Source of the DNA: an uncultured Sphingomonas sp. | GTDB lineage: Bacteria > Pseudomonadota > Alphaproteobacteria > Sphingomonadales > Sphingomonadaceae | Direction of reading: 5' to 3' | Assembly: GCA_913776045.1 (NCBI GenBank) | Contig: CAJYOI010000039.1 | Span: forward strand, 17,664-81,663 | DNA: 64,000 nucleotides | Shown: positions 1 to 64,000 of the stretch, in pieces | Numbering within the stretch: position 1 is the first letter of the stretch | Layout of the letters: every line of letters begins with the position of its first letter | Translations under genes and position numbers: made by a program | The notes under the pieces: generated by a model | What the model was told of the DNA's origin: nothing | Databases searched by the model: none | What the model saw: only the letters and a program-made list of their open reading frames with translations

Positions 1-1
1 G

Positions 2-136
2 CTGCTCGTCAAGGATTCGGTCAAGCTGAAGCCGCATGCCGACGCGCCGCGTCCGGCCGGCCTGAAGCAGGCTGCCAATAGCAACACCGCTGACACTGCT
101 CCGGCAGCTCAGGCGACCGACGGCCAGGAGGGCTGA
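2..136 (+). CDS. rplC: 50S ribosomal protein L3 (uL3), C-terminal end only
   Basis: Only the last 44 codons are present, because the gene begins before the window. The frame opens LLVKDSVKLKP, typical of the conserved end of uL3, then carries an Ala/Thr/Gln-rich tail ending in QEG. uL3 is an early assembly protein of the large subunit near the peptidyl transferase centre. The stop lies two bases before the GTG of rplD, matching the rplC-rplD-rplW-rplB order of S10 operons. Confidence 0.85.
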   Translation: MLVKDSVKLKPHADAPRPAGLKQAANSNTADTAPAAQATDGQEG

Positions 137-138
137 AC

Positions 139-765
139 GTGAAGGTCAAGGTTCAATCCTTCGCCGGGACTAACGCAGCAGACGTCGAGCTGAACGACGA
201 GGTCTTCGGCCTCGAGCCGCGCGCCGACATTCTGCACCGCGTCGTCACCTGGCAGCTCGAAAAGCGTCGTGCGACCGCACGCGGCACGCGTGAGCGCGCC
301 GATGTCGCTCGCTCGGGCAAGAAGCTCGGTCGCCAGAAGGGCGGCGGTGTCGCCCGTCACGGTGATCGCCGCGCTCCGGTGTTCATCGGTGGTGGTAAGG
401 CGCACGGTGCCCGTGTTCGCGACTTCAATCCGTCGCTGAACAAGAAGATCCGCGCGTTGGGGCTCAAGATGGCTCTGTCGAGCCACGCAAAGGCTGGCAC
501 GCTGGTCGTCATGGACACGCTGACCGTCGACGGCAACAAGACGAAGACGCTGAAGGGCGATCTGACGAAGCTGGGCTTCGGCAAGACCGCGCTGGTCATC
601 GACGGCGACACGATCGACACGAGCTTCGCGCTGGCCGCGGGCAACCTGCGTCAGGTCAACGTCCTGCCGGCGATGGGCGCCAACGTGTACGACATCCTGA
701 AGCATGACACGCTGGTGCTGACCCGCGCCGCTGTCGAAAAGCTGGAGGCGCGCTTCAATGGCTAA
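139..765 (+). CDS. rplD: 50S ribosomal protein L4 (uL4)
   Basis: The 208-residue protein has the usual uL4 length and starts with GTG. The basic extended loop (about residues 35-90) contains [10 protein letters not shown] and RAPVFIGGG, the hallmark segment that lines the nascent-peptide exit tunnel. In E. coli uL4 also represses its own S10 operon; whether that happens here cannot be judged because the leader lies outside the window. Its end overlaps rplW by 8 bases, implying translational coupling. Confidence 0.97.
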
Positions 766-1072
766 ACCGCAGAAGCAGGCGATCGCGAATCGCCACTACG
801 ACGTCATCCTGGCGCCGCACATCACCGAAAAGTCGACGCTGATCAGCGAGGCGAATGCGGTGGTGTTCAAGGTCGCCAACGACGCATCGAAGCCGGAAAT
901 CAAGGCTGCCGTCGAGGCGCTGTTCAACGTAACCGTCACGGGCGTGAACACGCTGGTCCAGAAGGGCAAGACGAAGCGCTGGAAGGGCACGCCCTACAGC
1001 CGCAGCGACATGAAGAAGGCGATTGTCACGCTGAAGGACGGCGACTCGATCGACGTCACCACGGGGGTCTGA
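758..1072 (+). CDS. rplW: 50S ribosomal protein L23 (uL23)
   Basis: The 104-residue protein shows the uL23 signature [14 protein letters not shown] near the N terminus and the Lys/Arg-rich loop [10 protein letters not shown]. uL23 sits at the tunnel exit and is the docking site for trigger factor and SRP. The ATG lies inside the end of rplD, and rplB follows after 5 bases. Confidence 0.97.
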
Positions 1073-1077
1073 GGGTC

Positions 1078-1914
1078 ATGGCACTCAAGAATTACAACCC
1101 CACTTCGCCCGGCGTCCGCGGCCTCATCCTGGTCGACCGCTCGGCGCTGTGGAAGGGCCGTCCGGTCAAGGCTCTCACCGAGGGCAAGACCAAGACGGGT
1201 GGCCGCAACAACAAGGGCCATGTGACGTCGCGCGGCATCGCCGGCGGCCACAAGCAGCGCTATCGCATCATCGACTTCAAGCGTCGCCTCTGGGACGTCG
1301 AAGGCACTGTGGAGCGGATCGAATATGATCCCAACCGCACTGCCTTCATCGCGCTCGTGTCGTACGGCGAAGCGGCCCCGCAGGCCTACATCATCGCTCC
1401 GCAGCGTCTCGGCGTTGGCGACAAGGTGATCGCTGGCAAGAAGACCGACGTGAAGCCGGGTAACGCGATGGAGCTGGGCTCGGTGCCGGTCGGCACGATC
1501 GTCCACAACGTCGAGATGAAGCCGGGCAAGGGCGGCCAGATCGCCCGTTCGGCAGGCACCTATGTGCAGGTCGTCGGTCGTGACCGCGGCATGGTCATCG
1601 TTCGTCTGAACTCGGGCGAGCAGCGCTACATCCACGCCAATTGCATGGCGACGATCGGCGCGGTGTCGAATCCCGACAACCAGAACCAGAACCTCGGCAA
1701 GGCCGGCCGCAATCGCTGGCTGGGCAAGCGCCCGCTGACCCGCGGCGTCGCCAAGAACCCGGTCGACCACCCGCACGGCGGTGGTGAAGGCCGGACCTCG
1801 GGCGGCCGTCACCCGGTCACCCCGTGGGGCAAGCCGACGAAGGGTGCGCGCACCCGCCACAACAAGGCGACGGACAAGATGATCATCCGCAGCCGCCACG
1901 CGAGGAAGAAGTAA
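1078..1914 (+). CDS. rplB: 50S ribosomal protein L2 (uL2)
   Basis: The 278-residue protein is full length. It contains the RNA-binding OB/SH3-like core and the conserved C-terminal block [12 protein letters not shown] followed by a basic tail ending in RSRHARKK. The His-rich segment belongs to the region needed for subunit association and peptidyl transferase activity. The stop codon shares its last base with the rpsS ATG (TAATG). Confidence 0.98.
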
Positions 1915-2192
1915 TGGCTCGCTCCGTATGGAAGGGTCCGTTCGTGGACCTGAACCTTCTGAAGAAGGCCGAAGCCGCCCAGGATCAGGGTACCCGCGCG
2001 GGTGCGATCAAGACCTGGTCGCGTCGTTCCACCATCCTGCCGCAGTTCGTCGGTCTGACCTTCAGCGTCTACAACGGCCGCAAGCATGTGCCGGTGTCGG
2101 TCAACGAAGACATGGTCGGCATGAAGCTCGGTGAGTTCGCGCCGACCCGGTACTTCCCGGGCCACGCCGCCGACAAGAAGGGCAAGCGCTAA
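1914..2192 (+). CDS. rpsS: 30S ribosomal protein S19 (uS19)
   Basis: The 92-residue protein begins [12 protein letters not shown], the canonical uS19 N terminus, so the ATG overlapping the rplB stop was chosen over an upstream in-frame ATG at 1824. It ends in the basic tail HAADKKGKR. uS19 forms the head of the small subunit together with uS13. It overlaps both neighbours by one base. Confidence 0.97.
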
Positions 2193-2569
2193 TGAGCAAG
2201 CCAGCAGCAGGTCGCCGCGTAGGCGATAAGGAAGCGCTGTCGGTCGGCACGCAGATCCGCGGTTCGGCGCAGAAGCTGAACCTAGTCGCGGGCCTCATCC
2301 GTGGCCGCAAGGTTGGTGATGCGCTCAACATCCTCGCCTTCTCGAAGAAGGCGATGGCGGTCGACGCGCGCAAGGTGCTGGCTTCGGCCATCGCCAATGC
2401 CGAGAACAACCACAATCTCGACGTCGACGCGCTCGTCGTCGCCGAGGCTTCGGTCGGCAAGTCGATCACCATGAAGCGCTTCGCGACGCGCGGCCGTGGC
2501 AAGTCCACCCGCATCCTGAAGCCGTTCAGCCGTCTGCGCATCGTGGTGCGCGAGCAGGAAGACGCATAA
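2192..2569 (+). CDS. rplV: 50S ribosomal protein L22 (uL22)
   Basis: The 125-residue protein carries the uL22 core ([18 protein letters not shown]) and the long C-terminal hairpin with [15 protein letters not shown] that reaches into the exit tunnel, where macrolide-resistance changes occur in other bacteria. Start and stop each overlap the neighbouring genes by one base. Confidence 0.97.
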
Positions 2570-3279
2570 TGGGTCACAAGAGCAACCCAATCGGTCTGCG
2601 TCTGCAGATCAACCGCACCTGGGATAGCCGCTGGTTCGCAGAAGGCGCCGATTACGGCCGTCTGCTGCTCGAGGATCTGAAGATCCGCCAGTACATCCTG
2701 AAGACGCTGCCGCAGGCCGCGATCTCGAAGGTGGTCATCGAGCGTCCGGCGAAGCTGGCCCGCATCTCGATCTATGCCGCTCGTCCGGGCGTCATCATCG
2801 GCAAGAAGGGCAGCGACATCGAGAAGCTGCGCAAGACGCTGAACGGCATGACCTCTTCGGAAGTCTCGCTGAACATCGTCGAGATCCGCAAGCCGGAGAT
2901 CGATGCGAAGCTCGTCGCGCAGGGTATTGCCGACCAGCTGGAGCGTCGTATCGCGTTCCGTCGCGCCATGAAGCGCGCGGTGCAGTCGGCGATGCGCCTG
3001 GGTGCCGACGGCATCAAGGTGATGTGCGGTGGCCGTCTCGGCGGTGCCGAAATCGCCCGCACCGAAAGCTATCGCGAAGGTCGTGTGCCGCTGCACACCC
3101 TGCGTGCGCACATCGATTACGCAGAAGCGCAGGCGCACACCGCCTACGGCGTCTGCGGCGTGAAGGTCTGGGTCTTCAAGGGCGAAATCCTGGGCCATGA
3201 TCCGCTCGCGCAGGAGCGGCTGATGATGGAAGCGCAGACCTCGGGCGTTCGCCCGATGCGCGACGATCGCCGGAACTAA
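2569..3279 (+). CDS. rpsC: 30S ribosomal protein S3 (uS3)
   Basis: The 236-residue protein starts [12 protein letters not shown] and has a type II KH domain with [13 protein letters not shown] around residues 65-80. The C-terminal domain contains the conserved [11 protein letters not shown]. uS3 forms the mRNA entry channel and has helicase-related roles with uS4. The length is normal for alphaproteobacteria. Confidence 0.98.
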
Positions 3280-3289
3280 GGGCTAGATC

Positions 3290-3721
3290 ATGCTGCAACC
3301 TAAGAAGACCAAGTTCCGCAAGCAGTTCAAGGGCCGCATCCATGGTGTGGCCAAGGGCGGCACGGACCTGAACTTCGGCTCGTACGGGCTGAAGGCGATG
3401 GAGCCGGAGCGGATCACCGCACGCCAGATCGAAGCGGCTCGCCGCGCGATCACGCGTCACATCAAGCGCCAGGGTCGCCTCTGGATCCGCATCTTCCCGG
3501 ACGTCGCGGTTTCGTCGAAGCCGGCCGAAGTCCGCATGGGCTCGGGCAAGGGTGCGCCGGAATATTGGGCCGCGCGCGTCAAGCCGGGCCGCATCCTGTT
3601 CGAACTGGACGGTGTCGCGGGTCCGCTTGCTGCCGAAGCGTTCGAGCGTGCGGCCATGAAGCTGCCGATCAAGACCAAGGTCGTCGCGCGCCTCGGCGAC
3701 ACGTCGCACCTGGAAGGATAA
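3290..3721 (+). CDS. rplP: 50S ribosomal protein L16 (uL16)
   Basis: The 143-residue protein begins [16 protein letters not shown] and contains [20 protein letters not shown], diagnostic of uL16. uL16 contacts the tRNA acceptor arm at the A site and joins late in large-subunit assembly. It follows rpsC after 10 bases. Confidence 0.98.
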
Positions 3722-3725
3722 GACA

Positions 3726-3926
3726 ATGACGAAGGCAACCGATCTTCGCGCCAACAGCGACGATCAGCTGAACGAGCAGCTGGGCAACCTGAAGCGCGAG
3801 CAGTTCAACCTGCGCTTCCAGGCGGCGACCAGCCAGCTCGAGAAGCCGAGCCGCGTCCGCGAAGTCCGTCGCGACATCGCACGCATCAAGACCCTGCAGG
3901 CGCAGCGCGCCGCAGCGGCCAAGTAA
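3726..3926 (+). CDS. rpmC: 50S ribosomal protein L29 (uL29)
   Basis: The 66-residue alpha-helical protein contains the uL29 signature [14 protein letters not shown] and [10 protein letters not shown]. It lies beside uL23 at the tunnel exit. It starts 4 bases after rplP and is followed by rpsQ after 13 bases carrying a GAGG-type ribosome binding site. Confidence 0.96.
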
Positions 3927-3939
3927 GAGGACGAGAGAC

Positions 3940-4230
3940 ATGCCGAAGCGCGTGCTGACCGGGGTGATCGTCTCGGACAAGACCGACAAGACGGTGGTTG
4001 TGAACGTGGAGCGCAAGGTCAAGCACCCGCTCTACGGCAAGATCATCCGCCGTTCGAAGAAGTACCACGCCCATGATGAGGCGAACGAGTACAAGCAGGG
4101 CGAAACCGTGCGCATCGAAGAGACCGCGCCGATCTCGAAGCTGAAGACGTGGAAGGTCGTCGATCGGGTCAATACCCATGCGACACCGGAGCGTGTCGAG
4201 CTGTCCGGCGAGGAAGCCGCAGCGGCGTAA
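3940..4230 (+). CDS. rpsQ: 30S ribosomal protein S17 (uS17)
   Basis: The 96-residue protein contains an OB fold with [20 protein letters not shown] and [10 protein letters not shown]-terminal extension rich in Glu and Ala (SGEEAAAA) is somewhat longer than in E. coli but common in alphaproteobacteria. uS17 binds 16S rRNA early in assembly. It closes the first uninterrupted run; a 159-base gap follows before rplN. Confidence 0.97.
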
Positions 4231-4342
4231 GCCCTTCGCTCCGGCCCGGACGTACGCTGTGCCTTGTGCAACGCGGCAAGTTCGGGCAGGGGCGTCCGAC
4301 TTCGCCCGGTTCCCGCAAGGGGCTGGGCGAAATTTTAAGGCG

Positions 4343-4364
4343 CCACCGGGTCGGTATCCGGTGG
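4343..4364 (+). promoter_or_regulatory. small hairpin in the rpsQ-rplN gap
   Basis: CCACCGG and CCGGTGG form a 7-bp stem around an 8-base loop, about 25 bases before the rplN ATG. The rplN ribosome binding site (GAAGGA) stays outside the stem and no T run follows, so this is not an intrinsic terminator. The 159-base gap is the junction where the S10 and spc operons meet in E. coli. A leader structure for the spc-like genes is possible but unproven. Confidence 0.35.
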
Positions 4365-4389
4365 CAGATAGAGAGAAGGATACGGATCG

Positions 4390-4758
4390 ATGATCCAGAT
4401 GCAGTCCAATCTCGACGTCGCTGACAACAGCGGCGCGAAGCGGGTGCAGTGCATCAAGGTGCTGGGCGGGTCGAAGCGTCGCTTCGCCGGCGTGGGCGAC
4501 GTCATCGTCGTCAGCATCAAGGAAGCCGCTCCCCGTGGCAAGGTGAAGAAGGGTGACGTGCACCGCGCCGTCATCGTCCGCACCGCCAAGGACGTTCGCC
4601 GGGCCGACGGCTCGGTCATTCGCTTCGACGGCAACGCCGCCGTCCTGGTCAACAAGAACGAGGAGCCGATCGGCACCCGTATCTTTGGCCCGGTCGTCCG
4701 CGAACTGCGTACGAAGGGTTTCATGAAGATCATCTCGCTCGCGCCGGAGGTGCTGTAA
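4390..4758 (+). CDS. rplN: 50S ribosomal protein L14 (uL14)
   Basis: The 122-residue protein begins [17 protein letters not shown] and contains [12 protein letters not shown] and [10 protein letters not shown], all classic for uL14. It forms part of the intersubunit interface and the RsfS binding site. It opens the spc-type gene order and shares one base with rplX. Confidence 0.98.
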
Positions 4759-5075
4759 TGGCTGCCGCGAAGATCAAGAAGGGTGATCGCGTCATCGTCC
4801 TGTCCGGCAAGGACAAGGGCAAGACCGGCGAAGTCACCGCTTCGCATCCGAAGGACGGCAAGGTCACCGTGGCCGGCGTGAACATCGCCGTGCGCCACAC
4901 CAAGCCGACCCAAGGCGACCCGCAGGGTGGCCTGAAGCGTTCGGAAGCGCCGCTGCACATCTCGAAGGTCGCGCACGTGACCGCCGACGGCAAGCCGACG
5001 CGCGTCCGTTTCGAGACCAAGGACGGCAAGAAGGTCCGCGTGGCCGTGAAGACCGGGGAGGCGATCAATGGCTGA
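4758..5075 (+). CDS. rplX: 50S ribosomal protein L24 (uL24)
   Basis: The 105-residue protein contains a KOW motif near the N terminus ([18 protein letters not shown]). uL24 is one of the two assembly-initiating proteins of the large subunit. The 3' end overlaps rplE by 8 bases. Confidence 0.97.
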
Positions 5076-5655
5076 TTCGTACAAGCCGCGCCTGCGCAAG
5101 CAGTATGACGACAGCATCGCCAAGGCGATGCAGGCCAAGTTCGGGTACAAGAACCCGCTCGAAGTGCCGCGTCTCGACAAGATCGTGATCAACATGGGCG
5201 TCGGCGAGGCGACCCAGGACAAGAAGAAGGTCGACCAGGCTGCCTCCGAAATGGAGAAGATCGCCGGCCAGAAGCCTGTCATCACCAAGGCGAAGAAGTC
5301 GATCGCGCAGTTCCGTCTGCGTGAAGGCATGCCGATCGGCGTGAAGGTGACCCTTCGCCGTGAGCGCATGTACGAATTTCTCGATCGTCTCGTGACGATC
5401 GCCATGCCGCGTATCCGAGATTTCCGTGGGTTGAACCCCAAGTCGTTCGACGGCCGCGGCAATTATGCGATGGGTCTCAAGGAACAGCTGATCTTCCCGG
5501 AAATCAGCTATGACAGCGTGGACAAGATCCGCGGCATGGACATCATCGTGACCACCACCGCGAAGACCGACGAGGAAGCGCGCGAGCTGCTCCGTCTGTT
5601 CGGCTTCCCCTTCATCGGCATGGTCGGCGACCAGGCCGAGAAGCAAGCGGCATAA
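5068..5655 (+). CDS. rplE: 50S ribosomal protein L5 (uL5)
   Basis: The 195-residue protein contains the uL5 signatures [11 protein letters not shown] and [12 protein letters not shown], with [16 protein letters not shown] in the C-terminal half. uL5 binds 5S rRNA with uL18 and touches the P-site tRNA. It is slightly longer than the E. coli protein through a short N-terminal extension. Confidence 0.98.
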
Positions 5656-5671
5656 AGAGAGCTTAAGTCCA

Positions 5672-5977
5672 ATGGCGAAACTGAGTTCGATCAACAAGAA
5701 CGAGCGTCGCAAGCAGCTGGTGAAGAAGTACGCCGGCAAGTATGCGAAGCTCAAGGCGACCGCGAACGACGAAAGTCTCGACGAGACCGAGCGTCTGATC
5801 GCCCGCCTGAAGATGGCGGAAATCCCGCGCAACGGTAACCCGACGCGCATCCGCAATCGCTGCGAGCTGACGGGGCGCCCGCGCGCCTATTACCGTAAGT
5901 TCCGCCTCGCCCGTGTGATGCTGCGCGAACTGGCCAACAAGGGCCAGATCCCGGGTCTCACGAAGTCGAGCTGGTAA
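5672..5977 (+). CDS. rpsN: 30S ribosomal protein S14 (uS14), zinc-free type
   Basis: The 101-residue protein is the long form lacking the four-cysteine zinc site; the conserved C-terminal half reads [16 protein letters not shown] and ends in GLTKSSW. uS14 is a late-binding protein of the small-subunit head. It follows rplE after 16 bases. Confidence 0.97.
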
Positions 5978-5987
5978 GGGTAGCAAG

Positions 5988-6383
5988 ATGGCATTGACCG
6001 ATCCCCTGGGTGATATGCTCACCCGCATCCGCAACGGCCAGCGCGCCCGCAAGGACAGCGTGCTGACCCCAGGTTCGAAGCTGCGCCAGCGCGTGCTCGA
6101 TGTGCTCCAGCGCGAAGGCTACATCCGTGGCTACAGCGAAGAGCAGATGGGCCCCGCCGCCGGCATCCGCATCGAACTGAAGTATTTCGAAGGCCAGCCG
6201 GCGATCAAGCACGTCGCGCGTGTCTCGAAGCCGGGCCGCCGTGTCTATTCGGGTTCGACCGAACTGCCGCGCGTCCGCAACGGCCTCGGCATCACGATCG
6301 TCTCGACGCCGAACGGCGTTCTCTCGGACGCGGAAGCGCGTGAGCAGAACGTCGGTGGCGAAGTGCTGGCGGAGGTGTTCTGA
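5988..6383 (+). CDS. rpsH: 30S ribosomal protein S8 (uS8)
   Basis: The 131-residue protein starts [18 protein letters not shown] and ends with [10 protein letters not shown], both conserved in uS8. In E. coli uS8 is the translational repressor of the spc operon by binding a site near rplE; no such site was identified here. It shares one base with rplF. Confidence 0.97.
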
Positions 6384-6916
6384 TGAGCCGCATCGGCAAG
6401 AAGCCGGTCACGGTACCGGCAGGCGTCACCGCCTCGATCGACGGCCGCAAGCTGAACGTGAAGGGCCCGAAGGGCTCGCTCTCGCTCGATCTGCGCGACG
6501 AGATCACCTACGACGTCCAGGACGGCGGCATTTCGGTGCAGCCGGCCAACGACAGCAAGTCGGCGCGTGCCTTCTGGGGCATGCAGCGGACGATGGTGCA
6601 GAACCTGGTGACCGGCGTGACCGAGGGCTTTTCGAAGAAGCTGCTCATCACCGGCGTCGGCTACCGCGCCAACGCGCAGGGCAAGAAGCTGAAGCTGCAG
6701 CTGGGCTATTCGCACGACGTCGATCTCGACGTGCCGGAAGGCATCGAGGTCAAGACGCCGGATCAGACCACGGTCGAGATCTCGGGGTCGGACAAGCAGG
6801 CGGTCGGCCAGTTCGCCGCGGAAATCCGTCGCTGGCGTAAGCCTGAGCCCTACAAGGGCAAGGGCATCAAGTACGACGGCGAGTTCATCTTCCGCAAGGA
6901 AGGGAAGAAGAAGTAA
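6383..6916 (+). CDS. rplF: 50S ribosomal protein L6 (uL6)
   Basis: The 177-residue protein starts MSRIGKKPV and contains the two uL6 repeats; the C-terminal motif [15 protein letters not shown] is diagnostic. It lies near the factor-binding site of the large subunit. It shares one base with rplR. Confidence 0.98.
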
Positions 6917-7272
6917 TGACCAAGGGTCTCTCCCTCTTCGAGAAGCGGCGTCGCCGCAACCGCACCGCGCTGCGCGCCCGTGCGGGTACTCGCCCCCGTC
7001 TGAGCGTGCATCGCTCGGGCAAGCACATCTACGCACAGGTCATCGACGACACCGAGGGCAAGACCCTGGCTGCCGCGTCGACGCTGGGCAAGGACAATGC
7101 CGGCAAGACCGGCGCGACGATCGACGCCGCCAAGGCCGTCGGTCAGCGCGTGGCCGAGGCGGCGAAGGCCGCGGGCGTCACCCAGGTCGTCTTCGACCGC
7201 GGTGGCTTCCTGTTCCACGGTCGCGTCAAGGCGCTGGCGGAAGCCGCGCGTGAAAGCGGATTGGAGTTCTAA
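6916..7272 (+). CDS. rplR: 50S ribosomal protein L18 (uL18)
   Basis: The 118-residue protein has a basic N terminus ([13 protein letters not shown]), followed by [16 protein letters not shown] and the conserved end [21 protein letters not shown]. uL18 binds 5S rRNA with uL5. rpsE starts immediately afterwards. Confidence 0.98.
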
Positions 7273-7273
7273 G

Positions 7274-8029
7274 ATGGCCGACGAGAACAACATGGCCGAA
7301 ACCGGCGCGCCGGTCGACGCTTCGGCGGCAACCAACGACGCTCCGCAGGGCGGCTTCCAGGGCGGTGGCCGTGGTCGCGGCGGTCCGGGCGGCGGCCGTG
7401 GTCGCGGTCCAGGTGGTCCGGGCGGCAATCGTGGCGGTCGCGACGGTGGTCGCGGTCGTGACGGTCGCGGTCGCGGCGGTCCCGGTCAGGACGACGGCGG
7501 CGAAGAGCTGATCGAGAAGCTGGTCCACATCAACCGCGTCTCGAAGACCGTGAAGGGCGGCAAGCGCTTCGGCTTCGCAGCTTTGGTCGTCGTGGGCGAC
7601 GGCAAGGGCCGCGTCGGTTTCGGTCACGGCAAGGCGCGCGAAGTGCCGGAAGCCATCTCCAAGGCGACTGCCGCCGCGAAGAAGGCCATGGTCCGCGTGC
7701 CCCTGAAGGACGGTCGCACGCTGCATCATGACGGCAACGGCCACTTCGGTGCCGGTCGCGTGACCATCCGTACGGCGCCTGCCGGTACCGGCATCATCGC
7801 CGGCGGCCCGATGCGCGCGATCTTCGAGTCGCTCGGCGTCCATGACGTTGTGACGAAGTCGGTCGGCACGTCGAACCCGTACAACATGATCCGTGCCACC
7901 TTCGAGGCGCTGACCGAGCAGACTTCGCCGAAGTCGGTCGCCCAGCGTCGCGGCAAGAAGATCGCCGACCTGCTCGGCCGCGGTGGGTCACAGACCGCCG
8001 AGGCGGACGCAACTGCGATCGCGGAGTAA
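7274..8029 (+). CDS. rpsE: 30S ribosomal protein S5 (uS5) with long Gly/Arg-rich N-terminal extension
   Basis: The 251-residue protein is about 85 residues longer than E. coli uS5 (167). The normal core begins near residue 77 with [20 protein letters not shown] and includes [12 protein letters not shown] and [12 protein letters not shown]. Residues 26-72 are a low-complexity tract of GGRGRGG, GPGG and GRDG units, presumably disordered and RNA-binding. The ATG one base after the rplR stop was chosen: an upstream start would overlap rplR heavily, and the tract is in frame with the core. rpmD follows after 6 bases. Confidence 0.96.
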
Positions 8030-8035
8030 GCGATA

Positions 8036-8215
8036 ATGGCTACCATCAAAGTCAAGCAGATCGGCTCGCCGATCCGCCGCACCAAGGATCAGCGCGCGAC
8101 GCTGATCGGCCTGGGCCTCAACAAGATGCACAAGGTCAGCGAGCTCGAGGACAGCCCGGAAGTCCGTGGCATGATCCGCAAGCTTCCGCACATGGTGGAG
8201 ATCGTGGAGGGCTGA
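8036..8215 (+). CDS. rpmD: 50S ribosomal protein L30 (uL30)
   Basis: This short gene encodes 59 residues starting [15 protein letters not shown] and continuing with [14 protein letters not shown], characteristic of bacterial uL30. It sits between rpsE and rplO as in spc operons. It ends just before a repeat-rich 169-base gap. Confidence 0.96.
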
Positions 8216-8229
8216 GGCCCTTCCTTTCT

Positions 8230-8340
8230 AGCCCTCTCCCCTTCAGGGGAGAGGGTTGGGAGAGGAGGCTTGCCACAAGCCCCAGTCTCTGCGAGACGCC
8301 GCCCCTCTCTCAAACCCTCTCCTCTGAAGGGGAGAGGGCT
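8230..8340. repeat. paired palindromic (REP-like) element, CCCTCTCC family
   Basis: Two self-complementary units, each of the form CCCTCTCC-CTTCA/TCTGAA-GGGGAGAGGG, lie about 50 bases apart in inverted orientation, so the whole stretch can fold into one large cruciform or two hairpins. A run of T-rich sequence (TTTATTGTTTTT) follows the second unit, so it could also attenuate transcription into rplO. It fills most of the rpmD-rplO gap. Confidence 0.75.
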
Positions 8341-8384
8341 TTATTGTTTTTCCAGCGCGAACATAGCGAAAGCGAGTGCACGAC

Positions 8385-8906
8385 ATGAAACTGAACGATC
8401 TCCGCGACAATGCAGGCGCCCGCCACCGCCGGATGCGGATCGGCCGTGGTATCGGCTCGGGCAAGGGCAAGACCGGCGGCCGCGGCGTCAAGGGTCAGAA
8501 GAGCCGTGAAGGCGTCTCGATCAACGGGTTCGAGGGCGGTCAGATGCCGCTCCACATGCGCATCCCGAAGCGCGGCTTCAACAACATCTTCGCCAAGGAC
8601 TATGCCGAGGTCAACATCGGCGCGATCCAGAAGGCGATCGACGCGGGCAAGCTCGATGCGTCGGCAGCGCTCGATCAGGCGGCGCTCAACGCAGCCGGCC
8701 TGACGCGTGGCGGCAAGGACGGCGTCCGCGTGCTCGGCAAGGGCGAATTGACCGCCAAGCTGACCCTGACGATCGCCGGTGCGTCGAAGTCGGCGATCGA
8801 AGCGATCGAAAAGGCCGGTGGTTCGGTCACGATCCCCGAGATCGTTCCGGCCGCGGACAAGGCGAAGGCCAAGCACCGCACCGGCCGCGCCGCGCCGAAG
8901 GCGTAA
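8385..8906 (+). CDS. rplO: 50S ribosomal protein L15 (uL15)
   Basis: The 173-residue protein starts [16 protein letters not shown], the conserved uL15 N terminus; an ATG three codons upstream (8376) is possible but less likely. The basic Gly-rich segment [20 protein letters not shown] and [17 protein letters not shown] are diagnostic. uL15 is needed late in large-subunit assembly. A repeat separates it from rpmD and a hairpin from secY. Confidence 0.97.
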
Positions 8907-8964
8907 AGTTACCCACGCGAAATTGCGCGTCGAGGTTCGACAAGCGCGATTGCGTGACTATATG

Positions 8965-9006
8965 GACGGCGGCCGGCGGGATGAACGCCTGCCGCCGTCT
9001 TTGTTT
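8965..9006 (+). terminator. terminator-like hairpin between rplO and secY
   Basis: GACGGCGGC (8965-8973) pairs perfectly with GCCGCCGTC (8991-8999), and TTTGTTT follows directly. The shape is that of an intrinsic terminator or attenuator in the 117-base gap before secY. Whether transcription normally continues into secY and adk cannot be told from sequence. Confidence 0.6.
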
Positions 9007-9023
9007 CCGGGAATTCTAAACCC

Positions 9024-10370
9024 ATGGCATCCGCAGCCGATAACCTGGCATCCGGCCTCAATCTGTCCAAGTTCGGCAAGGCGACCGACCTCAAGAAGCG
9101 CCTGTGGTTCACCATCGGCGCGCTGATCGTGTTCCGCCTGCTGAGCTACGTACCCCTGCCGGGCGTCGATGCGACGGGCCTTGCAGCACTCGCCAACCGC
9201 TCGCGCGGCGGCGTGCTCGACTTTTTCAATACCTTCTCGGGCGGCGCGCTTGAACGCGCGTCGCTGATCGCGTTGGGCGTCATGCCCTACATCACGGCGT
9301 CGATCGTCGTGCAGCTGGCGACCTCGCTCAGCCCGCAGCTCGCCGCGATCAAGAAAGAAGGCGAATCGGGCCGCAAGAAGCTCAACCAGTACACCCGCTA
9401 CGGCACGGTGCTGCTGACCGCGATCCAGGGCTATTTCATCGCGACCGGCTTCGAGGCCGGCGGCGCGGTGGTCGAGCCGGGCGTCGTCTTCCGCGTGACC
9501 GCGATCGTCTCGCTGATCGGCGGTACGATGTTCCTGATGTGGCTGGGTGAGCAGATCACCAGCCGCGGTGTCGGCAACGGCATCTCGCTCATCATCATGG
9601 CGGGTATCGTCGCCCACCTGCCGCGCACGCTGATCCAGCTGTTCGAGGGCGGCCGCTCGGGCTCGCTCAATCCGCTGTCGGTCGCGGCGATCATCGTCGC
9701 CGTCATCGCGCTGGTCCTGTTCATCTGCTTCATGGAGCGCGCCCAGCGCCGCATCCTGATCCAGTATCCCAAGCGCCAGACCGCGCGCGGCGTCCAGGCC
9801 GAGCGCAGCCACCTGCCGCTGAAGCTGAACACCGCGGGCGTCATTCCGCCGATCTTCGCATCGTCGTTGCTGCTGCTGCCGCTGACAATCACCCAGTTCG
9901 CAGGTCAGCGCGTTGCCGGTGAAAGCGCGTTTGGCGACTTCGTCATCACGCTGAACCAGTATCTGACGCACGGGTCGCCGGTGTACATGGCGCTGTATGG
10001 CGCGGGCATCATCTTCTTCTCGTTCTTCTACACCGCGGTCGTCTTCAATCCGGAAGAGACGGCGGACAATCTGAAGCGCTACGGCGGGTTCATCCCGGGC
10101 ATTCGTCCGGGCAAGAACACCGAAAATTACTTCGATTACGTGCTGACCCGCATCACCGTGATCGGTGCGGCGTATCTGACGGTCATCTGCCTGCTGCCGG
10201 AATATCTGGTGTCGGCGCTCAGTATTCCGTTCTATCTGGGCGGTACCAGCCTGCTCATCGTCGTGAACGTGACGATGGACACGGTGACGCAGATCCAGTC
10301 GCACCTGCTGGCGCACCAGTATGGCGACCTGATCAAGAAGGCCAAGCTCAAGGGTGGCCGTCTCCGCTAA
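9024..10370 (+). CDS. secY: preprotein translocase subunit SecY
   Basis: The 448-residue polytopic membrane protein is the central pore of the Sec translocon. SecY signatures include YVPLPGVDATGL in the first periplasmic/plug region, GIMPYITASIVVQL-like sequence at about residue 90 (here LGVMPYITAS), and GIRPGKNTENYFDYVLTRIT towards the C terminus. About ten hydrophobic helices fit the family. It follows rplO and precedes adk, as in most bacteria. Confidence 0.98.
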   Translation: MASAADNLASGLNLSKFGKATDLKKRLWFTIGALIVFRLLSYVPLPGVDATGLAALANRSRGGVLDFFNTFSGGALERASLIALGVMPYITASIVVQLATSLSPQLAAIKKEGESGRKKLNQYTRYGTVLLTAIQGYFIATGFEAGGAVVEPGVVFRVTAIVSLIGGTMFLMWLGEQITSRGVGNGISLIIMAGIVAHLPRTLIQLFEGGRSGSLNPLSVAAIIVAVIALVLFICFMERAQRRILIQYPKRQTARGVQAERSHLPLKLNTAGVIPPIFASSLLLLPLTITQFAGQRVAGESAFGDFVITLNQYLTHGSPVYMALYGAGIIFFSFFYTAVVFNPEETADNLKRYGGFIPGIRPGKNTENYFDYVLTRITVIGAAYLTVICLLPEYLVSALSIPFYLGGTSLLIVVNVTMDTVTQIQSHLLAHQYGDLIKKAKLKGGRLR

Positions 10371-10421
10371 GGGACGGCTGCGCCTTACGATCCATTCCAA
10401 TCGCGACAGGGGAGCCGCGAC

Positions 10422-11075
10422 GTGAACATCATCCTGCTTGGTCCGCCGGGTGCGGGTAAGGGAACCCAGGCGAGCCGGCTCGAGGCCGATCGCGGCATGG
10501 TCCAGCTGTCGACCGGCGACATGCTGCGCGCGGCGGTCAAGGCAGGCACGCCCGTCGGGCTGCAGGCCAAGGCGGTGATGGAAGCGGGCGAACTCGTCTC
10601 CGACGCGATCGTCTCGGCGCTGATCGGTGAGCGGCTCGACATGGCCGACACCGCTAACGGCGCGATCTTCGATGGCTATCCCCGTACCGGAGCCCAGGCC
10701 GAGGCGCTCGACCTGCTGCTGAGCGAGCGCGGGCGCAAGCTGGACGCGGTGATCGAGCTTGCCGTGAACGAGGATGCGCTGGTCGAGCGCATCACCGGCC
10801 GTTTCACATGCGCCAAGTGCGGCGCGGGCTATCACGACACGTTCAAGCAGCCGGCCGTCGAGGGCGTCTGCGACGTCTGTGGCTCTGACGAATTCAAGCG
10901 TCGTCCCGACGACAACGCCGAGACGGTCCGCACGCGCATGGCCGAATATCGCGCCAAGACCGCGCCGATCCTGCCGATCTACGAAGCCCGCGGTATCGTC
11001 CACCGCGTCGACGGCATGGCCGACATCGCGCAGGTGACGACCGAGATCGAAGCGATCCTCGACAGGCTGACGTAA
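10422..11075 (+). CDS. adk: adenylate kinase
   Basis: The 217-residue enzyme interconverts ATP+AMP and 2 ADP. The P-loop GPPGAGKGTQ is at residues 7-16 and the AMP-binding segment includes GDMLRAAVKAGT and FDGYPRT. The LID domain carries four cysteines in CAKCGAGYHD and CDVCGSDEF, indicating a structural zinc. GTG is used as start, preceded by a GGGGAG ribosome binding site 7 bases upstream. It lies 51 bases after secY, probably co-transcribed. Confidence 0.98.
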   Translation: MNIILLGPPGAGKGTQASRLEADRGMVQLSTGDMLRAAVKAGTPVGLQAKAVMEAGELVSDAIVSALIGERLDMADTANGAIFDGYPRTGAQAEALDLLLSERGRKLDAVIELAVNEDALVERITGRFTCAKCGAGYHDTFKQPAVEGVCDVCGSDEFKRRPDDNAETVRTRMAEYRAKTAPILPIYEARGIVHRVDGMADIAQVTTEIEAILDRLT

Positions 11076-11082
11076 AAGGCCG

Positions 11083-11209
11083 TCTCCTCCCTGACGAGGG
11101 GAGGGGGACCGCCGCGATGCGGTGGTGTAGGGGGGGCACCCCTATCCGGATGGCGGGACACCGCTCCGTCAGCTCTGCAGGCTGCCACCTCCCCCTTGCA
11201 GGGGAGGAT
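11083..11209. repeat. dispersed intergenic repeat with inverted TCCTCCC/GGGGAGGA ends
   Basis: The element is bounded by TCCTCCCTGACGAGGGGAGG at the left and CTCCCCCTTGCAGGGGAGGA at the right, themselves small palindromes. The middle part contains GCTCCGTCAG and GGCTGCCACC, also present in the 22569-22690 copy. It resembles REP/BIME-type elements and sits directly after adk. Confidence 0.75.
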
Positions 11210-11241
11210 TGATCCGTACTTTTGACGCCAGCCCACGGTGA

Positions 11242-11775
11242 CCCATCTTCACAGCCATTGCGCTATCCGCTGCCACGCCGGCGACCGCCGGCGTCACTAG
11301 CACCACTCCGACCAGCTTCGTGATCGAGACGGACGTCACCATCGACGCCCCACCGGCAACGGTCTGGGACACGCTGCGCAATCCGACGGGTTGGTGAAAG
11401 CCCCAACACACCTGCTCGGGCAAGTCCGCGAATCTTTACATCGACGCGCAGGCGACCGGCTGTTTCTGCGAACGTCTGGATGACAAGGGCAGCATCGAAC
11501 ACGTCTAGATCGTATACGCGCAGGCTCGACGGATGATCCGCATGACCGATGGCCTCGGTCCGTTGCAGGCCGAGGCGGTGACCGACACGCTGACCTCCAA
11601 ACTCGATGCCGAGGGAGCGGGCGCGACGAAGCTGTCGACGACCTATCTCGGCGGCGGTTTTGGGCGGCAGGGTGGCGAGACGCCGGCGCCGGTCGTCGAC
11701 CGCGTGCTGGGCGATCAGATCGCGCGACGGAAGACGGCGCCGGAAGGTGCGTCCACGTCGTGCGCGGGAACATGA
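11242..11775 (+). pseudogene. decayed SRPBCC (Bet v1-like/AHSA1) family exported protein
   Basis: One frame reads as an SRPBCC-family protein broken by stops: a signal-like start (IFTAIALSAATPATAG), then TSFVIETDVTIDAPPATVWD and TLRNPTGW, a TGA at 11395 where the family normally has a second Trp, then SGKSANLYIDAQATGCFCER, a TAG at 11506, then RMIRMTDGLGPLQAEAV and [15 protein letters not shown]. No start codon precedes the signal region; a TGA lies at 11239. The intact frame between stops and retained motifs indicate a recent pseudogene. The family assignment is from remembered homologues. Confidence 0.75.
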
Positions 11776-11879
11776 CCCTTTTGTAATGCGTCGGCCACCC
11801 GCCGGACGTGGGGCGGGGCGTATAACGTCTTTCGGAACGGCGCCGTGCCGGACCCGAATTGACGCGAAGGAGATTGCCG

Positions 11880-12038
11880 ATGACCCGTCTGTTCCTGTCG
11901 ACCGCAGCGCTGGCGCTCGTCGCCGCGCCGACGATCGCCGCGGCACAGCAACCGGCGCCTGCGAAGACCGCGGCTGCCAAGCACAAGGTCGTCGCGACCA
12001 AGACCGTCAAGACGGTAACGACGACCAAGAAGAAGTAA
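11880..12038 (+). CDS. small exported Lys/Thr-rich protein (52 aa), unknown function
   Basis: This short gene has a good AAGGAG ribosome binding site 7 bases before the ATG. The product starts with a signal peptide (MTRLFLSTAALALVAAPTIA followed by AAQ), leaving a mature peptide of about 30 residues rich in Lys, Ala and Thr (KHKVVATKTVKTVTTTKKK). Similar tiny Lys-rich exported peptides are commonly left as hypothetical in sphingomonads. A terminator-like hairpin follows. No function can be assigned. Confidence 0.6.
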   Translation: MTRLFLSTAALALVAAPTIAAAQQPAPAKTAAAKHKVVATKTVKTVTTTKKK

Positions 12039-12105
12039 CGCCCTGAAGACACATTGAAATCCCTGTGTTTCCCCGGGGGGTAACTCCCCTTTCTCCCGGG
12101 GTGCG

Positions 12106-12151
12106 GCGGCCGGTGAAGGATACTCCCGCCTTCCCGGCCGCATTGCGTTTT
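12106..12151 (+). terminator. terminator-like hairpin after the small exported peptide gene
   Basis: GCGGCCGG (12106-12113) pairs with CCGGCCGC (12134-12141), and TTTT is reached within seven bases. A second GC palindrome, CCCCGGG/CCCGGGG at 12071-12101, lies just before it. Both fall between the stop at 12038 and the sensor kinase start at 12214. Confidence 0.45.
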
Positions 12152-12213
12152 GCCGACACGCGCGCCTTATTGGGGCGCATGCACCGCACAGATCCAACGC
12201 CCGGCCTACGCTG

Positions 12214-13557
12214 ATGGCCCTGTCGACGACCGCCCGCCTGGGGTTAATGACCGTCGCGCTCGCGCTGGTCGCCGGTTGGGTGCCGGTCGGCTTCCTCTGG
12301 CATTCCACGCACAACGACGCGATCGAGACGCTGCGCCGCGACACGCTGGAGCGCAGTCGCATCCTGTCCGCCGCGATCGGGCGGGATGGGAGGCGCGCTC
12401 TAGACGATGCGGTCGCGCAGACGCATCTGCCGGGCGACGCCTCGCTGATCGTCGCGATGGTCGATGACGAGGGACGTCGGCTCTCGGGGGTCGGGCCGTT
12501 ACAGCTATCCAGTGTTCCGACTCCTGGCTTTCGCATCGCGCACATCGGTACGAACCCGCCGTGGAACACGCGCGAGGCGGGTGTGGAGATTACGCGCAAC
12601 GGCACGGCCTGGCTCGTTACCGGCAGGTTGCTTGACGATTGGGAGACAGCGCAGCGCGGGATCGAACGGGCGCTGGCATTGTCCGCGCTGGTGTCGCTCG
12701 TGTTGGGCGTGGCGGGGGCGGCGGTGCTGATGCGGTCGATCACGCGTCGCATCGATGGCGTCGCCACGACCGCCGATGCGGTCGCCGGTGGTGATCTCGC
12801 GCGCCGGGTCGCGTTGCCGGCGGCGGGGCATGACGCGTTCGATCGCCTGGGCCTGCGCGTCAATGCCATGCTCGACCGGATCGAGCGGCTGATGGAGGAG
12901 CTGCGCATCGTCACCGACAGCCTGGCGCACGACCTGCGATCGCCGGTCGCTCGCCTGCGCGCCAAGGCGGAAGCCGCGCTGCTCGCGCCCGACGATGCCC
13001 AGCGCGAGGCGGCGCTGGGCGGGCTGATCGGTGAGGCCGACGTGCTCGGGCGCATGCTCGCCGTGCTGTTGGAGATCAGCCGCTTCGAAGCGACGGCGCG
13101 CCGCACCGGCTTCACAACGGCCGAGCCGGCCGAGATCGCCGCGGCGCTGGCCGAGCTTTACGAACCTGTCCTCGAAGACGCCGGTATCGCCTTCACTGCC
13201 GACATCGCGCCGGTCGCGCCGGTGGAGCTTCACCGCGAGCTTCTGTCGCAGGCGATCGCCAATTTGATCGACAACGCCGTCCGCCACGCGCCCGATGGCG
13301 GCAGCATCACCCTGTCGGTGACGGACAGCCCCGATGGCGTGCACATAGCGGTCGGCGATCGCGGCCCCGGTATCGCGCCGGCAGACCGTGAGGCGGCGCT
13401 GCGCCGGTTCGGTCGACTCGATCCGGCCCGCAGCAAGCCGGGGGCGGGGCTGGGACTGACGCTCGTCGCTGCGGTCGCCAAGATGCACGGTGGGCGCCTC
13501 GAGCTCGGCGACAATGCGCCGGGTCTGCGCGCGACGGTGATTTTGCCGCGCAGTTGA
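12214..13557 (+). CDS. sensor histidine kinase, orphan
   Basis: The 447-residue membrane kinase has a first transmembrane helix at about residues 9-29, a periplasmic sensor region to about 153, a second helix at about 154-176, a HAMP linker, a HisKA domain with phospho-acceptor His239 in LAHDLRSPVARL, and an ATPase domain with N-box NLIDNAVRHAPDGG, GDRGPGIAP and GAGLGLTLV. It resembles OmpR-family partner kinases, but no response regulator lies beside it; the window's only one is phoB, which has its own phoR. The ligand is unknown. Confidence 0.9.
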   Translation: MALSTTARLGLMTVALALVAGWVPVGFLWHSTHNDAIETLRRDTLERSRILSAAIGRDGRRALDDAVAQTHLPGDASLIVAMVDDEGRRLSGVGPLQLSSVPTPGFRIAHIGTNPPWNTREAGVEITRNGTAWLVTGRLLDDWETAQRGIERALALSALVSLVLGVAGAAVLMRSITRRIDGVATTADAVAGGDLARRVALPAAGHDAFDRLGLRVNAMLDRIERLMEELRIVTDSLAHDLRSPVARLRAKAEAALLAPDDAQREAALGGLIGEADVLGRMLAVLLEISRFEATARRTGFTTAEPAEIAAALAELYEPVLEDAGIAFTADIAPVAPVELHRELLSQAIANLIDNAVRHAPDGGSITLSVTDSPDGVHIAVGDRGPGIAPADREAALRRFGRLDPARSKPGAGLGLTLVAAVAKMHGGRLELGDNAPGLRATVILPRS

Positions 13558-13668
13558 TCCGCGTGGCCGCAAAGGGCAGGGCAGGGACACGCCCACGGTC
13601 GAGCTGATCTGGGCCGGCGGCGCGGTCGCCAAATGGTCGCGTTTGCACCGGAACGGCCGGCAGACGGG

Positions 13669-13697
13669 TTGACTCGTCCTGCTCCGCCCCCTAATTG
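13669..13697 (+). promoter_or_regulatory. candidate promoter for the alpha (rpsM-rpsK-rpoA-rplQ) cluster
   Basis: TTGACT, a good -35 match, is followed after 17 bases by TAATTG within CGCCCCCTAATTG. The first gene downstream, rpsM, starts 130 bases later, leaving a leader with a GCGCAC/GTGCGT stem-loop near 13739-13762. The -10 match is weak, so this is a candidate. The rest of the 272-base gap (13558-13829) shows no convincing gene. Confidence 0.4.
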
Positions 13698-13829
13698 CCG
13701 CGACTTCCGAACCTCCGGTTGGCCGGCGGCGCCTTTGGCGCACGTCGGTATTCGTGCGTTTCGGAGTATTTCAACGCGATGAGATGCGTCGGCGGCCATG
13801 TCGACGTGTGGAGCTGGGAGACCAAATTC

Positions 13830-14198
13830 ATGGCACGTATTGCGGGCGTCAACATCCCGACCAACAAGCGCGTAATCATCGCGCTGCAGTATATCCACGG
13901 CATCGGCCCGGCCAAGGCCAAGGAACTGACGACCAAGCTGGAGATCGCTCCGGAACGTCGCGTGCAGGACCTGACCGACCAGGAAGTCCTGCAGATCCGC
14001 GAAGCGATCGACGCCGGCTACACCGTGGAAGGCGATCTGCGTCGCCAGACCGCGATGAACATCAAGCGTCTGATGGACCTGGCCTGCTACCGCGGCCTGC
14101 GTCACCGCAAGGGCCTGCCGGTCCGCGGTCAGCGCACGCACACCAACGCGCGTACCCGCAAGGGTAAGGCCAAGCCGATCGCGGGCAAGAAGAAGTAA
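13830..14198 (+). CDS. rpsM: 30S ribosomal protein S13 (uS13)
   Basis: The 122-residue protein starts [14 protein letters not shown] and contains [12 protein letters not shown] and the C-terminal [18 protein letters not shown], all diagnostic. The internal ATG at 13830 was chosen because it gives the conserved N terminus and has a GGGAG ribosome binding site. uS13 forms head-body and intersubunit contacts with tRNA. Confidence 0.98.
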
Positions 14199-14305
14199 TC
14201 GGCGCGGGGCGCTGACTACTCCGCCGGAGGCAGGCATGAGGCAGACCGCCCGCCGCCATCCGGACTTCCCTCGATCCACTTGAGACATCAGGTCAGGAAC
14301 ACCAT

Positions 14306-14695
14306 ATGGCACAAGCACCGCAGCGTATTCGCCGTCGCGAGCGCAAGAACATCACCGCCGGCGTCGCGCACGTGAACGCCAGCTTCAACAACACCATGAT
14401 CACCATCACCGATGCCCAGGGCAATGCGATCAGCTGGTCGTCGGCCGGCATGATGGGCTTCAAGGGCTCGCGCAAGTCGACCCCGTATGCGGCGCAGGTC
14501 GCAGCGGAAGACGCCGGCAAGAAGGCCGCCGAGCATGGCGTCCGCACTCTGGAAGTCGAAGTGAAGGGCCCGGGTTCGGGCCGCGAATCGGCGCTGCGCG
14601 CGCTGCAGGCGGTCGGTTTCCAGATCACTTCGATCCGCGACGTGACCTCGATCCCGCACAACGGCGTGCGTCCGTCGAAGCGTCGCCGCGTCTGA
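14306..14695 (+). CDS. rpsK: 30S ribosomal protein S11 (uS11)
   Basis: The 129-residue protein contains [20 protein letters not shown] and the C-terminal [10 protein letters not shown], typical of uS11 at the mRNA exit. It follows rpsM after 107 bases. No rpsD gene follows it here, unlike in E. coli, and a strong terminator separates it from rpoA. Confidence 0.98.
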
Positions 14696-14706
14696 TTACC
14701 GTTCGT

Positions 14707-14749
14707 CGGTTCGCGCGCGGTTGATCGCGCTGCGCGAACCGATTTTTTT
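14707..14749 (+). terminator. strong intrinsic terminator between rpsK and rpoA
   Basis: CGGTTCGCGC (14707-14716) pairs perfectly with GCGCGAACCG (14732-14741), and seven T residues follow after one A. This is the best intrinsic terminator inside the ribosomal cluster. It lies only 48 bases before the rpoA start, so it probably tunes RpoA relative to the ribosomal proteins. Confidence 0.85.
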
Positions 14750-14796
14750 CCAGGCGTCGGCCCGATCAGCCGGTGTCCAAGAGCAAGGGGTAGCCC

Positions 14797-15858
14797 GTGT
14801 CCGTCAATCCCAAGAACTGGCAGGAACTCAAGAAGCCCAACGGCCTCGAGAAGAAGGGCGGCGATGGCAAGCGCAAGTCGACCTTCGTCGCCGAGCCGCT
14901 GGAGCGCGGCTTCGGCCTGACGCTCGGCAACGCGCTGCGTCGCGTTCTGCTGTCGAGCCTTCAGGGCGCCGCCGTCACCTCGATCAAGATCGAGAACGTG
15001 CTGCACGAGTTCTCGTCGCTGGCCGGCGTCCGTGAGGACGTGACGGACATCGTCCTGAACGTGAAGCAGCTCGCCATCCGCATGCAGGGCGAGGGGCCGA
15101 AGCGCCTCCAGCTCAGCGCGACGGGTCCGGGCGAAGTGAAGGCCGGCGACATCGCGGTGACCGGTGATATCGAGGTGATGAACCCCGATCTCGTCATCTG
15201 CCATCTCGACGACGGCGCGACGCTGAACATGGAACTGACCGCCGACACCGGCAAGGGTTACGTTCCGGCCGCGAACAACCGTCCGGCCGATGCGCCCATC
15301 GGTCTGATTCCGGTCGACGCACTGTATTCGCCGGTCCGCCAGGTGTCGTACAAGGTCGATCCGACCCGCGTCGGCCAGGACCTCGATTATGACAAGCTGA
15401 CGCTGACCGTCGAAACCGACGGCACGGTGACCCCGGAAGACGCGGTGGCCTATGCCGGCCGCATCCTTCAGGACCAGCTGGCGCTGTTCGTCCACTTCGA
15501 CGATTCGAGCGTCACCCGCTCGGCGCCGATCGGCGTGGCCGTTCCTTCGGCCCAGCCGGAAGCCGCCGGCGACACCGCGACGATCAACCGCTTCCTGCTG
15601 AAGAAGGTCGACGAGCTCGAACTGTCGGTCCGCTCGGCCAACTGCCTCAAGAACGACAACATCATCTATATCGGCGACCTGGTCCAGAAGACCGAAGCCG
15701 AGATGCTGCGCACGCCGAACTTCGGCCGCAAGTCGCTCAACGAGATCAAGGAAGTGCTCTCGAGCATGGGTCTCCGACTCGGTATGGAAATCCCGGGCTG
15801 GCCGCCTGAGAACATCGAAGAGATGGCCAAGAAGCTCGAGCAGGAGATACTCGGCTAA
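14797..15858 (+). CDS. rpoA: DNA-directed RNA polymerase subunit alpha
   Basis: The 353-residue protein has the N-terminal dimerisation/assembly domain ([20 protein letters not shown]) and the C-terminal promoter-UP-element and activator-contact domain ([40 protein letters not shown]). GTG is the start, with an AAGGGG ribosome binding site. It follows the intrinsic terminator at 14707 and precedes rplQ. Confidence 0.98.
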
Positions 15859-15863
15859 GCGCA

Positions 15864-15948
15864 CCGGAATAGCGCAAGCTATTCCGGAGACGCTGCCGAG
15901 CGGCCGGCGGGGGCTAAGGCCCCCGTCCGACGACGCGGCTTCGCCGCG
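15864..15948 (+). promoter_or_regulatory. three consecutive perfect hairpins after rpoA
   Basis: CCGGAATAGC-GCAA-GCTATTCCGG (15864-15887) is a 10-bp stem capped by a GNRA tetraloop. GGGGGC-TAAG-GCCCCC (15909-15924) and CGCGGC-TTC-GCCGCG (15934-15948) follow. None is followed by a T run, so processing or stability signals between rpoA and rplQ are more likely than termination. The 210-base gap has no gene. Confidence 0.55.
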
Positions 15949-16068
15949 GCGGGCTTCAAGATACAGGGCTTCGGGCAACCGAAGCGACGGTAAGTCGGTG
16001 GGCCACCGTCCTCACCAGGTCTGGGGTACCGTCAAACGGCCCCTTAACGAACGAAGAAGGAATTACTC

Positions 16069-16485
16069 ATGCGTCATCGCGTCGGCGGCCGTAAGCTGCA
16101 GCGTACCTCGGCCCATCGTCTTGCGCTGTTCCGCAACATGTCGGCCGCGCTCATCAAGCATGAGCAGATCACCACGACCCTCGCCAAGGCGAAGGAACTG
16201 CGTCCCTACGTCGAAAAGCTGATCACGCTGGCGAAGAAGGGTGGTCTTTCGAACCGCCGTCTGGCCCATGCCCGTCTGCTCGACGATGCGCAGCTGACCA
16301 AGCTGTTCGACGTTCTCGCCTCGCGCTACGCCGACCGCAACGGCGGCTATACTCGCATCATCAAGGCCGGCATCCGCGCGTCGGACGCCTCGCCGATGGC
16401 GATCATCGAATTCGTCGACCGCGACGTCTCGGCCAAGGGGCAGGATTCGGGTCCGGTGATGACCGAGGAATTCGAAGAGGCGTAA
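16069..16485 (+). CDS. rplQ: 50S ribosomal protein L17 (bL17)
   Basis: The 138-residue protein starts [17 protein letters not shown] and contains the bL17 motifs [16 protein letters not shown] and [11 protein letters not shown]-terminal tail ([12 protein letters not shown]) extends it slightly beyond the E. coli protein, as often in alphaproteobacteria. It ends the alpha cluster before a strong terminator. Confidence 0.98.
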
Positions 16486-16557
16486 GTCTTTTCGCCCTCT
16501 CGTCCGAAGGGACGGTTGACAGGGATAGGCGTGCACTTCGCAGCCTAAACACTTGAA

Positions 16558-16594
16558 GGGGAGGCCGCACCGGCTACGGTGCGGCCTCCCTTTT
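16558..16594 (+). terminator. strong intrinsic terminator ending the alpha cluster
   Basis: GGGAGGCCGCACC (16559-16571) pairs perfectly with GGTGCGGCCTCCC (16578-16590), followed by TTTT. It separates rplQ from the peptidase gene and rules out an upstream start of that gene inside the stem. Confidence 0.88.
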
Positions 16595-16611
16595 CGTATC
16601 CGGAGATCCCG

Positions 16612-18738
16612 ATGCGTCGCGCGTTCCTCGTCGCCCTGCTTGCCGCTACCTCTCCCGCCATTGCCCAGGATGCCATGCCGAAGCTGAATTATCCGCGGAC
16701 CGAACGCGGGGACACCGTGGACGAACAGTTCGGCATCAAAGTCGCCGATCCCTATCGCTGGCTCGAAGCCGATGTGCGGGGCGACGAGAAGGTGCGCGCT
16801 TGGGTGACCGCGCAGAATGGCGTGACCGACGCCTATCTGGCGACGTTGCCGGGCCGCCAGATCTTCAAGGACCGGATGAAGGCGCTCTACAATTACGAAC
16901 GCTTCGGCCTGCCGTCGAAAAAGGGCGGCAAATATTTCTATTCGCGCAACACGGGTCTTCAGAACCAGTCGGTCCTGTACGTCCGCGACGGCCTGAACGG
17001 CACCCCGCGCGTGCTGATCGATCCGAACGCCTGGGCCAAGGACGGCGCGACCGCGCTCGGCGGCTACGCCGCGTCGCATGACGGAACGAAGCTGCTCTAT
17101 TCGATCCAGGACGGCGGCACCGACTGGCGCACGCTGAAGGTGATGGATGTCGCGACCGGCAAGGACACCGGCGACCAGCTGGAATGGATCCGCGGCCTGG
17201 GCGACTGGATGAAGGATGGCTCAGGCTTCTTCTACACCCGTTATCCAGAACCGGCGGCGGGGCAGAAATATCAGGCCGTGCCGCTCAATTCGAAGGTATA
17301 TTTCCACAAGCTCGGCACGCCGCAATCGGCCGACCGCCTGGTCTATGAAACGCCGGACATGCCCAAGCGCGGGCATTATGCGGGCGTCAGCGACGACGGC
17401 CGCTATCTGATCATCTACACCAGCGAAGGCACCGACAACCGCAACGAACTGTCGGTCGTCGACCTCCAGTCGGCCGACTGGCGCCCGCGCAAGCTGATCG
17501 AGGGGCTGACCAACGAATGGTCGGCGTTCGGCAACGTCGGCACGAAATTCTACCTGAAGACCAACAAGGACGCCCCGCGCGGCCGCGTGGTCATGATGGA
17601 TATCGCCCAGGCCAATCCGCAGCCCGTGCAGGTGATCGCGCAGGACCAGGCGGTACTCGACGGTGTCAGCATCGTCGGCGGAATGATGCTGGCCGACTAT
17701 ATGGCCGATGTGAAGACCGACGTGCGCCGCTATGCGATGGACGGCACGCCGCAGGGCAAGGTCGCGCTGCCGGGCATCGGTTCGGCCGGTGGCTTCGGCG
17801 GTGACCCGGAGGACCCGGAGACGTTCTTCGCCTTCACCAGCTTCGCGACGCCGTCGACCATCTATCGCTACGACGTGAAGACCAATCAGGCGACGGTCTG
17901 GGCGGCGCCGAAGGTCGCGTTCGATCCGAGCGCCTTCGAAGTGAAACAGGTCTTCTATCCGTCGAAGGACGGCACGAAGATCCCGATGTTCATCATCCAC
18001 AAGAAGGGGCTGAAAGGCCCGGCACCGACCATCCTCTACGGCTATGGCGGGTTCAACGTATCGCTGTTGCCCAGCTTTTCGGCGACCCGCATCGCGTGGA
18101 TGGAGCAGGGCGGGGTGATCGCCCAGCCGAACCTGCGTGGCGGCGGCGAGTATGGCAAGGCGTGGCATGACGCCGGCCGCCTGCAGAACAAGCAGAACGT
18201 GTTCGACGACATGATCGCCGCGGCCGAATATCTCGACAAGCAGGGCATTTCGTCCCCGCAGAAGACGGTCATCCAGGGCGGGTCGAACGGCGGACTGTTG
18301 GTCGGCGCGGTCATCAACCAGCGCCCGGACCTGTTCGCCGCCGCTCTGCCGGCGGTGGGCGTGATGGACATGACGCGCTTCGACCGCTGGACCTCGGGCC
18401 GCTACTGGGTCGACGATTACGGCTATCCGTCGAAGGAAGCCGACTTCAAGACACTGTACAAATATTCGCCCTACCACAATGTCCGTTCGGGCGTGACCTA
18501 TCCGGCGATTCTGGCGACGACCGCCGACACCGACGATCGCGTCGTCCCGGGCCACACGTTCAAATATACCGCGGCGATCCAGAACGCCGACATCGGCCCC
18601 AAGCCGCACCTCGTCCGCATCGAAACCCGCGCCGGCCACGGTTCGGGCAAGCCTACCGACAAGGTGATCGAGGAAGCCGCGGACCTGTGGGCCTTCTCGG
18701 CGAAGTGGACGGGGATGGATGTGAAGCCGGCAAGGTAA
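16612..18738 (+). CDS. exported prolyl oligopeptidase family protein (S9A)
   Basis: The 708-residue serine peptidase begins with a signal peptide (MRRAFLVALLAATSPAIAQD), then a seven-bladed propeller domain that filters substrates, then an alpha/beta-hydrolase domain. The predicted catalytic triad is Ser558 in GGSNGGLL, Asp near 641 in ADTDDRVV, and His676 in RAGHGSGKP. S9A enzymes cut short peptides after proline. An in-frame ATG at 16579 lies inside the terminator stem and was rejected. It appears monocistronic and acts in the periplasm. Confidence 0.95.
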   Translation: MRRAFLVALLAATSPAIAQDAMPKLNYPRTERGDTVDEQFGIKVADPYRWLEADVRGDEKVRAWVTAQNGVTDAYLATLPGRQIFKDRMKALYNYERFGLPSKKGGKYFYSRNTGLQNQSVLYVRDGLNGTPRVLIDPNAWAKDGATALGGYAASHDGTKLLYSIQDGGTDWRTLKVMDVATGKDTGDQLEWIRGLGDWMKDGSGFFYTRYPEPAAGQKYQAVPLNSKVYFHKLGTPQSADRLVYETPDMPKRGHYAGVSDDGRYLIIYTSEGTDNRNELSVVDLQSADWRPRKLIEGLTNEWSAFGNVGTKFYLKTNKDAPRGRVVMMDIAQANPQPVQVIAQDQAVLDGVSIVGGMMLADYMADVKTDVRRYAMDGTPQGKVALPGIGSAGGFGGDPEDPETFFAFTSFATPSTIYRYDVKTNQATVWAAPKVAFDPSAFEVKQVFYPSKDGTKIPMFIIHKKGLKGPAPTILYGYGGFNVSLLPSFSATRIAWMEQGGVIAQPNLRGGGEYGKAWHDAGRLQNKQNVFDDMIAAAEYLDKQGISSPQKTVIQGGSNGGLLVGAVINQRPDLFAAALPAVGVMDMTRFDRWTSGRYWVDDYGYPSKEADFKTLYKYSPYHNVRSGVTYPAILATTADTDDRVVPGHTFKYTAAIQNADIGPKPHLVRIETRAGHGSGKPTDKVIEEAADLWAFSAKWTGMDVKPAR

Positions 18739-18745
18739 GCGACGA

Positions 18746-18774
18746 GGCCGCCGCGTCATGCAGGCGCGGCGGCC
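18746..18774. terminator. symmetric hairpin between convergent genes
   Basis: GGCCGCCGCG (18746-18755) pairs with CGCGGCGGCC (18765-18774) across a 9-base loop in the 45-base gap between the peptidase gene and the convergent small exported protein gene. It lacks a long T run, so a shared bidirectional terminator is likely but weakly supported. Confidence 0.5.
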
Positions 18775-18783
18775 CTTCGCCTC

Positions 18784-19161
18784 TTATCGTGCCGCTGCCT
18801 TGATCGCGGCAAAGGCGCGGTCGGCAAAATTGCCCATGGCGCCACGTTGAGCCCGATAATCGATACCTTGAACGACGCTGACGGTCTTGCCATCGACAGC
18901 GATGCACTGAGTGATGAAGGCACCGACCCCGCGCTGTCCGCCCTTCACCAGGACAAGCTGTCCGGGATAGCGCTGCGCCGACACCGGCAGCCTGGCCTGT
19001 CGAGCCACCTTGGTCACGGCCTGTGCGCACGCATCGATGCTCAGCCGCGCTGCCGGGGTCCGTTCGACGTGATAGGTCAGGCTGAAATCGGCATCCTGTG
19101 CCATCGCCGAGCTCGATAGGGTAAGTCCGGAAGCAAGAATGGCGGCTGCGATCATTTTCAT
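18784..19161 (-). CDS. small exported protein, unknown function
   Basis: The 125-residue product starts with a signal peptide ([23 protein letters not shown]). The mature part holds two cysteines, in SIDACAQAV and [10 protein letters not shown], that could pair in the periplasm. A GGAG ribosome binding site precedes the chosen ATG; longer in-frame starts lack one and would overrun the guaA promoter region. It is divergent from guaA. The family is not recognised. Confidence 0.75.
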
Positions 19162-19269
19162 GGTCGGTGCTCCTCGACGAGAATCGGTTCGTGGCTGAAC
19201 CGACATTGCTTTCGCCTGGTTCCAGCCGCGATCCGCTTGCCCCACGCGCCCGACCCGCTAGATGGGCGC

Positions 19270-20826
19270 ATGGTCGACCATCCTGATTCCATCCTCATCG
19301 TCGATTTCGGCAGCCAGGTAACCCAGCTGATCGCACGCCGCGTGCGCGAGGCGGGGGTCTACTCCGAAATCGCGCCCTTCACCTCCGCCGAAGCCGCGTT
19401 CGCGCGGATGAAGCCCAAGGGGATCATCCTGTCGGGCGGTCCCGCCTCGGTGGTCGATGAGGGCAGCCCGCGCATCCCGCAGGCGATCCTGGACGCCGGG
19501 CTGCCGATGCTCGGCATCTGCTACGGCCAGCAGGCGCTGACCGCGCAGTTGGGCGGCAAGGTCGACAAGGGCAACAGCGGCGAATTCGGCAAGGCCTTCG
19601 TCGAAGTCTCCGACGGCTGCGGCCTGTTCAACGGCCTGTGGGCAGAGGGTGACACCCACCAGGTGTGGATGAGCCACGGCGACAAGGTGACCGAACTCGC
19701 CCCCGGCTTCCGCGCGGTCGCCTCCAGCCCCGGCGCGCCCTATGCGATCATCGCCGACGACGCGCGGCGCATCTACGCGATGCAGTTCCACCCCGAAGTC
19801 GTCCACACCCCCGACGGCGGCAAGCTGATCGCCAATTTCGCGCGCCATGTCGTAGGCCTCGCCGGCGACTGGACGATGGCCGAATTCCGACAGACCAAGA
19901 TCCAGGAAATCCGGGCCCAGGTCGGCAAGGGGCGGGTGATCTGCGGCCTGTCGGGCGGCGTCGATTCGGCGGTGGCGGCGGTGCTGATCCACGAGGCGAT
20001 CGGCGAGCAGCTGACCTGCGTGTTCGTCGACCACGGCCTGATGCGCTCGGGCGAGGCCGATCAGGTCGTGAGTCTCTTCCGCGGCCACTATAACATCCCG
20101 CTGGTCCATGTGGATGCGTCCACATTGTTCCTGTCGGGTCTGGCCGGCGTCACCGACCCGGAGGCCAAGCGCAAGTTCATCGGCAAGACCTTCATCGACG
20201 TGTTCGAGGCCGAGGCCAAGAAGATCGGCGGCGCCGAATTCCTGGCGCAGGGCACCCTCTATCCCGACGTGATCGAAAGCGTCAGCTTCACGGGCGGCCC
20301 GTCGGTGACGATCAAGAGTCATCACAATGTCGGCGGCCTGCCCGAACGCATGGACATGAAGCTGGTCGAACCCTTACGCGAACTCTTCAAGGACGAAGTC
20401 CGCGATCTCGGCCGCGAACTGGGCCTGCCCGACATCTTCGTCGGCCGCCACCCGTTCCCCGGACCCGGCCTCGCCATCCGCATCCCCGGCGAAGTGACCC
20501 GCGAACGCTGCGACATCCTGCGCAAGGCGGACGCCATCTACCTCGAGGAAATCCGCAACGCCGGCCTGTACGATGCGATCTGGCAGGCGTTCGCCGTGCT
20601 GCTGCCGGTGCGCACGGTCGGCGTGATGGGCGATGGCCGCACCTATGACAGCGTGCTGGCGTTGCGCGCGGTCACCTCGACCGACGGCATGACGGCCGAA
20701 GTCTTCGGCTTCCCCGGCGACTTCCTGCCGCGCGTCGCGACGCGGATCGTCAACGAGGTGAAGGGCGTGAACCGGGTGGTCTACGACTATACGTCGAAGC
20801 CGCCGGGGACGATCGAGTGGGAGTGA
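19270..20826 (+). CDS. guaA: GMP synthase (glutamine-hydrolysing)
   Basis: The enzyme converts XMP to GMP using glutamine and ATP. It has an N-terminal class I glutamine amidotransferase domain with catalytic Cys84 (GICYGQQ), His174 and Glu176 (MQFHPEV), a PP-loop ATP pyrophosphatase domain ([11 protein letters not shown]), and the C-terminal dimerisation domain ending in GTIEWE. The start at 19270 ([14 protein letters not shown]) was preferred, giving 518 residues; an ATG at 19237 adds 11 residues. The stop overlaps the following GNAT gene. Confidence 0.97.
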
Positions 20827-21311
20827 CGCCTGATTCGGAACCCTGCCGGGCAGGGTTCCGGCAGCGTCACTCGGCGACGACAGTCGCCGCGCCGAGCGTC
20901 GAGGCCGCAACGGCGTACGACCGCGAGGCGGTCGTCGCCCTATGGCGCGCCTGCGACCTCACGCGACCCTGGAACGACCCCGACCGCGACTTCCTGCAAG
21001 CCGTCAGCGGCGCGACGTCCGCGGTGCTGGTGGTGCGCGGAGGCGAGGGCGTCATCGGATCGGTCATGGTCGGCTTCGACGGCCACCGCGGGTGGGTGTA
21101 CTACGTCGCCGTCCACCCCGAAGCCCGCCGCGGCGGCCTCGGCCGCGCGCTGATGGCGGCGGCGGAGGAGTGGCTGGTCGTTCGGGGCGCGCCGAAAATC
21201 CAGCTCATGGTGCGCGAAGGGAACGAGGTTGCGGCTCACTTCTATCAGGCGCTTGGATTGGAGCGGCAGGCGGTCATCACATATGGGAGACTTCTTAATT
21301 TGCCAGAGTAG
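20817..21311 (+). CDS. ypeA: GNAT acetyltransferase, YpeA-like
   Basis: The product of up to 164 residues matches the YpeA-type GNAT layout: [19 protein letters not shown] near the N terminus, [20 protein letters not shown], then the acetyl-CoA loop [10 protein letters not shown] and [13 protein letters not shown]. The substrate is unknown. The start is uncertain: GTG at 20817 or 20823, both overlapping the guaA stop, give a roughly 35-residue leader longer than usual. Tight overlap implies co-expression with guaA. Confidence 0.85.
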
Positions 21312-21326
21312 GTGAGCGCCTCACCA

Positions 21327-21590
21327 TCACATTCCACCCGCGACGGTTCCAACTATTCCGATCACTGCCCAACTTATGACGAGCAGAGAGCCGGCTATCA
21401 CGACGCGCATCAGCTCTCGATTGCAGGCTAGTCCGATGGCAAGCGGCACTCCAAACATCCAGGCAGCGTTCAACTCGCTTGGAAGCCAATTCAGCAGAAC
21501 GATGAAACAGGTTGCGCCAGCAACCAGCGTCAAAGTGAGAATGACCTGCGCCACATAATTTGGGGCGGGAAAGACGCTTCGAGTCGACAC
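21327..21590 (-). CDS. possible small membrane protein (87 aa)
   Basis: A minus-strand frame in the 373-base gap between the GNAT and reductase genes encodes a very hydrophobic product with two or three membrane segments (VILTLTLVAGATCFIVLLNW, MFGVPLAIGLAC, VVIAGSLLVISWAVIGIV). The local sequence is less GC-rich than its neighbours. The start is a GTG without a clear ribosome binding site, so this is tentative. Nothing else is seen in the gap. Confidence 0.45.
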   Translation of the reverse strand: MSTRSVFPAPNYVAQVILTLTLVAGATCFIVLLNWLPSELNAAWMFGVPLAIGLACNRELMRVVIAGSLLVISWAVIGIVGTVAGGM

Positions 21591-21684
21591 TTATCGACAC
21601 AATGCTCGCGCTCGGGCAATTTGCACGTTGCCAAATCGCAGACCGCTGATTTTCGAACTTTCTAGGCACGGACGAGCACGATCC

Positions 21685-22050
21685 ATGACCCCGACCCCGA
21701 CCCCGACCCCGACCCTCTACGGCATCCCCAACTGCGATACGGTCAAGAAAGCCCGTACCTGGCTCGACACCCACGGAGTCGCCTACACCTTCCACGACTA
21801 TAAGAAGCTCGGCGCCGATCGCGAAAAGCTCGCCGCCTGGGCTGGCGAAGTCGGCTGGGAAAAGCTGCTCAACCGCGCCGGAACCACGTTCCGCAAGCTG
21901 TCCGACGCCGACCGCGCCGATATCGATCAGGCGAAGGCCATCGAGCTGATGGTCGCGCAGCCGTCGCTCATCAAGCGGCCGGTGGTGGAGGGAGCGGGGG
22001 CCTTGCTCGTCGGGTTCAAGCCGGAGATGTACGAAGCCGCTTTCGCCTGA
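21685..22050 (+). CDS. ArsC/Spx-family reductase, YffB type
   Basis: The 121-residue thioredoxin-fold protein contains LYGIPNCDTVKKARTWLD, with the single active-site Cys17 rather than a CxxC pair, and the C-terminal LIKRPVVEGAGALLVGF, typical of the ArsC/YffB family. YffB-like members are glutathione-dependent reductases of unknown substrate. A hexamer repeat (CCGACC) right after the ATG encodes a Thr-Pro tract at residues 2-10. Confidence 0.9.
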   Translation: MTPTPTPTPTLYGIPNCDTVKKARTWLDTHGVAYTFHDYKKLGADREKLAAWAGEVGWEKLLNRAGTTFRKLSDADRADIDQAKAIELMVAQPSLIKRPVVEGAGALLVGFKPEMYEAAFA

Positions 22051-22125
22051 TCCCAGGCTCGAACGCGGGCTGGTCGGAACGCTTTCGTTTCGATAGCTTG
22101 GCGGCCGAAGTTGGGGAGGATTGCA

Positions 22126-22566
22126 ATGGCGGTGATCGGTCGGGCGAAGGCGCCTGTGTGGCTCCGGATCGTGGCGGTGCTGCTGACGCTGTGGGGCGCG
22201 ATGGGCGTGTTCGCCTGTATCCAGCAATTCCGGCTCGGCGCCGATGCGATGGGGCCGGCGGACGATTACTACCGCGCACTCTATGCCGCGCTGCCGGCGT
22301 GGTACAATATCGTCTATGCGGTCGCGGTCGGTATGGGTTTCATGGGCAGCGTCGCGCTGCTGATGCGCTCGCGGCTGGCGTGGTCGTTCTTCATCGTGTC
22401 GCTGATCGCGGTCGTCATCCAGTTCGGCTGGCTGTTCGCGACGACCGATATGATCGCGGTGCGCGGCTTTGCGGTGGCGGCGGGATTTCCGATCTTTATC
22501 CTGGTAGTCGCTCTGTTCCAGATCTGGCTCGCCGGGCTGGCGATCCGGCGGGGGTGGATCGGCTGA
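22126..22566 (+). CDS. integral membrane protein, unknown function
   Basis: The 146-residue protein has four predicted membrane helices (about residues 12-33, 57-78, 85-105 and 116-140). The ATG at 22126 was chosen for its GGGAGGA ribosome binding site; another ATG at 22111 lies inside that site. It stands alone between the YffB-like gene and a repeat. The family is not recognised. Confidence 0.75.
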   Translation: MAVIGRAKAPVWLRIVAVLLTLWGAMGVFACIQQFRLGADAMGPADDYYRALYAALPAWYNIVYAVAVGMGFMGSVALLMRSRLAWSFFIVSLIAVVIQFGWLFATTDMIAVRGFAVAAGFPIFILVVALFQIWLAGLAIRRGWIG

Positions 22567-22568
22567 CC

Positions 22569-22690
22569 AATCCTCCTTTGCAAGGGGAGTTGGCCGGCGT
22601 AGCCGGACGGAGGGGGGCCACCTCTCGATAGCGCGAAACCCCTCCGTCAGGCCTGCGGCCTGCCACCTCCCCTCGTAGGGGAGGATTGGG
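22569..22690. repeat. dispersed intergenic repeat, same family as 11083-11209
   Basis: The ends are inverted copies: AATCCTCCTTTGCAAGGGGAG at the left (each arm a palindrome by itself) and CTCCCCTCGTAGGGGAGGATT at the right. Internal blocks include CCCCTCCGTCAGGCC and CTGCCACC. It follows the membrane protein stop by two bases. Confidence 0.75.
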
Positions 22691-22737
22691 GTAGAAACCA
22701 TTTTCCTACATGGCCGCAATCTGCTTCACCCTGTCGG

Positions 22738-22875
22738 ATGGACCAGACGAATCCCTCGCGCCGCATCCGATCGTCAAAAGTGACAAAGGTGACGAAGGCG
22801 GACGAATTGACCGCGGTATCGCAACTTTTGGCCGCGGCGCAGCCCGCGCTGGACCCGGCGGACCCCGAAGCGTAG
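22738..22875 (+). CDS. possible 45-residue peptide upstream of panB, partly repeat-encoded
   Basis: An ATG at 22738 opens a 45-codon frame ending nine bases before panB: MDQTNPSRRIRSS, then SKVTKVTKADELTAVSQLL, then an Ala/Pro-rich tail AAAQPALDPADPEA. The central part is the dispersed repeat at 22775-22830. The spacing to panB would allow a translated leader role, but there is no strong ribosome binding site. Coding status is uncertain. Confidence 0.4.
   Translation: MDQTNPSRRIRSSKVTKVTKADELTAVSQLLAAAQPALDPADPEA
22775..22830 (+). repeat. dispersed repeat CAAAAGTGAC...GCAACTTTTG, copy 1
   Basis: This 56-bp unit begins CAAAAGTGACAAAGGTGACG and ends CGCGGTATCGCAACTTTTG. It recurs in inverted orientation at 30082-30146 with one extra 9-base GTGACGAAA-type unit. 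In the plus-strand frame it reads KVTKVTKADEL. Its ends, CAAAAGT and ACTTTTG, are inverted copies. Confidence 0.8.
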
Positions 22876-22884
22876 GCCGGTTTC

Positions 22885-23745
22885 ATGTCCACGACCTTCA
22901 CCCTCGACACCGCGACCAGCCGCGCCAACCCGACGCCCGCGCCGATGAAGCGGCTGACCGTGCCGGCGATCCAGGGGCGCAAGGGCGGCGATCCGATCGT
23001 CATGCTGACGGCGTACACCGCGCGGATGGCGCAGCTGCTCGATCCGCACTGCGACATGCTGCTGGTCGGCGACAGCCTGGGCCAGGTGATCTACGGTCTG
23101 CCCTCCACGCTGTCCGTGACGCTCGACATGATGTGCGCGCATGGTGCCGCGGTGGTGCGGGGCAGCTATCACGCGGTCGTCGTCATCGACATGCCGTTCG
23201 GCACTTACGAAGCCTCGCCCGAGCAGGCCTTTGCCAGCGCTGCGCGGATCATGGCGGAAACCGGCGCGGCGGCGGTGAAGCTGGAGGGCGGGGCGGCGAT
23301 GGCGCCGACCGTCGCTTTTCTGTCGCAGCGCGGGATTCCGGTGTGCGGCCATGTCGGCCTGACCCCGCAGGCGGTCAATGCGCTCGGCGGCTATGGCGCC
23401 CGCGGCCGCAGCGATGCGGAGGCGACGAAGATCCTCTCGGACGCAAAGGCTATCGCCGAGGCCGGCGCCTTCGCGCTGGTGGTCGAGGGCGTGATGGAAA
23501 GCCTGGCGAACGAGATCGTCGCGGCGGTCGCCTGTCCGCTGATCGGCATCGGCGCATCAGCCAAGTGCGACGGACAGGTGCTGGTGACCGAGGATATGCT
23601 TGGTTTGTTCGAACGCACGCCGCGCTTCGTAAAGACCTATGACGACTTGGCCGGCCGCATTTCCGCCGCGGTCGGTGCCTATGCCGACGAGGTGCGCGCG
23701 CGCAGCTTCCCCGGCGACGCGCAGGTCTACCGTCCCAAGGCGTGA
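22885..23745 (+). CDS. panB: 3-methyl-2-oxobutanoate hydroxymethyltransferase
   Basis: The 286-residue enzyme makes ketopantoate from alpha-ketoisovalerate and methylene-tetrahydrofolate, the first committed step of pantothenate and CoA synthesis. Family motifs are [46 protein letters not shown], and [17 protein letters not shown]. Length and order are normal. panC is not adjacent. Confidence 0.97.
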
Positions 23746-23811
23746 GTCAGCTTCCGTTTCCCGTTTCCCGCGGCTAAGGCTGCGCGCTGTTTCCTTTGGA
23801 GTGTCCCTGAC

Positions 23812-24513
23812 GTGGCGTTGACCCCGCAATCGAACGAAGCCTTCCTGCGCGAGGTCGACGAGGAGCTGCGTCGCGAGGAAGCGATCAAGCTGTGGAAGCG
23901 CTGGGGCATCGTCATCGTCGCCGTAATCGTCGCTGCGCTGGTCGCGCTGGCCGGCTGGCTGTGGTGGCAGTCGCACCAGAAGAATGTCGCGGGCGAACAG
24001 GGCATCCAGTTCAACCAGGCGATGGATGCCCTGGGCAACCAGCAACCGGACAAGGCCGCACCGATCCTCGCCGATCTGGCGAAGAACGGGACCGAGGGCT
24101 ATGCCGCGCTCGCCAAGTTCACTCAGGCCGACATCGCGCTGCAGAAGCAGGATCTGAAAGGCGCAGCGAAGCTGTTTTCCGAGGTCGCCGCCGACACCGG
24201 CAACGCGCAGCCGCTGCGCGACCTGGCGCTCGTCCGCCAGACTTTGGCCGAATATGATACGCTCCAGCCGCAGGTCGTGATCGACCGACTCCGCCCGCTG
24301 GCGGTGAAGGGCAACCCCTATTACGGCACGGCGGGCGAGATGACCGCGGTTGCGCACTTGCGGATGAACCGCCGCGACCTGGCTGGACGGATGTTCGGCG
24401 AAATCGCGCGTGATGAAAATGTCCCGGCCTCGATCCGTCAACGCGCGGTTCAGATGGCGGGTGTTCTGGGTGTCGATGCCGTCGACCAAGCTGAGGAAAA
24501 GAAGGCAGGATGA
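23812..24513 (+). CDS. yfgM: YfgM-like TPR membrane protein
   Basis: The 233-residue protein has a short cytosolic N terminus (NEAFLREVDEELRREEA), one transmembrane helix at about residues 32-51, and a TPR-like helical periplasmic domain. This layout and the position directly before bamB and der match YfgM, a SecYEG ancillary subunit that works with periplasmic chaperones. GTG start. The stop overlaps bamB by four bases (ATGA). Confidence 0.85.
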   Translation: MALTPQSNEAFLREVDEELRREEAIKLWKRWGIVIVAVIVAALVALAGWLWWQSHQKNVAGEQGIQFNQAMDALGNQQPDKAAPILADLAKNGTEGYAALAKFTQADIALQKQDLKGAAKLFSEVAADTGNAQPLRDLALVRQTLAEYDTLQPQVVIDRLRPLAVKGNPYYGTAGEMTAVAHLRMNRRDLAGRMFGEIARDENVPASIRQRAVQMAGVLGVDAVDQAEEKKAG

Positions 24514-25841
24514 AGTCGTACGTTCGGACCACCGCGGCGATCGCGCTGATCGTCAGCCTGGGTGGCTGCGGAGTCTTCAAGGGGTCGGCGAAGAAAACGC
24601 CGGTGCTCGGCGATCGCGTGCCGATCCTGATGACCGAGAATTCGATCGACGTCGATCGGACGATCGCGAACATCGAAGTCGTCGTGCCGCTGGCGACCGC
24701 CAATGACGCCTGGAATCAGCCGGGTGGCAATGCCGCGAAGGCAATGGGCCATGTCGCCCTGGCCGACGCGCCGTCGCGCGCCTGGTCGATCGAGATTCCC
24801 GGCGGCGACAAGCGCACGCGCCTGGCCGCCGCCCCGGTGGTCGATGCCGGCAAGCTGTACGTCACCGACACCGCAGGTGCCGTCCATGCCTATGCCGCCG
24901 ACACCGGCGCGACGCTGTGGACCGCGCAGACCGTCAAGGACGACGTGAACACCCGCGCCCGCTTCGGCGGCGGCGTGAGTGTCGAAGGCGGCAAGGCGTT
25001 TGCGACCAACGGTCTGGGCGATGTCGTCGCGTTCGACGCGAACACCGGTGCGGAACTGTGGCGCTCGAAGCCCGGCGGTCCGCTGCGTGGCGCGCCGACG
25101 CTGGCGAACGATCAGGTCTATGTGCTCAGCCAGGATAACCAGCTGTTCGCGCTGAACCAGTCGGACGGCAAGATCGCCTGGACGTCGTCGGGCAGCCTCG
25201 AATCGCAGGGCGTGTTCGGCGTGGCGGCGCCAGCCGCGGCCCAGGGTACCGTCGTCGCGGGCTTCTCGAGCGGCGAACTCAACGCCTATCGCTATGAGAA
25301 CGGCCGGACGTTGTGGGCCGACGCGCTGTCGCGCTCCAGCATGTCGACCAGCGTGTCGGCGCTCTCGGACATCGACGCCGAACCGGTGATCGACCAGGGC
25401 AAGCTCTACGCCATCGGCCAGGGCGGCCGCATGGTCGCGCTCGACGTCTCGACCGGCCAGCGCCTGTGGGAGCAGAACCTCGCCGGCATCTCGACGCCCT
25501 GGGTGTCGGGCGAGTGGATCTTCGTCGTTACAGACGACGCCCGCCTGATCTGCCTGGCGCGCGCCTCTGGCAAGATCCGCTGGATCAGCCAGTTGCGCAA
25601 GTATCGCGTCGAAAAGAAGAAGACGCAGAAGGATCCGGTGTCGTGGATCGGCCCGGTTCTGGCGGGCAATAAGCTGTGGCTGGCCAATTCGCTGGGCGAA
25701 GTCGTCTCGGCATCGGTCACCGATGGTGCGGTCCAGACGACGATTCCTGTCAAGAAGGCGGTGTTCAGCCTGTCGCCGATCGTCGCCAACCAGACCTTGT
25801 ACCTGTTGTCGGACGAAGGGACGCTGGTCGCCTATCGGTGA
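24510..25841 (+). CDS. bamB: outer membrane protein assembly lipoprotein BamB
   Basis: The 443-residue lipoprotein has a signal with lipobox LGGC (Cys20) and a PQQ-type eight-bladed propeller with repeats such as GKLYVTDTAGAVHAYAADTG, GDVVAFDANTGAELWRSK and GRMVALDVSTGQRLWEQ. It supports beta-barrel insertion as part of the BAM complex. It is slightly longer than the E. coli protein. It overlaps yfgM and precedes der, as in enterobacteria, but a terminator lies between bamB and der. Confidence 0.93.
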   Translation: MKSYVRTTAAIALIVSLGGCGVFKGSAKKTPVLGDRVPILMTENSIDVDRTIANIEVVVPLATANDAWNQPGGNAAKAMGHVALADAPSRAWSIEIPGGDKRTRLAAAPVVDAGKLYVTDTAGAVHAYAADTGATLWTAQTVKDDVNTRARFGGGVSVEGGKAFATNGLGDVVAFDANTGAELWRSKPGGPLRGAPTLANDQVYVLSQDNQLFALNQSDGKIAWTSSGSLESQGVFGVAAPAAAQGTVVAGFSSGELNAYRYENGRTLWADALSRSSMSTSVSALSDIDAEPVIDQGKLYAIGQGGRMVALDVSTGQRLWEQNLAGISTPWVSGEWIFVVTDDARLICLARASGKIRWISQLRKYRVEKKKTQKDPVSWIGPVLAGNKLWLANSLGEVVSASVTDGAVQTTIPVKKAVFSLSPIVANQTLYLLSDEGTLVAYR

Positions 25842-25867
25842 CACGCCGACCCCGTTCGAATTTTCCC

Positions 25868-25907
25868 GAGCCCCGGTCGCCACGGTGACCGGGGCTCTGC
25901 CATTTTT
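25868..25907 (+). terminator. intrinsic terminator after bamB
   Basis: GAGCCCCGGTC (25868-25878) pairs with GACCGGGGCTC (25887-25897), followed by TGCCATTTTT. It likely ends the yfgM-bamB transcript, so der probably has its own promoter in the 60 bases that follow. Confidence 0.8.
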
Positions 25908-25967
25908 CCGTTCTGCTCGAACGGTGCTAAGGGTGCCCATGTACCCGATCTCGGATTGCTGATACCC

Positions 25968-27335
25968 ATGCCCCTTCCTACCGTCGCCATCATCGGGCGC
26001 CCCAATGTCGGCAAGTCGACGCTGTTCAATCGCCTGGTCGGCAAGCGGCTGGCGCTGGTGGATGACCAGCCGGGCGTGACCCGCGACCGGCGCGAGGGCG
26101 ATGCGACCCTGCTCGGCATGGATTTCCGCATCGTCGACACGGCGGGCTTCGAGGACAAGGAAGTCGCGACCCTTCCAGGCCGGATGCGCGTGCAGACCGA
26201 AGCCGCGGTCGAGGACGCCGACGTCGCCCTCTTCATGGTCGACGCCCGCGCCGGCGTCGTGCCACTCGATGAAGAGATCGCTCGCTGGCTGCGCGGCACC
26301 GACACGCCGATCGTGCTGGTGGCCAACAAGGCCGAGGGGCGGGCGGGCGAATCGGGCGTGATCGAGGCGATGGCGTTGGGCTTCGGCGAACCGGTCCAGC
26401 TGTCGGCCGAACACGGCGAGGGCATTGTCGAACTGTTCGAGGCGCTGCGTCCGCTGATCGAACGCGACGAAGATGAGGTCGAGGAAGAAGACCCCGACGC
26501 CCCCGACGCGCCGCTGAAGCTCGCCATCGTCGGGCGTCCGAACGCGGGGAAATCGACGCTGATCAACCGCATCCTCGGGCAGGACCGGCTGATCACCGGG
26601 CCGGAGGCCGGCATCACCCGCGATTCGATCGCGATCGACTGGACCTGGAACGGTCCCGATGGCCCGCGCCCGGTGCGGCTGATCGACACCGCCGGCATGC
26701 GCAAGAAGGCCCGGGTGCAGGAAAAGCTCGAAAAGCTGTCGGTGATGGACGCCCTCCGGGCGGTCGACTTCGCCGAGGTCGTCGTGCTGATGATCGACGC
26801 GACCCGCGGGTTGGAGGTCCAGGACCTGAAGATCGCCGACCGCGCGCTGCAAGAGGGGCGCGCGCTGGTCGTCGCGCTGAACAAATGGGATGTCGCGGAA
26901 AACGCCTCCAGCCTGTTCAACGGCATCAAGGCGGCGCTCGACGAAGGCCTGTCGCAGGCCAAGGGCGTGCCGGTGCTGACCGTGTCCGGCGCGACTGGCA
27001 AAGGGATCGACGTGCTGCTGAAGGTCGCGTTCGAAACCCGCGAGGCGTGGTCGCGCCGTGTGTCGACCGGCCAACTCAACCGCTGGTTCGAACGCGCCAT
27101 CGAAGCCAACCCGCCGCCCGCGCCCGGCGGCAAGCGGATCAAGCCGCGGTACATGACGCAGGTGAACACCCGCCCGCCCGCGTTCGTGCTGTTCGGCACC
27201 CGCGTCGACCTTCTGCCCGAAAGCTACCGTCGCTATCTGGTCAATGGCCTGCGCAAGGAGTTCGATTTCGGCGCGGTGCCGGTGCGCCTGAGCCTGCGCG
27301 CGCCGAAGAACCCGTTCGACCATAGCAAGGACTGA
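25968..27335 (+). CDS. der: ribosome-associated GTPase Der (EngA)
   Basis: The 455-residue protein has two tandem GTPase domains, each with a P-loop: GRPNVGKST at about residues 8-16 and GRPNAGKST at about 188-196, separated by an acidic linker (DEDEVEEEDPDAPDA). A C-terminal KH-like domain follows (NTRPPAFVLFGTR, FDFGAVPVRLSLRAPKNPF). Der is needed for large-subunit maturation. MPLPTVAIIGRPN at 25968 was chosen over an ATG four codons upstream. Confidence 0.97.
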   Translation: MPLPTVAIIGRPNVGKSTLFNRLVGKRLALVDDQPGVTRDRREGDATLLGMDFRIVDTAGFEDKEVATLPGRMRVQTEAAVEDADVALFMVDARAGVVPLDEEIARWLRGTDTPIVLVANKAEGRAGESGVIEAMALGFGEPVQLSAEHGEGIVELFEALRPLIERDEDEVEEEDPDAPDAPLKLAIVGRPNAGKSTLINRILGQDRLITGPEAGITRDSIAIDWTWNGPDGPRPVRLIDTAGMRKKARVQEKLEKLSVMDALRAVDFAEVVVLMIDATRGLEVQDLKIADRALQEGRALVVALNKWDVAENASSLFNGIKAALDEGLSQAKGVPVLTVSGATGKGIDVLLKVAFETREAWSRRVSTGQLNRWFERAIEANPPPAPGGKRIKPRYMTQVNTRPPAFVLFGTRVDLLPESYRRYLVNGLRKEFDFGAVPVRLSLRAPKNPFDHSKD

Positions 27336-27343
27336 TCGCGCCA

Positions 27344-27544
27344 GTGCGGATCGACGCCCGCGGCATGCGCTGCCCGTGGCCCGCGCTGCGGCTGGCCAAG
27401 GCGCTCAGGACGGCGGAGGGGCCGGTCGAGGTGCTGGCCGACGATCCCGTAGCGCCGCGGGAATTGGCGGCGGTCGCGGCGGCGAATCTATGGTCGTTGG
27501 AAACCATAGCCGACGGTCATTTTCGAGCTGTACGAACGCCGTAA
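27344..27544 (+). CDS. TusA-like sulfurtransferase/redox protein
   Basis: The 66-residue protein contains the TusA/SirA signature RGMRCPWPALRLAKAL with the active-site Cys10 in a CPxP motif, then VEVLADDPVAPREL. TusA relays persulfide sulfur to tRNA thiolation or other acceptors; family members are diverse, so the exact role is open. GTG start eight bases after der, suggesting one transcript. Confidence 0.85.
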   Translation: MRIDARGMRCPWPALRLAKALRTAEGPVEVLADDPVAPRELAAVAAANLWSLETIADGHFRAVRTP

Positions 27545-27620
27545 AATCAACGGCCTGTTTACCTGCGCCCCCTAAATCGGTGGAACTGACCGGTGCACTG
27601 GCGCACCGCGGAGTGGGCAT

Positions 27621-28040
27621 ATGGCGACCGCGATTCCTGACGAAACTGTGATCGACTGGGCTGCACTGTCGGCGGCGCGGGTTGAACTCGGTGCGAATTT
27701 CGTGCGCATTCTCGGCTATTTCCGCGAGGATGGTGAGAAGTCGGTCGCCGCGATCGAGGCCGCGATGCGGGCCGACAATGCCGCCGCGATGGTCATCCCG
27801 GCGCATACGTTGAAGGGCGAATCGGCACAGTTCGGAGCCGAGCTTCTCTCCGCGCGCGCCGAGGCGATCGAGGCGATCGCCCGGGATTGCGTCGAAACGC
27901 ACGACACGCCGCAGGAGGCGCTGGAGCATGTCGCGGGCTTGCGCGCATTGTTCGAAGAGACGCTGAGCTTGCTGGAGCGCGAAACCAGCCCGTTAGTCGA
28001 ACGTCGCCCGGTCGCCGGCTTCGGACGCCGCGCCCTGTAA
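27621..28040 (+). CDS. stand-alone histidine phosphotransfer (Hpt) domain protein
   Basis: The 139-residue helical protein matches Hpt domains: NFVRILGYFREDGEKSVAAI at residues 26-45 followed by PAHTLKGESAQFGAELLS, with phospho-acceptor His62. Such proteins shuttle phosphate between hybrid kinases and response regulators, for example to CtrA through ChpT-like or other relays. No kinase or regulator is adjacent. The upstream 76-base gap contains CGCCCCCTAAATCGG, similar to the block before rpsM. Confidence 0.88.
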   Translation: MATAIPDETVIDWAALSAARVELGANFVRILGYFREDGEKSVAAIEAAMRADNAAAMVIPAHTLKGESAQFGAELLSARAEAIEAIARDCVETHDTPQEALEHVAGLRALFEETLSLLERETSPLVERRPVAGFGRRAL

Positions 28041-28096
28041 AATCGCTTCCCTCCCACCCGACGCTTGCTATTGTCGGACAAAATGGGAGGGGTGTG

Positions 28097-28399
28097 ATGG
28101 AGTCTTACGAAGCGATCGTTCGCGATCCGCGCTACCAATCGCTACTGAAGCGGCGAGGGCGTTTCGCCACGGGGCTGACCACGATCATCCTGATCGCTTA
28201 TTTCGGGTTCGTCGGGCTGGTCGCGTTTGACAAGCCGCTGCTCGGCGCGTCGTTGTCGGGCGGAGCGACGTCGGTCGGCATTCCGGTCGGGCTCGGCCTC
28301 ATCATCCTGTCGATCGTGCTGACCGGGCTGTATGTCCGCCGCGCCAATGGTGAGTTCGACGCTGATCTGGCCGCGATCCGTGCGGAGCATGACGCATGA
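28097..28399 (+). CDS. DUF485 membrane protein
   Basis: The 100-residue protein begins [20 protein letters not shown] and has two membrane helices (about residues 25-43 and 60-83), typical of DUF485 (YjcH type). It overlaps the acetate permease start by four bases, the pairing known from acs-yjcH-actP. A GGGAGGGG ribosome binding site precedes it. It may assist the permease. Confidence 0.92.
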
Positions 28400-30045
28400 G
28401 CCCGCGCTGGCTGATCGCCGCCGCACTGATCTGCGCCGGCACCGCGGCGTCCGCCCACGCCGTTGCCCCGGCGGTGCAGCAGGCGACCAACTGGACCGCG
28501 ATTGCCATGTTCGCGGCGTTCGTCGTCGCGACATTGGGCATCACGCGCTGGGCCGCCGGCAAGACCAAGACCGCAGCCGATTTCTACACGGCGGGCGGTG
28601 GCATCACCGGCTTCCAGAACGGCCTGGCGATCGCCGGCGACTATATGTCCGCGGCCTCCTTCCTGGGGATTTCCGCGCAGATCTACACCGATGGTTACGA
28701 CGGGCTGATCTATTCGATCGGCTTCCTGGTCGGCTGGCCGATCCTGCTGTTCCTGATGGCGGAGCGGCTGCGCAACCTCGGCCGCTTCACCTTCGCCGAC
28801 GTCGCCTCGTTCCGCTTCGCGCAGACGCCGGTCCGGACGTTCGCGGCGATTTCGACGCTGGCGGTCGTGCTATTCTACCTGATCGCCCAGATGGTCGGGG
28901 CGGGGCAACTGATCAAGCTGCTCTTCGGCCTGCCATACCCTTATGCGGTTGGCATCGTCGGCGTGCTGATGACCTGTTACGTCCTGTTCGGCGGCATGAC
29001 CGCGACGACATGGGTTCAGATCGTGAAGGCCGCGCTGCTGCTGGGCGCGGCGAGCTTCATCGCCATTGCCGTGCTTTGGCGCTTCAATTTCTCGCCCGAA
29101 GCCTTGTTCGCTCGCGCGGTCGAAGTGAAGGGCACGTCGGCGATCATGGGGCCGGGCGGGTTCATCAAGGATCCGATCAGCGCGATCTCGCTCGGCATGG
29201 CGCTGATGTTCGGCACCGCGGGGCTGCCGCACATCCTGATGCGCTTCTTCACCGTCCCCGATGCCAAGGCGGCGCGGACGTCGGTGCTGTGGGCGACGGG
29301 GTGGATCGGCTATTTCTACTGCCTGACCTTCATCATCGGGTTCGGCGCGATCGTGCTGGTCGCCACCGATCCGTCCTTCCTGGACGCCGACGGCGCGCTC
29401 AGGGGCGGGACGAACATGGCGGCGATCCATCTGGCGCAGGCGGTCGGTGGCAACCTGTTCCTGGGCTTCATCTCCGCGGTCGCCTTCGCGACGATCCTGG
29501 CGGTGGTCGCCGGGCTGACGCTGTCGGGCGCGTCGGCGGTGAGCCATGACCTCTACGCCAGCGTCTTCAAGCGTGGCGTGGCCGATACAGCGTCGGAACT
29601 GCGCGTCTCGCGGATCACCGTGCTGGTCCTCGCGGCCGTGGCCATTGCGCTCGGCATTGCGTTCGAGAAGCAGAACGTCGCCTTCATGGTCAGCCTGGCG
29701 TTCGCGCTCGCGGCGTCGGGCAATTTCCCGGTGCTGCTGCTGTCCCTGCTGTGGAGCGGCTGCACGACGCGCGGCGTCGTCGCGGGCGGGCTGTCGGGCG
29801 TCGTGCTGGCGTTCGTGCTGACCGTGCTGTCGCCAGCGGTGTGGGTGAAGGTGCTGGGCTATCCAGAGGCGATCTTCCCCTATGGCTCGCCGGCGATCTT
29901 CTCGATGCCGGTGGCGTTCTTCGTCATCTGGCTGGTATCGGCGACCGATCGCAGCGGCCGGGCGGCGGGGGATCGCGACGGTTTTGTCGCGCAGCAGGTG
30001 CGGCAGGAGACGGGGATCGGTGCGGCGGGAGCGTCGGCGCACTGA
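28396..30045 (+). CDS. actP: cation/acetate symporter
   Basis: The 549-residue SSS-family protein starts with a cleavable-looking or first membrane helix and has about 13 helices. Family motifs include [47 protein letters not shown] and [12 protein letters not shown]-type sequence. ActP takes up acetate and other short-chain acids with sodium. It is coupled to the DUF485 gene. acs is not in the window. Confidence 0.95.
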
Positions 30046-30081
30046 GCCTTCGACCGCTCCGGAGCGGGATGGCATCCCGCT

Positions 30082-30146
30082 CAAAAGTTGCGATACCGCG
30101 GTCTATTCGTCAGCCTTCGTCACTTTCGTCACTTTTGTCACTTTTG
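30082..30146 (-). repeat. dispersed repeat CAAAAGTGAC...GCAACTTTTG, copy 2 (inverted)
   Basis: Read on the minus strand this 65-bp unit matches 22775-22830 but holds an extra 9 bases, giving KVTKVTKVTKADE followed by a TAG where copy 1 has TTG. It lies in the 304-base gap between actP and the TonB-dependent receptor gene. The rest of the gap (30147-30349) shows no gene, promoter or strong terminator. Confidence 0.8.
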
Positions 30147-30349
30147 GGCAAGGGGTCGCGGTGTCGGGCGCGGGCGGGGCTTCACAGGTTCAAGGAGCGG
30201 CGGCCGTTTTTCAGGCGTCTTACTGATCGAAGCAAATGGATTCCAACATTGCAACCGGTGGGTGGACGGTCGCGATACGACGCGAGCGTCCTTCCAGCCG
30301 GATAGCGTCGCAACCTGGAAAAAGCTGAGGGTTGGGTGGCGCCCGGCCC

Positions 30350-33300
30350 TCAGAACGACATTCGCAGGCCTGCGGTGATGATGCGGCCGGTGCCGGCATA
30401 GGTCTGCGTCACCGGGTTCGCCGCGTACATCGTGCGGTACTGCGCATTGTTTGTCAGGTTGCGCCCTTCGAGCGACAGCTTGGCCCAACTGGTCACGTTC
30501 AGGCCCAGCGCGAAGTCGATGTTCAGCTGGTTCTCGTTATAGCCGAAGTCGGCCACCACCGGCGAGTTGCAGGCCGCGCCCGCATTCGTCGCCGTCCCGA
30601 CCGAGCAGGTGCCCGAGGCGAGCGGGAAGCGGTTGACGTAGCGGGTGCGATACGCCCCCGAGACGCGCGCCGAGAACACCTTGTTCTCGAAATACAGCGT
30701 CGCGTTGAACGCATCCGGTGAGGTATTGAGGAACGGTCCTTCGGCAAAGCTATTGACCGCGGTCGATGCCGAGGCGCCTTGAACGGTCGATAGCACCGTG
30801 CCGGTCAGATAGCTCAGTTTCGACGCGATGTGCGTGTAGTTGGCGGTCACGCCGAACTGATCGAAGGGGGCGGGCAGGAAGAAGAAGTTCGACTGGACGT
30901 TCACTTCGACGCCGCGGATCGTGCCGCCCGGTGCGTCGTTGAACTGACGCACGGCGTAGACGCCGCCGGCCAGCGTATAGTCCTTCAGCGTCTGGCTGGT
31001 GATCGAATTGACGATCGCCTGATAGACGGCCGGTTCGAAAACCGACGACAGCGGCACTTCGCCCGCGATCTGCTGTGGGAAGCTGTCGATTTTCTTGCTG
31101 AACAGCGTGACGCCGACGAGGCCGCCGCGGCCGAAATATTTCTCGAAGCTGAGGTCGAAGTTCGTTGCGCGGAACGGATTGAGGTACGGATTGCCGACCG
31201 TGACCGACGGGGCCGACCCGTTGGTCGCCAGACCGCTCGGGAAGGATGTCGTGCCCGGCGTCAGGCTGGCGAGCTGCGGCCGCGCGATGACCTTCGCCGC
31301 GGCGAAGCGGATCAGCAGGTCGCGAACCGGCTCGTAGGTCAGGTTGGTCGAGGGCAGCCAGTCGAAATATTCGTTGGTCGCGGTGACCGGCAGGCCCTGC
31401 ACGCCGTCGCTGCCGCCGACATTGCCGAGCCCCCGGACGCGGGTGCGCGCGACGCGCATGCCGACGTCACCGCGCAAGGGTGCGCCCAGCACGTCGAAGT
31501 TGAAGTCGACTTGGAAGAAGCCCGACAGGTCCTTTTCCGTCACCGCGCTGCGCTGGCGACCGTCGACGACGGCGCGGAAATCGCCCCATTTGTTGACGCA
31601 GTTGCAGTCGATGCCGAACGCGTTGATGAACTTGGTGAGGTCGGGCGCATAGAAGCTGGTCGGCGTGCCGGGGCTGACCTCCAGCCCCTTGCCGAAGCCG
31701 ACCGTCCGGCCGAGATCGGTGATCTGCAGCTTGGCCTCGGCCAGCGTCGGGTTGATCGCCTCGATCGACTGGTTGCGGCGGCCCTGGTCGCTGTCGAAAT
31801 CGAACTTCTTCCACGTCGCGCCGAAACGCAGCGTCAGCTGGTCGGGGATCGCATCCAGCGCGAAGTTGAGACGACCGACGCGATATTCGTTGCTGACGAT
31901 GTTGGTGAAGTACCGGATCGTCGACAGACCCTTGACCAGCGACCAGCTCGCCGGATTGGCGACGTCGAAACCGGGGTTGAACACCGGCATGATGCCATCG
32001 CCGCGTTCGTCAAAGGTATAGCCGTCCTGGTCGATCGCGTTGAATTCGGTCAGGAAGCCGGTCGCGTTGAACGTCGACTTCGAATAGCCGACGGTCAGGT
32101 CGGCGCGGAAACGGTCGGTGATCTCCTGCGTCGCGTTCAGCGTGCCTTGGTAGAATTCGGTCTTACCGAACTGTGCGTCGGCGAAGCTGCGCCAGTCGAC
32201 GTCGTCGAGCAGTAGGTAATCCGCCTGGCCCGCACCGTTGACGTTGGCGGCGCGGATCTTGGTATTCGGGCGACCGATCAGTTCATTGTAATAGGCGATC
32301 GACTGGGCGTTGGCGATGTAGCCGGGCGATACGGTCGCGTTGTAATAGTCGTACGGATTCAGATTGTTCGGGTTGTAGCTCGCCTGCGTACCCGGCAGCA
32401 GGGTCGCGCTGCCTTCGCTGCCGGCGCAGTTGACCACCGCAGAGGGCACGCAATTGGCATAAAGCCCCAGACGGTCGGCAAGGCCGTTGGCCGTGTTCGC
32501 CGCGCGCAGCGTGTTCTGGGTCACGCGGGCATTGGTGCCGTTGCGGTTCAGGCCGATCGTGGTGATGCCGTAATTGGTGCTGTCCTGCTTGTAGCGCGAA
32601 TAGACGCCATCGAGGATGATCTCGGTCCGGCTGGTCGGGCGCCATTGCGCGGTCGCGGTCGCGCCCAGGCGCTCGTACGCCAGCTCCTGCCGCCCGATCG
32701 AGGGCAGGGCGGGGATGATCGTGGTCGGGGTGATCAGGTTGTACGCTGTCGGATCCGAGCCGAAGGTCACGCCGGTGCCGGCGGTCGAGGGGCGCGCGAA
32801 GCCATAGGTCGCCGGTGTCACGCCGTTCAGCTGCGCCCCACGATAGGCATATTCGAACGCACCGATGTTGCGGCGATAGCTGTCGATCTGCTGTTCCTGC
32901 TTCTGGTAGGCGACCGAAGCGAGGATGCCGAAATTGCTGCCGATCTTCTGCGAGACGAGCGCGGTGAGGCGCGGATTGATCGACTTGCCGTTCTCGCGAT
33001 ACTCCGCCTCCGCGCCGAAGGCGTAGCGGCTCGCCTTGTAGGCGAGGGGGCGGCCGGTGGTGAGATCAATGATCGCGCCCAGCGACCCCTCGTCGTTCAC
33101 GGCGGCGGTCGACTTGGTGATCTTCACGCCGCCGAACAGCTCGGACGCAAAGGTGTTGAAGTCGAAACCGCGCGACCGGTTCGCGCCGCTGTCGGAATTG
33201 CTGCCGCCCGCGGCCGACTGTGCGTCGACGCCGTTCAGGCGGGTCTGTTGGAAATCGCCGCCCAGGCCGCGGACAGTGATCGTGCGACCCTCGCCATTGT

Positions 33301-33664
33301 CGCGGTCGATCGAGACGCCGGGCAGGCGCTGGATCGATTCGGCGAGGTTCGCGTCGGGGAAGTCGGCGATGTCTTCGGCAGTGATCGCGTCGATGATCTG
33401 GTTCGAATTGCGCTTCAGGTCGAGCGCGTTTTCGAGAGAAGCGCGGAAACCGGTGACAACGATTTCGGAATCATCGACGCCGTCTGCGGCGTTTTCCTCG
33501 GGAGATACGGCAGAGGGCTGCTGATTGGCGGGGTTCGTCGGCGCGTTGGGGGCGGGGGGCGGCGCGGTCTGGGCCCAGGCGGGTGTGGTGCCGACCAGTG
33601 CTGCAACGGCCAGTGCGGTTGCCGAGACGCCGTTCGCGCGGCGGATAAAGGTCGAAAACGTCAT
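30350..33664 (-). CDS. TonB-dependent outer membrane receptor
   Basis: The 1104-residue receptor has a signal peptide ending near AWA-31, a Pro/Asn-rich linker, a TonB-box-like EIVVTG at residues 67-72, a plug domain (GVSIDRDNGEGRTITVRGLG), and a long barrel ending in GRIITAGLRMSF with terminal Phe. The plug matches the Caulobacter/Xanthomonas/sphingomonad receptor family often used for carbohydrates or plant compounds. The start at 33664 gives the best signal peptide. A candidate operator lies upstream at 33732. No adjacent hydrolase identifies the ligand. Confidence 0.94.
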   Translation of the reverse strand: MTFSTFIRRANGVSATALAVAALVGTTPAWAQTAPPPAPNAPTNPANQQPSAVSPEENAADGVDDSEIVVTGFRASLENALDLKRNSNQIIDAITAEDIADFPDANLAESIQRLPGVSIDRDNGEGRTITVRGLGGDFQQTRLNGVDAQSAAGGSNSDSGANRSRGFDFNTFASELFGGVKITKSTAAVNDEGSLGAIIDLTTGRPLAYKASRYAFGAEAEYRENGKSINPRLTALVSQKIGSNFGILASVAYQKQEQQIDSYRRNIGAFEYAYRGAQLNGVTPATYGFARPSTAGTGVTFGSDPTAYNLITPTTIIPALPSIGRQELAYERLGATATAQWRPTSRTEIILDGVYSRYKQDSTNYGITTIGLNRNGTNARVTQNTLRAANTANGLADRLGLYANCVPSAVVNCAGSEGSATLLPGTQASYNPNNLNPYDYYNATVSPGYIANAQSIAYYNELIGRPNTKIRAANVNGAGQADYLLLDDVDWRSFADAQFGKTEFYQGTLNATQEITDRFRADLTVGYSKSTFNATGFLTEFNAIDQDGYTFDERGDGIMPVFNPGFDVANPASWSLVKGLSTIRYFTNIVSNEYRVGRLNFALDAIPDQLTLRFGATWKKFDFDSDQGRRNQSIEAINPTLAEAKLQITDLGRTVGFGKGLEVSPGTPTSFYAPDLTKFINAFGIDCNCVNKWGDFRAVVDGRQRSAVTEKDLSGFFQVDFNFDVLGAPLRGDVGMRVARTRVRGLGNVGGSDGVQGLPVTATNEYFDWLPSTNLTYEPVRDLLIRFAAAKVIARPQLASLTPGTTSFPSGLATNGSAPSVTVGNPYLNPFRATNFDLSFEKYFGRGGLVGVTLFSKKIDSFPQQIAGEVPLSSVFEPAVYQAIVNSITSQTLKDYTLAGGVYAVRQFNDAPGGTIRGVEVNVQSNFFFLPAPFDQFGVTANYTHIASKLSYLTGTVLSTVQGASASTAVNSFAEGPFLNTSPDAFNATLYFENKVFSARVSGAYRTRYVNRFPLASGTCSVGTATNAGAACNSPVVADFGYNENQLNIDFALGLNVTSWAKLSLEGRNLTNNAQYRTMYAANPVTQTYAGTGRIITAGLRMSF

Positions 33665-33731
33665 GAAAACCCCCCCCAGAATTTCGTTGGCGGCACCCAC
33701 GTCGATGCGTGGATGCTCTTGGTTACGGTGA

Positions 33732-33745
33732 TGACACCGGTATCA
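33732..33745. promoter_or_regulatory. candidate LacI-family operator upstream of the TonB receptor gene
   Basis: TGACACCGGTATCA is a 14-bp palindrome with one mismatched pair and a central ACCGGT, lying 68 bases upstream of the receptor ATG. Palindromes of this form precede sugar-responsive TonB receptor genes in related bacteria. The match was made by eye, and no LacI-type regulator gene is in the window. Confidence 0.4.
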
Positions 33746-33910
33746 AGTGAAGACATATGCATGTCCATGCGCTTGGGCAAGCGTAATTCTCACGCCCGCA
33801 TTCATACTCGGAATGATCTGGGTCGACCCGACACCCGTGCCGAAATCGGACGGCCGTTAACCGCGAAATCCGGGTGGCCGGAATCGTAAACGGCGCGTTA
33901 ACTGGTGGCT

Positions 33911-34078
33911 ATGAAACGCCGCTACCTGGTCCTGACCGACGAAGCCCGACGTCACCCGTTCCGCCAGTCGCTGCCCCCGCAGCGCGTGGTCGAGGTGAAG
34001 AGCGACGACACCGACCTGAAGCTCTTTGCCCTGAGCTTCACGGCTTTTTTCGTGTGTTTCTACACGTTTCTGGCGTGA
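33911..34078 (+). CDS. small C-terminally anchored membrane protein (55 aa)
   Basis: An ATG at 33911 opens a 55-codon gene. The product has a basic N terminus (MKRRYLVLTDEARRHPFRQ), the segment PPQRVVEVKSDD, and a C-terminal hydrophobic helix (FALSFTAFFVCFYTFLA). The layout suggests a cytosolic domain tethered to the inner membrane. It ends ten bases from the convergent MFS gene. No family is recognised and the ribosome binding site is weak. Confidence 0.6.
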   Translation: MKRRYLVLTDEARRHPFRQSLPPQRVVEVKSDDTDLKLFALSFTAFFVCFYTFLA

Positions 34079-34087
34079 GCCTGAGGC

Positions 34088-35377
34088 TCAGTCGCAGGCG
34101 CGGTGCAGCCTCTGCGCGAGCCACGCCGAGAACAGGCACATCGCCGCGACCAGCAACAGCATGTCTTGCGGTGTCACGCCAAAGCCGGTGATCACCAGCA
34201 CGGCGATCGCGCCGATCGTCATCGCGCCGGCGTTGACGACATTGTTCGCCGCCACGGTGCGCGCGGTCTGATCCTTCGTCACGGTCGTCGTCAGAAAGGC
34301 GTAGAGCGGCACGACGAACATGCCCCCGGCGATCGCGATCGCCAGCAGCGTGCCCATGATCAGCAGCGATTGCGAATGCGTCAGGAAGGTCGCTACGTCG
34401 TAGAGCTGTCCGGTAGGCGCGGGGTGGAACATCCGCGCCTCGATCGAGAAAGCGACGACGAACGCCGCCATCACCAACACCGAAACGGGCGAATAGCGCG
34501 CTGAAATCTGCCCCTTCAGCATCGCATTGATCGCGACCGACCCGATGGCGACCCCGACCGAGAATATGGCGATCGCCAGGCTCGCGACCTTTTCGTCCGC
34601 GGTCAGCACGTTCTTCACCAGCGGCGGGAAGATGATGATCAGCACGCTGCCGATCGTCCAGAAGAAGCTGATCGCCAGGATCGCCAGGAACAGGCGGCGG
34701 ATGTGCATCGTCGCGGAGATAAGGTTCCACGACGCGGTGATCGGATTGTAGTTGATCTTCAGCGGGGGGCCGACGCGCGGGGCCGGCGGCACCATGCGGC
34801 CTGTCACCCAGCCGATCAGCGACACGATGATGACCATGCCCGCCGCGGCCTCGACCGCGATCCAGCCGGCGAGCACCGTACCCATCAGGATCGACAGGTA
34901 CGTCGCCGCTTCGACCAGACCGGTACCGCCCAGAACCTCATGGTCCTTCAGATGCTGCGGCAAAATGGCGTATTTGATCGGCCCGAAGAAGGTCGAATGC
35001 GTGCCGAGCATCAGCACCGCGCCCAGCATCATCCCCAGACCGACCGAGGTGTAGCCGGCCTTCGCTGCCAGCAGTCCGGCGGCGCCGAACACCATGATGA
35101 AGATTTCAGCGGTCTTCACCAGCCGGATGATCCGCGACTTGTCGTAGGTGTCCGCCAACTGGCCGGACAGGGCCGAGAGCAGGAAGAAGGGAAGGATCGC
35201 CAGACCGGTCGCCAGCGCGTTGAAATGCGCCTCCATCTCGGCGTCGTTGAAGATCTGGTAGGTGGCGAACAGAACCATCGCGGTCTTGAACAGATTGTCG
35301 TTGAACGCGCCCAGAAACTGGGTGACGAACAGTGGCAGGAACCGCCGTTCCTTGAGAAGCCCGAGGGCGTTGAACAT
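34088..35377 (-). CDS. MFS transporter, LplT/Aas-type
   Basis: The 429-residue protein has about 12 helices. Its start, RFLPLFVTQFLGAFNDNLFK, and the segments STFFGPIKYAILPQHL and NNVVNAGAMTIGAI match the MFS part of lysophospholipid transporter/acyltransferase proteins (LplT, Aas). Here the acyltransferase and acyl-ACP synthetase parts are absent. It may flip lysophospholipids, but substrate is inferred from similarity. The ATG at 35377 begins MFNALGLL; the longer upstream frame lacks coding character. Confidence 0.88.
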   Translation of the reverse strand: MFNALGLLKERRFLPLFVTQFLGAFNDNLFKTAMVLFATYQIFNDAEMEAHFNALATGLAILPFFLLSALSGQLADTYDKSRIIRLVKTAEIFIMVFGAAGLLAAKAGYTSVGLGMMLGAVLMLGTHSTFFGPIKYAILPQHLKDHEVLGGTGLVEAATYLSILMGTVLAGWIAVEAAAGMVIIVSLIGWVTGRMVPPAPRVGPPLKINYNPITASWNLISATMHIRRLFLAILAISFFWTIGSVLIIIFPPLVKNVLTADEKVASLAIAIFSVGVAIGSVAINAMLKGQISARYSPVSVLVMAAFVVAFSIEARMFHPAPTGQLYDVATFLTHSQSLLIMGTLLAIAIAGGMFVVPLYAFLTTTVTKDQTARTVAANNVVNAGAMTIGAIAVLVITGFGVTPQDMLLLVAAMCLFSAWLAQRLHRACD

Positions 35378-35554
35378 GTTACGCGGTGCCTCGAGCGATT
35401 GTCCCCTGCGCGGCGCAATAGCGGAGAGTGGGGCAGGGCGGCAATGGCGGATGATGGGTGGCGAGCCCGGGCACCGGCTGATCTGCATCAGTTCCACGTC
35501 GTCATCCCCCCGGTTGCCCCCGCCGATTGCCGCGCGTAAGCCCGTCGCAGTCAA

Positions 35555-36124
35555 ATGCTTACGCTCCCGAACCTCCTGACCCTGTCGCGCATCGTTACCG
35601 TGCCGTTGCTCGTCGCGCTGCTGTGGTGGCCGCAGTGGGAGGCGGGCTATGCGATGGCGTTCGCGCTCTACTGCCTGATGGGCGTGACCGATTATTTCGA
35701 CGGCTATCTGGCGCGCGCGCAGGGGACGGTGTCGAAGCTCGGTCAGTTCCTGGATCCGATCGCCGACAAGATCATGGTCGCCGCCGTCATCCTGATGCTG
35801 GTCGGCACCCGGTTCGAGGATCGTGCGATCATCACCGGCATTCACCTGATCGCGGCGATGGTCATTCTGTTGCGCGAGATCATGGTCAGTGGCCTGCGCG
35901 AGTTTCTGGGCGGCATCCAGGTGTCGGTGCCGGTGTCGGCGCTCGCCAAATGGAAGACGACGCTGCAACTCGTGTCACTCGGCGCGTTGATCCTGGCGGG
36001 TGCGCTGCCGGGGATCGCCTTTGTGAAGCTGACCGGTCTGGTCTGCCTGTGGGGTGCGGCGGTGCTGACTATGATTACCGGCTGGGACTATCTTCGCGTC
36101 GGCCTGCGCCACATGGACAGCTGA
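35555..36124 (+). CDS. pgsA: CDP-diacylglycerol-glycerol-3-phosphate 3-phosphatidyltransferase
   Basis: The 189-residue membrane enzyme makes phosphatidylglycerol phosphate. The CDP-alcohol phosphotransferase motif spans DYFDGYLARAQG through GQFLDPIADK, with all conserved Asp residues. The N terminus LPNLLTLSRI is typical of PgsA. It overlaps moaD by one base (TGATG), so lipid and molybdopterin genes form one transcript here. Confidence 0.95.
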   Translation: MLTLPNLLTLSRIVTVPLLVALLWWPQWEAGYAMAFALYCLMGVTDYFDGYLARAQGTVSKLGQFLDPIADKIMVAAVILMLVGTRFEDRAIITGIHLIAAMVILLREIMVSGLREFLGGIQVSVPVSALAKWKTTLQLVSLGALILAGALPGIAFVKLTGLVCLWGAAVLTMITGWDYLRVGLRHMDS

Positions 36125-36381
36125 TGGCCATCGAGATGCTGTATTTCGCCTGGGTCCGCGAAGGGATAGGCCGGGGCAGCGAGCGGGTCGATCCGCCGGC
36201 CGAAGTGACGACGGTCGCGGGGCTACTCGACTGGCTGGCCGCGGACAGTCCGGCCCACGCTCAGGCGTTCGGCGATCGCGCGAAGCTGCGCGCGGCGGTC
36301 GATCAGGCGTTCGTGCCGCTCGACGCGCCGATCGCGGGCGCGCGCGAGGTCGCGATCTTCCCCCCGGTCACCGGCGGATGA
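36124..36381 (+). CDS. moaD: molybdopterin synthase sulfur carrier subunit
   Basis: The 85-residue ubiquitin-like protein begins MAIEMLYFAWVREG and ends in the obligatory Gly-Gly (FPPVTGG). The C-terminal glycine is adenylated and thiocarboxylated to supply sulfur for molybdopterin. It is followed by moaE with an ATGA overlap, forming the complete synthase pair. Confidence 0.95.
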   Translation: MAIEMLYFAWVREGIGRGSERVDPPAEVTTVAGLLDWLAADSPAHAQAFGDRAKLRAAVDQAFVPLDAPIAGAREVAIFPPVTGG

Positions 36382-36815
36382 TCCGCGTCACCGTCCAGCG
36401 CGAGCCGATCGATGTCGCCGCTGCCTTGGCGGCTGTCGAAGCCGACGGGGCGGGGGCGGTGGCGAGCTTCACCGGCCTGGTGCGCGCGGACGATGGGGTC
36501 GGCATACTCGAGCTCGAACATTATCCCGGCATGACCGAGGCGGCGCTGACCGCACTGGCCGAGGGCGCGGCGGCACGGTGGGACCTGCTGGACGTGACGA
36601 TCGTCCACCGGGTGGGCCCGATGCGGCCGGGCGAGCGGGTGGTGTTCGTCGGCACGTCGGCGCGGCACCGCGCGGCGGCGCTGGAGGCGTGTGCGAGCCT
36701 TATCGATCGGTTGAAGACCGAGGCACCGTTCTGGAAGCGCGAAGTGACCGCGGAAGGCGCGCGCTGGGTCGAGGCGCGCGGCGGGGATGAGGATGCGGCG
36801 GCGCGGTGGCGGTGA
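36378..36815 (+). CDS. moaE: molybdopterin synthase catalytic subunit
   Basis: The 145-residue protein carries the MoaE motifs AVASFTGLVR, LELEHYPGMTE, and the active-site block RVGPMRPGERVVFVG with TEAPFWKRE near the end. It converts cPMP to molybdopterin using MoaD thiocarboxylate. The gene overlaps moaD by four bases and ends shortly before a repeat. Confidence 0.96.
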   Translation: MIRVTVQREPIDVAAALAAVEADGAGAVASFTGLVRADDGVGILELEHYPGMTEAALTALAEGAAARWDLLDVTIVHRVGPMRPGERVVFVGTSARHRAAALEACASLIDRLKTEAPFWKREVTAEGARWVEARGGDEDAAARWR

Positions 36816-36828
36816 GTTCTCGCCCGTC

Positions 36829-36932
36829 GTCATTCCCGCAAGGCGAGGATACATTGTGGCTGACCTGAGTGAATAGAGCCGGAGAGCCGGACGTTCTGCC
36901 AGAATTGATCCCCGCCTGCGCGGGGATGACGG
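36829..36932. repeat. dispersed GTCATTCCCGC repeat, copy 1
   Basis: The element runs from GTCATTCCCGCAAGGCGAGG to GATCCCCGCCTGCGCGGGGATGAC, with inverted ends and an internal CCAGAATTGATCCCCGCCTG also present at 55311-55407. It fills the gap between moaE and the convergent oxyR and could serve as a two-way terminator. Confidence 0.8.
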
Positions 36933-36947
36933 TCTTTTCAAGCGCGC

Positions 36948-37844
36948 CTACCGCTCCCCCAGCACCTTCGCCAGCAACTGAAAGTCTTTCTCCCGCGGGC
37001 TCGCCTTTCGCCAGACGAGCGCGATATGCCGTGACGAATTGTCCGCCGCCAGCGGAGCTGAGGCGATGTGGGTCCGCTCCAAAATCCCCGCATCGAGCGC
37101 CATTTCCGGCAGGATCGTCACCCCTAAACCATTGTCGACCATCTGCACCACCGTGTGCAGCGAGGTGCCGAGCATCGTCGCCTCCGCACGGATTTCCGGG
37201 CGGTTGCAGGCGGCCAGCGCATGGTCCTTCAGGCAATGCCCGTCCTCCAGCAGCAGCAGGCGGCTTTCGTCGATCTCGCTCGGGCGGATGCCGGCGGCGG
37301 TCGGCGTCATCTCACCCTTGGGATAGGCCAGGAACAGCCGGTCATCGAACAGCCGCGCCGCCTCCACCTCGCCGCAGGCAAAGGGCAGCGCGAGCAGTAC
37401 GCAGTCGGTGCGGCCCTGGTGCAGGCCCTCGCACGCCGCCCCGCTCGGTTCCTCGCGCAGATAGAGTTTCAGGTCGGGATAGTCGCGGCGCAGGCGCGGC
37501 AGGATCTGGGGGAGCATGAACGGCGCGATCGTCGGGATGACGCTCATCCGCATGTCGCCCGACAGCGGTTGGCCGGCAGCGCGGGCCATGTCGCCCAGTT
37601 CCTCCGCCTCGCGCAGCACGCGGCGCGCCTTTTCCGCGATGCGTTCGCCCAACGGCGTGAAGCGGACGACGCGGCGGGTGCGCTCGACCAGCGTGATGCC
37701 GATCAGCGTCTCCAGCTCGCGGATGCCGGCCGACAGCGTCGACTGCGTGACGAAACAGGCCTCCGCCGCCCGGCCGAAATGGCCGACGTCGCGCAGCGCG
37801 ACGAGATATTGCAGCTGCTTGAGCGTGGGGAGGTACGTCGTCAC
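36948..37844 (-). CDS. oxyR: hydrogen peroxide-sensing LysR-type regulator OxyR
   Basis: The 298-residue regulator has an N-terminal winged helix (FGRAAEACFVTQSTLSAGIREL) and a substrate domain with two cysteines, Cys204 and Cys213, in EDGHCLKDHALAAC. They have the nine-residue spacing of E. coli Cys199/Cys208 that form the peroxide-sensing disulfide. It follows the permease gene after 41 bases on the same strand. No katG or ahpC gene is adjacent. Confidence 0.93.
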   Translation of the reverse strand: MTTYLPTLKQLQYLVALRDVGHFGRAAEACFVTQSTLSAGIRELETLIGITLVERTRRVVRFTPLGERIAEKARRVLREAEELGDMARAAGQPLSGDMRMSVIPTIAPFMLPQILPRLRRDYPDLKLYLREEPSGAACEGLHQGRTDCVLLALPFACGEVEAARLFDDRLFLAYPKGEMTPTAAGIRPSEIDESRLLLLEDGHCLKDHALAACNRPEIRAEATMLGTSLHTVVQMVDNGLGVTILPEMALDAGILERTHIASAPLAADNSSRHIALVWRKASPREKDFQLLAKVLGER

Positions 37845-37885
37845 GGCATCAATCTACCCGCCTGTGCCACGACGGGCAAACGCGA

Positions 37886-38650
37886 TCAGGCGAGCGCGCG
37901 GTACAGGCTGAACGCGCTCGTCGCGGTGAGCACGATGCCGACCATCACGAGCAACGTCTTGGTCGGCACGCGCTTGGCGATGATCGCCCCGAATGGCGCC
38001 GCGATCACGCCGCCGATCAGCAGCCCGACGACCGCGGTGGTAAAGGCGGCAAAGCCCAGATGCGCGATGAAGGTGATCGATACGCTGAGCGTCAGGAAGA
38101 ATTCGACGCTGTTGACCGTGCCGATTGTGGTGCGTGGCTGTGCACCCTGCACCAGCAGGTTCGAGGTCACGACCGGACCCCAGCCACCGCCGCCTGCGGC
38201 ATCCAGGAACCCGCCGGCCAGGCCCAGTGGCTCGATGATCTTCGGTTCGCGGTGGCGCTGGTTCGCGAAGCGCAGGCCGCGATAGAGCAGATACAGGCCG
38301 ATGCCCGCCAGATAGGCCATGACGAACGGTCGCGTGACCGACGCGTCGAGCGAGGTCAGCAGGTAGGCCCCGGTCACCCCGCCGATGACGCCGGGGATCA
38401 GCAGGCGCAGGAACAGTTTCCAGTCGACGTTGCGGTGGATCGCGTGGCTGATGCCCGACACGCCGGTGGTGAAGCACTCGACCAGATGCACGCCGGCCGA
38501 CGCGGTCGCGGGTGGCACGCCGAGCACGCTGACCAGCAGCGTGCTGGAAATGACGCCGAACGCCATGCCGAGCGCACCGTCGACGATCTGTGCCGCGAAA
38601 CCCACCGCGACGAATGTCCAGACTGCCGACCAGTCCAACCCTTCGAACAT
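37886..38650 (-). CDS. TauE/SafE family sulfite or organosulfur exporter/permease
   Basis: The 254-residue protein has about seven or eight membrane helices and the TauE/SafE repeats AQIVDGALGMAFGVISSTLL and GGFLDAAGGGGWGPVVTSNLL. The family moves sulfite, sulfoacetate or related anions. The ATG at 38650 has a GGGGA ribosome binding site; upstream in-frame starts lack one. It precedes oxyR on the same transcript and is divergent from serine acetyltransferase, consistent with sulfur metabolism. Confidence 0.9.
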   Translation of the reverse strand: MFEGLDWSAVWTFVAVGFAAQIVDGALGMAFGVISSTLLVSVLGVPPATASAGVHLVECFTTGVSGISHAIHRNVDWKLFLRLLIPGVIGGVTGAYLLTSLDASVTRPFVMAYLAGIGLYLLYRGLRFANQRHREPKIIEPLGLAGGFLDAAGGGGWGPVVTSNLLVQGAQPRTTIGTVNSVEFFLTLSVSITFIAHLGFAAFTTAVVGLLIGGVIAAPFGAIIAKRVPTKTLLVMVGIVLTATSAFSLYRALA

Positions 38651-38806
38651 CAACGTCCCCTGTCGTATCGGCGCCCAGCATAGGGTGTGCGCCATCCCCC
38701 ACAAGACAGATAGGCTTTAACCCCGACAAGCCGTCCGGGTTGCGATGCTGGAATTGCGGGACGGGCCGTCCTACATCGACCGGTAACAAGGGGACCGCTT
38801 ACGTTC

Positions 38807-39478
38807 ATGTCACGGCTCGTCGACTATCTCGATTCGATCAAGGCACGCGATCCCGCGCCGCGGTCGCGCTGGGAAATCCTGCTGTATCCGGGCGTGCTGG
38901 CACTCGGGCTGCACCGCGTGGCGCACTGGCTGTTCAAGGCAGACCTGTTCTTCCTCGCACGGTTCGTGAATCATCTGTCGCGGTTCCTGACCGCGATCGA
39001 CATCCATCCCGGCGCCAGGATCGGACGCAATTTCTTCATCGACCACGGCTTTACCGTGATCGGGGAGACGGCGGAGATCGGCAACGACGTCACCATCTAT
39101 CAATGCGTGACGCTGGGTGGTACCAGCCCCGACAACGGCGTCGCGGGCAAGCGGCACCCGACATTGGCCGATGGCGCGATCGTCGGATCGGGCGCGCAGG
39201 TGCTGGGACCGATCACCGTCGGCGCGCGGGCGCGGATCGGGGCGAATGCGGTCGTGACGAAGGATGTCGCACCCGGCGCGGTGATGGTCGGCATTCCGGC
39301 GCGGCCGGTGCTGGTCGAGGCGGAAACCTATCAACGCGACTTCGTGCCCTATGGCACGCCGTGCCGTGAGATGAGCGAGGCGAGCATGACCCGCTTCGAC
39401 CAGCTGGAGCGTGAATTGGCGTCCCTGCGTGCCGAACTGTCGACCCTGCGCGGCGAGGACACGCGCGACCGCGCCTGA
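38807..39478 (+). CDS. cysE: serine O-acetyltransferase (EpsC/CysE type)
   Basis: The 223-residue enzyme acetylates serine for cysteine synthesis. It has the N-terminal helical part (YPGVLALGLHRVAHWLF) and a left-handed beta-helix of hexapeptide repeats (IDIHPGARIGRNFFIDHG, VTLGGTSPDNG). A C-terminal coiled segment follows (LERELASLRAELSTLRGE). The short EpsC-type N terminus fits. It shares four bases (TGATG) with the DUF2794 gene. Confidence 0.93.
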   Translation: MSRLVDYLDSIKARDPAPRSRWEILLYPGVLALGLHRVAHWLFKADLFFLARFVNHLSRFLTAIDIHPGARIGRNFFIDHGFTVIGETAEIGNDVTIYQCVTLGGTSPDNGVAGKRHPTLADGAIVGSGAQVLGPITVGARARIGANAVVTKDVAPGAVMVGIPARPVLVEAETYQRDFVPYGTPCREMSEASMTRFDQLERELASLRAELSTLRGEDTRDRA

Positions 39479-39822
39479 TGGGCACCGTCACGCCTTTTCC
39501 CGCGGGGGCGGCCAGGCCCAACCAGGTCGGCTTCGACCGCGCCGAGCTGTCGCGCATTCTCGACCTATACGGCCGGATGGTCGCCGCGGGGCATTGGCGC
39601 GACTATGCGATGGACCTGGGCCGCGACGCCGCCGTCTTCGCCGCCTTCCGCCGCGCCGCCGAGCGCCCCGAATATCGCATCGAGAAACGCCCGGCATTGC
39701 GCAACCGCCAGGGCGAATGGGCACTGATCGGCGAACATGGCGCTGTGCTGAAACGCGGGCATGAACTGGGCCCGGTACTGGCGCCGGTCGAGCGACGGTT
39801 GATGAAGCTGATCGAGGATTGA
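39478..39822 (+). CDS. DUF2794 protein
   Basis: The 114-residue protein matches the alphaproteobacterial DUF2794 family: FDRAELSRILDLYGRMVAAG, DYAMDLGRDAAVFAAFRRA and YRIEKRPALRNRQGEW. Function is unknown. It overlaps cysE upstream and the HD-type gene downstream, so the three are co-transcribed. Confidence 0.88.
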   Translation: MGTVTPFPAGAARPNQVGFDRAELSRILDLYGRMVAAGHWRDYAMDLGRDAAVFAAFRRAAERPEYRIEKRPALRNRQGEWALIGEHGAVLKRGHELGPVLAPVERRLMKLIED

Positions 39823-40424
39823 GCAAAGTGGCAGGCGACTTGCTTTCTCGCGCGCCGCTCGCCGCTCTGCGCTCACGCTACAATGAACCCTGGCGCCACT
39901 ATCATGTTTGGGCGCATGTCGAGGCGATGCTGCGGCATCTGGCGGCGGCGCAGGCGGACGGCGTCGCGCTGGCCGATCCCGACGCCGCGGTCGGTTTCGT
40001 GCTGTGGCATGACGCGGTCTATGACCCGCAAGCGGGGGGCGGGCGCAACGAGCGATTGAGCGCAGAACTTTGTCGCGCGGAAATGGACGGACTGGCCGAC
40101 GCCGTGTCGGTCGATCGTGCTGCCCGCGCGATCGAGGCGACGATTTCGCATCGGCTGCCCGACGGCGATTGCCCCGACTCCGCGATCCTACTCGACATCG
40201 ACCTGTCGATCCTCGGTGCGAACGCTACCGGTTTCGATGGCTACGACGCGGCGATCCGGCGCGAATATGCGCATGTGGCGGAGGGCGACTATCGCACCGG
40301 CCGCGCGGCGATCTTGAGGCAGTTTCTGGCGCGCGAGACGCTCTACCTGACCGACTGGGCACGACAACGGTGGGAGGGGCGAGCACGGATCAACCTCGCG
40401 CGGGCGGTCGACCGGCTTGGATAG
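39819..40424 (+). CDS. predicted metal-dependent HD-type phosphohydrolase
   Basis: The 201-residue protein has the HD-superfamily layout: YHVWAHVEAML (His33), LWHDAVYDP (His64-Asp65), RNERLSAELC, and ATISHRLP with ILLDIDLSILG. These residues would bind a metal for hydrolysing an unknown phosphorylated substrate. The start is TTG at 39819, overlapping the DUF2794 stop, or GTG at 39828. Confidence 0.85.
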   Translation: MSKVAGDLLSRAPLAALRSRYNEPWRHYHVWAHVEAMLRHLAAAQADGVALADPDAAVGFVLWHDAVYDPQAGGGRNERLSAELCRAEMDGLADAVSVDRAARAIEATISHRLPDGDCPDSAILLDIDLSILGANATGFDGYDAAIRREYAHVAEGDYRTGRAAILRQFLARETLYLTDWARQRWEGRARINLARAVDRLG

Positions 40425-40477
40425 CACGAAGCCCGCCGGCCGGGCGGCCGACGGGCTCCGATCATTCCCTAGGTGTA

Positions 40478-41551
40478 TCAGGCCGCAGCGAGGCGCGGCT
40501 GGTTGACCGGGGGCAAGCGCTCCGACAGGCTGCCGGTCAGGCTGACGACCCGCGCGCGGCCCCTGTGCCAGAACGCGGAGAGCAGTAGCAGGGCCGAGCC
40601 GATGACCAGGCCGGTGAACGCCGCCGACAGCTCGACGGCGCCTGCCGTCTTGAACAGCGACACCAGCGCGTAGAGGACATAGGCCAGGCTCGACACCAGC
40701 AGCGCGCGGCGATCGACCGCCAGTGCGACCGCGGCGAAGACGACGTAGAGCGCGATGACCAGCAGTGCGGTGGGCACGCTGATCGACGCTTCGAAGACGC
40801 CCAGCATGTTGAATACCGAATGCGCGATCATCGGTGCGGCAGCGAGGTGCAGCCAGAAGGCGACGTCGCTGCGGCGCGTCAGCCGCTCGCGATCGCTCAT
40901 GTCCCAGCGCATCGCGAAGGCGAACATGCCGAGCCCTGCGACGAAGGTTAGCGGAAAGACCGCGTCCCTGGCGCCTGGGATCAGCCCCAGCACCAGCGCC
41001 ATGACGACCGCGACCACTGCCACGGCGCCAGCGGCGACCGTGATCGGCACCATGAACCGGCGCCAGTGCAGCCACGCCGCCCCGGCGGTCAGAGCGGCGA
41101 TGACCGCGGCGATGCCACCGACGATGGCATATTGCGCCTGCCGGGATTCGAAGCTCTTGAGCCACGGTTCGATCGTCTCGCGGTTTTCCGCGATCACCCC
41201 GGCGAGCGTCCCCGCCACGCCGCCGACGAAGGCGAGCAGCAGCAGGATGCTGGGCAGCGCCATGCGCCGCTGACGGGTGAAATATTCGGCGAGCCCCCAC
41301 GCCGCAATTGCCACCGCGGCGCCGCCGAGCGGCGCCCAGACCGTGCCCCCGATCCAGCCGACCGCGGCCAGGAGCAACGCGCTGGCGATCGCGACGAAGA
41401 TGTCGTTGAACCCGGTCAACAGCCGGAAATGTTCTTCGTCGACGGTCGGCGTCGCGCGGACCGCGGCGACGTGGTTCCCGAGCGCCGCCGCGGCCTCGGG
41501 GCTGATCGCCCCGGACTGGACGGCGTTCAGCAGATCCTGTTCGCTGTACAT
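40478..41551 (-). CDS. multi-pass membrane protein, DUF2157-like
   Basis: The 357-residue protein has a cytosolic N-terminal segment (SEQDLLNAVQSGAISPEAAAALGNHV) and about ten hydrophobic helices, similar in layout to DUF2157 proteins. Function is unknown. The AUG and its Shine-Dalgarno sequence are buried in a perfect hairpin (41547-41587). It follows the metalloprotease gene on the same strand after 68 bases. A GC-rich palindrome lies after its stop (40437-40458). Confidence 0.8.
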   Translation of the reverse strand: MYSEQDLLNAVQSGAISPEAAAALGNHVAAVRATPTVDEEHFRLLTGFNDIFVAIASALLLAAVGWIGGTVWAPLGGAAVAIAAWGLAEYFTRQRRMALPSILLLLAFVGGVAGTLAGVIAENRETIEPWLKSFESRQAQYAIVGGIAAVIAALTAGAAWLHWRRFMVPITVAAGAVAVVAVVMALVLGLIPGARDAVFPLTFVAGLGMFAFAMRWDMSDRERLTRRSDVAFWLHLAAAPMIAHSVFNMLGVFEASISVPTALLVIALYVVFAAVALAVDRRALLVSSLAYVLYALVSLFKTAGAVELSAAFTGLVIGSALLLLSAFWHRGRARVVSLTGSLSERLPPVNQPRLAAA

Positions 41552-41587
41552 AGGCTATCCTCCTGTGTCGAAGAGGATAGCCTACGT
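41547..41587 (-). promoter_or_regulatory. hairpin sequestering the SD sequence and start codon
   Basis: On the minus strand TAGGCTATCCTC, a 10-base loop and GAGGATAGCCTA form a perfect 12-bp stem that runs into the AUG (41551-41549); U-G, G-C and U-A pairs extend it to 15 bp. The Shine-Dalgarno GAGG, seven bases before AUG, is entirely in the 3' arm. Such a structure would block initiation unless melted or bound. Confidence 0.75.
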
Positions 41588-41594
41588 GTGTTGC

Positions 41595-41606
41595 TGTATC
41601 AATACA
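41595..41606. promoter_or_regulatory. small palindrome TGTATCAATACA upstream of the membrane protein gene
   Basis: TGTAT and ATACA flank a 2-base centre, 44 bases before the start codon and close to a possible promoter (GTGTATTGATAC on the minus strand). It could be an operator, or part of a promoter by chance. Confidence 0.3.
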
Positions 41607-41619
41607 CTAATGACGCATA

Positions 41620-43176
41620 TCAGAGGATCACGTCGACACTGGTATTGATCTGCCCGCGGACGTCGATGACCATGTCGGGCACACGGTCGCCATCGGCGTC
41701 CACGCTGATGCGAGTGAAGCCGGTCGTCGAGTTGAAGGCGAAGGTGATCTGCCCTGCCGCACCCGAGAAGGCGGAAACCCGCGTAAATGCCTGGTCGCCG
41801 CTGACGTTCGGATTGGCATCGATCGCCGACAGATCGATGCGGTCGGTGCCCGAGGTGAAGTCGAGCAGCCGGTCGATCGCCGTCGACGTCGAATCCGACA
41901 GCTGGCGATAGACGAATACGTCGGCGCCGGTGCCGCCATAGAGCACGTCCGCGCCGCCACCGCCTTCGATCCGATCGTTGCCGGCATTGCCGCGGATGAC
42001 ATTGGCGACTTCGTTGCCGATGATGACGTCTGCGCCGGACCCGCCGTTGGCGTTCTCGATTGTCACGCCGACGCCGATCGCGACATTGCCGGTCAGCCCG
42101 CCGACGTTCGAAAACGCGCCGTCGTGCAGGTCGATCAGCTGGTTCTGGGTATAGCCCGAAAAGTCGAGCGTATCGATGCCGCCGGCATCCCAGATCGCGA
42201 AGATCACCGGCGTGTTGCTGGCAGTCGCGGTATAATAGTCGCGGCCCGTGTTCGAATTGAAGCCGTACACCGTATCGCCGGTGCGCGTCGTCATGTTGGC
42301 GCCGTACAGGCGCTGCACGGCGGCGATGTCGTCGAGCAGCGGCGCGGCGGCATAGAAGCCGCCGTTGTCGCCGCCGGTGTTCGTCTCCGACCAGTAGCTC
42401 ATGACCGAGTACTGACGCGTATCCTCATAATATTCCGCGTTGTTGGCATAGGTCGGGACGCCGTTGCCGGCATTGTAGGCGCCCGGGTGGGCGAGACCGA
42501 TCGCATGGCCGATCTCGTGGATCAGCACCTGTCCGCCATAGTTGAGGTTATCCGGCGCGCGATTGTAGCTGAACGAGCTGTTGTACCAGCTGTCGCCGTT
42601 GATACCGTTGCCGGGATAATAGGCGAAGGCCGCCGCATCTTTTGCGCCGCTGGAATAGTTGCCAAACAGCATCTGCGCGTTGTTCGAATAGCCGTTAGTG
42701 CCGGTGACCTGCGTAAAGGTGATGCGCGCGACGTCGGACCAGGCCTGCAGCGCGATCTTGGTCTGTTCGATCTGCGCGGCGTTGAACACCGAAAAGCCCG
42801 CCGTGTTGTTGGGCATCGTCGCCGGCGCACTGGCGCGGAAGGCGTAGGTGACGTCGGCGGCCTGGCCGAGCGTCGATCCGTTCCACGTCGTGTTGAACCG
42901 CCCGATCTGCGCGGCGGCTTCAGCGACGGTCAGCGACGGCTTGCCGTTCAATCCTGCGTCACCGCGGTCGTCGGAATTGAGCGCGCCCATCGGCGCCCCG
43001 CTGTGCCGCGCCTGGTCGGGCTCGGCACCGCCCGCGCAGATCGGGCAGCGGCACATTTGCGGCTCGTCCTGCGTTAGTGTGCCGGTGAGACTGCCCGTGG
43101 CAAGATCCTGACGGATCCCCAGGGCTTCTCCCATCCAGATTTCAGAGGCGGACGTGAACTTGGCTTCCCAACGCAT
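41620..43176 (-). CDS. serralysin-type metalloprotease (M10B) with RTX repeats
   Basis: The 518-residue protein has a zinc site HEIGHAIGLAH at residues 220-230 (His220, Glu221, His224, His230) and a Met-turn SVMSYW (Met259). RTX calcium-binding repeats span about residues 377-420 (GNAGNDRIEGGGGAD, LYGGTGAD). It lacks a Sec signal and ends in DVIL, as in type I-secreted proteases. An unusual CRCPICAGG lies at residues 42-50. No type I exporter is nearby. It is divergent from its predicted inhibitor. Confidence 0.93.
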   Translation of the reverse strand: MRWEAKFTSASEIWMGEALGIRQDLATGSLTGTLTQDEPQMCRCPICAGGAEPDQARHSGAPMGALNSDDRGDAGLNGKPSLTVAEAAAQIGRFNTTWNGSTLGQAADVTYAFRASAPATMPNNTAGFSVFNAAQIEQTKIALQAWSDVARITFTQVTGTNGYSNNAQMLFGNYSSGAKDAAAFAYYPGNGINGDSWYNSSFSYNRAPDNLNYGGQVLIHEIGHAIGLAHPGAYNAGNGVPTYANNAEYYEDTRQYSVMSYWSETNTGGDNGGFYAAAPLLDDIAAVQRLYGANMTTRTGDTVYGFNSNTGRDYYTATASNTPVIFAIWDAGGIDTLDFSGYTQNQLIDLHDGAFSNVGGLTGNVAIGVGVTIENANGGSGADVIIGNEVANVIRGNAGNDRIEGGGGADVLYGGTGADVFVYRQLSDSTSTAIDRLLDFTSGTDRIDLSAIDANPNVSGDQAFTRVSAFSGAAGQITFAFNSTTGFTRISVDADGDRVPDMVIDVRGQINTSVDVIL

Positions 43177-43188
43177 TGCACTCTCCCG

Positions 43189-43665
43189 ATGATCGGCCGA
43201 ATGCGCGCCTTTTGCTCCGAGCGACGCACCCGGTCTCCTCGACGCCGCGGGTTTGCGATGATCGCGGTCGTCACCCTCTTGTCATCGACCGCCGCCTGCG
43301 TCGCAAGCGAAGGTGCGGCGGAAAAGGGAAAGGAAATCACAATGGCCGATCAGTCGAGCGATTTGCAGGCCAGTCTGAGGATGGCCGAGCCGAGCGAGAT
43401 CGCCGGACCTAGGTTAGTAATCGGTGTCAATGTCCGCTGCGGTATTCGACTCACCCTCGACCGCATCGAATCGGCGAATGGCTGGCGCGTAACGGATAGC
43501 GAGGGCTGCCTCACCACACTGCTGCCGGGGGCGATCGCGTGGCGGCCGGCGCCGGACGGGATCGACCTGGCAGGTGCCGACGGGCTGACGGTCGTGCATT
43601 TCGATGCCGAGGGGAAGGGGCAGGCGCCATCGGGTGCAGCGCTGACGCTGGCGCGGGCCGAATAG
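43189..43665 (+). CDS. alkaline protease inhibitor, Inh/AprI family
   Basis: The product of up to 158 residues has an exported N terminus with a lipobox-like STAAC, then LRMAEPSEIAGPRL, two cysteines (VRCGIRLTL, DSEGCLTTLL) that would pair, and WRPAPDGIDLAGADG, characteristic of the inhibitors that plug serralysin active sites. It is divergent from the protease by 12 bases between starts. Start is uncertain: 43189, 43201, or 43258, which gives the shortest signal. Confidence 0.82.
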   Translation: MIGRMRAFCSERRTRSPRRRGFAMIAVVTLLSSTAACVASEGAAEKGKEITMADQSSDLQASLRMAEPSEIAGPRLVIGVNVRCGIRLTLDRIESANGWRVTDSEGCLTTLLPGAIAWRPAPDGIDLAGADGLTVVHFDAEGKGQAPSGAALTLARAE

Positions 43666-43700
43666 CCCGCAGCCCTCCCGCCTGCGCGGAAGGACGGAGG

Positions 43701-44597
43701 TCAGCCCTGCAACGTCCGCAGGATCGTCATCGCCTGCTCCGCGCCCGACTGCGGCACCGTTTCGCCCGTTCGGTCGGTGATCTCGGCCCAGTGCGCCGCG
43801 ATGCCTTCGGCCGACAGCTCCTCGCCGCGCAGCGCGACGCCGGGCGTCAGCGTGACATAGGCCGCCTGGAAGACGCCCGCGCCGGCGCCGACGATCATAT
43901 TGGTCGGCGCATCCTCGCTGACCAGATAGACCGCCGCCGGTGCCACCGCCTCGGGCGTAAAAAGCGCAAAGGCCTCGGCCGGGAACAGGTCTTCGGTCAT
44001 CCGTGTGCCCGCAGTCGGCGCGATCGTGTTCACGCGGATGCCGTATTTCGCGCCTTCGATCGCCAGCGTCTTGGTCAGACCCGCAAGGCCAAGCTTCGCC
44101 GCACCATAATTCGCCTGGCCGAAGTTGCCGTAAAGGCCGGTCGACGATGCGGTCATCAGGACGCGGCCGTAATTCTGTTCGCGCATCGTGTCCCACACCG
44201 CCTTGGTGCAGTTGGCCGATCCGTTGAGGTGCACATCGACGACGAAGGCGAAGTCGGCCGGCTCCATCTTGGCGAAGCTCTTGTCGCGCAGGACACCGGC
44301 GTTGTTGATGAGGATGTCGATGCGGCCCCATGCTGCCTTAACCGCTTCGACCATCGCGACCATCTGGTCGTAATCGGTGACGCTGCCGCCGTTCGCGATT
44401 GCCGTGCCGCCGGCCGCTTCGATCTCCGCGACCACTTTGGCTGCAGCGTCCGACGTGCCGGTGCCGTCACGCGAGCCGCCGAGGTCGTTGACGACGACCT
44501 TCGCGCCGCGCCGGGCGAGGTCGAGCGCATAGGCCCGGCCCAGACCGCCCCCTGCGCCGGTCACGATCGCCACCTTACCGTCGAACGAGATCGTCAT
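43701..44597 (-). CDS. short-chain dehydrogenase, (3R)-hydroxyacyl-CoA dehydrogenase type
   Basis: The 298-residue SDR begins MTISFDGKVAIVTGAGGGLGRAYA, with a GxxxGxG NAD-binding loop, NDLGGSRDG, NNAGVLRD, and the catalytic Ser/Tyr/Lys in TASSTGLYGNFGQANYGAAKLG. The NDLGG insertion and length match the dehydrogenase part of multifunctional enzyme type 2. A C-terminal extension past the SDR core fits. The chosen ATG gives the conserved N terminus. The pathway is not shown by the neighbours. Confidence 0.9.
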   Translation of the reverse strand: MTISFDGKVAIVTGAGGGLGRAYALDLARRGAKVVVNDLGGSRDGTGTSDAAAKVVAEIEAAGGTAIANGGSVTDYDQMVAMVEAVKAAWGRIDILINNAGVLRDKSFAKMEPADFAFVVDVHLNGSANCTKAVWDTMREQNYGRVLMTASSTGLYGNFGQANYGAAKLGLAGLTKTLAIEGAKYGIRVNTIAPTAGTRMTEDLFPAEAFALFTPEAVAPAAVYLVSEDAPTNMIVGAGAGVFQAAYVTLTPGVALRGEELSAEGIAAHWAEITDRTGETVPQSGAEQAMTILRTLQG

Positions 44598-44710
44598 GCG
44601 CCTGTCCTCTCCCAAATTATTGGGCTCGTCTTGACCGGTTCGTGGCCGAAAACAAGACGGGCGCGCCCCCCGGGTAGGACGCGCCCGCATCGTGGGTCAG
44701 CTCAGGCCGA

Positions 44711-45184
44711 TCAGCCGCCGCGCTGGCGGCACTTGTCGGTCTGGCCCTTCTTGCAGATCGGATAGCTCTGCAGCGGGGCGGGGGCTGGATAGGCCTGCTC
44801 GATCGACGGACCCGGCTGGAAGATCGGGGTCACGCCCGGCTGCGCCATGCCGGTCATCGGCGGGTTCGCCGGCTGATAGCCGCCTGCAGTCTCGGTGCCC
44901 GAGAAAGTCCCCGATGTCATCGGAGCCGACTGCATCGGCGCCGGCGACGTCATCGGCGCGCCCGGCGCGGCGGGCATGGTCGAGGTCATCGGCGCGGCCG
45001 GGTCGGCGGCCGGCGGCGCCGTCATCGGGGCCGCGGGCGGCGGTGCGGCCGGATCGGCCGGCGGCGGGGTCGTCGTCTGGGTCTGCGCCGCCGGGTCGGC
45101 GGTCGGCGTGGTCATCGTATCCTGCGCGATGGCCGTGCCACCGAAGGCGAGCGCACTCGCCAGCAAAATCGTCTTGAAGGCCAT
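44711..45184 (-). CDS. exported Pro/Ala/Met-rich protein
   Basis: The 157-residue product has a signal peptide (MAFKTILLASALAFGGTAIA followed by QD) and a low-complexity body of Pro, Ala, Thr and Met (PPADPAAPPPAAPMT-type units), ending in a short Cys-containing tail (SYPICKKGQTDKCRQRGG). An AGGA ribosome binding site precedes the ATG. The function is unknown; disorder and periplasmic location are inferred. Confidence 0.75.
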   Translation of the reverse strand: MAFKTILLASALAFGGTAIAQDTMTTPTADPAAQTQTTTPPPADPAAPPPAAPMTAPPAADPAAPMTSTMPAAPGAPMTSPAPMQSAPMTSGTFSGTETAGGYQPANPPMTGMAQPGVTPIFQPGPSIEQAYPAPAPLQSYPICKKGQTDKCRQRGG

Positions 45185-45292
45185 GATCGGGTCCTTACAA
45201 ATAGGGCGCACCTCAAAGCGTGCGTCGCGGCAGTAACGCCGCACCCCGTGACTCGTTTCCCGATCGATCCAGATCCCGGTTAACGCGAAAGT

Positions 45293-45988
45293 TCAAACGC
45301 CTGAGTCGAGGGCATAACCCGCTGAGCGCACCGTACGGATGATGTCGGGCTTCTCGCCGACGTTGATGGCCTTGCGCAGGCGGCGGATGTGCACGTCGAC
45401 GGTGCGCGCCTCGATGTCCGAATCATGGCCCCACACCGCGTCGAGCAGGCGTTCGCGCGAAAAGACCCAGCCGGGATGTTCGAGAAAATGCTTGAGCAGA
45501 CGGAATTCGGTGGGGCCGAGCTGGATCGTCTCGCCGCCGCGCTTCACCTTGTGGCCGACGGTGTCCATCTCGAGGTCGCCGTAGCTGAGCGTTTCCCCGG
45601 CCAGTGCGGGCCGGACGCGGCGCAGGACAGCGCCGACGCGGGCGATCAGTTCGCGCGGGGAAAACGGCTTGGTGACGTAATCGTCGGCGCCGGTCTCGAG
45701 CCCGCGGACGCGATCCTCTTCCTCGCCGCGCGCGGTCAGCATGATGATCGGCACGTTCTGCGTGGCGGGGCTGCGGCGCAGCTGGCGGCAGACCTCCAGC
45801 CCCGAGATCGGCCCCTCGATCATCCAGTCGAGCAGGACGATGTCGGGCGTCGCCTCGCGCGCGAGCAGCAACGCTTCTTCGCCGTCGGGGGTGTGGCGGA
45901 CCTCGAAATCCTCGCGGCGAAAGTTCCAGGATACCAGTTCGGCGAGAGCGGGATCGTCCTCGACCAGCAGCATCGTCGCGCGGCTCAT
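45293..45988 (-). CDS. phoB: phosphate regulon response regulator PhoB
   Basis: The 231-residue regulator has a receiver domain with phospho-acceptor Asp54 (VLLDWMIEG), the conserved Lys in VTKPFSPREL, and a C-terminal winged-helix domain (GPTEFRLLKHFLEHPG, RTVDVHIRRLRKAIN). It activates pho genes under phosphate limitation. It is the last gene of the run and overlaps phoU by four bases. Confidence 0.97.
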   Translation of the reverse strand: MSRATMLLVEDDPALAELVSWNFRREDFEVRHTPDGEEALLLAREATPDIVLLDWMIEGPISGLEVCRQLRRSPATQNVPIIMLTARGEEEDRVRGLETGADDYVTKPFSPRELIARVGAVLRRVRPALAGETLSYGDLEMDTVGHKVKRGGETIQLGPTEFRLLKHFLEHPGWVFSRERLLDAVWGHDSDIEARTVDVHIRRLRKAINVGEKPDIIRTVRSAGYALDSGV

Positions 45989-46680
45989 GCGCGGCCCTCC
46001 AGACTATCGCGATCGGCGAGATATTTGCCGGTCGCGGCGAAATAGACCATTTCGGCGACGTTGGTCGCGTGGTCGCCGATCCTCTCCAGATTCTTGGCGA
46101 CGAACAGCAGGTGTGCGACCTCGCTGATCGTCTTCGGATTTTCGACCATGAAGGTCAGGAGTACGCGAAAGATCGAATTGTAGAAATCGTCGAGCGCCCG
46201 GTCGCGGCGGCAGACCTCGAGCGCCGCTTCGGCATCGCGGCTGGCGAAGGCGTCGAGCACGTCGCGGACCATGTCGCTCGCCAGGTTCGCCATGGCGGGC
46301 AGGATCGAGATCGCCTCGATCCGGTCGGGACCGGTGTGGATCGACGGCACGCGCTTGGCGATGTTCTTGGCATAGTCACCGATGCGTTCGATGACCGCGG
46401 CGATCTTAAGCGCGGCGACGACGTCGCGCAGGTCGTCGGCCATCGGGGCGCGGAGGGCGATGACGCGGACGGCGAGCTTCTCCACCTCCGCCTCGATCAG
46501 GTCGATCGCCTTGTCCTTTGCGCGCACCTGCTTGGCGAGCTCGGCGTCGCCGCGGCTGAGCGCGGTCATCGCGTCGGCGATCGCTTCTTCGGCGAGCCCG
46601 CCCATCTGGCTGATGAGGCCGCGCAGATGGCCGATGTCCTGGTCGAAGGCCTTGACGGTATGTTCCTGGCCGATGGCCAT
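45985..46680 (-). CDS. phoU: phosphate signalling protein PhoU
   Basis: The 231-residue helical protein has two PhoU repeats (LRGLISQMGGLAEEAIADAM and LIEAEVEKLAVRVIALRAP) and the metal-binding-type EXXXD motifs ERIGDYAKNIAKR and ERIGDHATNVAE. PhoU restrains PhoR and the Pst transporter when phosphate is ample. It follows pstB after a 135-base gap with a repeat. Confidence 0.97.
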   Translation of the reverse strand: MAIGQEHTVKAFDQDIGHLRGLISQMGGLAEEAIADAMTALSRGDAELAKQVRAKDKAIDLIEAEVEKLAVRVIALRAPMADDLRDVVAALKIAAVIERIGDYAKNIAKRVPSIHTGPDRIEAISILPAMANLASDMVRDVLDAFASRDAEAALEVCRRDRALDDFYNSIFRVLLTFMVENPKTISEVAHLLFVAKNLERIGDHATNVAEMVYFAATGKYLADRDSLEGRA

Positions 46681-46704
46681 GTCTCTGCTCCTGACCTTTC
46701 GGTC

Positions 46705-46797
46705 GTCATTCCCGCAAAGGCGGGAATCAATAGTCGCTGAAGGCGGTGGGTTTCACGTCCGTCAGCCAGAAGTTATCCCGGCCTTCGCGAGGATGGC
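46705..46797. repeat. dispersed GTCATTCCCGC repeat, copy 2
   Basis: The unit starts GTCATTCCCGCAAAGGCGGG, has ATCAATAGTCGCTGAA and CAGCCAGAA in the middle (shared with 55311-55407), and ends TTCGCGAGGATGGCAAT. It lies inside the phosphate operon between pstB and phoU. Confidence 0.8.
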
Positions 46798-46815
46798 AAT
46801 GGCTGGTGTGGGACA

Positions 46816-47583
46816 TCACCCATACCGCCCCGTGATGTAATCCTTCGTCCGCGGCTGGCGCGGGGCGGTGAAGATTTCGTCGGTCAGGCCGTATTCGACC
46901 AGCTCGCCCAGGTGGAAGAAAGCGGTGCGCTGCGACACGCGGGCGGCCTGCTGCATGTTGTGCGTCACGATGACGATCGCGTACTTTCCGCGCAGGTCGG
47001 CGATCAGTTCCTCGATCCGCGCGGTGGCGATCGGGTCGAGCGCCGAGCACGGCTCGTCCATCAGGATGACCTCGGGATCGACCGCGATCGCGCGCGCGAT
47101 GCACAGCCGCTGCTGTTGGCCGCCCGACAGCGCGGTGCCGCTGTCGTCCAGGCGGTCCTTCACTTCGTCCCAGAGCCCTGCGCGCTTCAGCGAGCGTTCG
47201 ACGATCTCGGTCAGCTCCGCCTTGCCGCTGGCGAGGCCGTGGATGCGCGGGCCGTAGGCGACGTTCTCGAAGATCGACTTGGGGAAGGGGTTGGGCTTCT
47301 GGAATACCATGCCGACGCGGGCGCGCAGCTGTACGACATCCATCGACGGGGCATAGATGTCCTCGCCGTCCAGCAGGATATCGCCCGAAACCTTCGCCGA
47401 GGGAATAGTGTCGTTCATCCGGTTGAGCGTGCGCAGGAAGGTCGACTTGCCGCAGCCCGACGGGCCGATGAACGCAGTCACCTCGTCCATCGACATGGTG
47501 ATCGACACGTCGCGCACGGCCTGTTTCGCGCCATAATGGACGCTGACGTTCTGCGCGGACAATTTGGGCGTGTTGAGCGTCAC
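46816..47583 (-). CDS. pstB: phosphate ABC transporter ATP-binding protein PstB
   Basis: The 255-residue ATPase has Walker [10 protein letters not shown] at residues 41-49, signature [14 protein letters not shown], and Walker [15 protein letters not shown]. It powers high-affinity phosphate uptake through PstC/PstA. It overlaps pstA by four bases. Confidence 0.98.
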
Positions 47584-48881
47584 CAGCGGGTCTCGAACTT
47601 GTTGCGGAGGTAGATGGCGAGTGCGTTCATCGCCAGCAGCACGGCGAGCAGCACCAGGATGGCGGCGCTCGTCTTTTCGACGAAGCCGCGTCCGACCTCG
47701 TCCGACCAGAGGAAGATCTGCACCGGCAAAACGGTCGCGGGATCGCTGAACCCCTCCGGCGGGGAGGCGATGAACGCGCGCATGCCGATCATGAGGAGCG
47801 GCGCTGTCTCGCCCAGCGCACGCGCCATGCCGATGATCGTCCCGGTCAGGATGCCGGGCAGCGCGAGGGGGAGGACGTGGTGGAACACGACCTGGATGCG
47901 GCTGGCCCCGATGCCGAGTGCGGCGTCACGGATCGACGGGGGCACCGCCTTGATCGCGTTGCGGCCGGCGATGACGATGACGGGCATGATCATCAGCGCC
48001 AGAGTCATGCCCCCGACGATCGGCGCGGAGCGCGGCAGGCCGAAGGTGCCGAGGAAGACGGCGAGGCCCAGCAGGCCGAAGATGATTGACGGCACCGCAG
48101 CGAGGTTGTTGATCGAAACCTCGATCAGGTCGGTCCAGCGGTTCTTCGGGGCATATTCCTCAAGATAGACCGCCGACAGCACGCCGACCGGGAAGGCCAG
48201 CAGCAGCGTAATAAGCATCGTCATCAGCGATCCCTTCAGCGACCCCCAGATGCCGACCGCGCCCGGATCGGTCGCGTCGGCACGGGTGAAGAACGGCCAG
48301 TTGAAGCCGGTCGAGATGAGCTTCAGCCCTTCGAGGCGCGTCACCACCGCTTCGTCCGCCGGCTTGCCTTCGCCGCGGGCGGCCAGGTCTATGCCGGTGG
48401 AGGCGGGGACTTTTATCGCCGCGCGGGTCTTCAGAATCGCCGGATCGGCCTTGAGCGCGTCGCGAACGGCCAGCCAGGCGGTGTCGGCGATATAGTCCGA
48501 TCCGCCGGGACCGAAGGCTGCCTCGGCCGCGCCCGACACCTTGTCCTGCAGCTCCGCCCCGGCCAGCGCCAGATCGGCACCGGGGCCAGCCAGCTGCGCC
48601 GGCGTGACGGGCAGCGCCATCGCCGGGAAATCCAGCGACAGCGTGACTTCGGTGCGCTGGAAGCCGCGCAGTCCGCTCGCCATCATCGTGACGAGCAGGA
48701 AGGCGAGGAACGCCCCCGACAGCGCGACGGCCGCCAGCCCCATCAGGCGGAAGCGGCGTTCGGCGGCATAGCGGCGTCCTATGCGACGCTGCATCGCTTG
48801 CGCCCGCCAGTCGGTCGGCGCACGGCGGACAGGCTCGGACACTTGCGCGGTCATGCTGGTGACGAGCGTAGAGCTATTCAT
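47580..48881 (-). CDS. pstA: phosphate ABC transporter permease PstA
   Basis: The 433-residue permease is longer than the E. coli protein (about 296) because an N-terminal portion and a periplasmic segment between the first helices are enlarged. The transport core carries the EAA-type loop in [20 protein letters not shown]. Long PstA is common in alphaproteobacteria. It overlaps pstC by eight bases. Confidence 0.95.
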
Positions 48882-50250
48882 ACGCCTCTCGATATTTCTT
48901 CACGACGTTCAGCGCGACGACGTTGAGGAGGAAGGTGATCGCGAAGAGCGTGAGACCGAGGGCGAAGGCGGCGAGCGTCTTCGGGCTGTCGAACTCGGCT
49001 TCACCGGTCAGCAGGTCGACGATCTGCTTGGTGACCGTTGTCGCGCTTTCGAACGGGTTGAGCGTGATCGTCGCCGCGCCGGATGCCGCCATGACCACGA
49101 TCATCGTCTCGCCGATCGCGCGACTGACCGCGAGCAGGACGCCCGCGACGACACCAGGCAGCGCGGCGGGAAGCAGCACCTTGCGGATCGTCTCGTTGGT
49201 CGTCGCGCCCATCGCGAGGCTCCCGTCGCGCATCGAGGTTGGGACGGCGGCGATCGAGTCGTCGGCCATCGACGACACGAACGGGATGATCATCACACCC
49301 ATGACCAGGCCGGCCGACAGCGCGCTTTCGGAACTGGCGTAGGGCATGCCCAGCATCACTGCGACCTGGCGGATAGCAGGACCGACGGTCAGCGCGGCGA
49401 AATAGCCGTATACTACGGTCGGCACGCCCGCGAGCATTTCCAGCGCCGGCTTCATCCAGCGACGAACGCCGGCGCTGGCATATTGGGTCAGATAGATCGC
49501 GCTCATCAGCCCGAAGGGAATTGCGACGATCATCGCGATCACCGCGCCGATGAAGAAGGTGCCCCAGAACAGCGGCACCGCGCCGAGCGATGCGCCGGGG
49601 TCCTTCGCGCTGATGATCTGCGGGCTCCAGTGCGTGCCGAACAGGAAATCGGTGACCGGAACGATGCGGAAGAAGCGGACGCTTTCGAAGACGAGGCTGA
49701 GGAAGATGCCGAGCGTCGTCAGGATCGCGATCAGCGAGGCGACGAGCAGGATCAGCATGATGCCGCGTTCGACCCGCGTACGGGCGCGCAGCGATGGCGA
49801 CACGCGGCTGTAGGCGAACGCGCCGCCGGCAAAGGCGAGCAGCAGCGCGACGACCGCGCCGATCCAGCGGAACTTCGTCAGGGCCGCGGCAAATGCGGGG
49901 GCGAGCGCTTCGGACTGGGTGAAGAATGCGCCATAGGCGCTGCCGCTGGCGAGGCTGCGCGCCTCGTTCAGGATCATCTCGCGTTCGTAGCCGCCGGCCG
50001 GGAGTAGGCTGGCGGCCGGATCGGCGAGCGCGGAGGCGGTGACGAGCGACGGGCTGAGCGCCGACCAGACGCACAGGAACGCGAGCGCCGGCAGCACCGT
50101 CCACAGCGCGACGTAGAAGCCGTGCTGGCTCGGCAGCGAATTGGGCCGCACCGGGCTGGTTGCAGCCTGTGCCAGCGCGCGGGTGCGGGCGGTCAGCCAG
50201 CCGATCAGCCCGAGGCCAATGATAATGACGAACAGCGCGAACGGCGTCAT
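48874..50250 (-). CDS. pstC: phosphate ABC transporter permease PstC
   Basis: The 458-residue permease exceeds the E. coli length (about 319) through an N-terminal extension with two extra helices and a periplasmic segment (residues about 1-130). The transporter core contains IYLTQYASAGVRRWMKP and the EAA loop IAAVPTSMRDGSLAMGATT. The ATG overlaps the pstS stop (ATGA); the longer upstream frame overlaps pstS and was rejected. Confidence 0.95.
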   Translation of the reverse strand: MTPFALFVIIIGLGLIGWLTARTRALAQAATSPVRPNSLPSQHGFYVALWTVLPALAFLCVWSALSPSLVTASALADPAASLLPAGGYEREMILNEARSLASGSAYGAFFTQSEALAPAFAAALTKFRWIGAVVALLLAFAGGAFAYSRVSPSLRARTRVERGIMLILLVASLIAILTTLGIFLSLVFESVRFFRIVPVTDFLFGTHWSPQIISAKDPGASLGAVPLFWGTFFIGAVIAMIVAIPFGLMSAIYLTQYASAGVRRWMKPALEMLAGVPTVVYGYFAALTVGPAIRQVAVMLGMPYASSESALSAGLVMGVMIIPFVSSMADDSIAAVPTSMRDGSLAMGATTNETIRKVLLPAALPGVVAGVLLAVSRAIGETMIVVMAASGAATITLNPFESATTVTKQIVDLLTGEAEFDSPKTLAAFALGLTLFAITFLLNVVALNVVKKYREAYE

Positions 50251-51284
50251 TTCAGGTCGTCCGCGGTCAGGGTCGTGCCCTCGGCGATGATCCGGGCCGA
50301 CGCGGCGCGTTCGGCGGGAGATGCGGCGATCAGCCCGCGGCGGGTCAGCGGGCCGCCGGGGTTCCACGCCTTGGCGTAATCGGCGACGAATTCGCGCAGG
50401 CCCGGCACCGCCCGCAGATGCGCCTTCTTCACGTAGATGAACAGCGGGCGCGCGCCGGGGTAGGTGCCGTTCGAAATCGTGTCGTAGCTGGGCGCGACCC
50501 CGTCCAGCGGCACGCCGTGCAGCCGGTCGGCGTTTTCTTCGAGATAGCTGTAGCCGAAGATGCCGATGGCGTTCGGGTTGGTCGTCAGGTTCTGGACGAT
50601 CAGATTGTCGTTCTCGCCCTTGTCGACATAGGCGCCGTCGTCGCGCAGCTTGGTGCACAGGTTGGCGAAGGCGTCGGGGTCCTTGTCCTTCAGCGCCTTG
50701 GCCTGCGCGTTCTCGGCCTCGCACGCGGGCACCAGGACCAACTCGGCGAACGCATCTCGCGTGCCGCTGGTCGATGGCGGGCCGTAGAACTGGATCGGTA
50801 TCGCCGGCAGCGCGGGGTTCACGTCGGCCCAGGTGCGGCGCGTGTTCGGCTTGCCGTCAGGCGTCGCGGCCAGCGCGTGATAGATGTCGGCGCGAGTCAG
50901 CCTCAGCTTCGGACCCGTATTCGATTCCGCCAGCGCGATGCCGTCCGTGCCGATGCGGATTTCCAGGATGTCGCCGACGCCGTTCTTGTGGCACGCCTCA
51001 TACTCTGCCGGCTTGATCCGGCGGCTGGCGTTCAGCACGTCGGGATGCCCGGGGCCGATGCCGCCGCAGAACAGCTTCACGCCCGAACCGGTGCCGGTCG
51101 ATTCGATCACCGGCGGCTTCATCCCCCGGCTGTTCACGAAATTTTCGGCGACGGCAGTGGTGAAGGGATAGACAGTCGATGACCCGACGATGCGGATCTG
51201 GTCGCGCGTTGTGCCGCCATCGCAAGCAGACAAGGCCAGTAGCGCCGCCCCTGCAGCCGCCATCGATCGCACCCGTCGCCCCAC
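50247..51284 (-). CDS. pstS: phosphate-binding lipoprotein PstS
   Basis: The 345-residue binding protein has a lipoprotein signal with lipobox LSAC and the phosphate-binding motif IVGSSTVYPFT with VIESTGTGSGVKLF and GTRDAFAE. A GTG start at 51284 is preferred: it has GGGGAG 8 bases upstream and yields a basic n-region (GRRVRSM); ATG at 51263 is the alternative. A candidate Pho box lies 47-74 bases upstream. Confidence 0.94.
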   Translation of the reverse strand: MGRRVRSMAAAGAALLALSACDGGTTRDQIRIVGSSTVYPFTTAVAENFVNSRGMKPPVIESTGTGSGVKLFCGGIGPGHPDVLNASRRIKPAEYEACHKNGVGDILEIRIGTDGIALAESNTGPKLRLTRADIYHALAATPDGKPNTRRTWADVNPALPAIPIQFYGPPSTSGTRDAFAELVLVPACEAENAQAKALKDKDPDAFANLCTKLRDDGAYVDKGENDNLIVQNLTTNPNAIGIFGYSYLEENADRLHGVPLDGVAPSYDTISNGTYPGARPLFIYVKKAHLRAVPGLREFVADYAKAWNPGGPLTRRGLIAASPAERAASARIIAEGTTLTADDLK

Positions 51285-51330
51285 GTCCAACGCTCCCCGG
51301 CGCGACTCAGCGTGCGCCTGGAGTTGCCCT

Positions 51331-51358
51331 GTTGCGGTTTCGTTACGTGGTGATGACA
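51331..51358 (-). promoter_or_regulatory. candidate Pho box upstream of pstS
   Basis: On the minus strand TGTCAT, CGTAAC and CGCAAC occur at exact 11-base steps (51358, 51347, 51336), the repeat arrangement recognised by PhoB. The first two match the alphaproteobacterial CTGTCAT-type consensus reasonably, the third weakly. Confidence 0.55.
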
Positions 51359-51394
51359 CAGGCGCCTTTGGGTCTGGGGAGGCGCACCCGATCC

Positions 51395-51491
51395 TGTTCG
51401 TCCCGAGCCTATCGAAGCATCGTACTTCGTGCCGCAAGCGAATAGCGGGCGTATCGCAGGACACCCCGTCGACAAGCTCAGGGCGAACGGG
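51395..51491. repeat. dispersed GTTCGTCCTGAGC/GTCGA repeat, copy 1
   Basis: The element has a left arm TGTTCGTCCCGAGCCTATCGA and a right arm GTCGACAAGCTCAGGGCGAAC in inverted orientation. It lies between phoR and pstS. A related copy is at 53236-53356. Confidence 0.7.
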
Positions 51492-51513
51492 GCGGGGTCG
51501 CCGCTCCGGTGCT

Positions 51514-52707
51514 TCAGGCGCGCGCCGACGCCGGCAGCAGCGCGGTCACCGTCGTGCCTTCGCCGACCGCACTGTCGATCCTGAGCCGCCCGCGATGCCG
51601 CTCGACGATATGCTTGACGATCGCCAGGCCCAGGCCCGTCCCGCCGACCGCGCGGCTGCGGCCCGGGTCGACGCGGTAGAAGCGCTCGGTGAGGCGTGGC
51701 AGATGTTCGGGCGCGATGCCGTCGCCCCGGTCGGACACCGCGACTCGGACCATCGCATCGCCGTCGGGCGCGATGGTGATCGTTACCGGCGTGCCCGCGC
51801 GGCCATATTTCATCGCATTGCCGACGAGGTTGTGGAGCAGCTGCGACAGCTGCACTCGGTCGCCGAGCACGCTTGCCGGTTCGGTCGCGTCCAGCGTCAG
51901 GTCGCCACCGCGCGGGCTGCCGCTGGCCGACAGTTCGCGGCACACGTCACGGCCGAGTTCGGCCAGATCGACCGGCGTTTCGGGGATGCGGAATTTCTCG
52001 GCCTCGATCCGGCTGAGGCTCATCAGGTCGCCGACCAGCCGCTCCATCCGCCGCGCTTCGTCGTTCATCACGCTCAGGAATCGGTCGCGCACGGCGGGCT
52101 CGTCGCCGGCGCCCTCACGCAGCGTCTCGATGAAGCCCAGCAGCGAAGCGAGCGGGGTGCGCAGTTCGTGGCTGGCATTCGCGACGAAATCGACGCGAAT
52201 ACGGTCGGCGGCGGCGCTGGCGGTGCGGTCCGACAGATGGATCAGCCGGTGGTCGGCTGCGGTCTTCACCCGCATCGCCCAATGCTGGTCGCGCGCGCCC
52301 AGTCCCACCAGCTCGACCATGCCGTCATCGGGGGCAATCTGCAGCAGCCGCTCCGCTGCGGCGGGGTGGCGGATGGCCAGGCGGACGTCCTCGCCCGCGA
52401 TGTGATCGCCCAGCAGCGCGCGGGCGGCGCGGTTGGCGCGGACGACGCGCGTTCCCGCGATGACGACCACCGGATCGTCGAGCGCATCGAGCAGCGCGTC
52501 GGCGTCCGGCCCGTCGCTCCTGCGGTCATCGACCGGCGGACGATAGGCGGGGGCGGGGGCGCTGGCGGCAACCAGCACTGCGGCGATGCCGAAGACGAGC
52601 ATGATCCCCGCGGCCGACGCATCGCGCGTGACGACCGCCATCGCGGCCGTGGCGATCACGACCAACGCCATCGCAAGCAGCATCGGCAAGCGGCGCCCCA
52701 TCCCCAT
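51514..52707 (-). CDS. phoR: phosphate regulon sensor kinase PhoR
   Basis: The 397-residue kinase has an N-terminal membrane hairpin (about residues 8-50), a PAS-like domain (LLDALDDPVVVIAGTRVVRANRAA), a HisKA domain with His180 in ASHELRTPLASL, and an ATPase domain (NLVGNAMKYG, DRGDGIAPEHL, GTGLGLAIVKHI). It is PhoB's cognate kinase. The ATG at 52707 begins MGMGRRLPML. It is divergent from the HPr-rel-A cassette. Confidence 0.95.
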   Translation of the reverse strand: MGMGRRLPMLLAMALVVIATAAMAVVTRDASAAGIMLVFGIAAVLVAASAPAPAYRPPVDDRRSDGPDADALLDALDDPVVVIAGTRVVRANRAARALLGDHIAGEDVRLAIRHPAAAERLLQIAPDDGMVELVGLGARDQHWAMRVKTAADHRLIHLSDRTASAAADRIRVDFVANASHELRTPLASLLGFIETLREGAGDEPAVRDRFLSVMNDEARRMERLVGDLMSLSRIEAEKFRIPETPVDLAELGRDVCRELSASGSPRGGDLTLDATEPASVLGDRVQLSQLLHNLVGNAMKYGRAGTPVTITIAPDGDAMVRVAVSDRGDGIAPEHLPRLTERFYRVDPGRSRAVGGTGLGLAIVKHIVERHRGRLRIDSAVGEGTTVTALLPASARA

Positions 52708-52804
52708 GCGCGGATCCGTAGCCGATCCGGGACGGCCGGGCCAAGGGGGCGCTTGCGCACCCTTTACGATTGTGAAAGGCGTAGGCGGGCATAAGGGGCG
52801 ACGA

Positions 52805-53197
52805 ATGAGCGACGATAGCGACATCACCGGCGGCACCACGCGCCGCCGCGCCCTGCAACTGGGCGCGATCGGCGCGTCCGCGGTCGTTTCGATCCGGCCG
52901 GCGCTCGCACAGGCGGCAGGATCGGTGCTGACGTGCGAGATCCCGGTGCCCGATCCGGCACGCGCGGGGAAATATATCGCCGCCGACGGCTCGCTGGTCG
53001 ATCCGGGCACGCCGGGCGCCTTTCCGCCGGCAAGCGGCGCGTTCAAGGCCGAGGATGTGAAGCGTGCGATGTCGGGCGGGCAGCTGCCGGGCACCGATTA
53101 CGACCGGTCGAAGGCGTACACCAACTATATCCGACGGCTGCAGTCGGGGCAGAGCGGGTTCACCTGCTTCGCATCGTTGCAGATGCCGCGAGGCTGA
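52805..53197 (+). CDS. Tat-exported small protein leading the HPr-rel-A cassette
   Basis: The 130-residue product has a twin-arginine signal (TTRRRALQLGAIGASAVV, then ALAQA). The mature chain has two cysteines (VLTCEIPVPDPA and SGFTCFASLQM), a Gly/Pro-rich centre, and YTNYIRRLQSGQ near the end. It is divergent from phoR and first in the cassette, so it may be the substrate of the downstream enzymes, but this is inference. No family is recognised. Confidence 0.75.
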   Translation: MSDDSDITGGTTRRRALQLGAIGASAVVSIRPALAQAAGSVLTCEIPVPDPARAGKYIAADGSLVDPGTPGAFPPASGAFKAEDVKRAMSGGQLPGTDYDRSKAYTNYIRRLQSGQSGFTCFASLQMPRG

Positions 53198-53235
53198 CTT
53201 CAGACCTCCGTTTGCCTCGAGCAGATACTCCTCAT

Positions 53236-53356
53236 TCGTTCACCCTGCGCTTGTCGGGTCCCATCGAAGTGATACTTTGATGGGATCTTGGCCGAAGGGC
53301 GGCCTTCTTCTGCCAGGAAGAACGTACAGTGCCTCGACAGGTTCAGCACGAACGGG
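53236..53356. repeat. dispersed GTTCAYCCTGMRCTTGTCG repeat, copy 2
   Basis: The left arm reads CGTTCACCCTGCGCTTGTCGG and the right arm CTCGACAGGTTCAGCACGAACG, inverted to each other. It fills the gap between the Tat protein gene and the PqqD-like gene and runs into the latter's first codons. Confidence 0.7.
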
Positions 53357-53625
53357 AAGATGAGAGGTTCGTCGCCGCCTCCCCGGACGCGCTGCGGATC
53401 GAGCCGCTCGACACCCTGACCGCCGTTTATCATCGCGCGTCGGGCATCACGCACATCGTCGACAGCCCGGTGCCGGAACTGCTCGCAGCGCTCGACGAAC
53501 CGCGTACGTTGAACGATCTGCTGGCGCATCTCGCAACCGAATATGATCTGATCGATGCCGACCCGAATGCTTTGATCGAGCGACTGGTCGAACTCGAAGC
53601 CGCCGGACTGGTGTCGCGGCTGTGA
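53329..53625 (+). CDS. PqqD-like protein of the HPr-rel-A system
   Basis: The 98-residue protein has the PqqD/RRE-type fold: a conserved stretch RFVAASPDALRIEPLDTLTAVYHR, then ITHIVDSPVPELLAALDEPRT and LVELEAAGLVSRL. PqqD relatives bind peptide leaders for modifying enzymes. GTG at 53329 is the only in-frame start and lies within the dispersed repeat, so the first 10 or so residues are repeat-encoded. It overlaps the kinase gene by four bases. Confidence 0.85.
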   Translation: MPRQVQHEREDERFVAASPDALRIEPLDTLTAVYHRASGITHIVDSPVPELLAALDEPRTLNDLLAHLATEYDLIDADPNALIERLVELEAAGLVSRL

Positions 53626-54482
53626 GACACCTTCACCGCGTTCAGATCGGCCCGGCGTCGTTCCGGATCGGCAGCGACTGGCGTGAACCGATCGCGCAGG
53701 TCGCCGATCTGTACCGCGATTATCCCGCGCCGATCGACGGCGTGTGCGACTATACCGTCCGACTGTTCGCCGCACGGCCGTGGCGTCGGTTCGTGCGGCC
53801 GGCGATTACGCTGGGCGGCGATTTCACGCTTCCCGATGCGGTGCCGATGCCGCTGGAATGGGGCGTGCTCGCCGCTGAGATGGCGATGAACCTTCAGCTG
53901 GCGCTGGGGGAGCGGCGCTACCTGTTGCTCCATGCGTCGGCCGTCGAGCGGGACGGACGTGCCCTGCTGATGACCGGGCTGTCCGGCGCGGGCAAGTCCA
54001 CGCTCGCCGCGTTGCTGGCGACGCGCGGGTGGCGGCTGATGGGCGACGAATTCGCGCTGATCGACCCGGCGACCGGGCTGGCGCACGCCTTTCCGCGGCT
54101 GGTCAGCCTGAAGAACGAAAGCGTCGGCGTGATGGCCCGCGCCGTGCCGGGCGCGCGGTTCGGGCCGCTGCTGGCGGAAACGCCGAAGGGCGACCTGCGC
54201 CATCTTGTTCCCGACGCCACGGCGATCGCGCGTATGGCGGAGCCCGCGCGGCCGGCGTTAATGCTCTATCCGCGGTTCGGTTTCGATACAGCGGATCGCG
54301 AGGTCCCACCGGCGGAGGGCTTCGTCCGGCTGACCCAGGCGTCGACCAACTACACGGCGCTCGGCGAGGCGGGTTTCGATGCGCTCGTGCGGCTGGTGCG
54401 CGACGTGCCGGCGCAGGCGATCGACTATCCTGACACCGACGCCGCGCTGGCCCAGGTCGAGCGGTTGTGGGCGGCGCTATGA
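53622..54482 (+). CDS. HprK-related kinase A
   Basis: The 286-residue protein resembles the kinase part of HPr kinase: a HASAV motif at residues 104-108, Walker A GLSGAGKST at 119-127, and MGDEFALID around 140-147 for metal and catalysis. There is no PTS HPr gene in the window, so the substrate is unknown. GTG start overlaps the PqqD-like stop and its end overlaps the nucleotidyltransferase start. Confidence 0.9.
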   Translation: MRHLHRVQIGPASFRIGSDWREPIAQVADLYRDYPAPIDGVCDYTVRLFAARPWRRFVRPAITLGGDFTLPDAVPMPLEWGVLAAEMAMNLQLALGERRYLLLHASAVERDGRALLMTGLSGAGKSTLAALLATRGWRLMGDEFALIDPATGLAHAFPRLVSLKNESVGVMARAVPGARFGPLLAETPKGDLRHLVPDATAIARMAEPARPALMLYPRFGFDTADREVPPAEGFVRLTQASTNYTALGEAGFDALVRLVRDVPAQAIDYPDTDAALAQVERLWAAL

Positions 54483-55594
54483 GGAACGCGGATTTCCTCG
54501 TGCGCGCCCTGCGCGATCCGGCGAGCACCGCCACGCTCGATGGCGAGGGCTGGACGCAGCTGATCGCGATAGCGCGCGGCGAGCAGTTGGCGGGCACGCT
54601 GGCCGACCGGGTGCGCGGCGTCGACAAGCCGCCCGCCGCCGACCGCCTGCTGGCGGCCGCCTATGCCTCGGCGGAGCAAGGGCGGGTGCAGGCGCTGTGG
54701 GAGGCGGAGATGGCACGCCGCGCGCTATCGCCCCTCGGGCTGCCGGTCGTGCTGCTGAAGGGGACCGCCTATGTCGCCGCGGGGCTGGCGGCGGGGCGGG
54801 GACGCTCGATCGGCGATCTCGATATCCTGGTGCCGCGCTCCGCACTCGACGACGTCGAGCGCGCGCTGCTCGCGGCGGGGTGGGAGTGGGTGAAGCCCGA
54901 TCCGTACGACGACGCCTATTATCGGCGATGGATGCACGAGCTCCCGCCGCTGATCCACCGCGAGCGCGACAGGATGATCGACGTGCACCACACGGTCCTA
55001 CCGCTGACCGCGCGAATTACACCGAATGCGGGCGCGATGCTGGCGGATGCGGTGGTTCTGAAGGACGGACTGGCGGTGCTGTCGGGCGACGACATGATTT
55101 GCCATTCGGCGGCGCATCTGTTTGCGGATGGGGATTTGGCGGGGGGCTTGCGCAACCTCTGGGACCTGCAGTGCCTGTTCCACGAGGTGGCGACGCCGGC
55201 GCTATGGGAGCGGGCGCGGATGCATGGGCTGGAGGCGGCGGTCGCGCGGGCGTGGCGATTGGCGAATTCATTCTACGTCCAACGTCCGTCATCCCAGCAT
55301 TCCACACCTTCGTCATCCTCGCGAAGGCGGGGATCAATAGTCGCTGAACCTGCGGCTCTATCCGACGGCTCAGCCAGAATTGATCCCCGCCTGCGAGGGG
55401 AAGACGTCAGATCGGTCTTGGCCGACCGCTTCTACCGCCGCCGCCTGCTTGCGCGCGATGGTTGGGGGCGGGCGACCCGCCCGGTAACCCGGCTAGCCTT
55501 CTTCGTCCGCTCGCATTGGCTGCGGATGCCACCCGCGATGCTCGCGCGGCATCTGTTCACGAAGTGGCGCAAAGGCCATCGAGCGTCGGGATGA
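54479..55594 (+). CDS. nucleotidyltransferase-fold protein of the HPr-rel-A system
   Basis: The 371-residue protein has the minimal nucleotidyltransferase motif GRGRSIGDLDILVPR at residues 107-120, preceded by VVLLKGTAYV, and DVHHTVLP later, as in PF14907-type proteins. Residues about 270-310 (SRRRGSIVAEP to RIDPRLRGEDV) are encoded by an inserted dispersed repeat that keeps the frame. The 3' end overlaps gph by 38 bases, tail to tail. Its substrate is unknown. Confidence 0.85.
   Translation: MRNADFLVRALRDPASTATLDGEGWTQLIAIARGEQLAGTLADRVRGVDKPPAADRLLAAAYASAEQGRVQALWEAEMARRALSPLGLPVVLLKGTAYVAAGLAAGRGRSIGDLDILVPRSALDDVERALLAAGWEWVKPDPYDDAYYRRWMHELPPLIHRERDRMIDVHHTVLPLTARITPNAGAMLADAVVLKDGLAVLSGDDMICHSAAHLFADGDLAGGLRNLWDLQCLFHEVATPALWERARMHGLEAAVARAWRLANSFYVQRPSSQHSTPSSSSRRRGSIVAEPAALSDGSARIDPRLRGEDVRSVLADRFYRRRLLARDGWGRATRPVTRLAFFVRSHWLRMPPAMLARHLFTKWRKGHRASG
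55311..55407. repeat. dispersed repeat copy 3, inside a coding sequence
   Basis: The unit begins CGTCATCCTCGCGAAGGCGGG, contains ATCAATAGTCGCTGAA and CAGCCAGAATTGATCCCCGCC, and ends GAGGGGAAGACG. It shares blocks with 36829-36932 and 46705-46797. It lies within the nucleotidyltransferase gene without breaking the reading frame. Confidence 0.8.
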
Positions 55595-56237
55595 GCGCGT
55601 CATAGCCATCGATCACCGCATCCGCCCCCATCGCCTCGACGGGACCCAGCAGGAAGCCGAACGACACCGCGATTGCCGGCACGCCCGCCGCTTTCGCTGC
55701 CTGGATGTCGTAGATCGAATCCCCGACGAACGCCGCCCGACCCCCGCCCAGCCGTTCGCGCATCGCGTTGATCGGGGCGGGGGAGGGCTTCGCCTTGCCC
55801 GGCCCCAGCGTGTCGCCGCCAATGACGCAGGCGAAGCGGTCGGCGAGGCCGAGATCGGTCAGCAGGCGGGTCGCGAAATTCTCGAACTTGTTGGTGACGA
55901 CCGCCAGCCGCACGCTGCGCGCGGCCAGCGCATCGAGTGCCGCGACAGCCCCGGGGAACGGGCGACTGTGGACCGACAGATGCTCGCCATAATAGGCCAG
56001 CAGCGCCTTGTAATAGGTGCGGAAATCCTCCGCGCTGCACCCGCCGCTCGCATCGAGCGCCTGCGCCAGCATATGTTTTGCCCCGCCGCCGATCATGCCC
56101 TTCACCTGCTCGGGCGTCAGCGGCGCACGGCCGGCCACGCCCAACGCGTGATTGACCGCGGCGGTCAGGTCGCCGCTGGTGTCGACCAGCGTTCCGTCCA
56201 GGTCAAAGCCGACGATTTCGAAGAATGGCGTGTGCAT
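55557..56237 (-). CDS. gph: phosphoglycolate phosphatase, HAD family
   Basis: The 226-residue hydrolase has HAD motifs: GFDLDGTLVDTSGDL near the N terminus, LAVVTNKFE in the middle and AAFVGDSIYDIQAAKAAG towards the end. It dephosphorylates 2-phosphoglycolate from DNA repair or photorespiration-like routes. ATG at 56237 was preferred to an upstream TTG. It overlaps the nucleotidyltransferase gene by 38 bases at the 3' end and is divergent from glmU. Confidence 0.93.
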   Translation of the reverse strand: MHTPFFEIVGFDLDGTLVDTSGDLTAAVNHALGVAGRAPLTPEQVKGMIGGGAKHMLAQALDASGGCSAEDFRTYYKALLAYYGEHLSVHSRPFPGAVAALDALAARSVRLAVVTNKFENFATRLLTDLGLADRFACVIGGDTLGPGKAKPSPAPINAMRERLGGGRAAFVGDSIYDIQAAKAAGVPAIAVSFGFLLGPVEAMGADAVIDGYDALIPTLDGLCATS

Positions 56238-56281
56238 GACCAAAGCTTAATCCGGCCGGCTATGGAATTGGCAAGGCTTTC

Positions 56282-57655
56282 ATGGCACTGCCCCGACCCA
56301 TGACGACGCGTCCCCTGGCCGCCATCGTCCTGGCTGCGGGCCAGGGCACGCGGATGAAATCCGAATTGCACAAGGTGCTTCACCCGATCGCCGGGCGGCC
56401 GATGCTCGGGCATTTGCTGGCGAGCGTCGGTGCGCTCGATCCCGCGCGCACGATGGTCGTCGTCGGTGCGCGGCGTGAGCAGGTCGAGGCGTTCGCCACG
56501 CCGCTGGGCGCCGAGATCGTCGAACAGCGCGAGCAGCTGGGCACCGGCCACGCCGTGCAGCAGGCGGAGGAAGCGCTGGGCGGGTTCGCCGGGGACGTGC
56601 TGATCCTCTACGGCGACGTGCCGCTGGTGCGCGCCGACACGATGCGCGCGATGGTCGCGCGGCTCCACGCAGAGGATCTGCCGGCCGCGGTCGTGCTCGG
56701 CTTCCGCCCCACCGATCCGGGTGCCTATGGCCGCGTCATCGCCGATGCCGATGGCCGCATCGGCAAGATGGTCGAATTCAAAGACGCCTCGGTCGAGGAA
56801 CGCGCGGTCGACCTTTGCAATTCGGGGCTGATGGCAGTGCGCGGCGAGGATCTGTTCGCGCTGCTAGCCCGCGTCGGCAATGCGAATGCGGCGGGCGAAT
56901 ATTACCTTCCCGACATCGTCATGCTGGCGAGCGAGGATGGTCGCCACTCGGCCGTCATCGAGACGGACGCGGCGCAAGTCACCGGCGTCAACAGCCGTGG
57001 CGAACTTGCCGCACTTGAGGCGCAGTGGCAGGCCGCGCGGCGCACCCAGGCGATGGTCGATGGCGCCACGCTGATCGCGCCGGAGACGGTGTGGTTCGCG
57101 CACGACACCGTCATCGGCCGCGACGTGACGATCGAGCCGAACGTCGTCTTCGGCCCCGGCGTGAGCGTCGCCGATGGCGCGACGATCCGGGCGTTCAGCC
57201 ACCTCGAAGGCGCCACAGTCGGCGCCCGTGCCGACGTCGGCCCCTATGCCCGCCTGCGCCCCGGCGCGGTGCTGGGCGAGACGGCGAAGGTCGGCAATTT
57301 CGTCGAGATCAAGAAGGCGACGCTCGGCAAGGGCGCCAAGGCCAATCACCTGAGCTACATCGGCGATGCCGACGTCGGCGCGGGCGCGAACATCGGCGCG
57401 GGCACGATCACCTGCAACTACGACGGGTTCCTGAAATACCGCACGACCATCGGGGAGGGGGCGTTCATCGGCTCCAACTCCGCGCTGGTCGCGCCGGTCA
57501 GCATCGGCGAAGGCGCGATCGTCGGGGCTGGATCGACCGTGACGCAGGATGTCGCGGCCGACGCGCTGGCGCTCGTCCGCGCACCCCAGACCGCAAGGCC
57601 CGGCTGGGCGGCGAAGTTCCGCCAGATCATGGCCGCACGAAAGGCAGCGAAATGA
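56282..57655 (+). CDS. glmU: bifunctional N-acetylglucosamine-1-phosphate uridyltransferase/glucosamine-1-phosphate acetyltransferase
   Basis: The 457-residue enzyme completes UDP-GlcNAc synthesis. The N-terminal uridyltransferase has LAAGQGTRMKSELHKVLHP and DVLILYGDVPL; the C-terminal left-handed beta-helix has hexapeptide repeats and the acetyltransferase site (KKATLGKGAKANHLSYIGDA). An alternative ATG lies at 56300. It overlaps a small unknown gene by four bases before glmS. Confidence 0.97.
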   Translation: MALPRPMTTRPLAAIVLAAGQGTRMKSELHKVLHPIAGRPMLGHLLASVGALDPARTMVVVGARREQVEAFATPLGAEIVEQREQLGTGHAVQQAEEALGGFAGDVLILYGDVPLVRADTMRAMVARLHAEDLPAAVVLGFRPTDPGAYGRVIADADGRIGKMVEFKDASVEERAVDLCNSGLMAVRGEDLFALLARVGNANAAGEYYLPDIVMLASEDGRHSAVIETDAAQVTGVNSRGELAALEAQWQAARRTQAMVDGATLIAPETVWFAHDTVIGRDVTIEPNVVFGPGVSVADGATIRAFSHLEGATVGARADVGPYARLRPGAVLGETAKVGNFVEIKKATLGKGAKANHLSYIGDADVGAGANIGAGTITCNYDGFLKYRTTIGEGAFIGSNSALVAPVSIGEGAIVGAGSTVTQDVAADALALVRAPQTARPGWAAKFRQIMAARKAAK

Positions 57656-57963
57656 GCCCGCGACACCAAGGCAAGCCGCTGCTGCGGCTGCTCGACGGCT
57701 ATGTGATGGACGCGATCGGCCATCTCGACCCGGCCGAAGCGAGCGCTCTCACCGCAATGGAGCCCGGGCTGCGCCGCGAGTGGGGCGGGACCGGCGATTG
57801 GCGCGCGCTGTGCGCCGCGCAGATGCGCTTTCCCGACGGCATGGCAGGTGCGATCCGCGAAGTCTGGGAAAAGGGCCGCGCGAAGTTTCTGGCGAGCGAA
57901 GGCCATGAGCCGAGCGCCGAGCAGTTCACCCGATCGTTCGTCGACAGCAAGTTTCCACGATAA
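57652..57963 (+). CDS. small conserved-looking protein between glmU and glmS, unknown
   Basis: The 103-residue soluble protein (PLLRLLDGYVMDAIGHLD, EASALTAMEPGLRREWGGTGDW, FPDGMAGAIREVWEK) is ATGA-coupled to glmU and 55 bases before glmS, so it is probably co-expressed with the amino-sugar genes. No motif is recognised. It uses the same codon pattern as its neighbours, suggesting a real gene. Confidence 0.75.
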   Translation: MSPRHQGKPLLRLLDGYVMDAIGHLDPAEASALTAMEPGLRREWGGTGDWRALCAAQMRFPDGMAGAIREVWEKGRAKFLASEGHEPSAEQFTRSFVDSKFPR

Positions 57964-58018
57964 CTCGATTCAACAGGGGGCTCAGAGGCGACACGCCCGG
58001 GCCGAGGAGAAGACTGAC

Positions 58019-59842
58019 ATGTGCGGCATCGTAGGGATCTTGGGCACCAGCCCCGTCGCCGAACGCCTGTTCGAGGGACTGAAACGGCTGGAATATCGCG
58101 GCTATGACTCGGCGGGCATCGCGACGCTGGTCGATGGCAAGATCGAGCGCCGGCGCGCCGAGGGCAAGCTCGCCAATCTGGCGGCCAAGCTGGCCAGCGA
58201 TCCGCTGCCCGGCACGATCGGCATCGCCCACACGCGCTGGGCGACGCACGGCGCGCCGACCGAGGACAATGCCCACCCGCACATCGTCGGCAACGTGACG
58301 ATCGTGCACAACGGCATCATCGAGAACTTCAAGCCGCTGCGCGACGAACTGATCGCCGAGGGGCGCGAGTTCAAGTCGCAGACCGACACCGAAGTGGTCG
58401 CGCACCTGGTCGATCGCGAGCTGAAGGCGGGCAAGGCCCCGCGCGATGCCGTCGCCGCCGTGCTGCCGCGCCTGCACGGTGCGTTCGCATTGGCCGCGCT
58501 GTTCGCGGGCGAGCCGAACCTGCTGATCGCCGCGCGTCTTGGCGCGCCGCTGACGGTCGGATACGGGGACGGCGAGAACTATCTCGGCTCGGACGCGCAT
58601 GCGCTCGCCGGCCTGACCCAGCGGATCGCGTATCTCGACGAAGGCGACTGGGCGGTGCTGACCCGCGAGAGCATCGAGATATTCGACCGCGACAACAACC
58701 CAGTGACCCGCCAGATCGTCGCATCGGGCGTGTCGCCCGCGGCGATCGAAAAGGGCAACCACGCCCATTTCATGCTGAAGGAAATCTACGAGCAGCCCGT
58801 CGTCGTCGCCCAGACCTTGCGCAGCTATCTGCGCGCGGTCGAACAGCGCGTCGCGATGCCGCAGATGGATTTCGACCTGGCCGCGATCGAACGGGTCGTC
58901 ATCATCGCCTGCGGTACGGCCAGCTATGTCGGCATGATCGGCAAATACTGGATCGAACGCTTCGCCCGCCTGCCGGTCGAGGTCGATGTCGCGTCCGAGT
59001 ATCGCTATCGCGATCCCGTCCTGCCGCCGAACACGCTGGGCGTCGTCGTCAGCCAGTCGGGTGAAACCGCCGACACGCTGGCCGCGCTGCGTCATATGAA
59101 AGCGAACGGCGTCACCACCGCAGGCATCATCAACGTGCCGACCAGCAGCATGGCGCGAGAGGTCGATCTGCTCCTCTCGACCCACGCAGGGCCGGAAATC
59201 GGCGTCGCCTCGACCAAAGCCTTCACCTGTCAGCTCGCGGTGATGGCCGCGCTCAGCGTCAACCTCGCGCGCGCTAAGGGCAAGCTCACGCCGGAGGACG
59301 AGGCCGACATCGTCACCCAGCTGACCGAGAGCCCGGCGGCGATCAACGCAGCGCTCGCCCATGACGACGAGATCAAGGCGATGGCCGGCACGATCGCGGG
59401 TGCGCGCGACGTGCTCTATCTGGGGCGCGGGCCGGACTATCCGCTGGCGCTGGAAGGCGCGTTGAAACTGAAGGAAATCAGCTACATCCATGCCGAGGGC
59501 TATGCCTCCGGCGAGATGAAGCACGGGCCGATCGCGCTGATCGACGATTCGGTGCCGCTGATCGTGCTGGCCCCGTCGGGCCCGCTGTTCGACAAGACCG
59601 TCAGCAACATGCAGGAAGCGCAGGCGCGCGGCGCGCAGGTCGTGCTGATCTCCGACGCAGCCGGCATCGCGCAGGCGGGCGAGAATACGATCGCGACGAT
59701 CGAGATGCCTGAGGTCCACCCGCTGATCGCGCCGATCGTCTATGCGGTGCCGGTCCAGCTGCTGGCGTACCATGTCGCGGTCGCCAAGGGCACCGATGTC
59801 GACCAGCCGCGCAATCTGGCGAAGTCGGTCACCGTCGAATGA
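58019..59842 (+). CDS. glmS: glutamine-fructose-6-phosphate aminotransferase (isomerising)
   Basis: The 607-residue enzyme begins MCGIVGILG; Cys2 becomes the N-terminal nucleophile of the glutaminase domain (LKRLEYRGYDSAG, THGAPTEDNAHPH). The C-terminal isomerase half has two SIS domains (CGTASYVGMIG, SQSGETADTLAALR) and ends NLAKSVTVE. It supplies glucosamine-6-phosphate for peptidoglycan and LPS. No glmS ribozyme was recognised upstream; the start follows a GAGGAG ribosome binding site. Confidence 0.98.
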   Translation: MCGIVGILGTSPVAERLFEGLKRLEYRGYDSAGIATLVDGKIERRRAEGKLANLAAKLASDPLPGTIGIAHTRWATHGAPTEDNAHPHIVGNVTIVHNGIIENFKPLRDELIAEGREFKSQTDTEVVAHLVDRELKAGKAPRDAVAAVLPRLHGAFALAALFAGEPNLLIAARLGAPLTVGYGDGENYLGSDAHALAGLTQRIAYLDEGDWAVLTRESIEIFDRDNNPVTRQIVASGVSPAAIEKGNHAHFMLKEIYEQPVVVAQTLRSYLRAVEQRVAMPQMDFDLAAIERVVIIACGTASYVGMIGKYWIERFARLPVEVDVASEYRYRDPVLPPNTLGVVVSQSGETADTLAALRHMKANGVTTAGIINVPTSSMAREVDLLLSTHAGPEIGVASTKAFTCQLAVMAALSVNLARAKGKLTPEDEADIVTQLTESPAAINAALAHDDEIKAMAGTIAGARDVLYLGRGPDYPLALEGALKLKEISYIHAEGYASGEMKHGPIALIDDSVPLIVLAPSGPLFDKTVSNMQEAQARGAQVVLISDAAGIAQAGENTIATIEMPEVHPLIAPIVYAVPVQLLAYHVAVAKGTDVDQPRNLAKSVTVE

Positions 59843-59879
59843 TCGCGGAGCCGGCGGAGCGTTACGGCGCTCCGCCGCT

Positions 59880-60860
59880 TCAGCTGACCAGGCGGCCGTC
59901 GCCCTTGTCGGCGGTTTCGCTCAACCGGCGTCGCGCGCGGCCCAGGGCGGTCACGCCTGATTCCCGCCGGCCCGATACGATCGCGGCGGACGCCGTGACG
60001 GTGCCGATATACTGGCCGCTGTCGCGCAGCCGCAGCCGTCGTGCCGCCATCGCGTCCAATGCGTCGCCGAGCTGATCGCGAACGGCGGTCATCGCGGAGT
60101 TGAGCATGACGATCAGGAACTCGTTTCCGCTCCATCGGATCAGCTCCTGGTCGGGGAACGCCTGGCGCAGTGTCGTCACCAGCGCGGTCAGCACATTGTT
60201 GCCGACCGACTGCCCGTAGCGGTCGTTGATGGCGATCAACCCGTCGAGCTGGACCAGGATCAGCGCGAAGCCCTGGTCGGAGTCCGCGAGCTGCGCCAGC
60301 ATCGCCTCCGCCCCGCGCCGGGTCAGTGCGTCCGTCATCGTGTCGATGACGGGGTTGGCCAGTCCGTCGGATGCTTCTCCATCCTCGGCCGTCCGCCCGT
60401 TCGGTGGGGTCAGCCGATCGCGCAGCGACGAAATGTCCTCGCGCATCGTGGCGAGGTCGCGGCCGGCCTGGCTCAGGCGATCGGAAAATGCGTCTGCACC
60501 AACGGTCCAGCGATCGCGATCAGAGGCGAAGGCATCGACATCGCGGCCAAGTGCGGTCGTCAGGTCGTGCGCACCCGTCGTCAGCGACGTCAGTTCCGCG
60601 GTCTTAACCGACACCGCCTGCTCGCGCGCGTCGATCGCCGCCGCTGCAGCGCCCCCGCCATGCCGCTCGATCAGCACCGCGACCTGATCGGCCGTCAGCC
60701 GCAGGCCACCGTCGGTGAAAGTCGCGATCTGCCGGGCGAGCGGCCCATCGGGCTCCTCGCGCGCCTGCAGCGCCAGCGCGTAATTGGCCGGGGAAGGCGC
60801 GATCTGGTGCGATTCCAGAAAAGCGAGCGCCGCGCGGGCATTCTCAAAGGCCGCTTTCAT
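59880..60860 (-). CDS. degenerate GGDEF-domain protein
   Basis: The 326-residue protein starts with a conserved helical region (ALAFLESHQIAPSPANYALA) found at the front of some diguanylate-cyclase-like proteins, a coiled-coil-prone middle (residues about 80-150), and a C-terminal GGDEF fold. The active-site motif reads SGNEF at 244-248 and the usual GH/GD residues are GQ and GN, so c-di-GMP synthesis is unlikely. ATG at 60860. It is convergent with glmS. Confidence 0.85.
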   Translation of the reverse strand: MKAAFENARAALAFLESHQIAPSPANYALALQAREEPDGPLARQIATFTDGGLRLTADQVAVLIERHGGGAAAAAIDAREQAVSVKTAELTSLTTGAHDLTTALGRDVDAFASDRDRWTVGADAFSDRLSQAGRDLATMREDISSLRDRLTPPNGRTAEDGEASDGLANPVIDTMTDALTRRGAEAMLAQLADSDQGFALILVQLDGLIAINDRYGQSVGNNVLTALVTTLRQAFPDQELIRWSGNEFLIVMLNSAMTAVRDQLGDALDAMAARRLRLRDSGQYIGTVTASAAIVSGRRESGVTALGRARRRLSETADKGDGRLVS

Positions 60861-60966
60861 GCCGATATCCAGATAACACCATCGCGGCGGTGATCGTTTA
60901 TAGCCCGCATCGCCGCAAGGGGCCTTGTACGCGCGCCGGCGGCTCGGCCCGCCAGATGGGGACGAC

Positions 60967-61077
60967 ATGACCGACAAGACCGCTACGCTGTACCGCATGA
61001 TCCTGCCCGACCATGTCTGTCCCTACGGACTGAAGGCGCGCCGCCTGTTGCGGTCGCAGCGCTACCGCTCTGGATGA
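60967..61077 (+). pseudogene. N-terminal glutaredoxin-like remnant
   Basis: A 36-codon frame, MTDKTATLYRMILPDHVCPYG followed by LKARRLLRSQRYRSG, matches the first part of a glutaredoxin-like family with a CPYG redox site and then stops; full proteins run about 75-80 residues. Only 120 bases separate it from the next gene, so the rest is deleted. The family call is from recognition. The remainder of the 337-base gap (60861-61197) shows no other gene. Confidence 0.6.
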
Positions 61078-61197
61078 TCGCGCGGCCGATGTGATGTCCA
61101 TCAGGACGGCTTGGCGTTGCCTGGATTTGTAGTACAAAATCTTCAAGACATGATTCGCGGCGGGATCAACCCGCCGGAAAGAGGAGGGGGTTGCCCT

Positions 61198-61587
61198 ATG
61201 AAGACGATCATCATCGGACTGGCGCTCGTCGCGTCGTGCACGGCCGCAATGGCGCAGACCGGCGCGCTGCCGGCGCATCTGGCCAAGATGGATGCGGACG
61301 GCGACGGCAAGCTGTCGCAGGCCGAATTCGCGTCCGATCGGGCGAAGGTTCACAAGATGCTCGACGCGAACCGCGACGGTAAGGTCACCGCCGAAGAGGC
61401 GACGGCCTATTTCGTCAAGATCGCACCGGCCGAGGATCCCAAGACCGTGAAGCGCATCGCAGAGATCACCTCTGCCGATACCAACGGCGACGGCACGACG
61501 GTCGGGGAAATGGTCGCTGTCCGCAATGCCGACTTCACCAAACGTGACAAGAACGGCGACGGCTTCCTGACCGCCGAAGATATGTAA
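61198..61587 (+). CDS. exported EF-hand calcium-binding protein
   Basis: The 129-residue protein has a signal peptide ending AMAQ and four EF-hand-like loops: DADGDGKLSQAE (32-43), DANRDGKVTAEE (56-67), ADTNGDGTTVGE (94-105, weak) and DKNGDGFLTAED (117-128). A GAGGAGGGGG ribosome binding site precedes the ATG. It presumably binds calcium in the periplasm; partner unknown. Confidence 0.88.
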   Translation: MKTIIIGLALVASCTAAMAQTGALPAHLAKMDADGDGKLSQAEFASDRAKVHKMLDANRDGKVTAEEATAYFVKIAPAEDPKTVKRIAEITSADTNGDGTTVGEMVAVRNADFTKRDKNGDGFLTAEDM

Positions 61588-61601
61588 GACGATTGCCGGC
61601 C

Positions 61602-62687
61602 TCAGCGTGTCCGATCGAGGAGCGCGGTGAGGTCGGCCTTCCAGAATGTCGCTGCGGTGTGGGTGCCGTGGCCGCGGGTCGTCTGGTCCTCCGGAATCAT
61701 CCGGAACGTCGCCCGCTTCATCCGCTTCACCGCCTGCGCCGGGAAGGGCAGGCCGCGCGGATTGATGAAATCATCGGCGGAGTTGATCCACGTCACCGGC
61801 GCGGTGATCGCCTCCAGCCGTTCCCACGGATCGTAATCGCGCGAGGCGTCGAGCTGGTAGATCAGGTCGTTGGCGTCGCGTGTCGCGATGTCCTTCGCCA
61901 GTCGGTCGCGGACATAGGCGGTCGCGGCGTCGCGGGTCGGATAGGTCTTCTGCAGCGCGAGTGGCGCCGCGCCGGCGACGATCAGCAGCGAACTGGCCGT
62001 GCGCAGGCCCTGGACCGGTTGCGCGGTGTAGTCGCCGCCCGCCCAGGCAGGATCGGCCTTCACCGCATCGATCGCCATCTGCCGCCACATGCGGTTGAGC
62101 CCGGCGATCTGCACCGGCTCGCACGCCATCGGCATCAGCGCGCGCGCAGCATCGAGATAGGTCTCGCCCCAGACGAAGGCGTGCATGCAGCCCATCGACG
62201 TGCCGAAAATCAGCCGTAGCCGCTTTATGTCCAGAGCTTCGGTCACCAGCCGGTGCTGGAGCGCGACCATGTCGGTGTAGCCGTACTCAGGAAATTTGGT
62301 GCGCATGCCGTCGGATGGCTTCGACGACGCGCCATGGCCGATATTGTCGGGCAGGACGATCCAGTATTTCGTGATGTCGAGCGGCTGGCCGGGGCCGTAG
62401 AGTTCGTCGGCGAAGAGCGGGTTCAGGAACTGCTTGCCCGTGCCGCCGGTGCCGTGGAGGATCAGCACGGCATTGTCGATCTCCCCTGCCGCATTGCGGT
62501 GCGGTGTCCCAAGCGTCGTGTAGTGCAGCCGCACGTCCATCGTCGCACCACCGGTGAAGCGGTGCGCCTTCGCCACATAGTCCGCTTCCCGTGTCGGCCA
62601 GGTTTTGACAGGTGGCGCCTGCGGGGCGGGGGAGGGCTGGTTGGGGGCGGTCGTCTGGAGTAGCAGCGCAATGAGGGACGTGAGCAT
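61602..62687 (-). CDS. exported alpha/beta hydrolase, homoserine acetyltransferase-like
   Basis: The 361-residue protein starts with a signal-like segment (MLTSLIALLLQTTAP) and has the MetX-type hydrolase core: ILHGTGGTGKQFLNP, DNIGHGASSKPSDG, nucleophile Ser in FGTSMGCMHAF, Asp in NSADDFINP and His in GHGTHT. Export argues against a role in methionine synthesis; an esterase role is more likely. ATG at 62687 gives the signal sequence. Confidence 0.85.
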   Translation of the reverse strand: MLTSLIALLLQTTAPNQPSPAPQAPPVKTWPTREADYVAKAHRFTGGATMDVRLHYTTLGTPHRNAAGEIDNAVLILHGTGGTGKQFLNPLFADELYGPGQPLDITKYWIVLPDNIGHGASSKPSDGMRTKFPEYGYTDMVALQHRLVTEALDIKRLRLIFGTSMGCMHAFVWGETYLDAARALMPMACEPVQIAGLNRMWRQMAIDAVKADPAWAGGDYTAQPVQGLRTASSLLIVAGAAPLALQKTYPTRDAATAYVRDRLAKDIATRDANDLIYQLDASRDYDPWERLEAITAPVTWINSADDFINPRGLPFPAQAVKRMKRATFRMIPEDQTTRGHGTHTAATFWKADLTALLDRTR

Positions 62688-62767
62688 GGCGCGCAGGCTC
62701 GCACCTATTTCGCGACCAAGCAATTGTTTGCGGCGATCGCGCCAACCGTGGCTAGATAGGCCGGACC

Positions 62768-63667
62768 ATGGCCCGCCTGACCCATCTCGACGCGCTCGAA
62801 GCTGAATCGATCCACATCCTGCGCGAAGTCGTCGCCGAGGCCGAACGCCCGGTGATGCTCTATTCGATCGGCAAGGATTCGGCCGTAATGCTGCATCTGG
62901 CGCGCAAGGCCTTTTATCCCGCGCCGCCGCCGTTCCCGCTGCTCCACGTCGACACGACCTGGAAATTCCGCGCGATGTACGAACTGCGCGACCGTGCGGC
63001 TGCGGCGGCGGGGATGGAGTTGCTGGTCCACCGCAATCCGGAGGCCGAGGCGCAAGGAATCAACCCGTTCGATCATGGCAGCCTGCATACCGATCTTTGG
63101 AAGACCGAGGGGCTGAAGCAGGCGCTGACGCTCCATGGCTTCGATGCGGCGTTCGGCGGCGCGCGACGCGACGAGGAAAAGAGCCGCGCGAAGGAACGCG
63201 TGTTCAGCTTCCGCTCGGCCGCGCACCGATGGGACCCGAAGGCGCAGCGGCCCGAGCTGTGGCGGCTGTACAATGCGCGAAAGGCGAAGGGCGAAAGCAT
63301 CCGCGTCTTCCCGATCAGCAATTGGACCGAGCTTGACATCTGGCAGTACATCCTGCGCGAGGGAATCGAGATCGTACCCCTCTATTTCGCCGCGCCGCGC
63401 CCGACCGTGGAGCGCGACGGTATGCTGCTGATGGTCGACGACGACCGCTTCCGACTGGTGCCCGGCGAAGCGCCGGTCGAGCGCTCGATCCGCTTCCGCA
63501 CGCTCGGTTGCTACCCGCTGACGGGGGCGGTGGAGAGCGAAGCGACGACGCTGAGCGAGGTGATCCAGGAGATGCTGCTGACGACCACGTCGGAACGGCA
63601 GGGGCGGGCGATCGACCACGACCAGGCCGCGAGCATGGAGAAGAAGAAGGCGGAGGGGTATTTCTGA
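62768..63667 (+). CDS. cysD: sulfate adenylyltransferase small subunit
   Basis: The 299-residue protein has the PP-loop [48 protein letters not shown] and [15 protein letters not shown], typical of CysD. With the GTPase CysN it activates sulfate to APS, the first step of sulfate assimilation. cysN follows after a palindromic repeat. cysE elsewhere in the window serves the same pathway. Confidence 0.97.
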
Positions 63668-63681
63668 TGGAGACCGCGCTA

Positions 63682-63812
63682 ATCCTCCCGGGCACGGGGA
63701 GGGGGACCAGCGGAGCCGGTGGAGGGGGAGCGCCACAGGCGACCCGCTCGCGGTCCGTCCCCTCCACCACGCCGCTGCGCGTCGCGGTCCCCCTCCCCGT
63801 GCCGGGTAGGAT
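63682..63812. repeat. long imperfect palindrome between cysD and cysN
   Basis: The left arm (about 63682-63730, ATCCTCCCGGGCACGGGGAG start) and the right arm (about 63757-63812, CTCCCCGTGCCGGGTAGGAT end) are inverted copies that can form a long stem inside the cysDN transcript. It belongs to the TCCTCCC/GGGGAGG class of dispersed element seen at 11083 and 22569. Confidence 0.75.
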
Positions 63813-63818
63813 CGGCGC

Positions 63819-64000
63819 ATGACCACCTATCGCCCCGACGCGCTCATCGCGTCCGACATCGACGCGTATCTCGCGCGCCATCAGGACAAGTCGCTGCTGC
63901 GCTTCCTGACCTGCGGGTCCGTCGACGACGGCAAGTCCACGCTGATCGGCCGGCTCCTCTACGACAGTCGCACGATCTTCGACGACCAGCTCGCCGCGCT
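63819..64000 (+). CDS. cysN: sulfate adenylyltransferase large subunit, start only
   Basis: The first 60 codons are present before the window ends. The product begins [19 protein letters not shown] and has the GTPase P-loop [18 protein letters not shown]. It could be CysN or a CysNC fusion with APS kinase; the missing part would decide. It follows cysD after the palindrome. Confidence 0.93.

Follow-up and report, generated by a model that had tools for sequence, protein, structure and literature searches.

A predicted modification cassette of the HPr-rel-A type with an adjoining twin-arginine protein in Sphingomonas

Results

The window analysed here is a stretch of 64,000 nucleotides of DNA from an uncultured Sphingomonas sp. 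At positions 52805-55594 it holds four open reading frames on the plus strand, which together form a cassette of the HPr-rel-A type. The genes and the features within them are listed below.

52805..53197, plus strand: Tat-signal protein, 130 aa, candidate precursor/substrate; putative twin-arginine signal at R13-R15, cleavage predicted after A35
52922..52936, plus strand: S40...C44 (Ser-x3-Cys) of the Tat-signal protein, just past the predicted cleavage; second choice for a modified serine
53165..53176, plus strand: C121-x-x-S124 of the Tat-signal protein; first choice for a modified serine
53329..53625, plus strand: PqqD-like protein, 98 aa, TIGR04353; predicted RiPP recognition element (RRE; leader-binding subunit)
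53622..54482, plus strand: HprK-related kinase A, 286 aa, TIGR04352
54479..55594, plus strand: PF14907 nucleotidyltransferase, 371 aa; putative second tailoring enzyme
55311..55406, no strand assigned: palindromic REP-like element lying in frame inside the nucleotidyltransferase gene, inverted arms at 55311-55355 and 55362-55406

All four frames are open, in line with the preliminary description of this DNA, and profile searches placed three of the products above cut-off: the PqqD-like protein with TIGR04353 (NCBIfam; 52.2 bits, cut-off 35), the kinase with TIGR04352 (NCBIfam; 238.4 bits, cut-off 200), and residues 23-266 of the nucleotidyltransferase with PF14907 (Pfam; 162 bits, cut-off 31.2). 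The overlaps of four bases that had been reported between the last three genes were seen at 53622-53625 and 54479-54482. Across the window and the best 80 of 117 related loci, with start codons picked by script, the PqqD-like/kinase overlap measured 4 bp in 69 of 81 loci and the kinase/nucleotidyltransferase overlap in 60 of 80. Since these overlaps recur across related loci, the gene arrangement is non-random. A homologue of the Tat protein was found by tblastn in 79 of the same best 80 of 117 loci. The grouping name HPr-rel-A holds for the kinase and the PqqD-like protein, which both exceed the NCBIfam cut-offs and have a PF14907 partner adjacent, the latter being a test of membership set in this analysis; it does not reach the Tat gene, which fits no model.

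Six flanking ORFs of the window were scanned, and they matched models for PstA, PstS, PhoR, phosphoglycolate phosphatase, GlmU and GlmS, with PstS, PhoR and the phosphatase under cut-off. An annotated syntenic locus shows flanking genes consistent with these, and the syntenic Tat gene in S. parapaucimobilis is annotated as 'hypothetical protein'. A plasmid collection yielded one cassette, carried by S. parapaucimobilis on a replicon of 880 kb, together with a single short match beneath a DUF1861 gene.

The second gene had been described as PqqD/RRE-like, and this reading agrees both with its TIGR04353 score and with its AF2 model (pLDDT 92.7), which resembles TbiB1. The top Foldseek match was 5v1v, a lasso TbiB1-leader complex (prob 1.00, TM 0.62/0.68, E 6.8e-3), followed by other RRE-containing structures; none of the Foldseek matches had an E under 0.001, and Pfam PqqD gave 15.6 bits, under its cut-off of 23.4. 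From the model, the protein is predicted to be a RiPP recognition element with a PqqD/B1-like fold.

The Tat protein of the window had no NCBIfam or Pfam match at E 0.1. In eleven candidate precursors scanned (the window's and ten others), no NCBIfam or Pfam family scored above cut-off, and none of the Tat-signal HMMs of these collections reached its own. Within the putative twin-arginine signal, a 26-sequence alignment (A1) shows R14 and the ALA motif to be invariant and R13 and R15 to be conserved to at least 90%. The predicted mature protein has 95 residues with two cysteines, and its AF2 model is poor (pLDDT 61.7), with no PDB fold match and no useful sequence match. C121 and S124 are invariant in A1 and lie in a strongly conserved C-terminal tail, GFTCFASLQ; S40 and C44 are invariant as well. 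Among near precursors, C..S occurred in 77 of 78 and S...C in 74 of 78.

In order to establish how closely the Tat protein follows the kinase, we surveyed 297 Sphingomonadales genomes (Tat E up to 0.001, kinase E up to 1e-20). The Tat protein was found in 91 of 120 kinase-positive genomes and in none of 177 kinase-negative ones (Fisher p 3.7e-51, phylogeny not corrected for). Within the window's family, the Tat-positive and kinase-positive lists were the identical 74 genomes. Genus g225 shows retention without linkage: 13 of its 16 genomes have the two genes separated by over 5 kb or on separate contigs, yet keep both. The Tat gene is thus not a rare companion of the other three, a possibility on which the earlier proposal of a protein-modifying module with a Tat target would have foundered. 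Co-occurrence and the RRE model speak for that proposal, but a mirror-tree analysis of 65 taxa gave it no specific support. The Tat-kinase partial correlation was 0.61, against 0.71 between Tat and a neighbouring phosphatase gene; as the control correlated better, the analysis showed no specific Tat-kinase co-evolution.

We then compared 69 further loci, of which 62 were counted. Five were omitted with kinases far under the TIGR04352 cut-off (L119, L120, L226, L227, L228) and two lacked a kinase (L159, L162). Among those counted are L155, with a kinase scoring slightly under cut-off (187.8 bits), and a pair of cassettes from a single genome (L220, L221). Six of the 62 belong to the window's family (L118, L158, L160, L161, L163, L164), and these were excluded from outside-family counts (n=56). 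The 700 bp upstream of the kinase held a twin-arginine ORF in 55 of 62 cassettes, compared with 469 of 4700 control positions, the rule used here firing at 10% of the latter; with the five weak-kinase loci restored, the count was 55 of 67. Outside the window's family, 52 of 56 cassettes had a different twin-arginine protein directly upstream. For two of the seven misses the precursor is encoded at another place in the same genome (L158/L159, L163/L162), and L161 is truncated by a contig end; in the other four cassettes (L113, L208, L209, L233) no precursor was found nearby. A nucleotidyltransferase homologue followed immediately downstream in 51 of the 62.

The mature parts of the 52 outside-family precursors fell into about 20 (21) groups without mutual BLAST match. 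It appears that cassettes of this type share a fast-changing candidate target protein that databases have so far not recognised. Cys-x-x-Ser was present in 44 of the 52, where shuffling led us to expect 15.2 (s.d. 3.2); weighted by group, the count was 15.25 of 21 against 6.0 expected (s.d. 2.0). With a second cleavage rule the motif was present in 45 of 52 precursors; the group-weighted count became 14.5 of 19, where 5.9 was expected. The motif was absent from eight precursors (seven under the second rule), and its position varied by group, some having it close to the C-terminus and others close to the N-terminus.

These figures bear on which serine would be modified. S40, the fifth residue past the predicted cleavage, could be phosphorylated in place of the Cys-x-x-Ser serine, a variant that overlaps our preferred explanation and that has in its favour the invariance of S40 in the 26 aligned proteins and the precedent of S3 of the core in linear polyphosphorylated peptides (LPP), as given in PMC13381572. 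Outside the family, however, Ser-x3-Cys occurred in 13 of 52 precursors, which is chance level, while C..S was strongly enriched; we consider S40 a possible but rather doubtful site, and have dropped Ser-x3-Cys as a general precursor motif. The second cleavage rule also showed a slight excess of S..C (24 of 52 against 16.7 expected, s.d. 3.2).

The surroundings of the cassette raise a different alternative. Exosortase was present in 242 of the 297 genomes, and its presence is for this reason uninformative as a sign of dependence; only linkage is informative. Among the matches listed, exosortase could be placed for 25 of 46 kinase-positive Sphingomonadales genomes outside the window's family, and in 19 of these 25 it was no more than 20 kb away from the kinase, the remaining six having the two on different contigs. 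Several loci also hold XrtA-system sugar transferases, FemAB, chain-length and amidotransferase genes. In the window's family (74 genomes), linkage was seen in 0 of 20 genomes typed. Because outside-family modules often lie close to exosortase/exopolysaccharide genes, the product of the cassette probably acts at the cell envelope. The same neighbourhood would suit a Tat protein that is a factor of an envelope or exopolysaccharide pathway and not a substrate, with the enzymes modifying something else, for instance an intermediate of glycan or lipid type; the four cassettes lacking a detected precursor and the mirror-tree result also fit this. Yet a predicted RRE has no obvious role without a bound peptide, the hypervariable partner still retains Cys-x-x-Ser, and the Tat and kinase genes are kept together even where unlinked. 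On balance we hold this alternative to be unlikely.

In the nucleotidyltransferase, D113 and D115 of GDLDILV and D168 are conserved to at least 95% in 80 sequences, and from the nucleotidyltransferase fold we take them to be catalytic; a search of PDB sequences returned nothing at E 1. The REP-like insert falls past the PF14907 match, and most of its length faces gaps in at least 90% of the 80 proteins of the alignment. REP-like elements are also intergenic here, and a repeat lies at the start of the PqqD-like gene. Decay of the window's copy, which such repeats within and between its genes might suggest, is nonetheless very improbable: none of the four frames is interrupted, the insert keeps the reading frame and lies beyond the PF14907 domain match, and L003, a relative, carries an insert at that position too.

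The kinase carries H104, GxGKS (K125) and D142-E143, each conserved to at least 95% in 81 sequences, and the H...GKS/T...DE motif was found in all 62 further kinases (59 by pattern, 3 by eye). Its nearest PDB sequences were the HprK entries 1jb1 and 2qmh (E 0.0049). It scored 20.9 bits with Pfam Hpr_kinase_C (cut-off 33.3) and 21.5 bits with TIGR00679 (cut-off 240), and fell short of the housekeeping HPr kinase/phosphorylase. On contig C46 of the same genome a separate HprK-like gene (TIGR00679 79.5 bits, under the cut-off of 240) adjoins rapZ (317 bits, cut-off 244), and HPr was set aside as the kinase substrate because of this second gene. That the cassette controls sugar transport or nitrogen by phosphorylating HPr, as housekeeping HprK does, is scarcely credible: the distant similarity to HprK suggests it, but the cassette has no HPr gene, the Pfam score is under cut-off, the genome has the other HprK-like gene beside rapZ, and the PqqD-like and nucleotidyltransferase partners would be left unexplained.

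Discussion

Our results suggest that the cassette is probably dedicated to modifying, post-translationally, the small twin-arginine protein adjoining it. In the scheme we propose, the PqqD-like RRE would bind the still unfolded precursor towards its N-terminus, perhaps at the signal peptide, and hand it to the kinase, which would phosphorylate a serine, most likely S124 of Cys-x-x-Ser; the PF14907 enzyme might then modify the phosphoserine with a hexose or nucleotide. The finished protein would leave via Tat and be cleaved after A35 by ordinary signal peptidase, and since these two would serve, no dedicated protease or pump would be needed. We infer the Tat protein to be the substrate, and likewise infer which serine is modified and by what chemistry, that export goes through Tat, and that the product has a role at the envelope. 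Overall, it appears that a phosphate, and perhaps also a sugar, is added to a small exported protein ahead of export.

More tentatively, HPr-rel-A may be a widespread proteobacterial system for modifying secreted proteins, in which the RRE recognises the Tat signal peptide as its RiPP leader, a folded, exported phospho- or phosphoglyco-protein is marked on Cys-x-x-Ser, second enzymes (nucleotidyltransferase, sulfotransferase or both) are swappable, and the product has a role in exopolysaccharide/exosortase surface assembly. If true, this would join RiPP logic to Tat export in a general bacterial pathway of protein phosphoglycosylation. For the HPr-rel-A families the analysis supplies a specific class of candidate substrates, together with a motif. 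If our reading is right, phosphorylating RiPP-type tailoring, which the cited papers describe for lasso peptides and peptides of Bacillota, extends to Tat-exported proteins across Pseudomonadota, linked to exopolysaccharide assembly. Within the literature collection searched, no description of an HPr-rel-A system was found.

Among known systems, the RiPP-type SynChlorMet cassette combines radical SAM enzymes with ScmC, an HprK-like kinase. The window kinase matches ScmC weakly (27.3 bits, far under the cut-off of 125). With the NCBIfam HPr-rel-A families TIGR04352 and TIGR04353 the agreement is closer, as the kinase and PqqD-like protein belong to them; the Tat partner stands outside.

The paeninodin/pseudomycoidin group (PadeK, ThcoK, SyanK, PsmK/PsmN) likewise uses an HprK-like kinase on a precursor serine and a nucleotidyltransferase-like second enzyme. 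According to PMC9266682, PadeK and PsmK phosphorylate the precursor serine and PsmN adds hexose to the phosphoserine. In contrast to that group, the window precursor ends in SLQMPRG, without a C-terminal serine, and would mature to a protein of 95 residues and two cysteines. Also, as the preliminary description had pointed out for cyclase, protease and HPr, none of these is among the cassette genes; macrolactam cyclase and B2 protease were not seen in the examined neighbours either.

The Bacillota LPP systems, first noticed in capsular polysaccharide loci (PMC13381572, Nat Commun 2026), resemble the window cassette in combining a discrete RRE, an HprK-like kinase and an NTP transferase, that of LPP being uncharacterised, in a core set without a lasso cyclase. 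According to that paper, LppK phosphorylates the precursor Ser, not Thr or Tyr, deletion of the nucleotidyltransferase caused no detectable change, and the precursors, 35-200 aa long, are conserved in their N-terminal region and variable elsewhere; its main text, by whole-word search, has no Tat, twin-arginine, Proteobacteria, Pseudomonadota or Alphaproteobacteria. LPP differs in its adjacent SipW-like signal peptidase and MsbA-like pump, neither of which is among the examined neighbours of the window cassette, and in its leader, YxxPxVLxHQxIxFETxxS, where the window precursor has a Tat-like one. Read by eye, the first 60 residues of the latter lack the LPP motif and have one Tyr (Y57) and no Trp. 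The best reading by analogy is that the system would be a Tat-exported counterpart of LPP and of paeninodin/pseudomycoidin tailoring.

Results

In the preliminary description, four plus-strand genes were placed at 52805-55594, and the last three, assigned to PqqD-like, HprK-related kinase and PF14907 proteins, were said to overlap by four bases each. ORFs at these positions bear out the layout, with overlaps at 53622-53625 (PqqD-like/kinase) and 54479-54482 (kinase/nucleotidyltransferase), and an HMM check put all three proteins over the family cut-offs.

First gene, plus strand: Tat protein, 130 aa, twin-arginine signal; no family match (NCBIfam, Pfam)
Second gene, plus strand: PqqD-like protein, 98 aa; TIGR04353, 52.2 bits, cut-off 35 (NCBIfam)
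Third gene, plus strand: HprK-related kinase, 286 aa; TIGR04352, 238.4 bits, cut-off 200 (NCBIfam)
Fourth gene, plus strand: nucleotidyltransferase, 371 aa; PF14907, 162 bits, cut-off 31.2 (Pfam)

Judged by these matches, the kinase and the PqqD-like protein are members of the NCBIfam HPr-rel-A families. The annotation of Sphingomonas parapaucimobilis has the identical gene order, the Tat gene being a 'hypothetical protein'. Six flanking ORFs were scanned; one flank matched PstA, PstS and PhoR models and the other phosphoglycolate phosphatase, GlmU and GlmS models, with the PstS, PhoR and phosphatase matches under their cut-offs. Between the Tat and PqqD-like genes there are 131 bp, where 45 of 80 pairs have a gap of 3-7 bp. 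A repeat-like stretch that the window shares with the near relative L003 takes in the GTG start and opening codons of the PqqD-like gene (53329-53360). A REP-like palindrome sits in frame within the nucleotidyltransferase gene (55311-55406), with partial copies at 36898-36931, 46703-46741 and 46775-46795, and L003 carries at the matching place an insert absent from most of 80 aligned proteins. On contig C46 of the window's genome (locus L002), a short HprK-like gene, distinct from the cassette, adjoins a sensor kinase gene and rapZ.

The Tat protein had been suggested as a possible target of the enzymes, a model said to fail should its gene rarely accompany theirs. Such rarity is not what we found. 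A kinase-based scan of genome contigs gave 117 related loci, and among the best 80 a Tat-protein homologue was present in 79, the exception being a Sphingopyxis locus (L077) without a Tat gene beside the kinase. We then compared searches of 297 Sphingomonadales genomes with an alignment of 26 Tat proteins (E 0.001) and of an equal number and draw with TIGR04352 (E 1e-20). The kinase was found in 120 and the Tat protein in 91, all of them kinase-positive (Fisher 3.7e-51, a value that ignores phylogeny). Within the window's family the two lists were the same, 74 genomes each; in other Sphingomonadales families a Tat match occurred in 17 of 46 kinase-positive genomes, mostly weak; many of these matches span little beyond the signal region, and genome G311 has its match on a contig other than the kinase's. 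In 13 of 16 genomes of genus g225 both genes are retained although they are not linked, sitting on separate contigs or over 5 kb from each other. Genome G330 has its precursor gene together with the PqqD-like gene, at a distance from those for the kinase and nucleotidyltransferase (L158, L159). A co-evolution test of Tat protein against kinase gave no specific signal. One record named Arthrobacter sp. TPD3018 (L056) holds a sphingomonad cassette and neighbours, and is probably mislabelled or contaminated.

TIGR04352 was over its cut-off in 8 of 289 evenly sampled alphaproteobacterial genomes and in 51 of 397 Pseudomonadota genomes. Larger stretches around further kinases yielded 69 loci, 62 with a cassette that was counted, 56 of these outside the window's family; 61 of the 62 kinases exceeded the cut-off, and that of L155 scored 187.8 bits. 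In these the PqqD-like gene is usually preceded directly by a gene for a different small protein built on the same plan, in which a twin arginine, a hydrophobic stretch and A-x-A are followed by a variable mature part containing between one and six cysteines. Under one fixed rule, the 700 bp upstream of the kinase held a twin-arginine ORF in 78 of 80 near loci, in 55 of 62 further cassettes and in 52 of the 56 outside the family; for control positions in the same loci, at least 3 kb distant, the figure was 469 of 4700. Seven of the 62 had no such ORF: the precursors of L158 and L163 lie elsewhere (L159, L162), L161 borders a contig end, and near the kinases of L113, L208, L209 and L233 no precursor was found. 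Ten other precursors matched no named family over cut-off, Tat-signal models included, so that we speak of a Tat signal on the strength of the twin arginine and the layout of the signal rather than of an HMM. L147 has two twin-arginine precursors (5704-6165 and 6534-7112) flanking the PqqD-like match, and those of L153, L155 and L156 bear long Asp/Gly-rich low-complexity inserts between two conserved cysteine regions.

The 52 mature parts from outside the family fell into 21 groups without mutual BLAST match (E 0.001), or 19 under a second cleavage rule. C-x-x-S was present in 44 of the 52 parts (expected 15.2, s.d. 3.2), whereas C-x-S (20), C-x3-S (11), S-x2-C (18), S-x3-C (13) and C-x-x-T (14) stayed near expectation. 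With each group weighted once, the motif scored 15.25 of 21, where 6.0 (s.d. 2.0) would be expected. By the second rule the counts were 45 of 52 (expected 16.4) for the precursors and 14.5 of 19 (expected 5.9) for the groups, and S-x2-C was mildly raised (24, expected 16.7). Eight precursors lack C-x-x-S by the first rule and seven by the second.

For the PqqD-like protein AF2 gives a confident model (pLDDT 92.7). The structure that it matches best is that of TbiB1, a lasso B1 protein, in complex with its leader peptide (5v1v, probability 1.00, TM 0.62/0.68). Next come further RiPP enzymes that contain a RiPP recognition element (RRE), as well as PqqD, and the lower hits include some unrelated proteins; none has an E-value below 0.001. 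In the kinase, the His, P-loop Lys and Asp-Glu pair are conserved in at least 95% of 81 near sequences, and every one of the 62 further cassettes has them (59 by pattern, 3 by eye). Of 80 nucleotidyltransferases, at least 95% keep D113, D115 and D168. A nucleotidyltransferase homologue directly follows the kinase in 51 of 62 further cassettes. Seven loci have a sulfotransferase homologue after the kinase, either preceding the nucleotidyltransferase (L200, L206, L212, L230) or with no nucleotidyltransferase found (L229, L232, L234); the three scanned are TPR-sulfotransferases. The second enzyme of the cassette can thus change.

Several cassettes outside the window's family sit among XrtA/PEP-CTERM polysaccharide genes (TIGR03087, TIGR03088, TIGR03019, TIGR03007, TIGR03108 and exosortase A, each in one or two of four loci scanned). 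Among the matches listed, kinase and exosortase could both be placed in 25 of the 46 kinase-positive genomes from other Sphingomonadales families: 19 have them no more than 20 kb apart, and the remaining six on different contigs. In the window's family they were this close in 0 of 20 genomes (of 74). The L149 cassette, with exosortase A on its upstream side and glmS on its downstream side, leads us to infer that the window's glmU-glmS side is old and that its exosortase side has been lost.

Discussion

Since C-x-x-S recurs across unrelated precursors, its serine in the C-terminal tail, S124, is the most likely site of the proposed modification on sequence grounds; the second candidate is S40, soon after the predicted signal cleavage. 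AF2 models the Tat protein weakly as a whole, and the conserved tail (118-130) has pLDDT below 50, which would fit a flexible modification site at S124.

The nearest described system is that of the linear polyphosphorylated peptides (LPP) of Bacillota. LPP systems, first encountered in capsule loci, combine an RRE, an HprK-like kinase and an NTP transferase, with no cyclase in the core; the precursors (35-200 aa) have a conserved N-terminus and are otherwise variable; the kinase places several phosphates on one Ser, not Thr or Tyr; and a SipW-like peptidase cuts the leader, an MsbA-like transporter belonging to the set (PMC13381572). For pseudomycoidin, a review describes phosphorylation by PsmK and hexoses from PsmN (PMC9266682). 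In contrast to LPP, the window cassette lacks peptidase and pump, and its precursor has its own signal peptide. As two defining LPP features were looked for in the neighbourhood and the leader and not found, we do not class it as an LPP member. By analogy, however, it probably works like one: the precursor would be modified in the cytoplasm by the cassette enzymes, exported by Tat and cleaved by the housekeeping signal peptidase, steps that could together do equivalent work. New here are the class of precursors with its motif, the co-retention of unlinked genes and the exosortase linkage, together with the proposal that Tat and signal peptidase replace the protease and pump of LPP.
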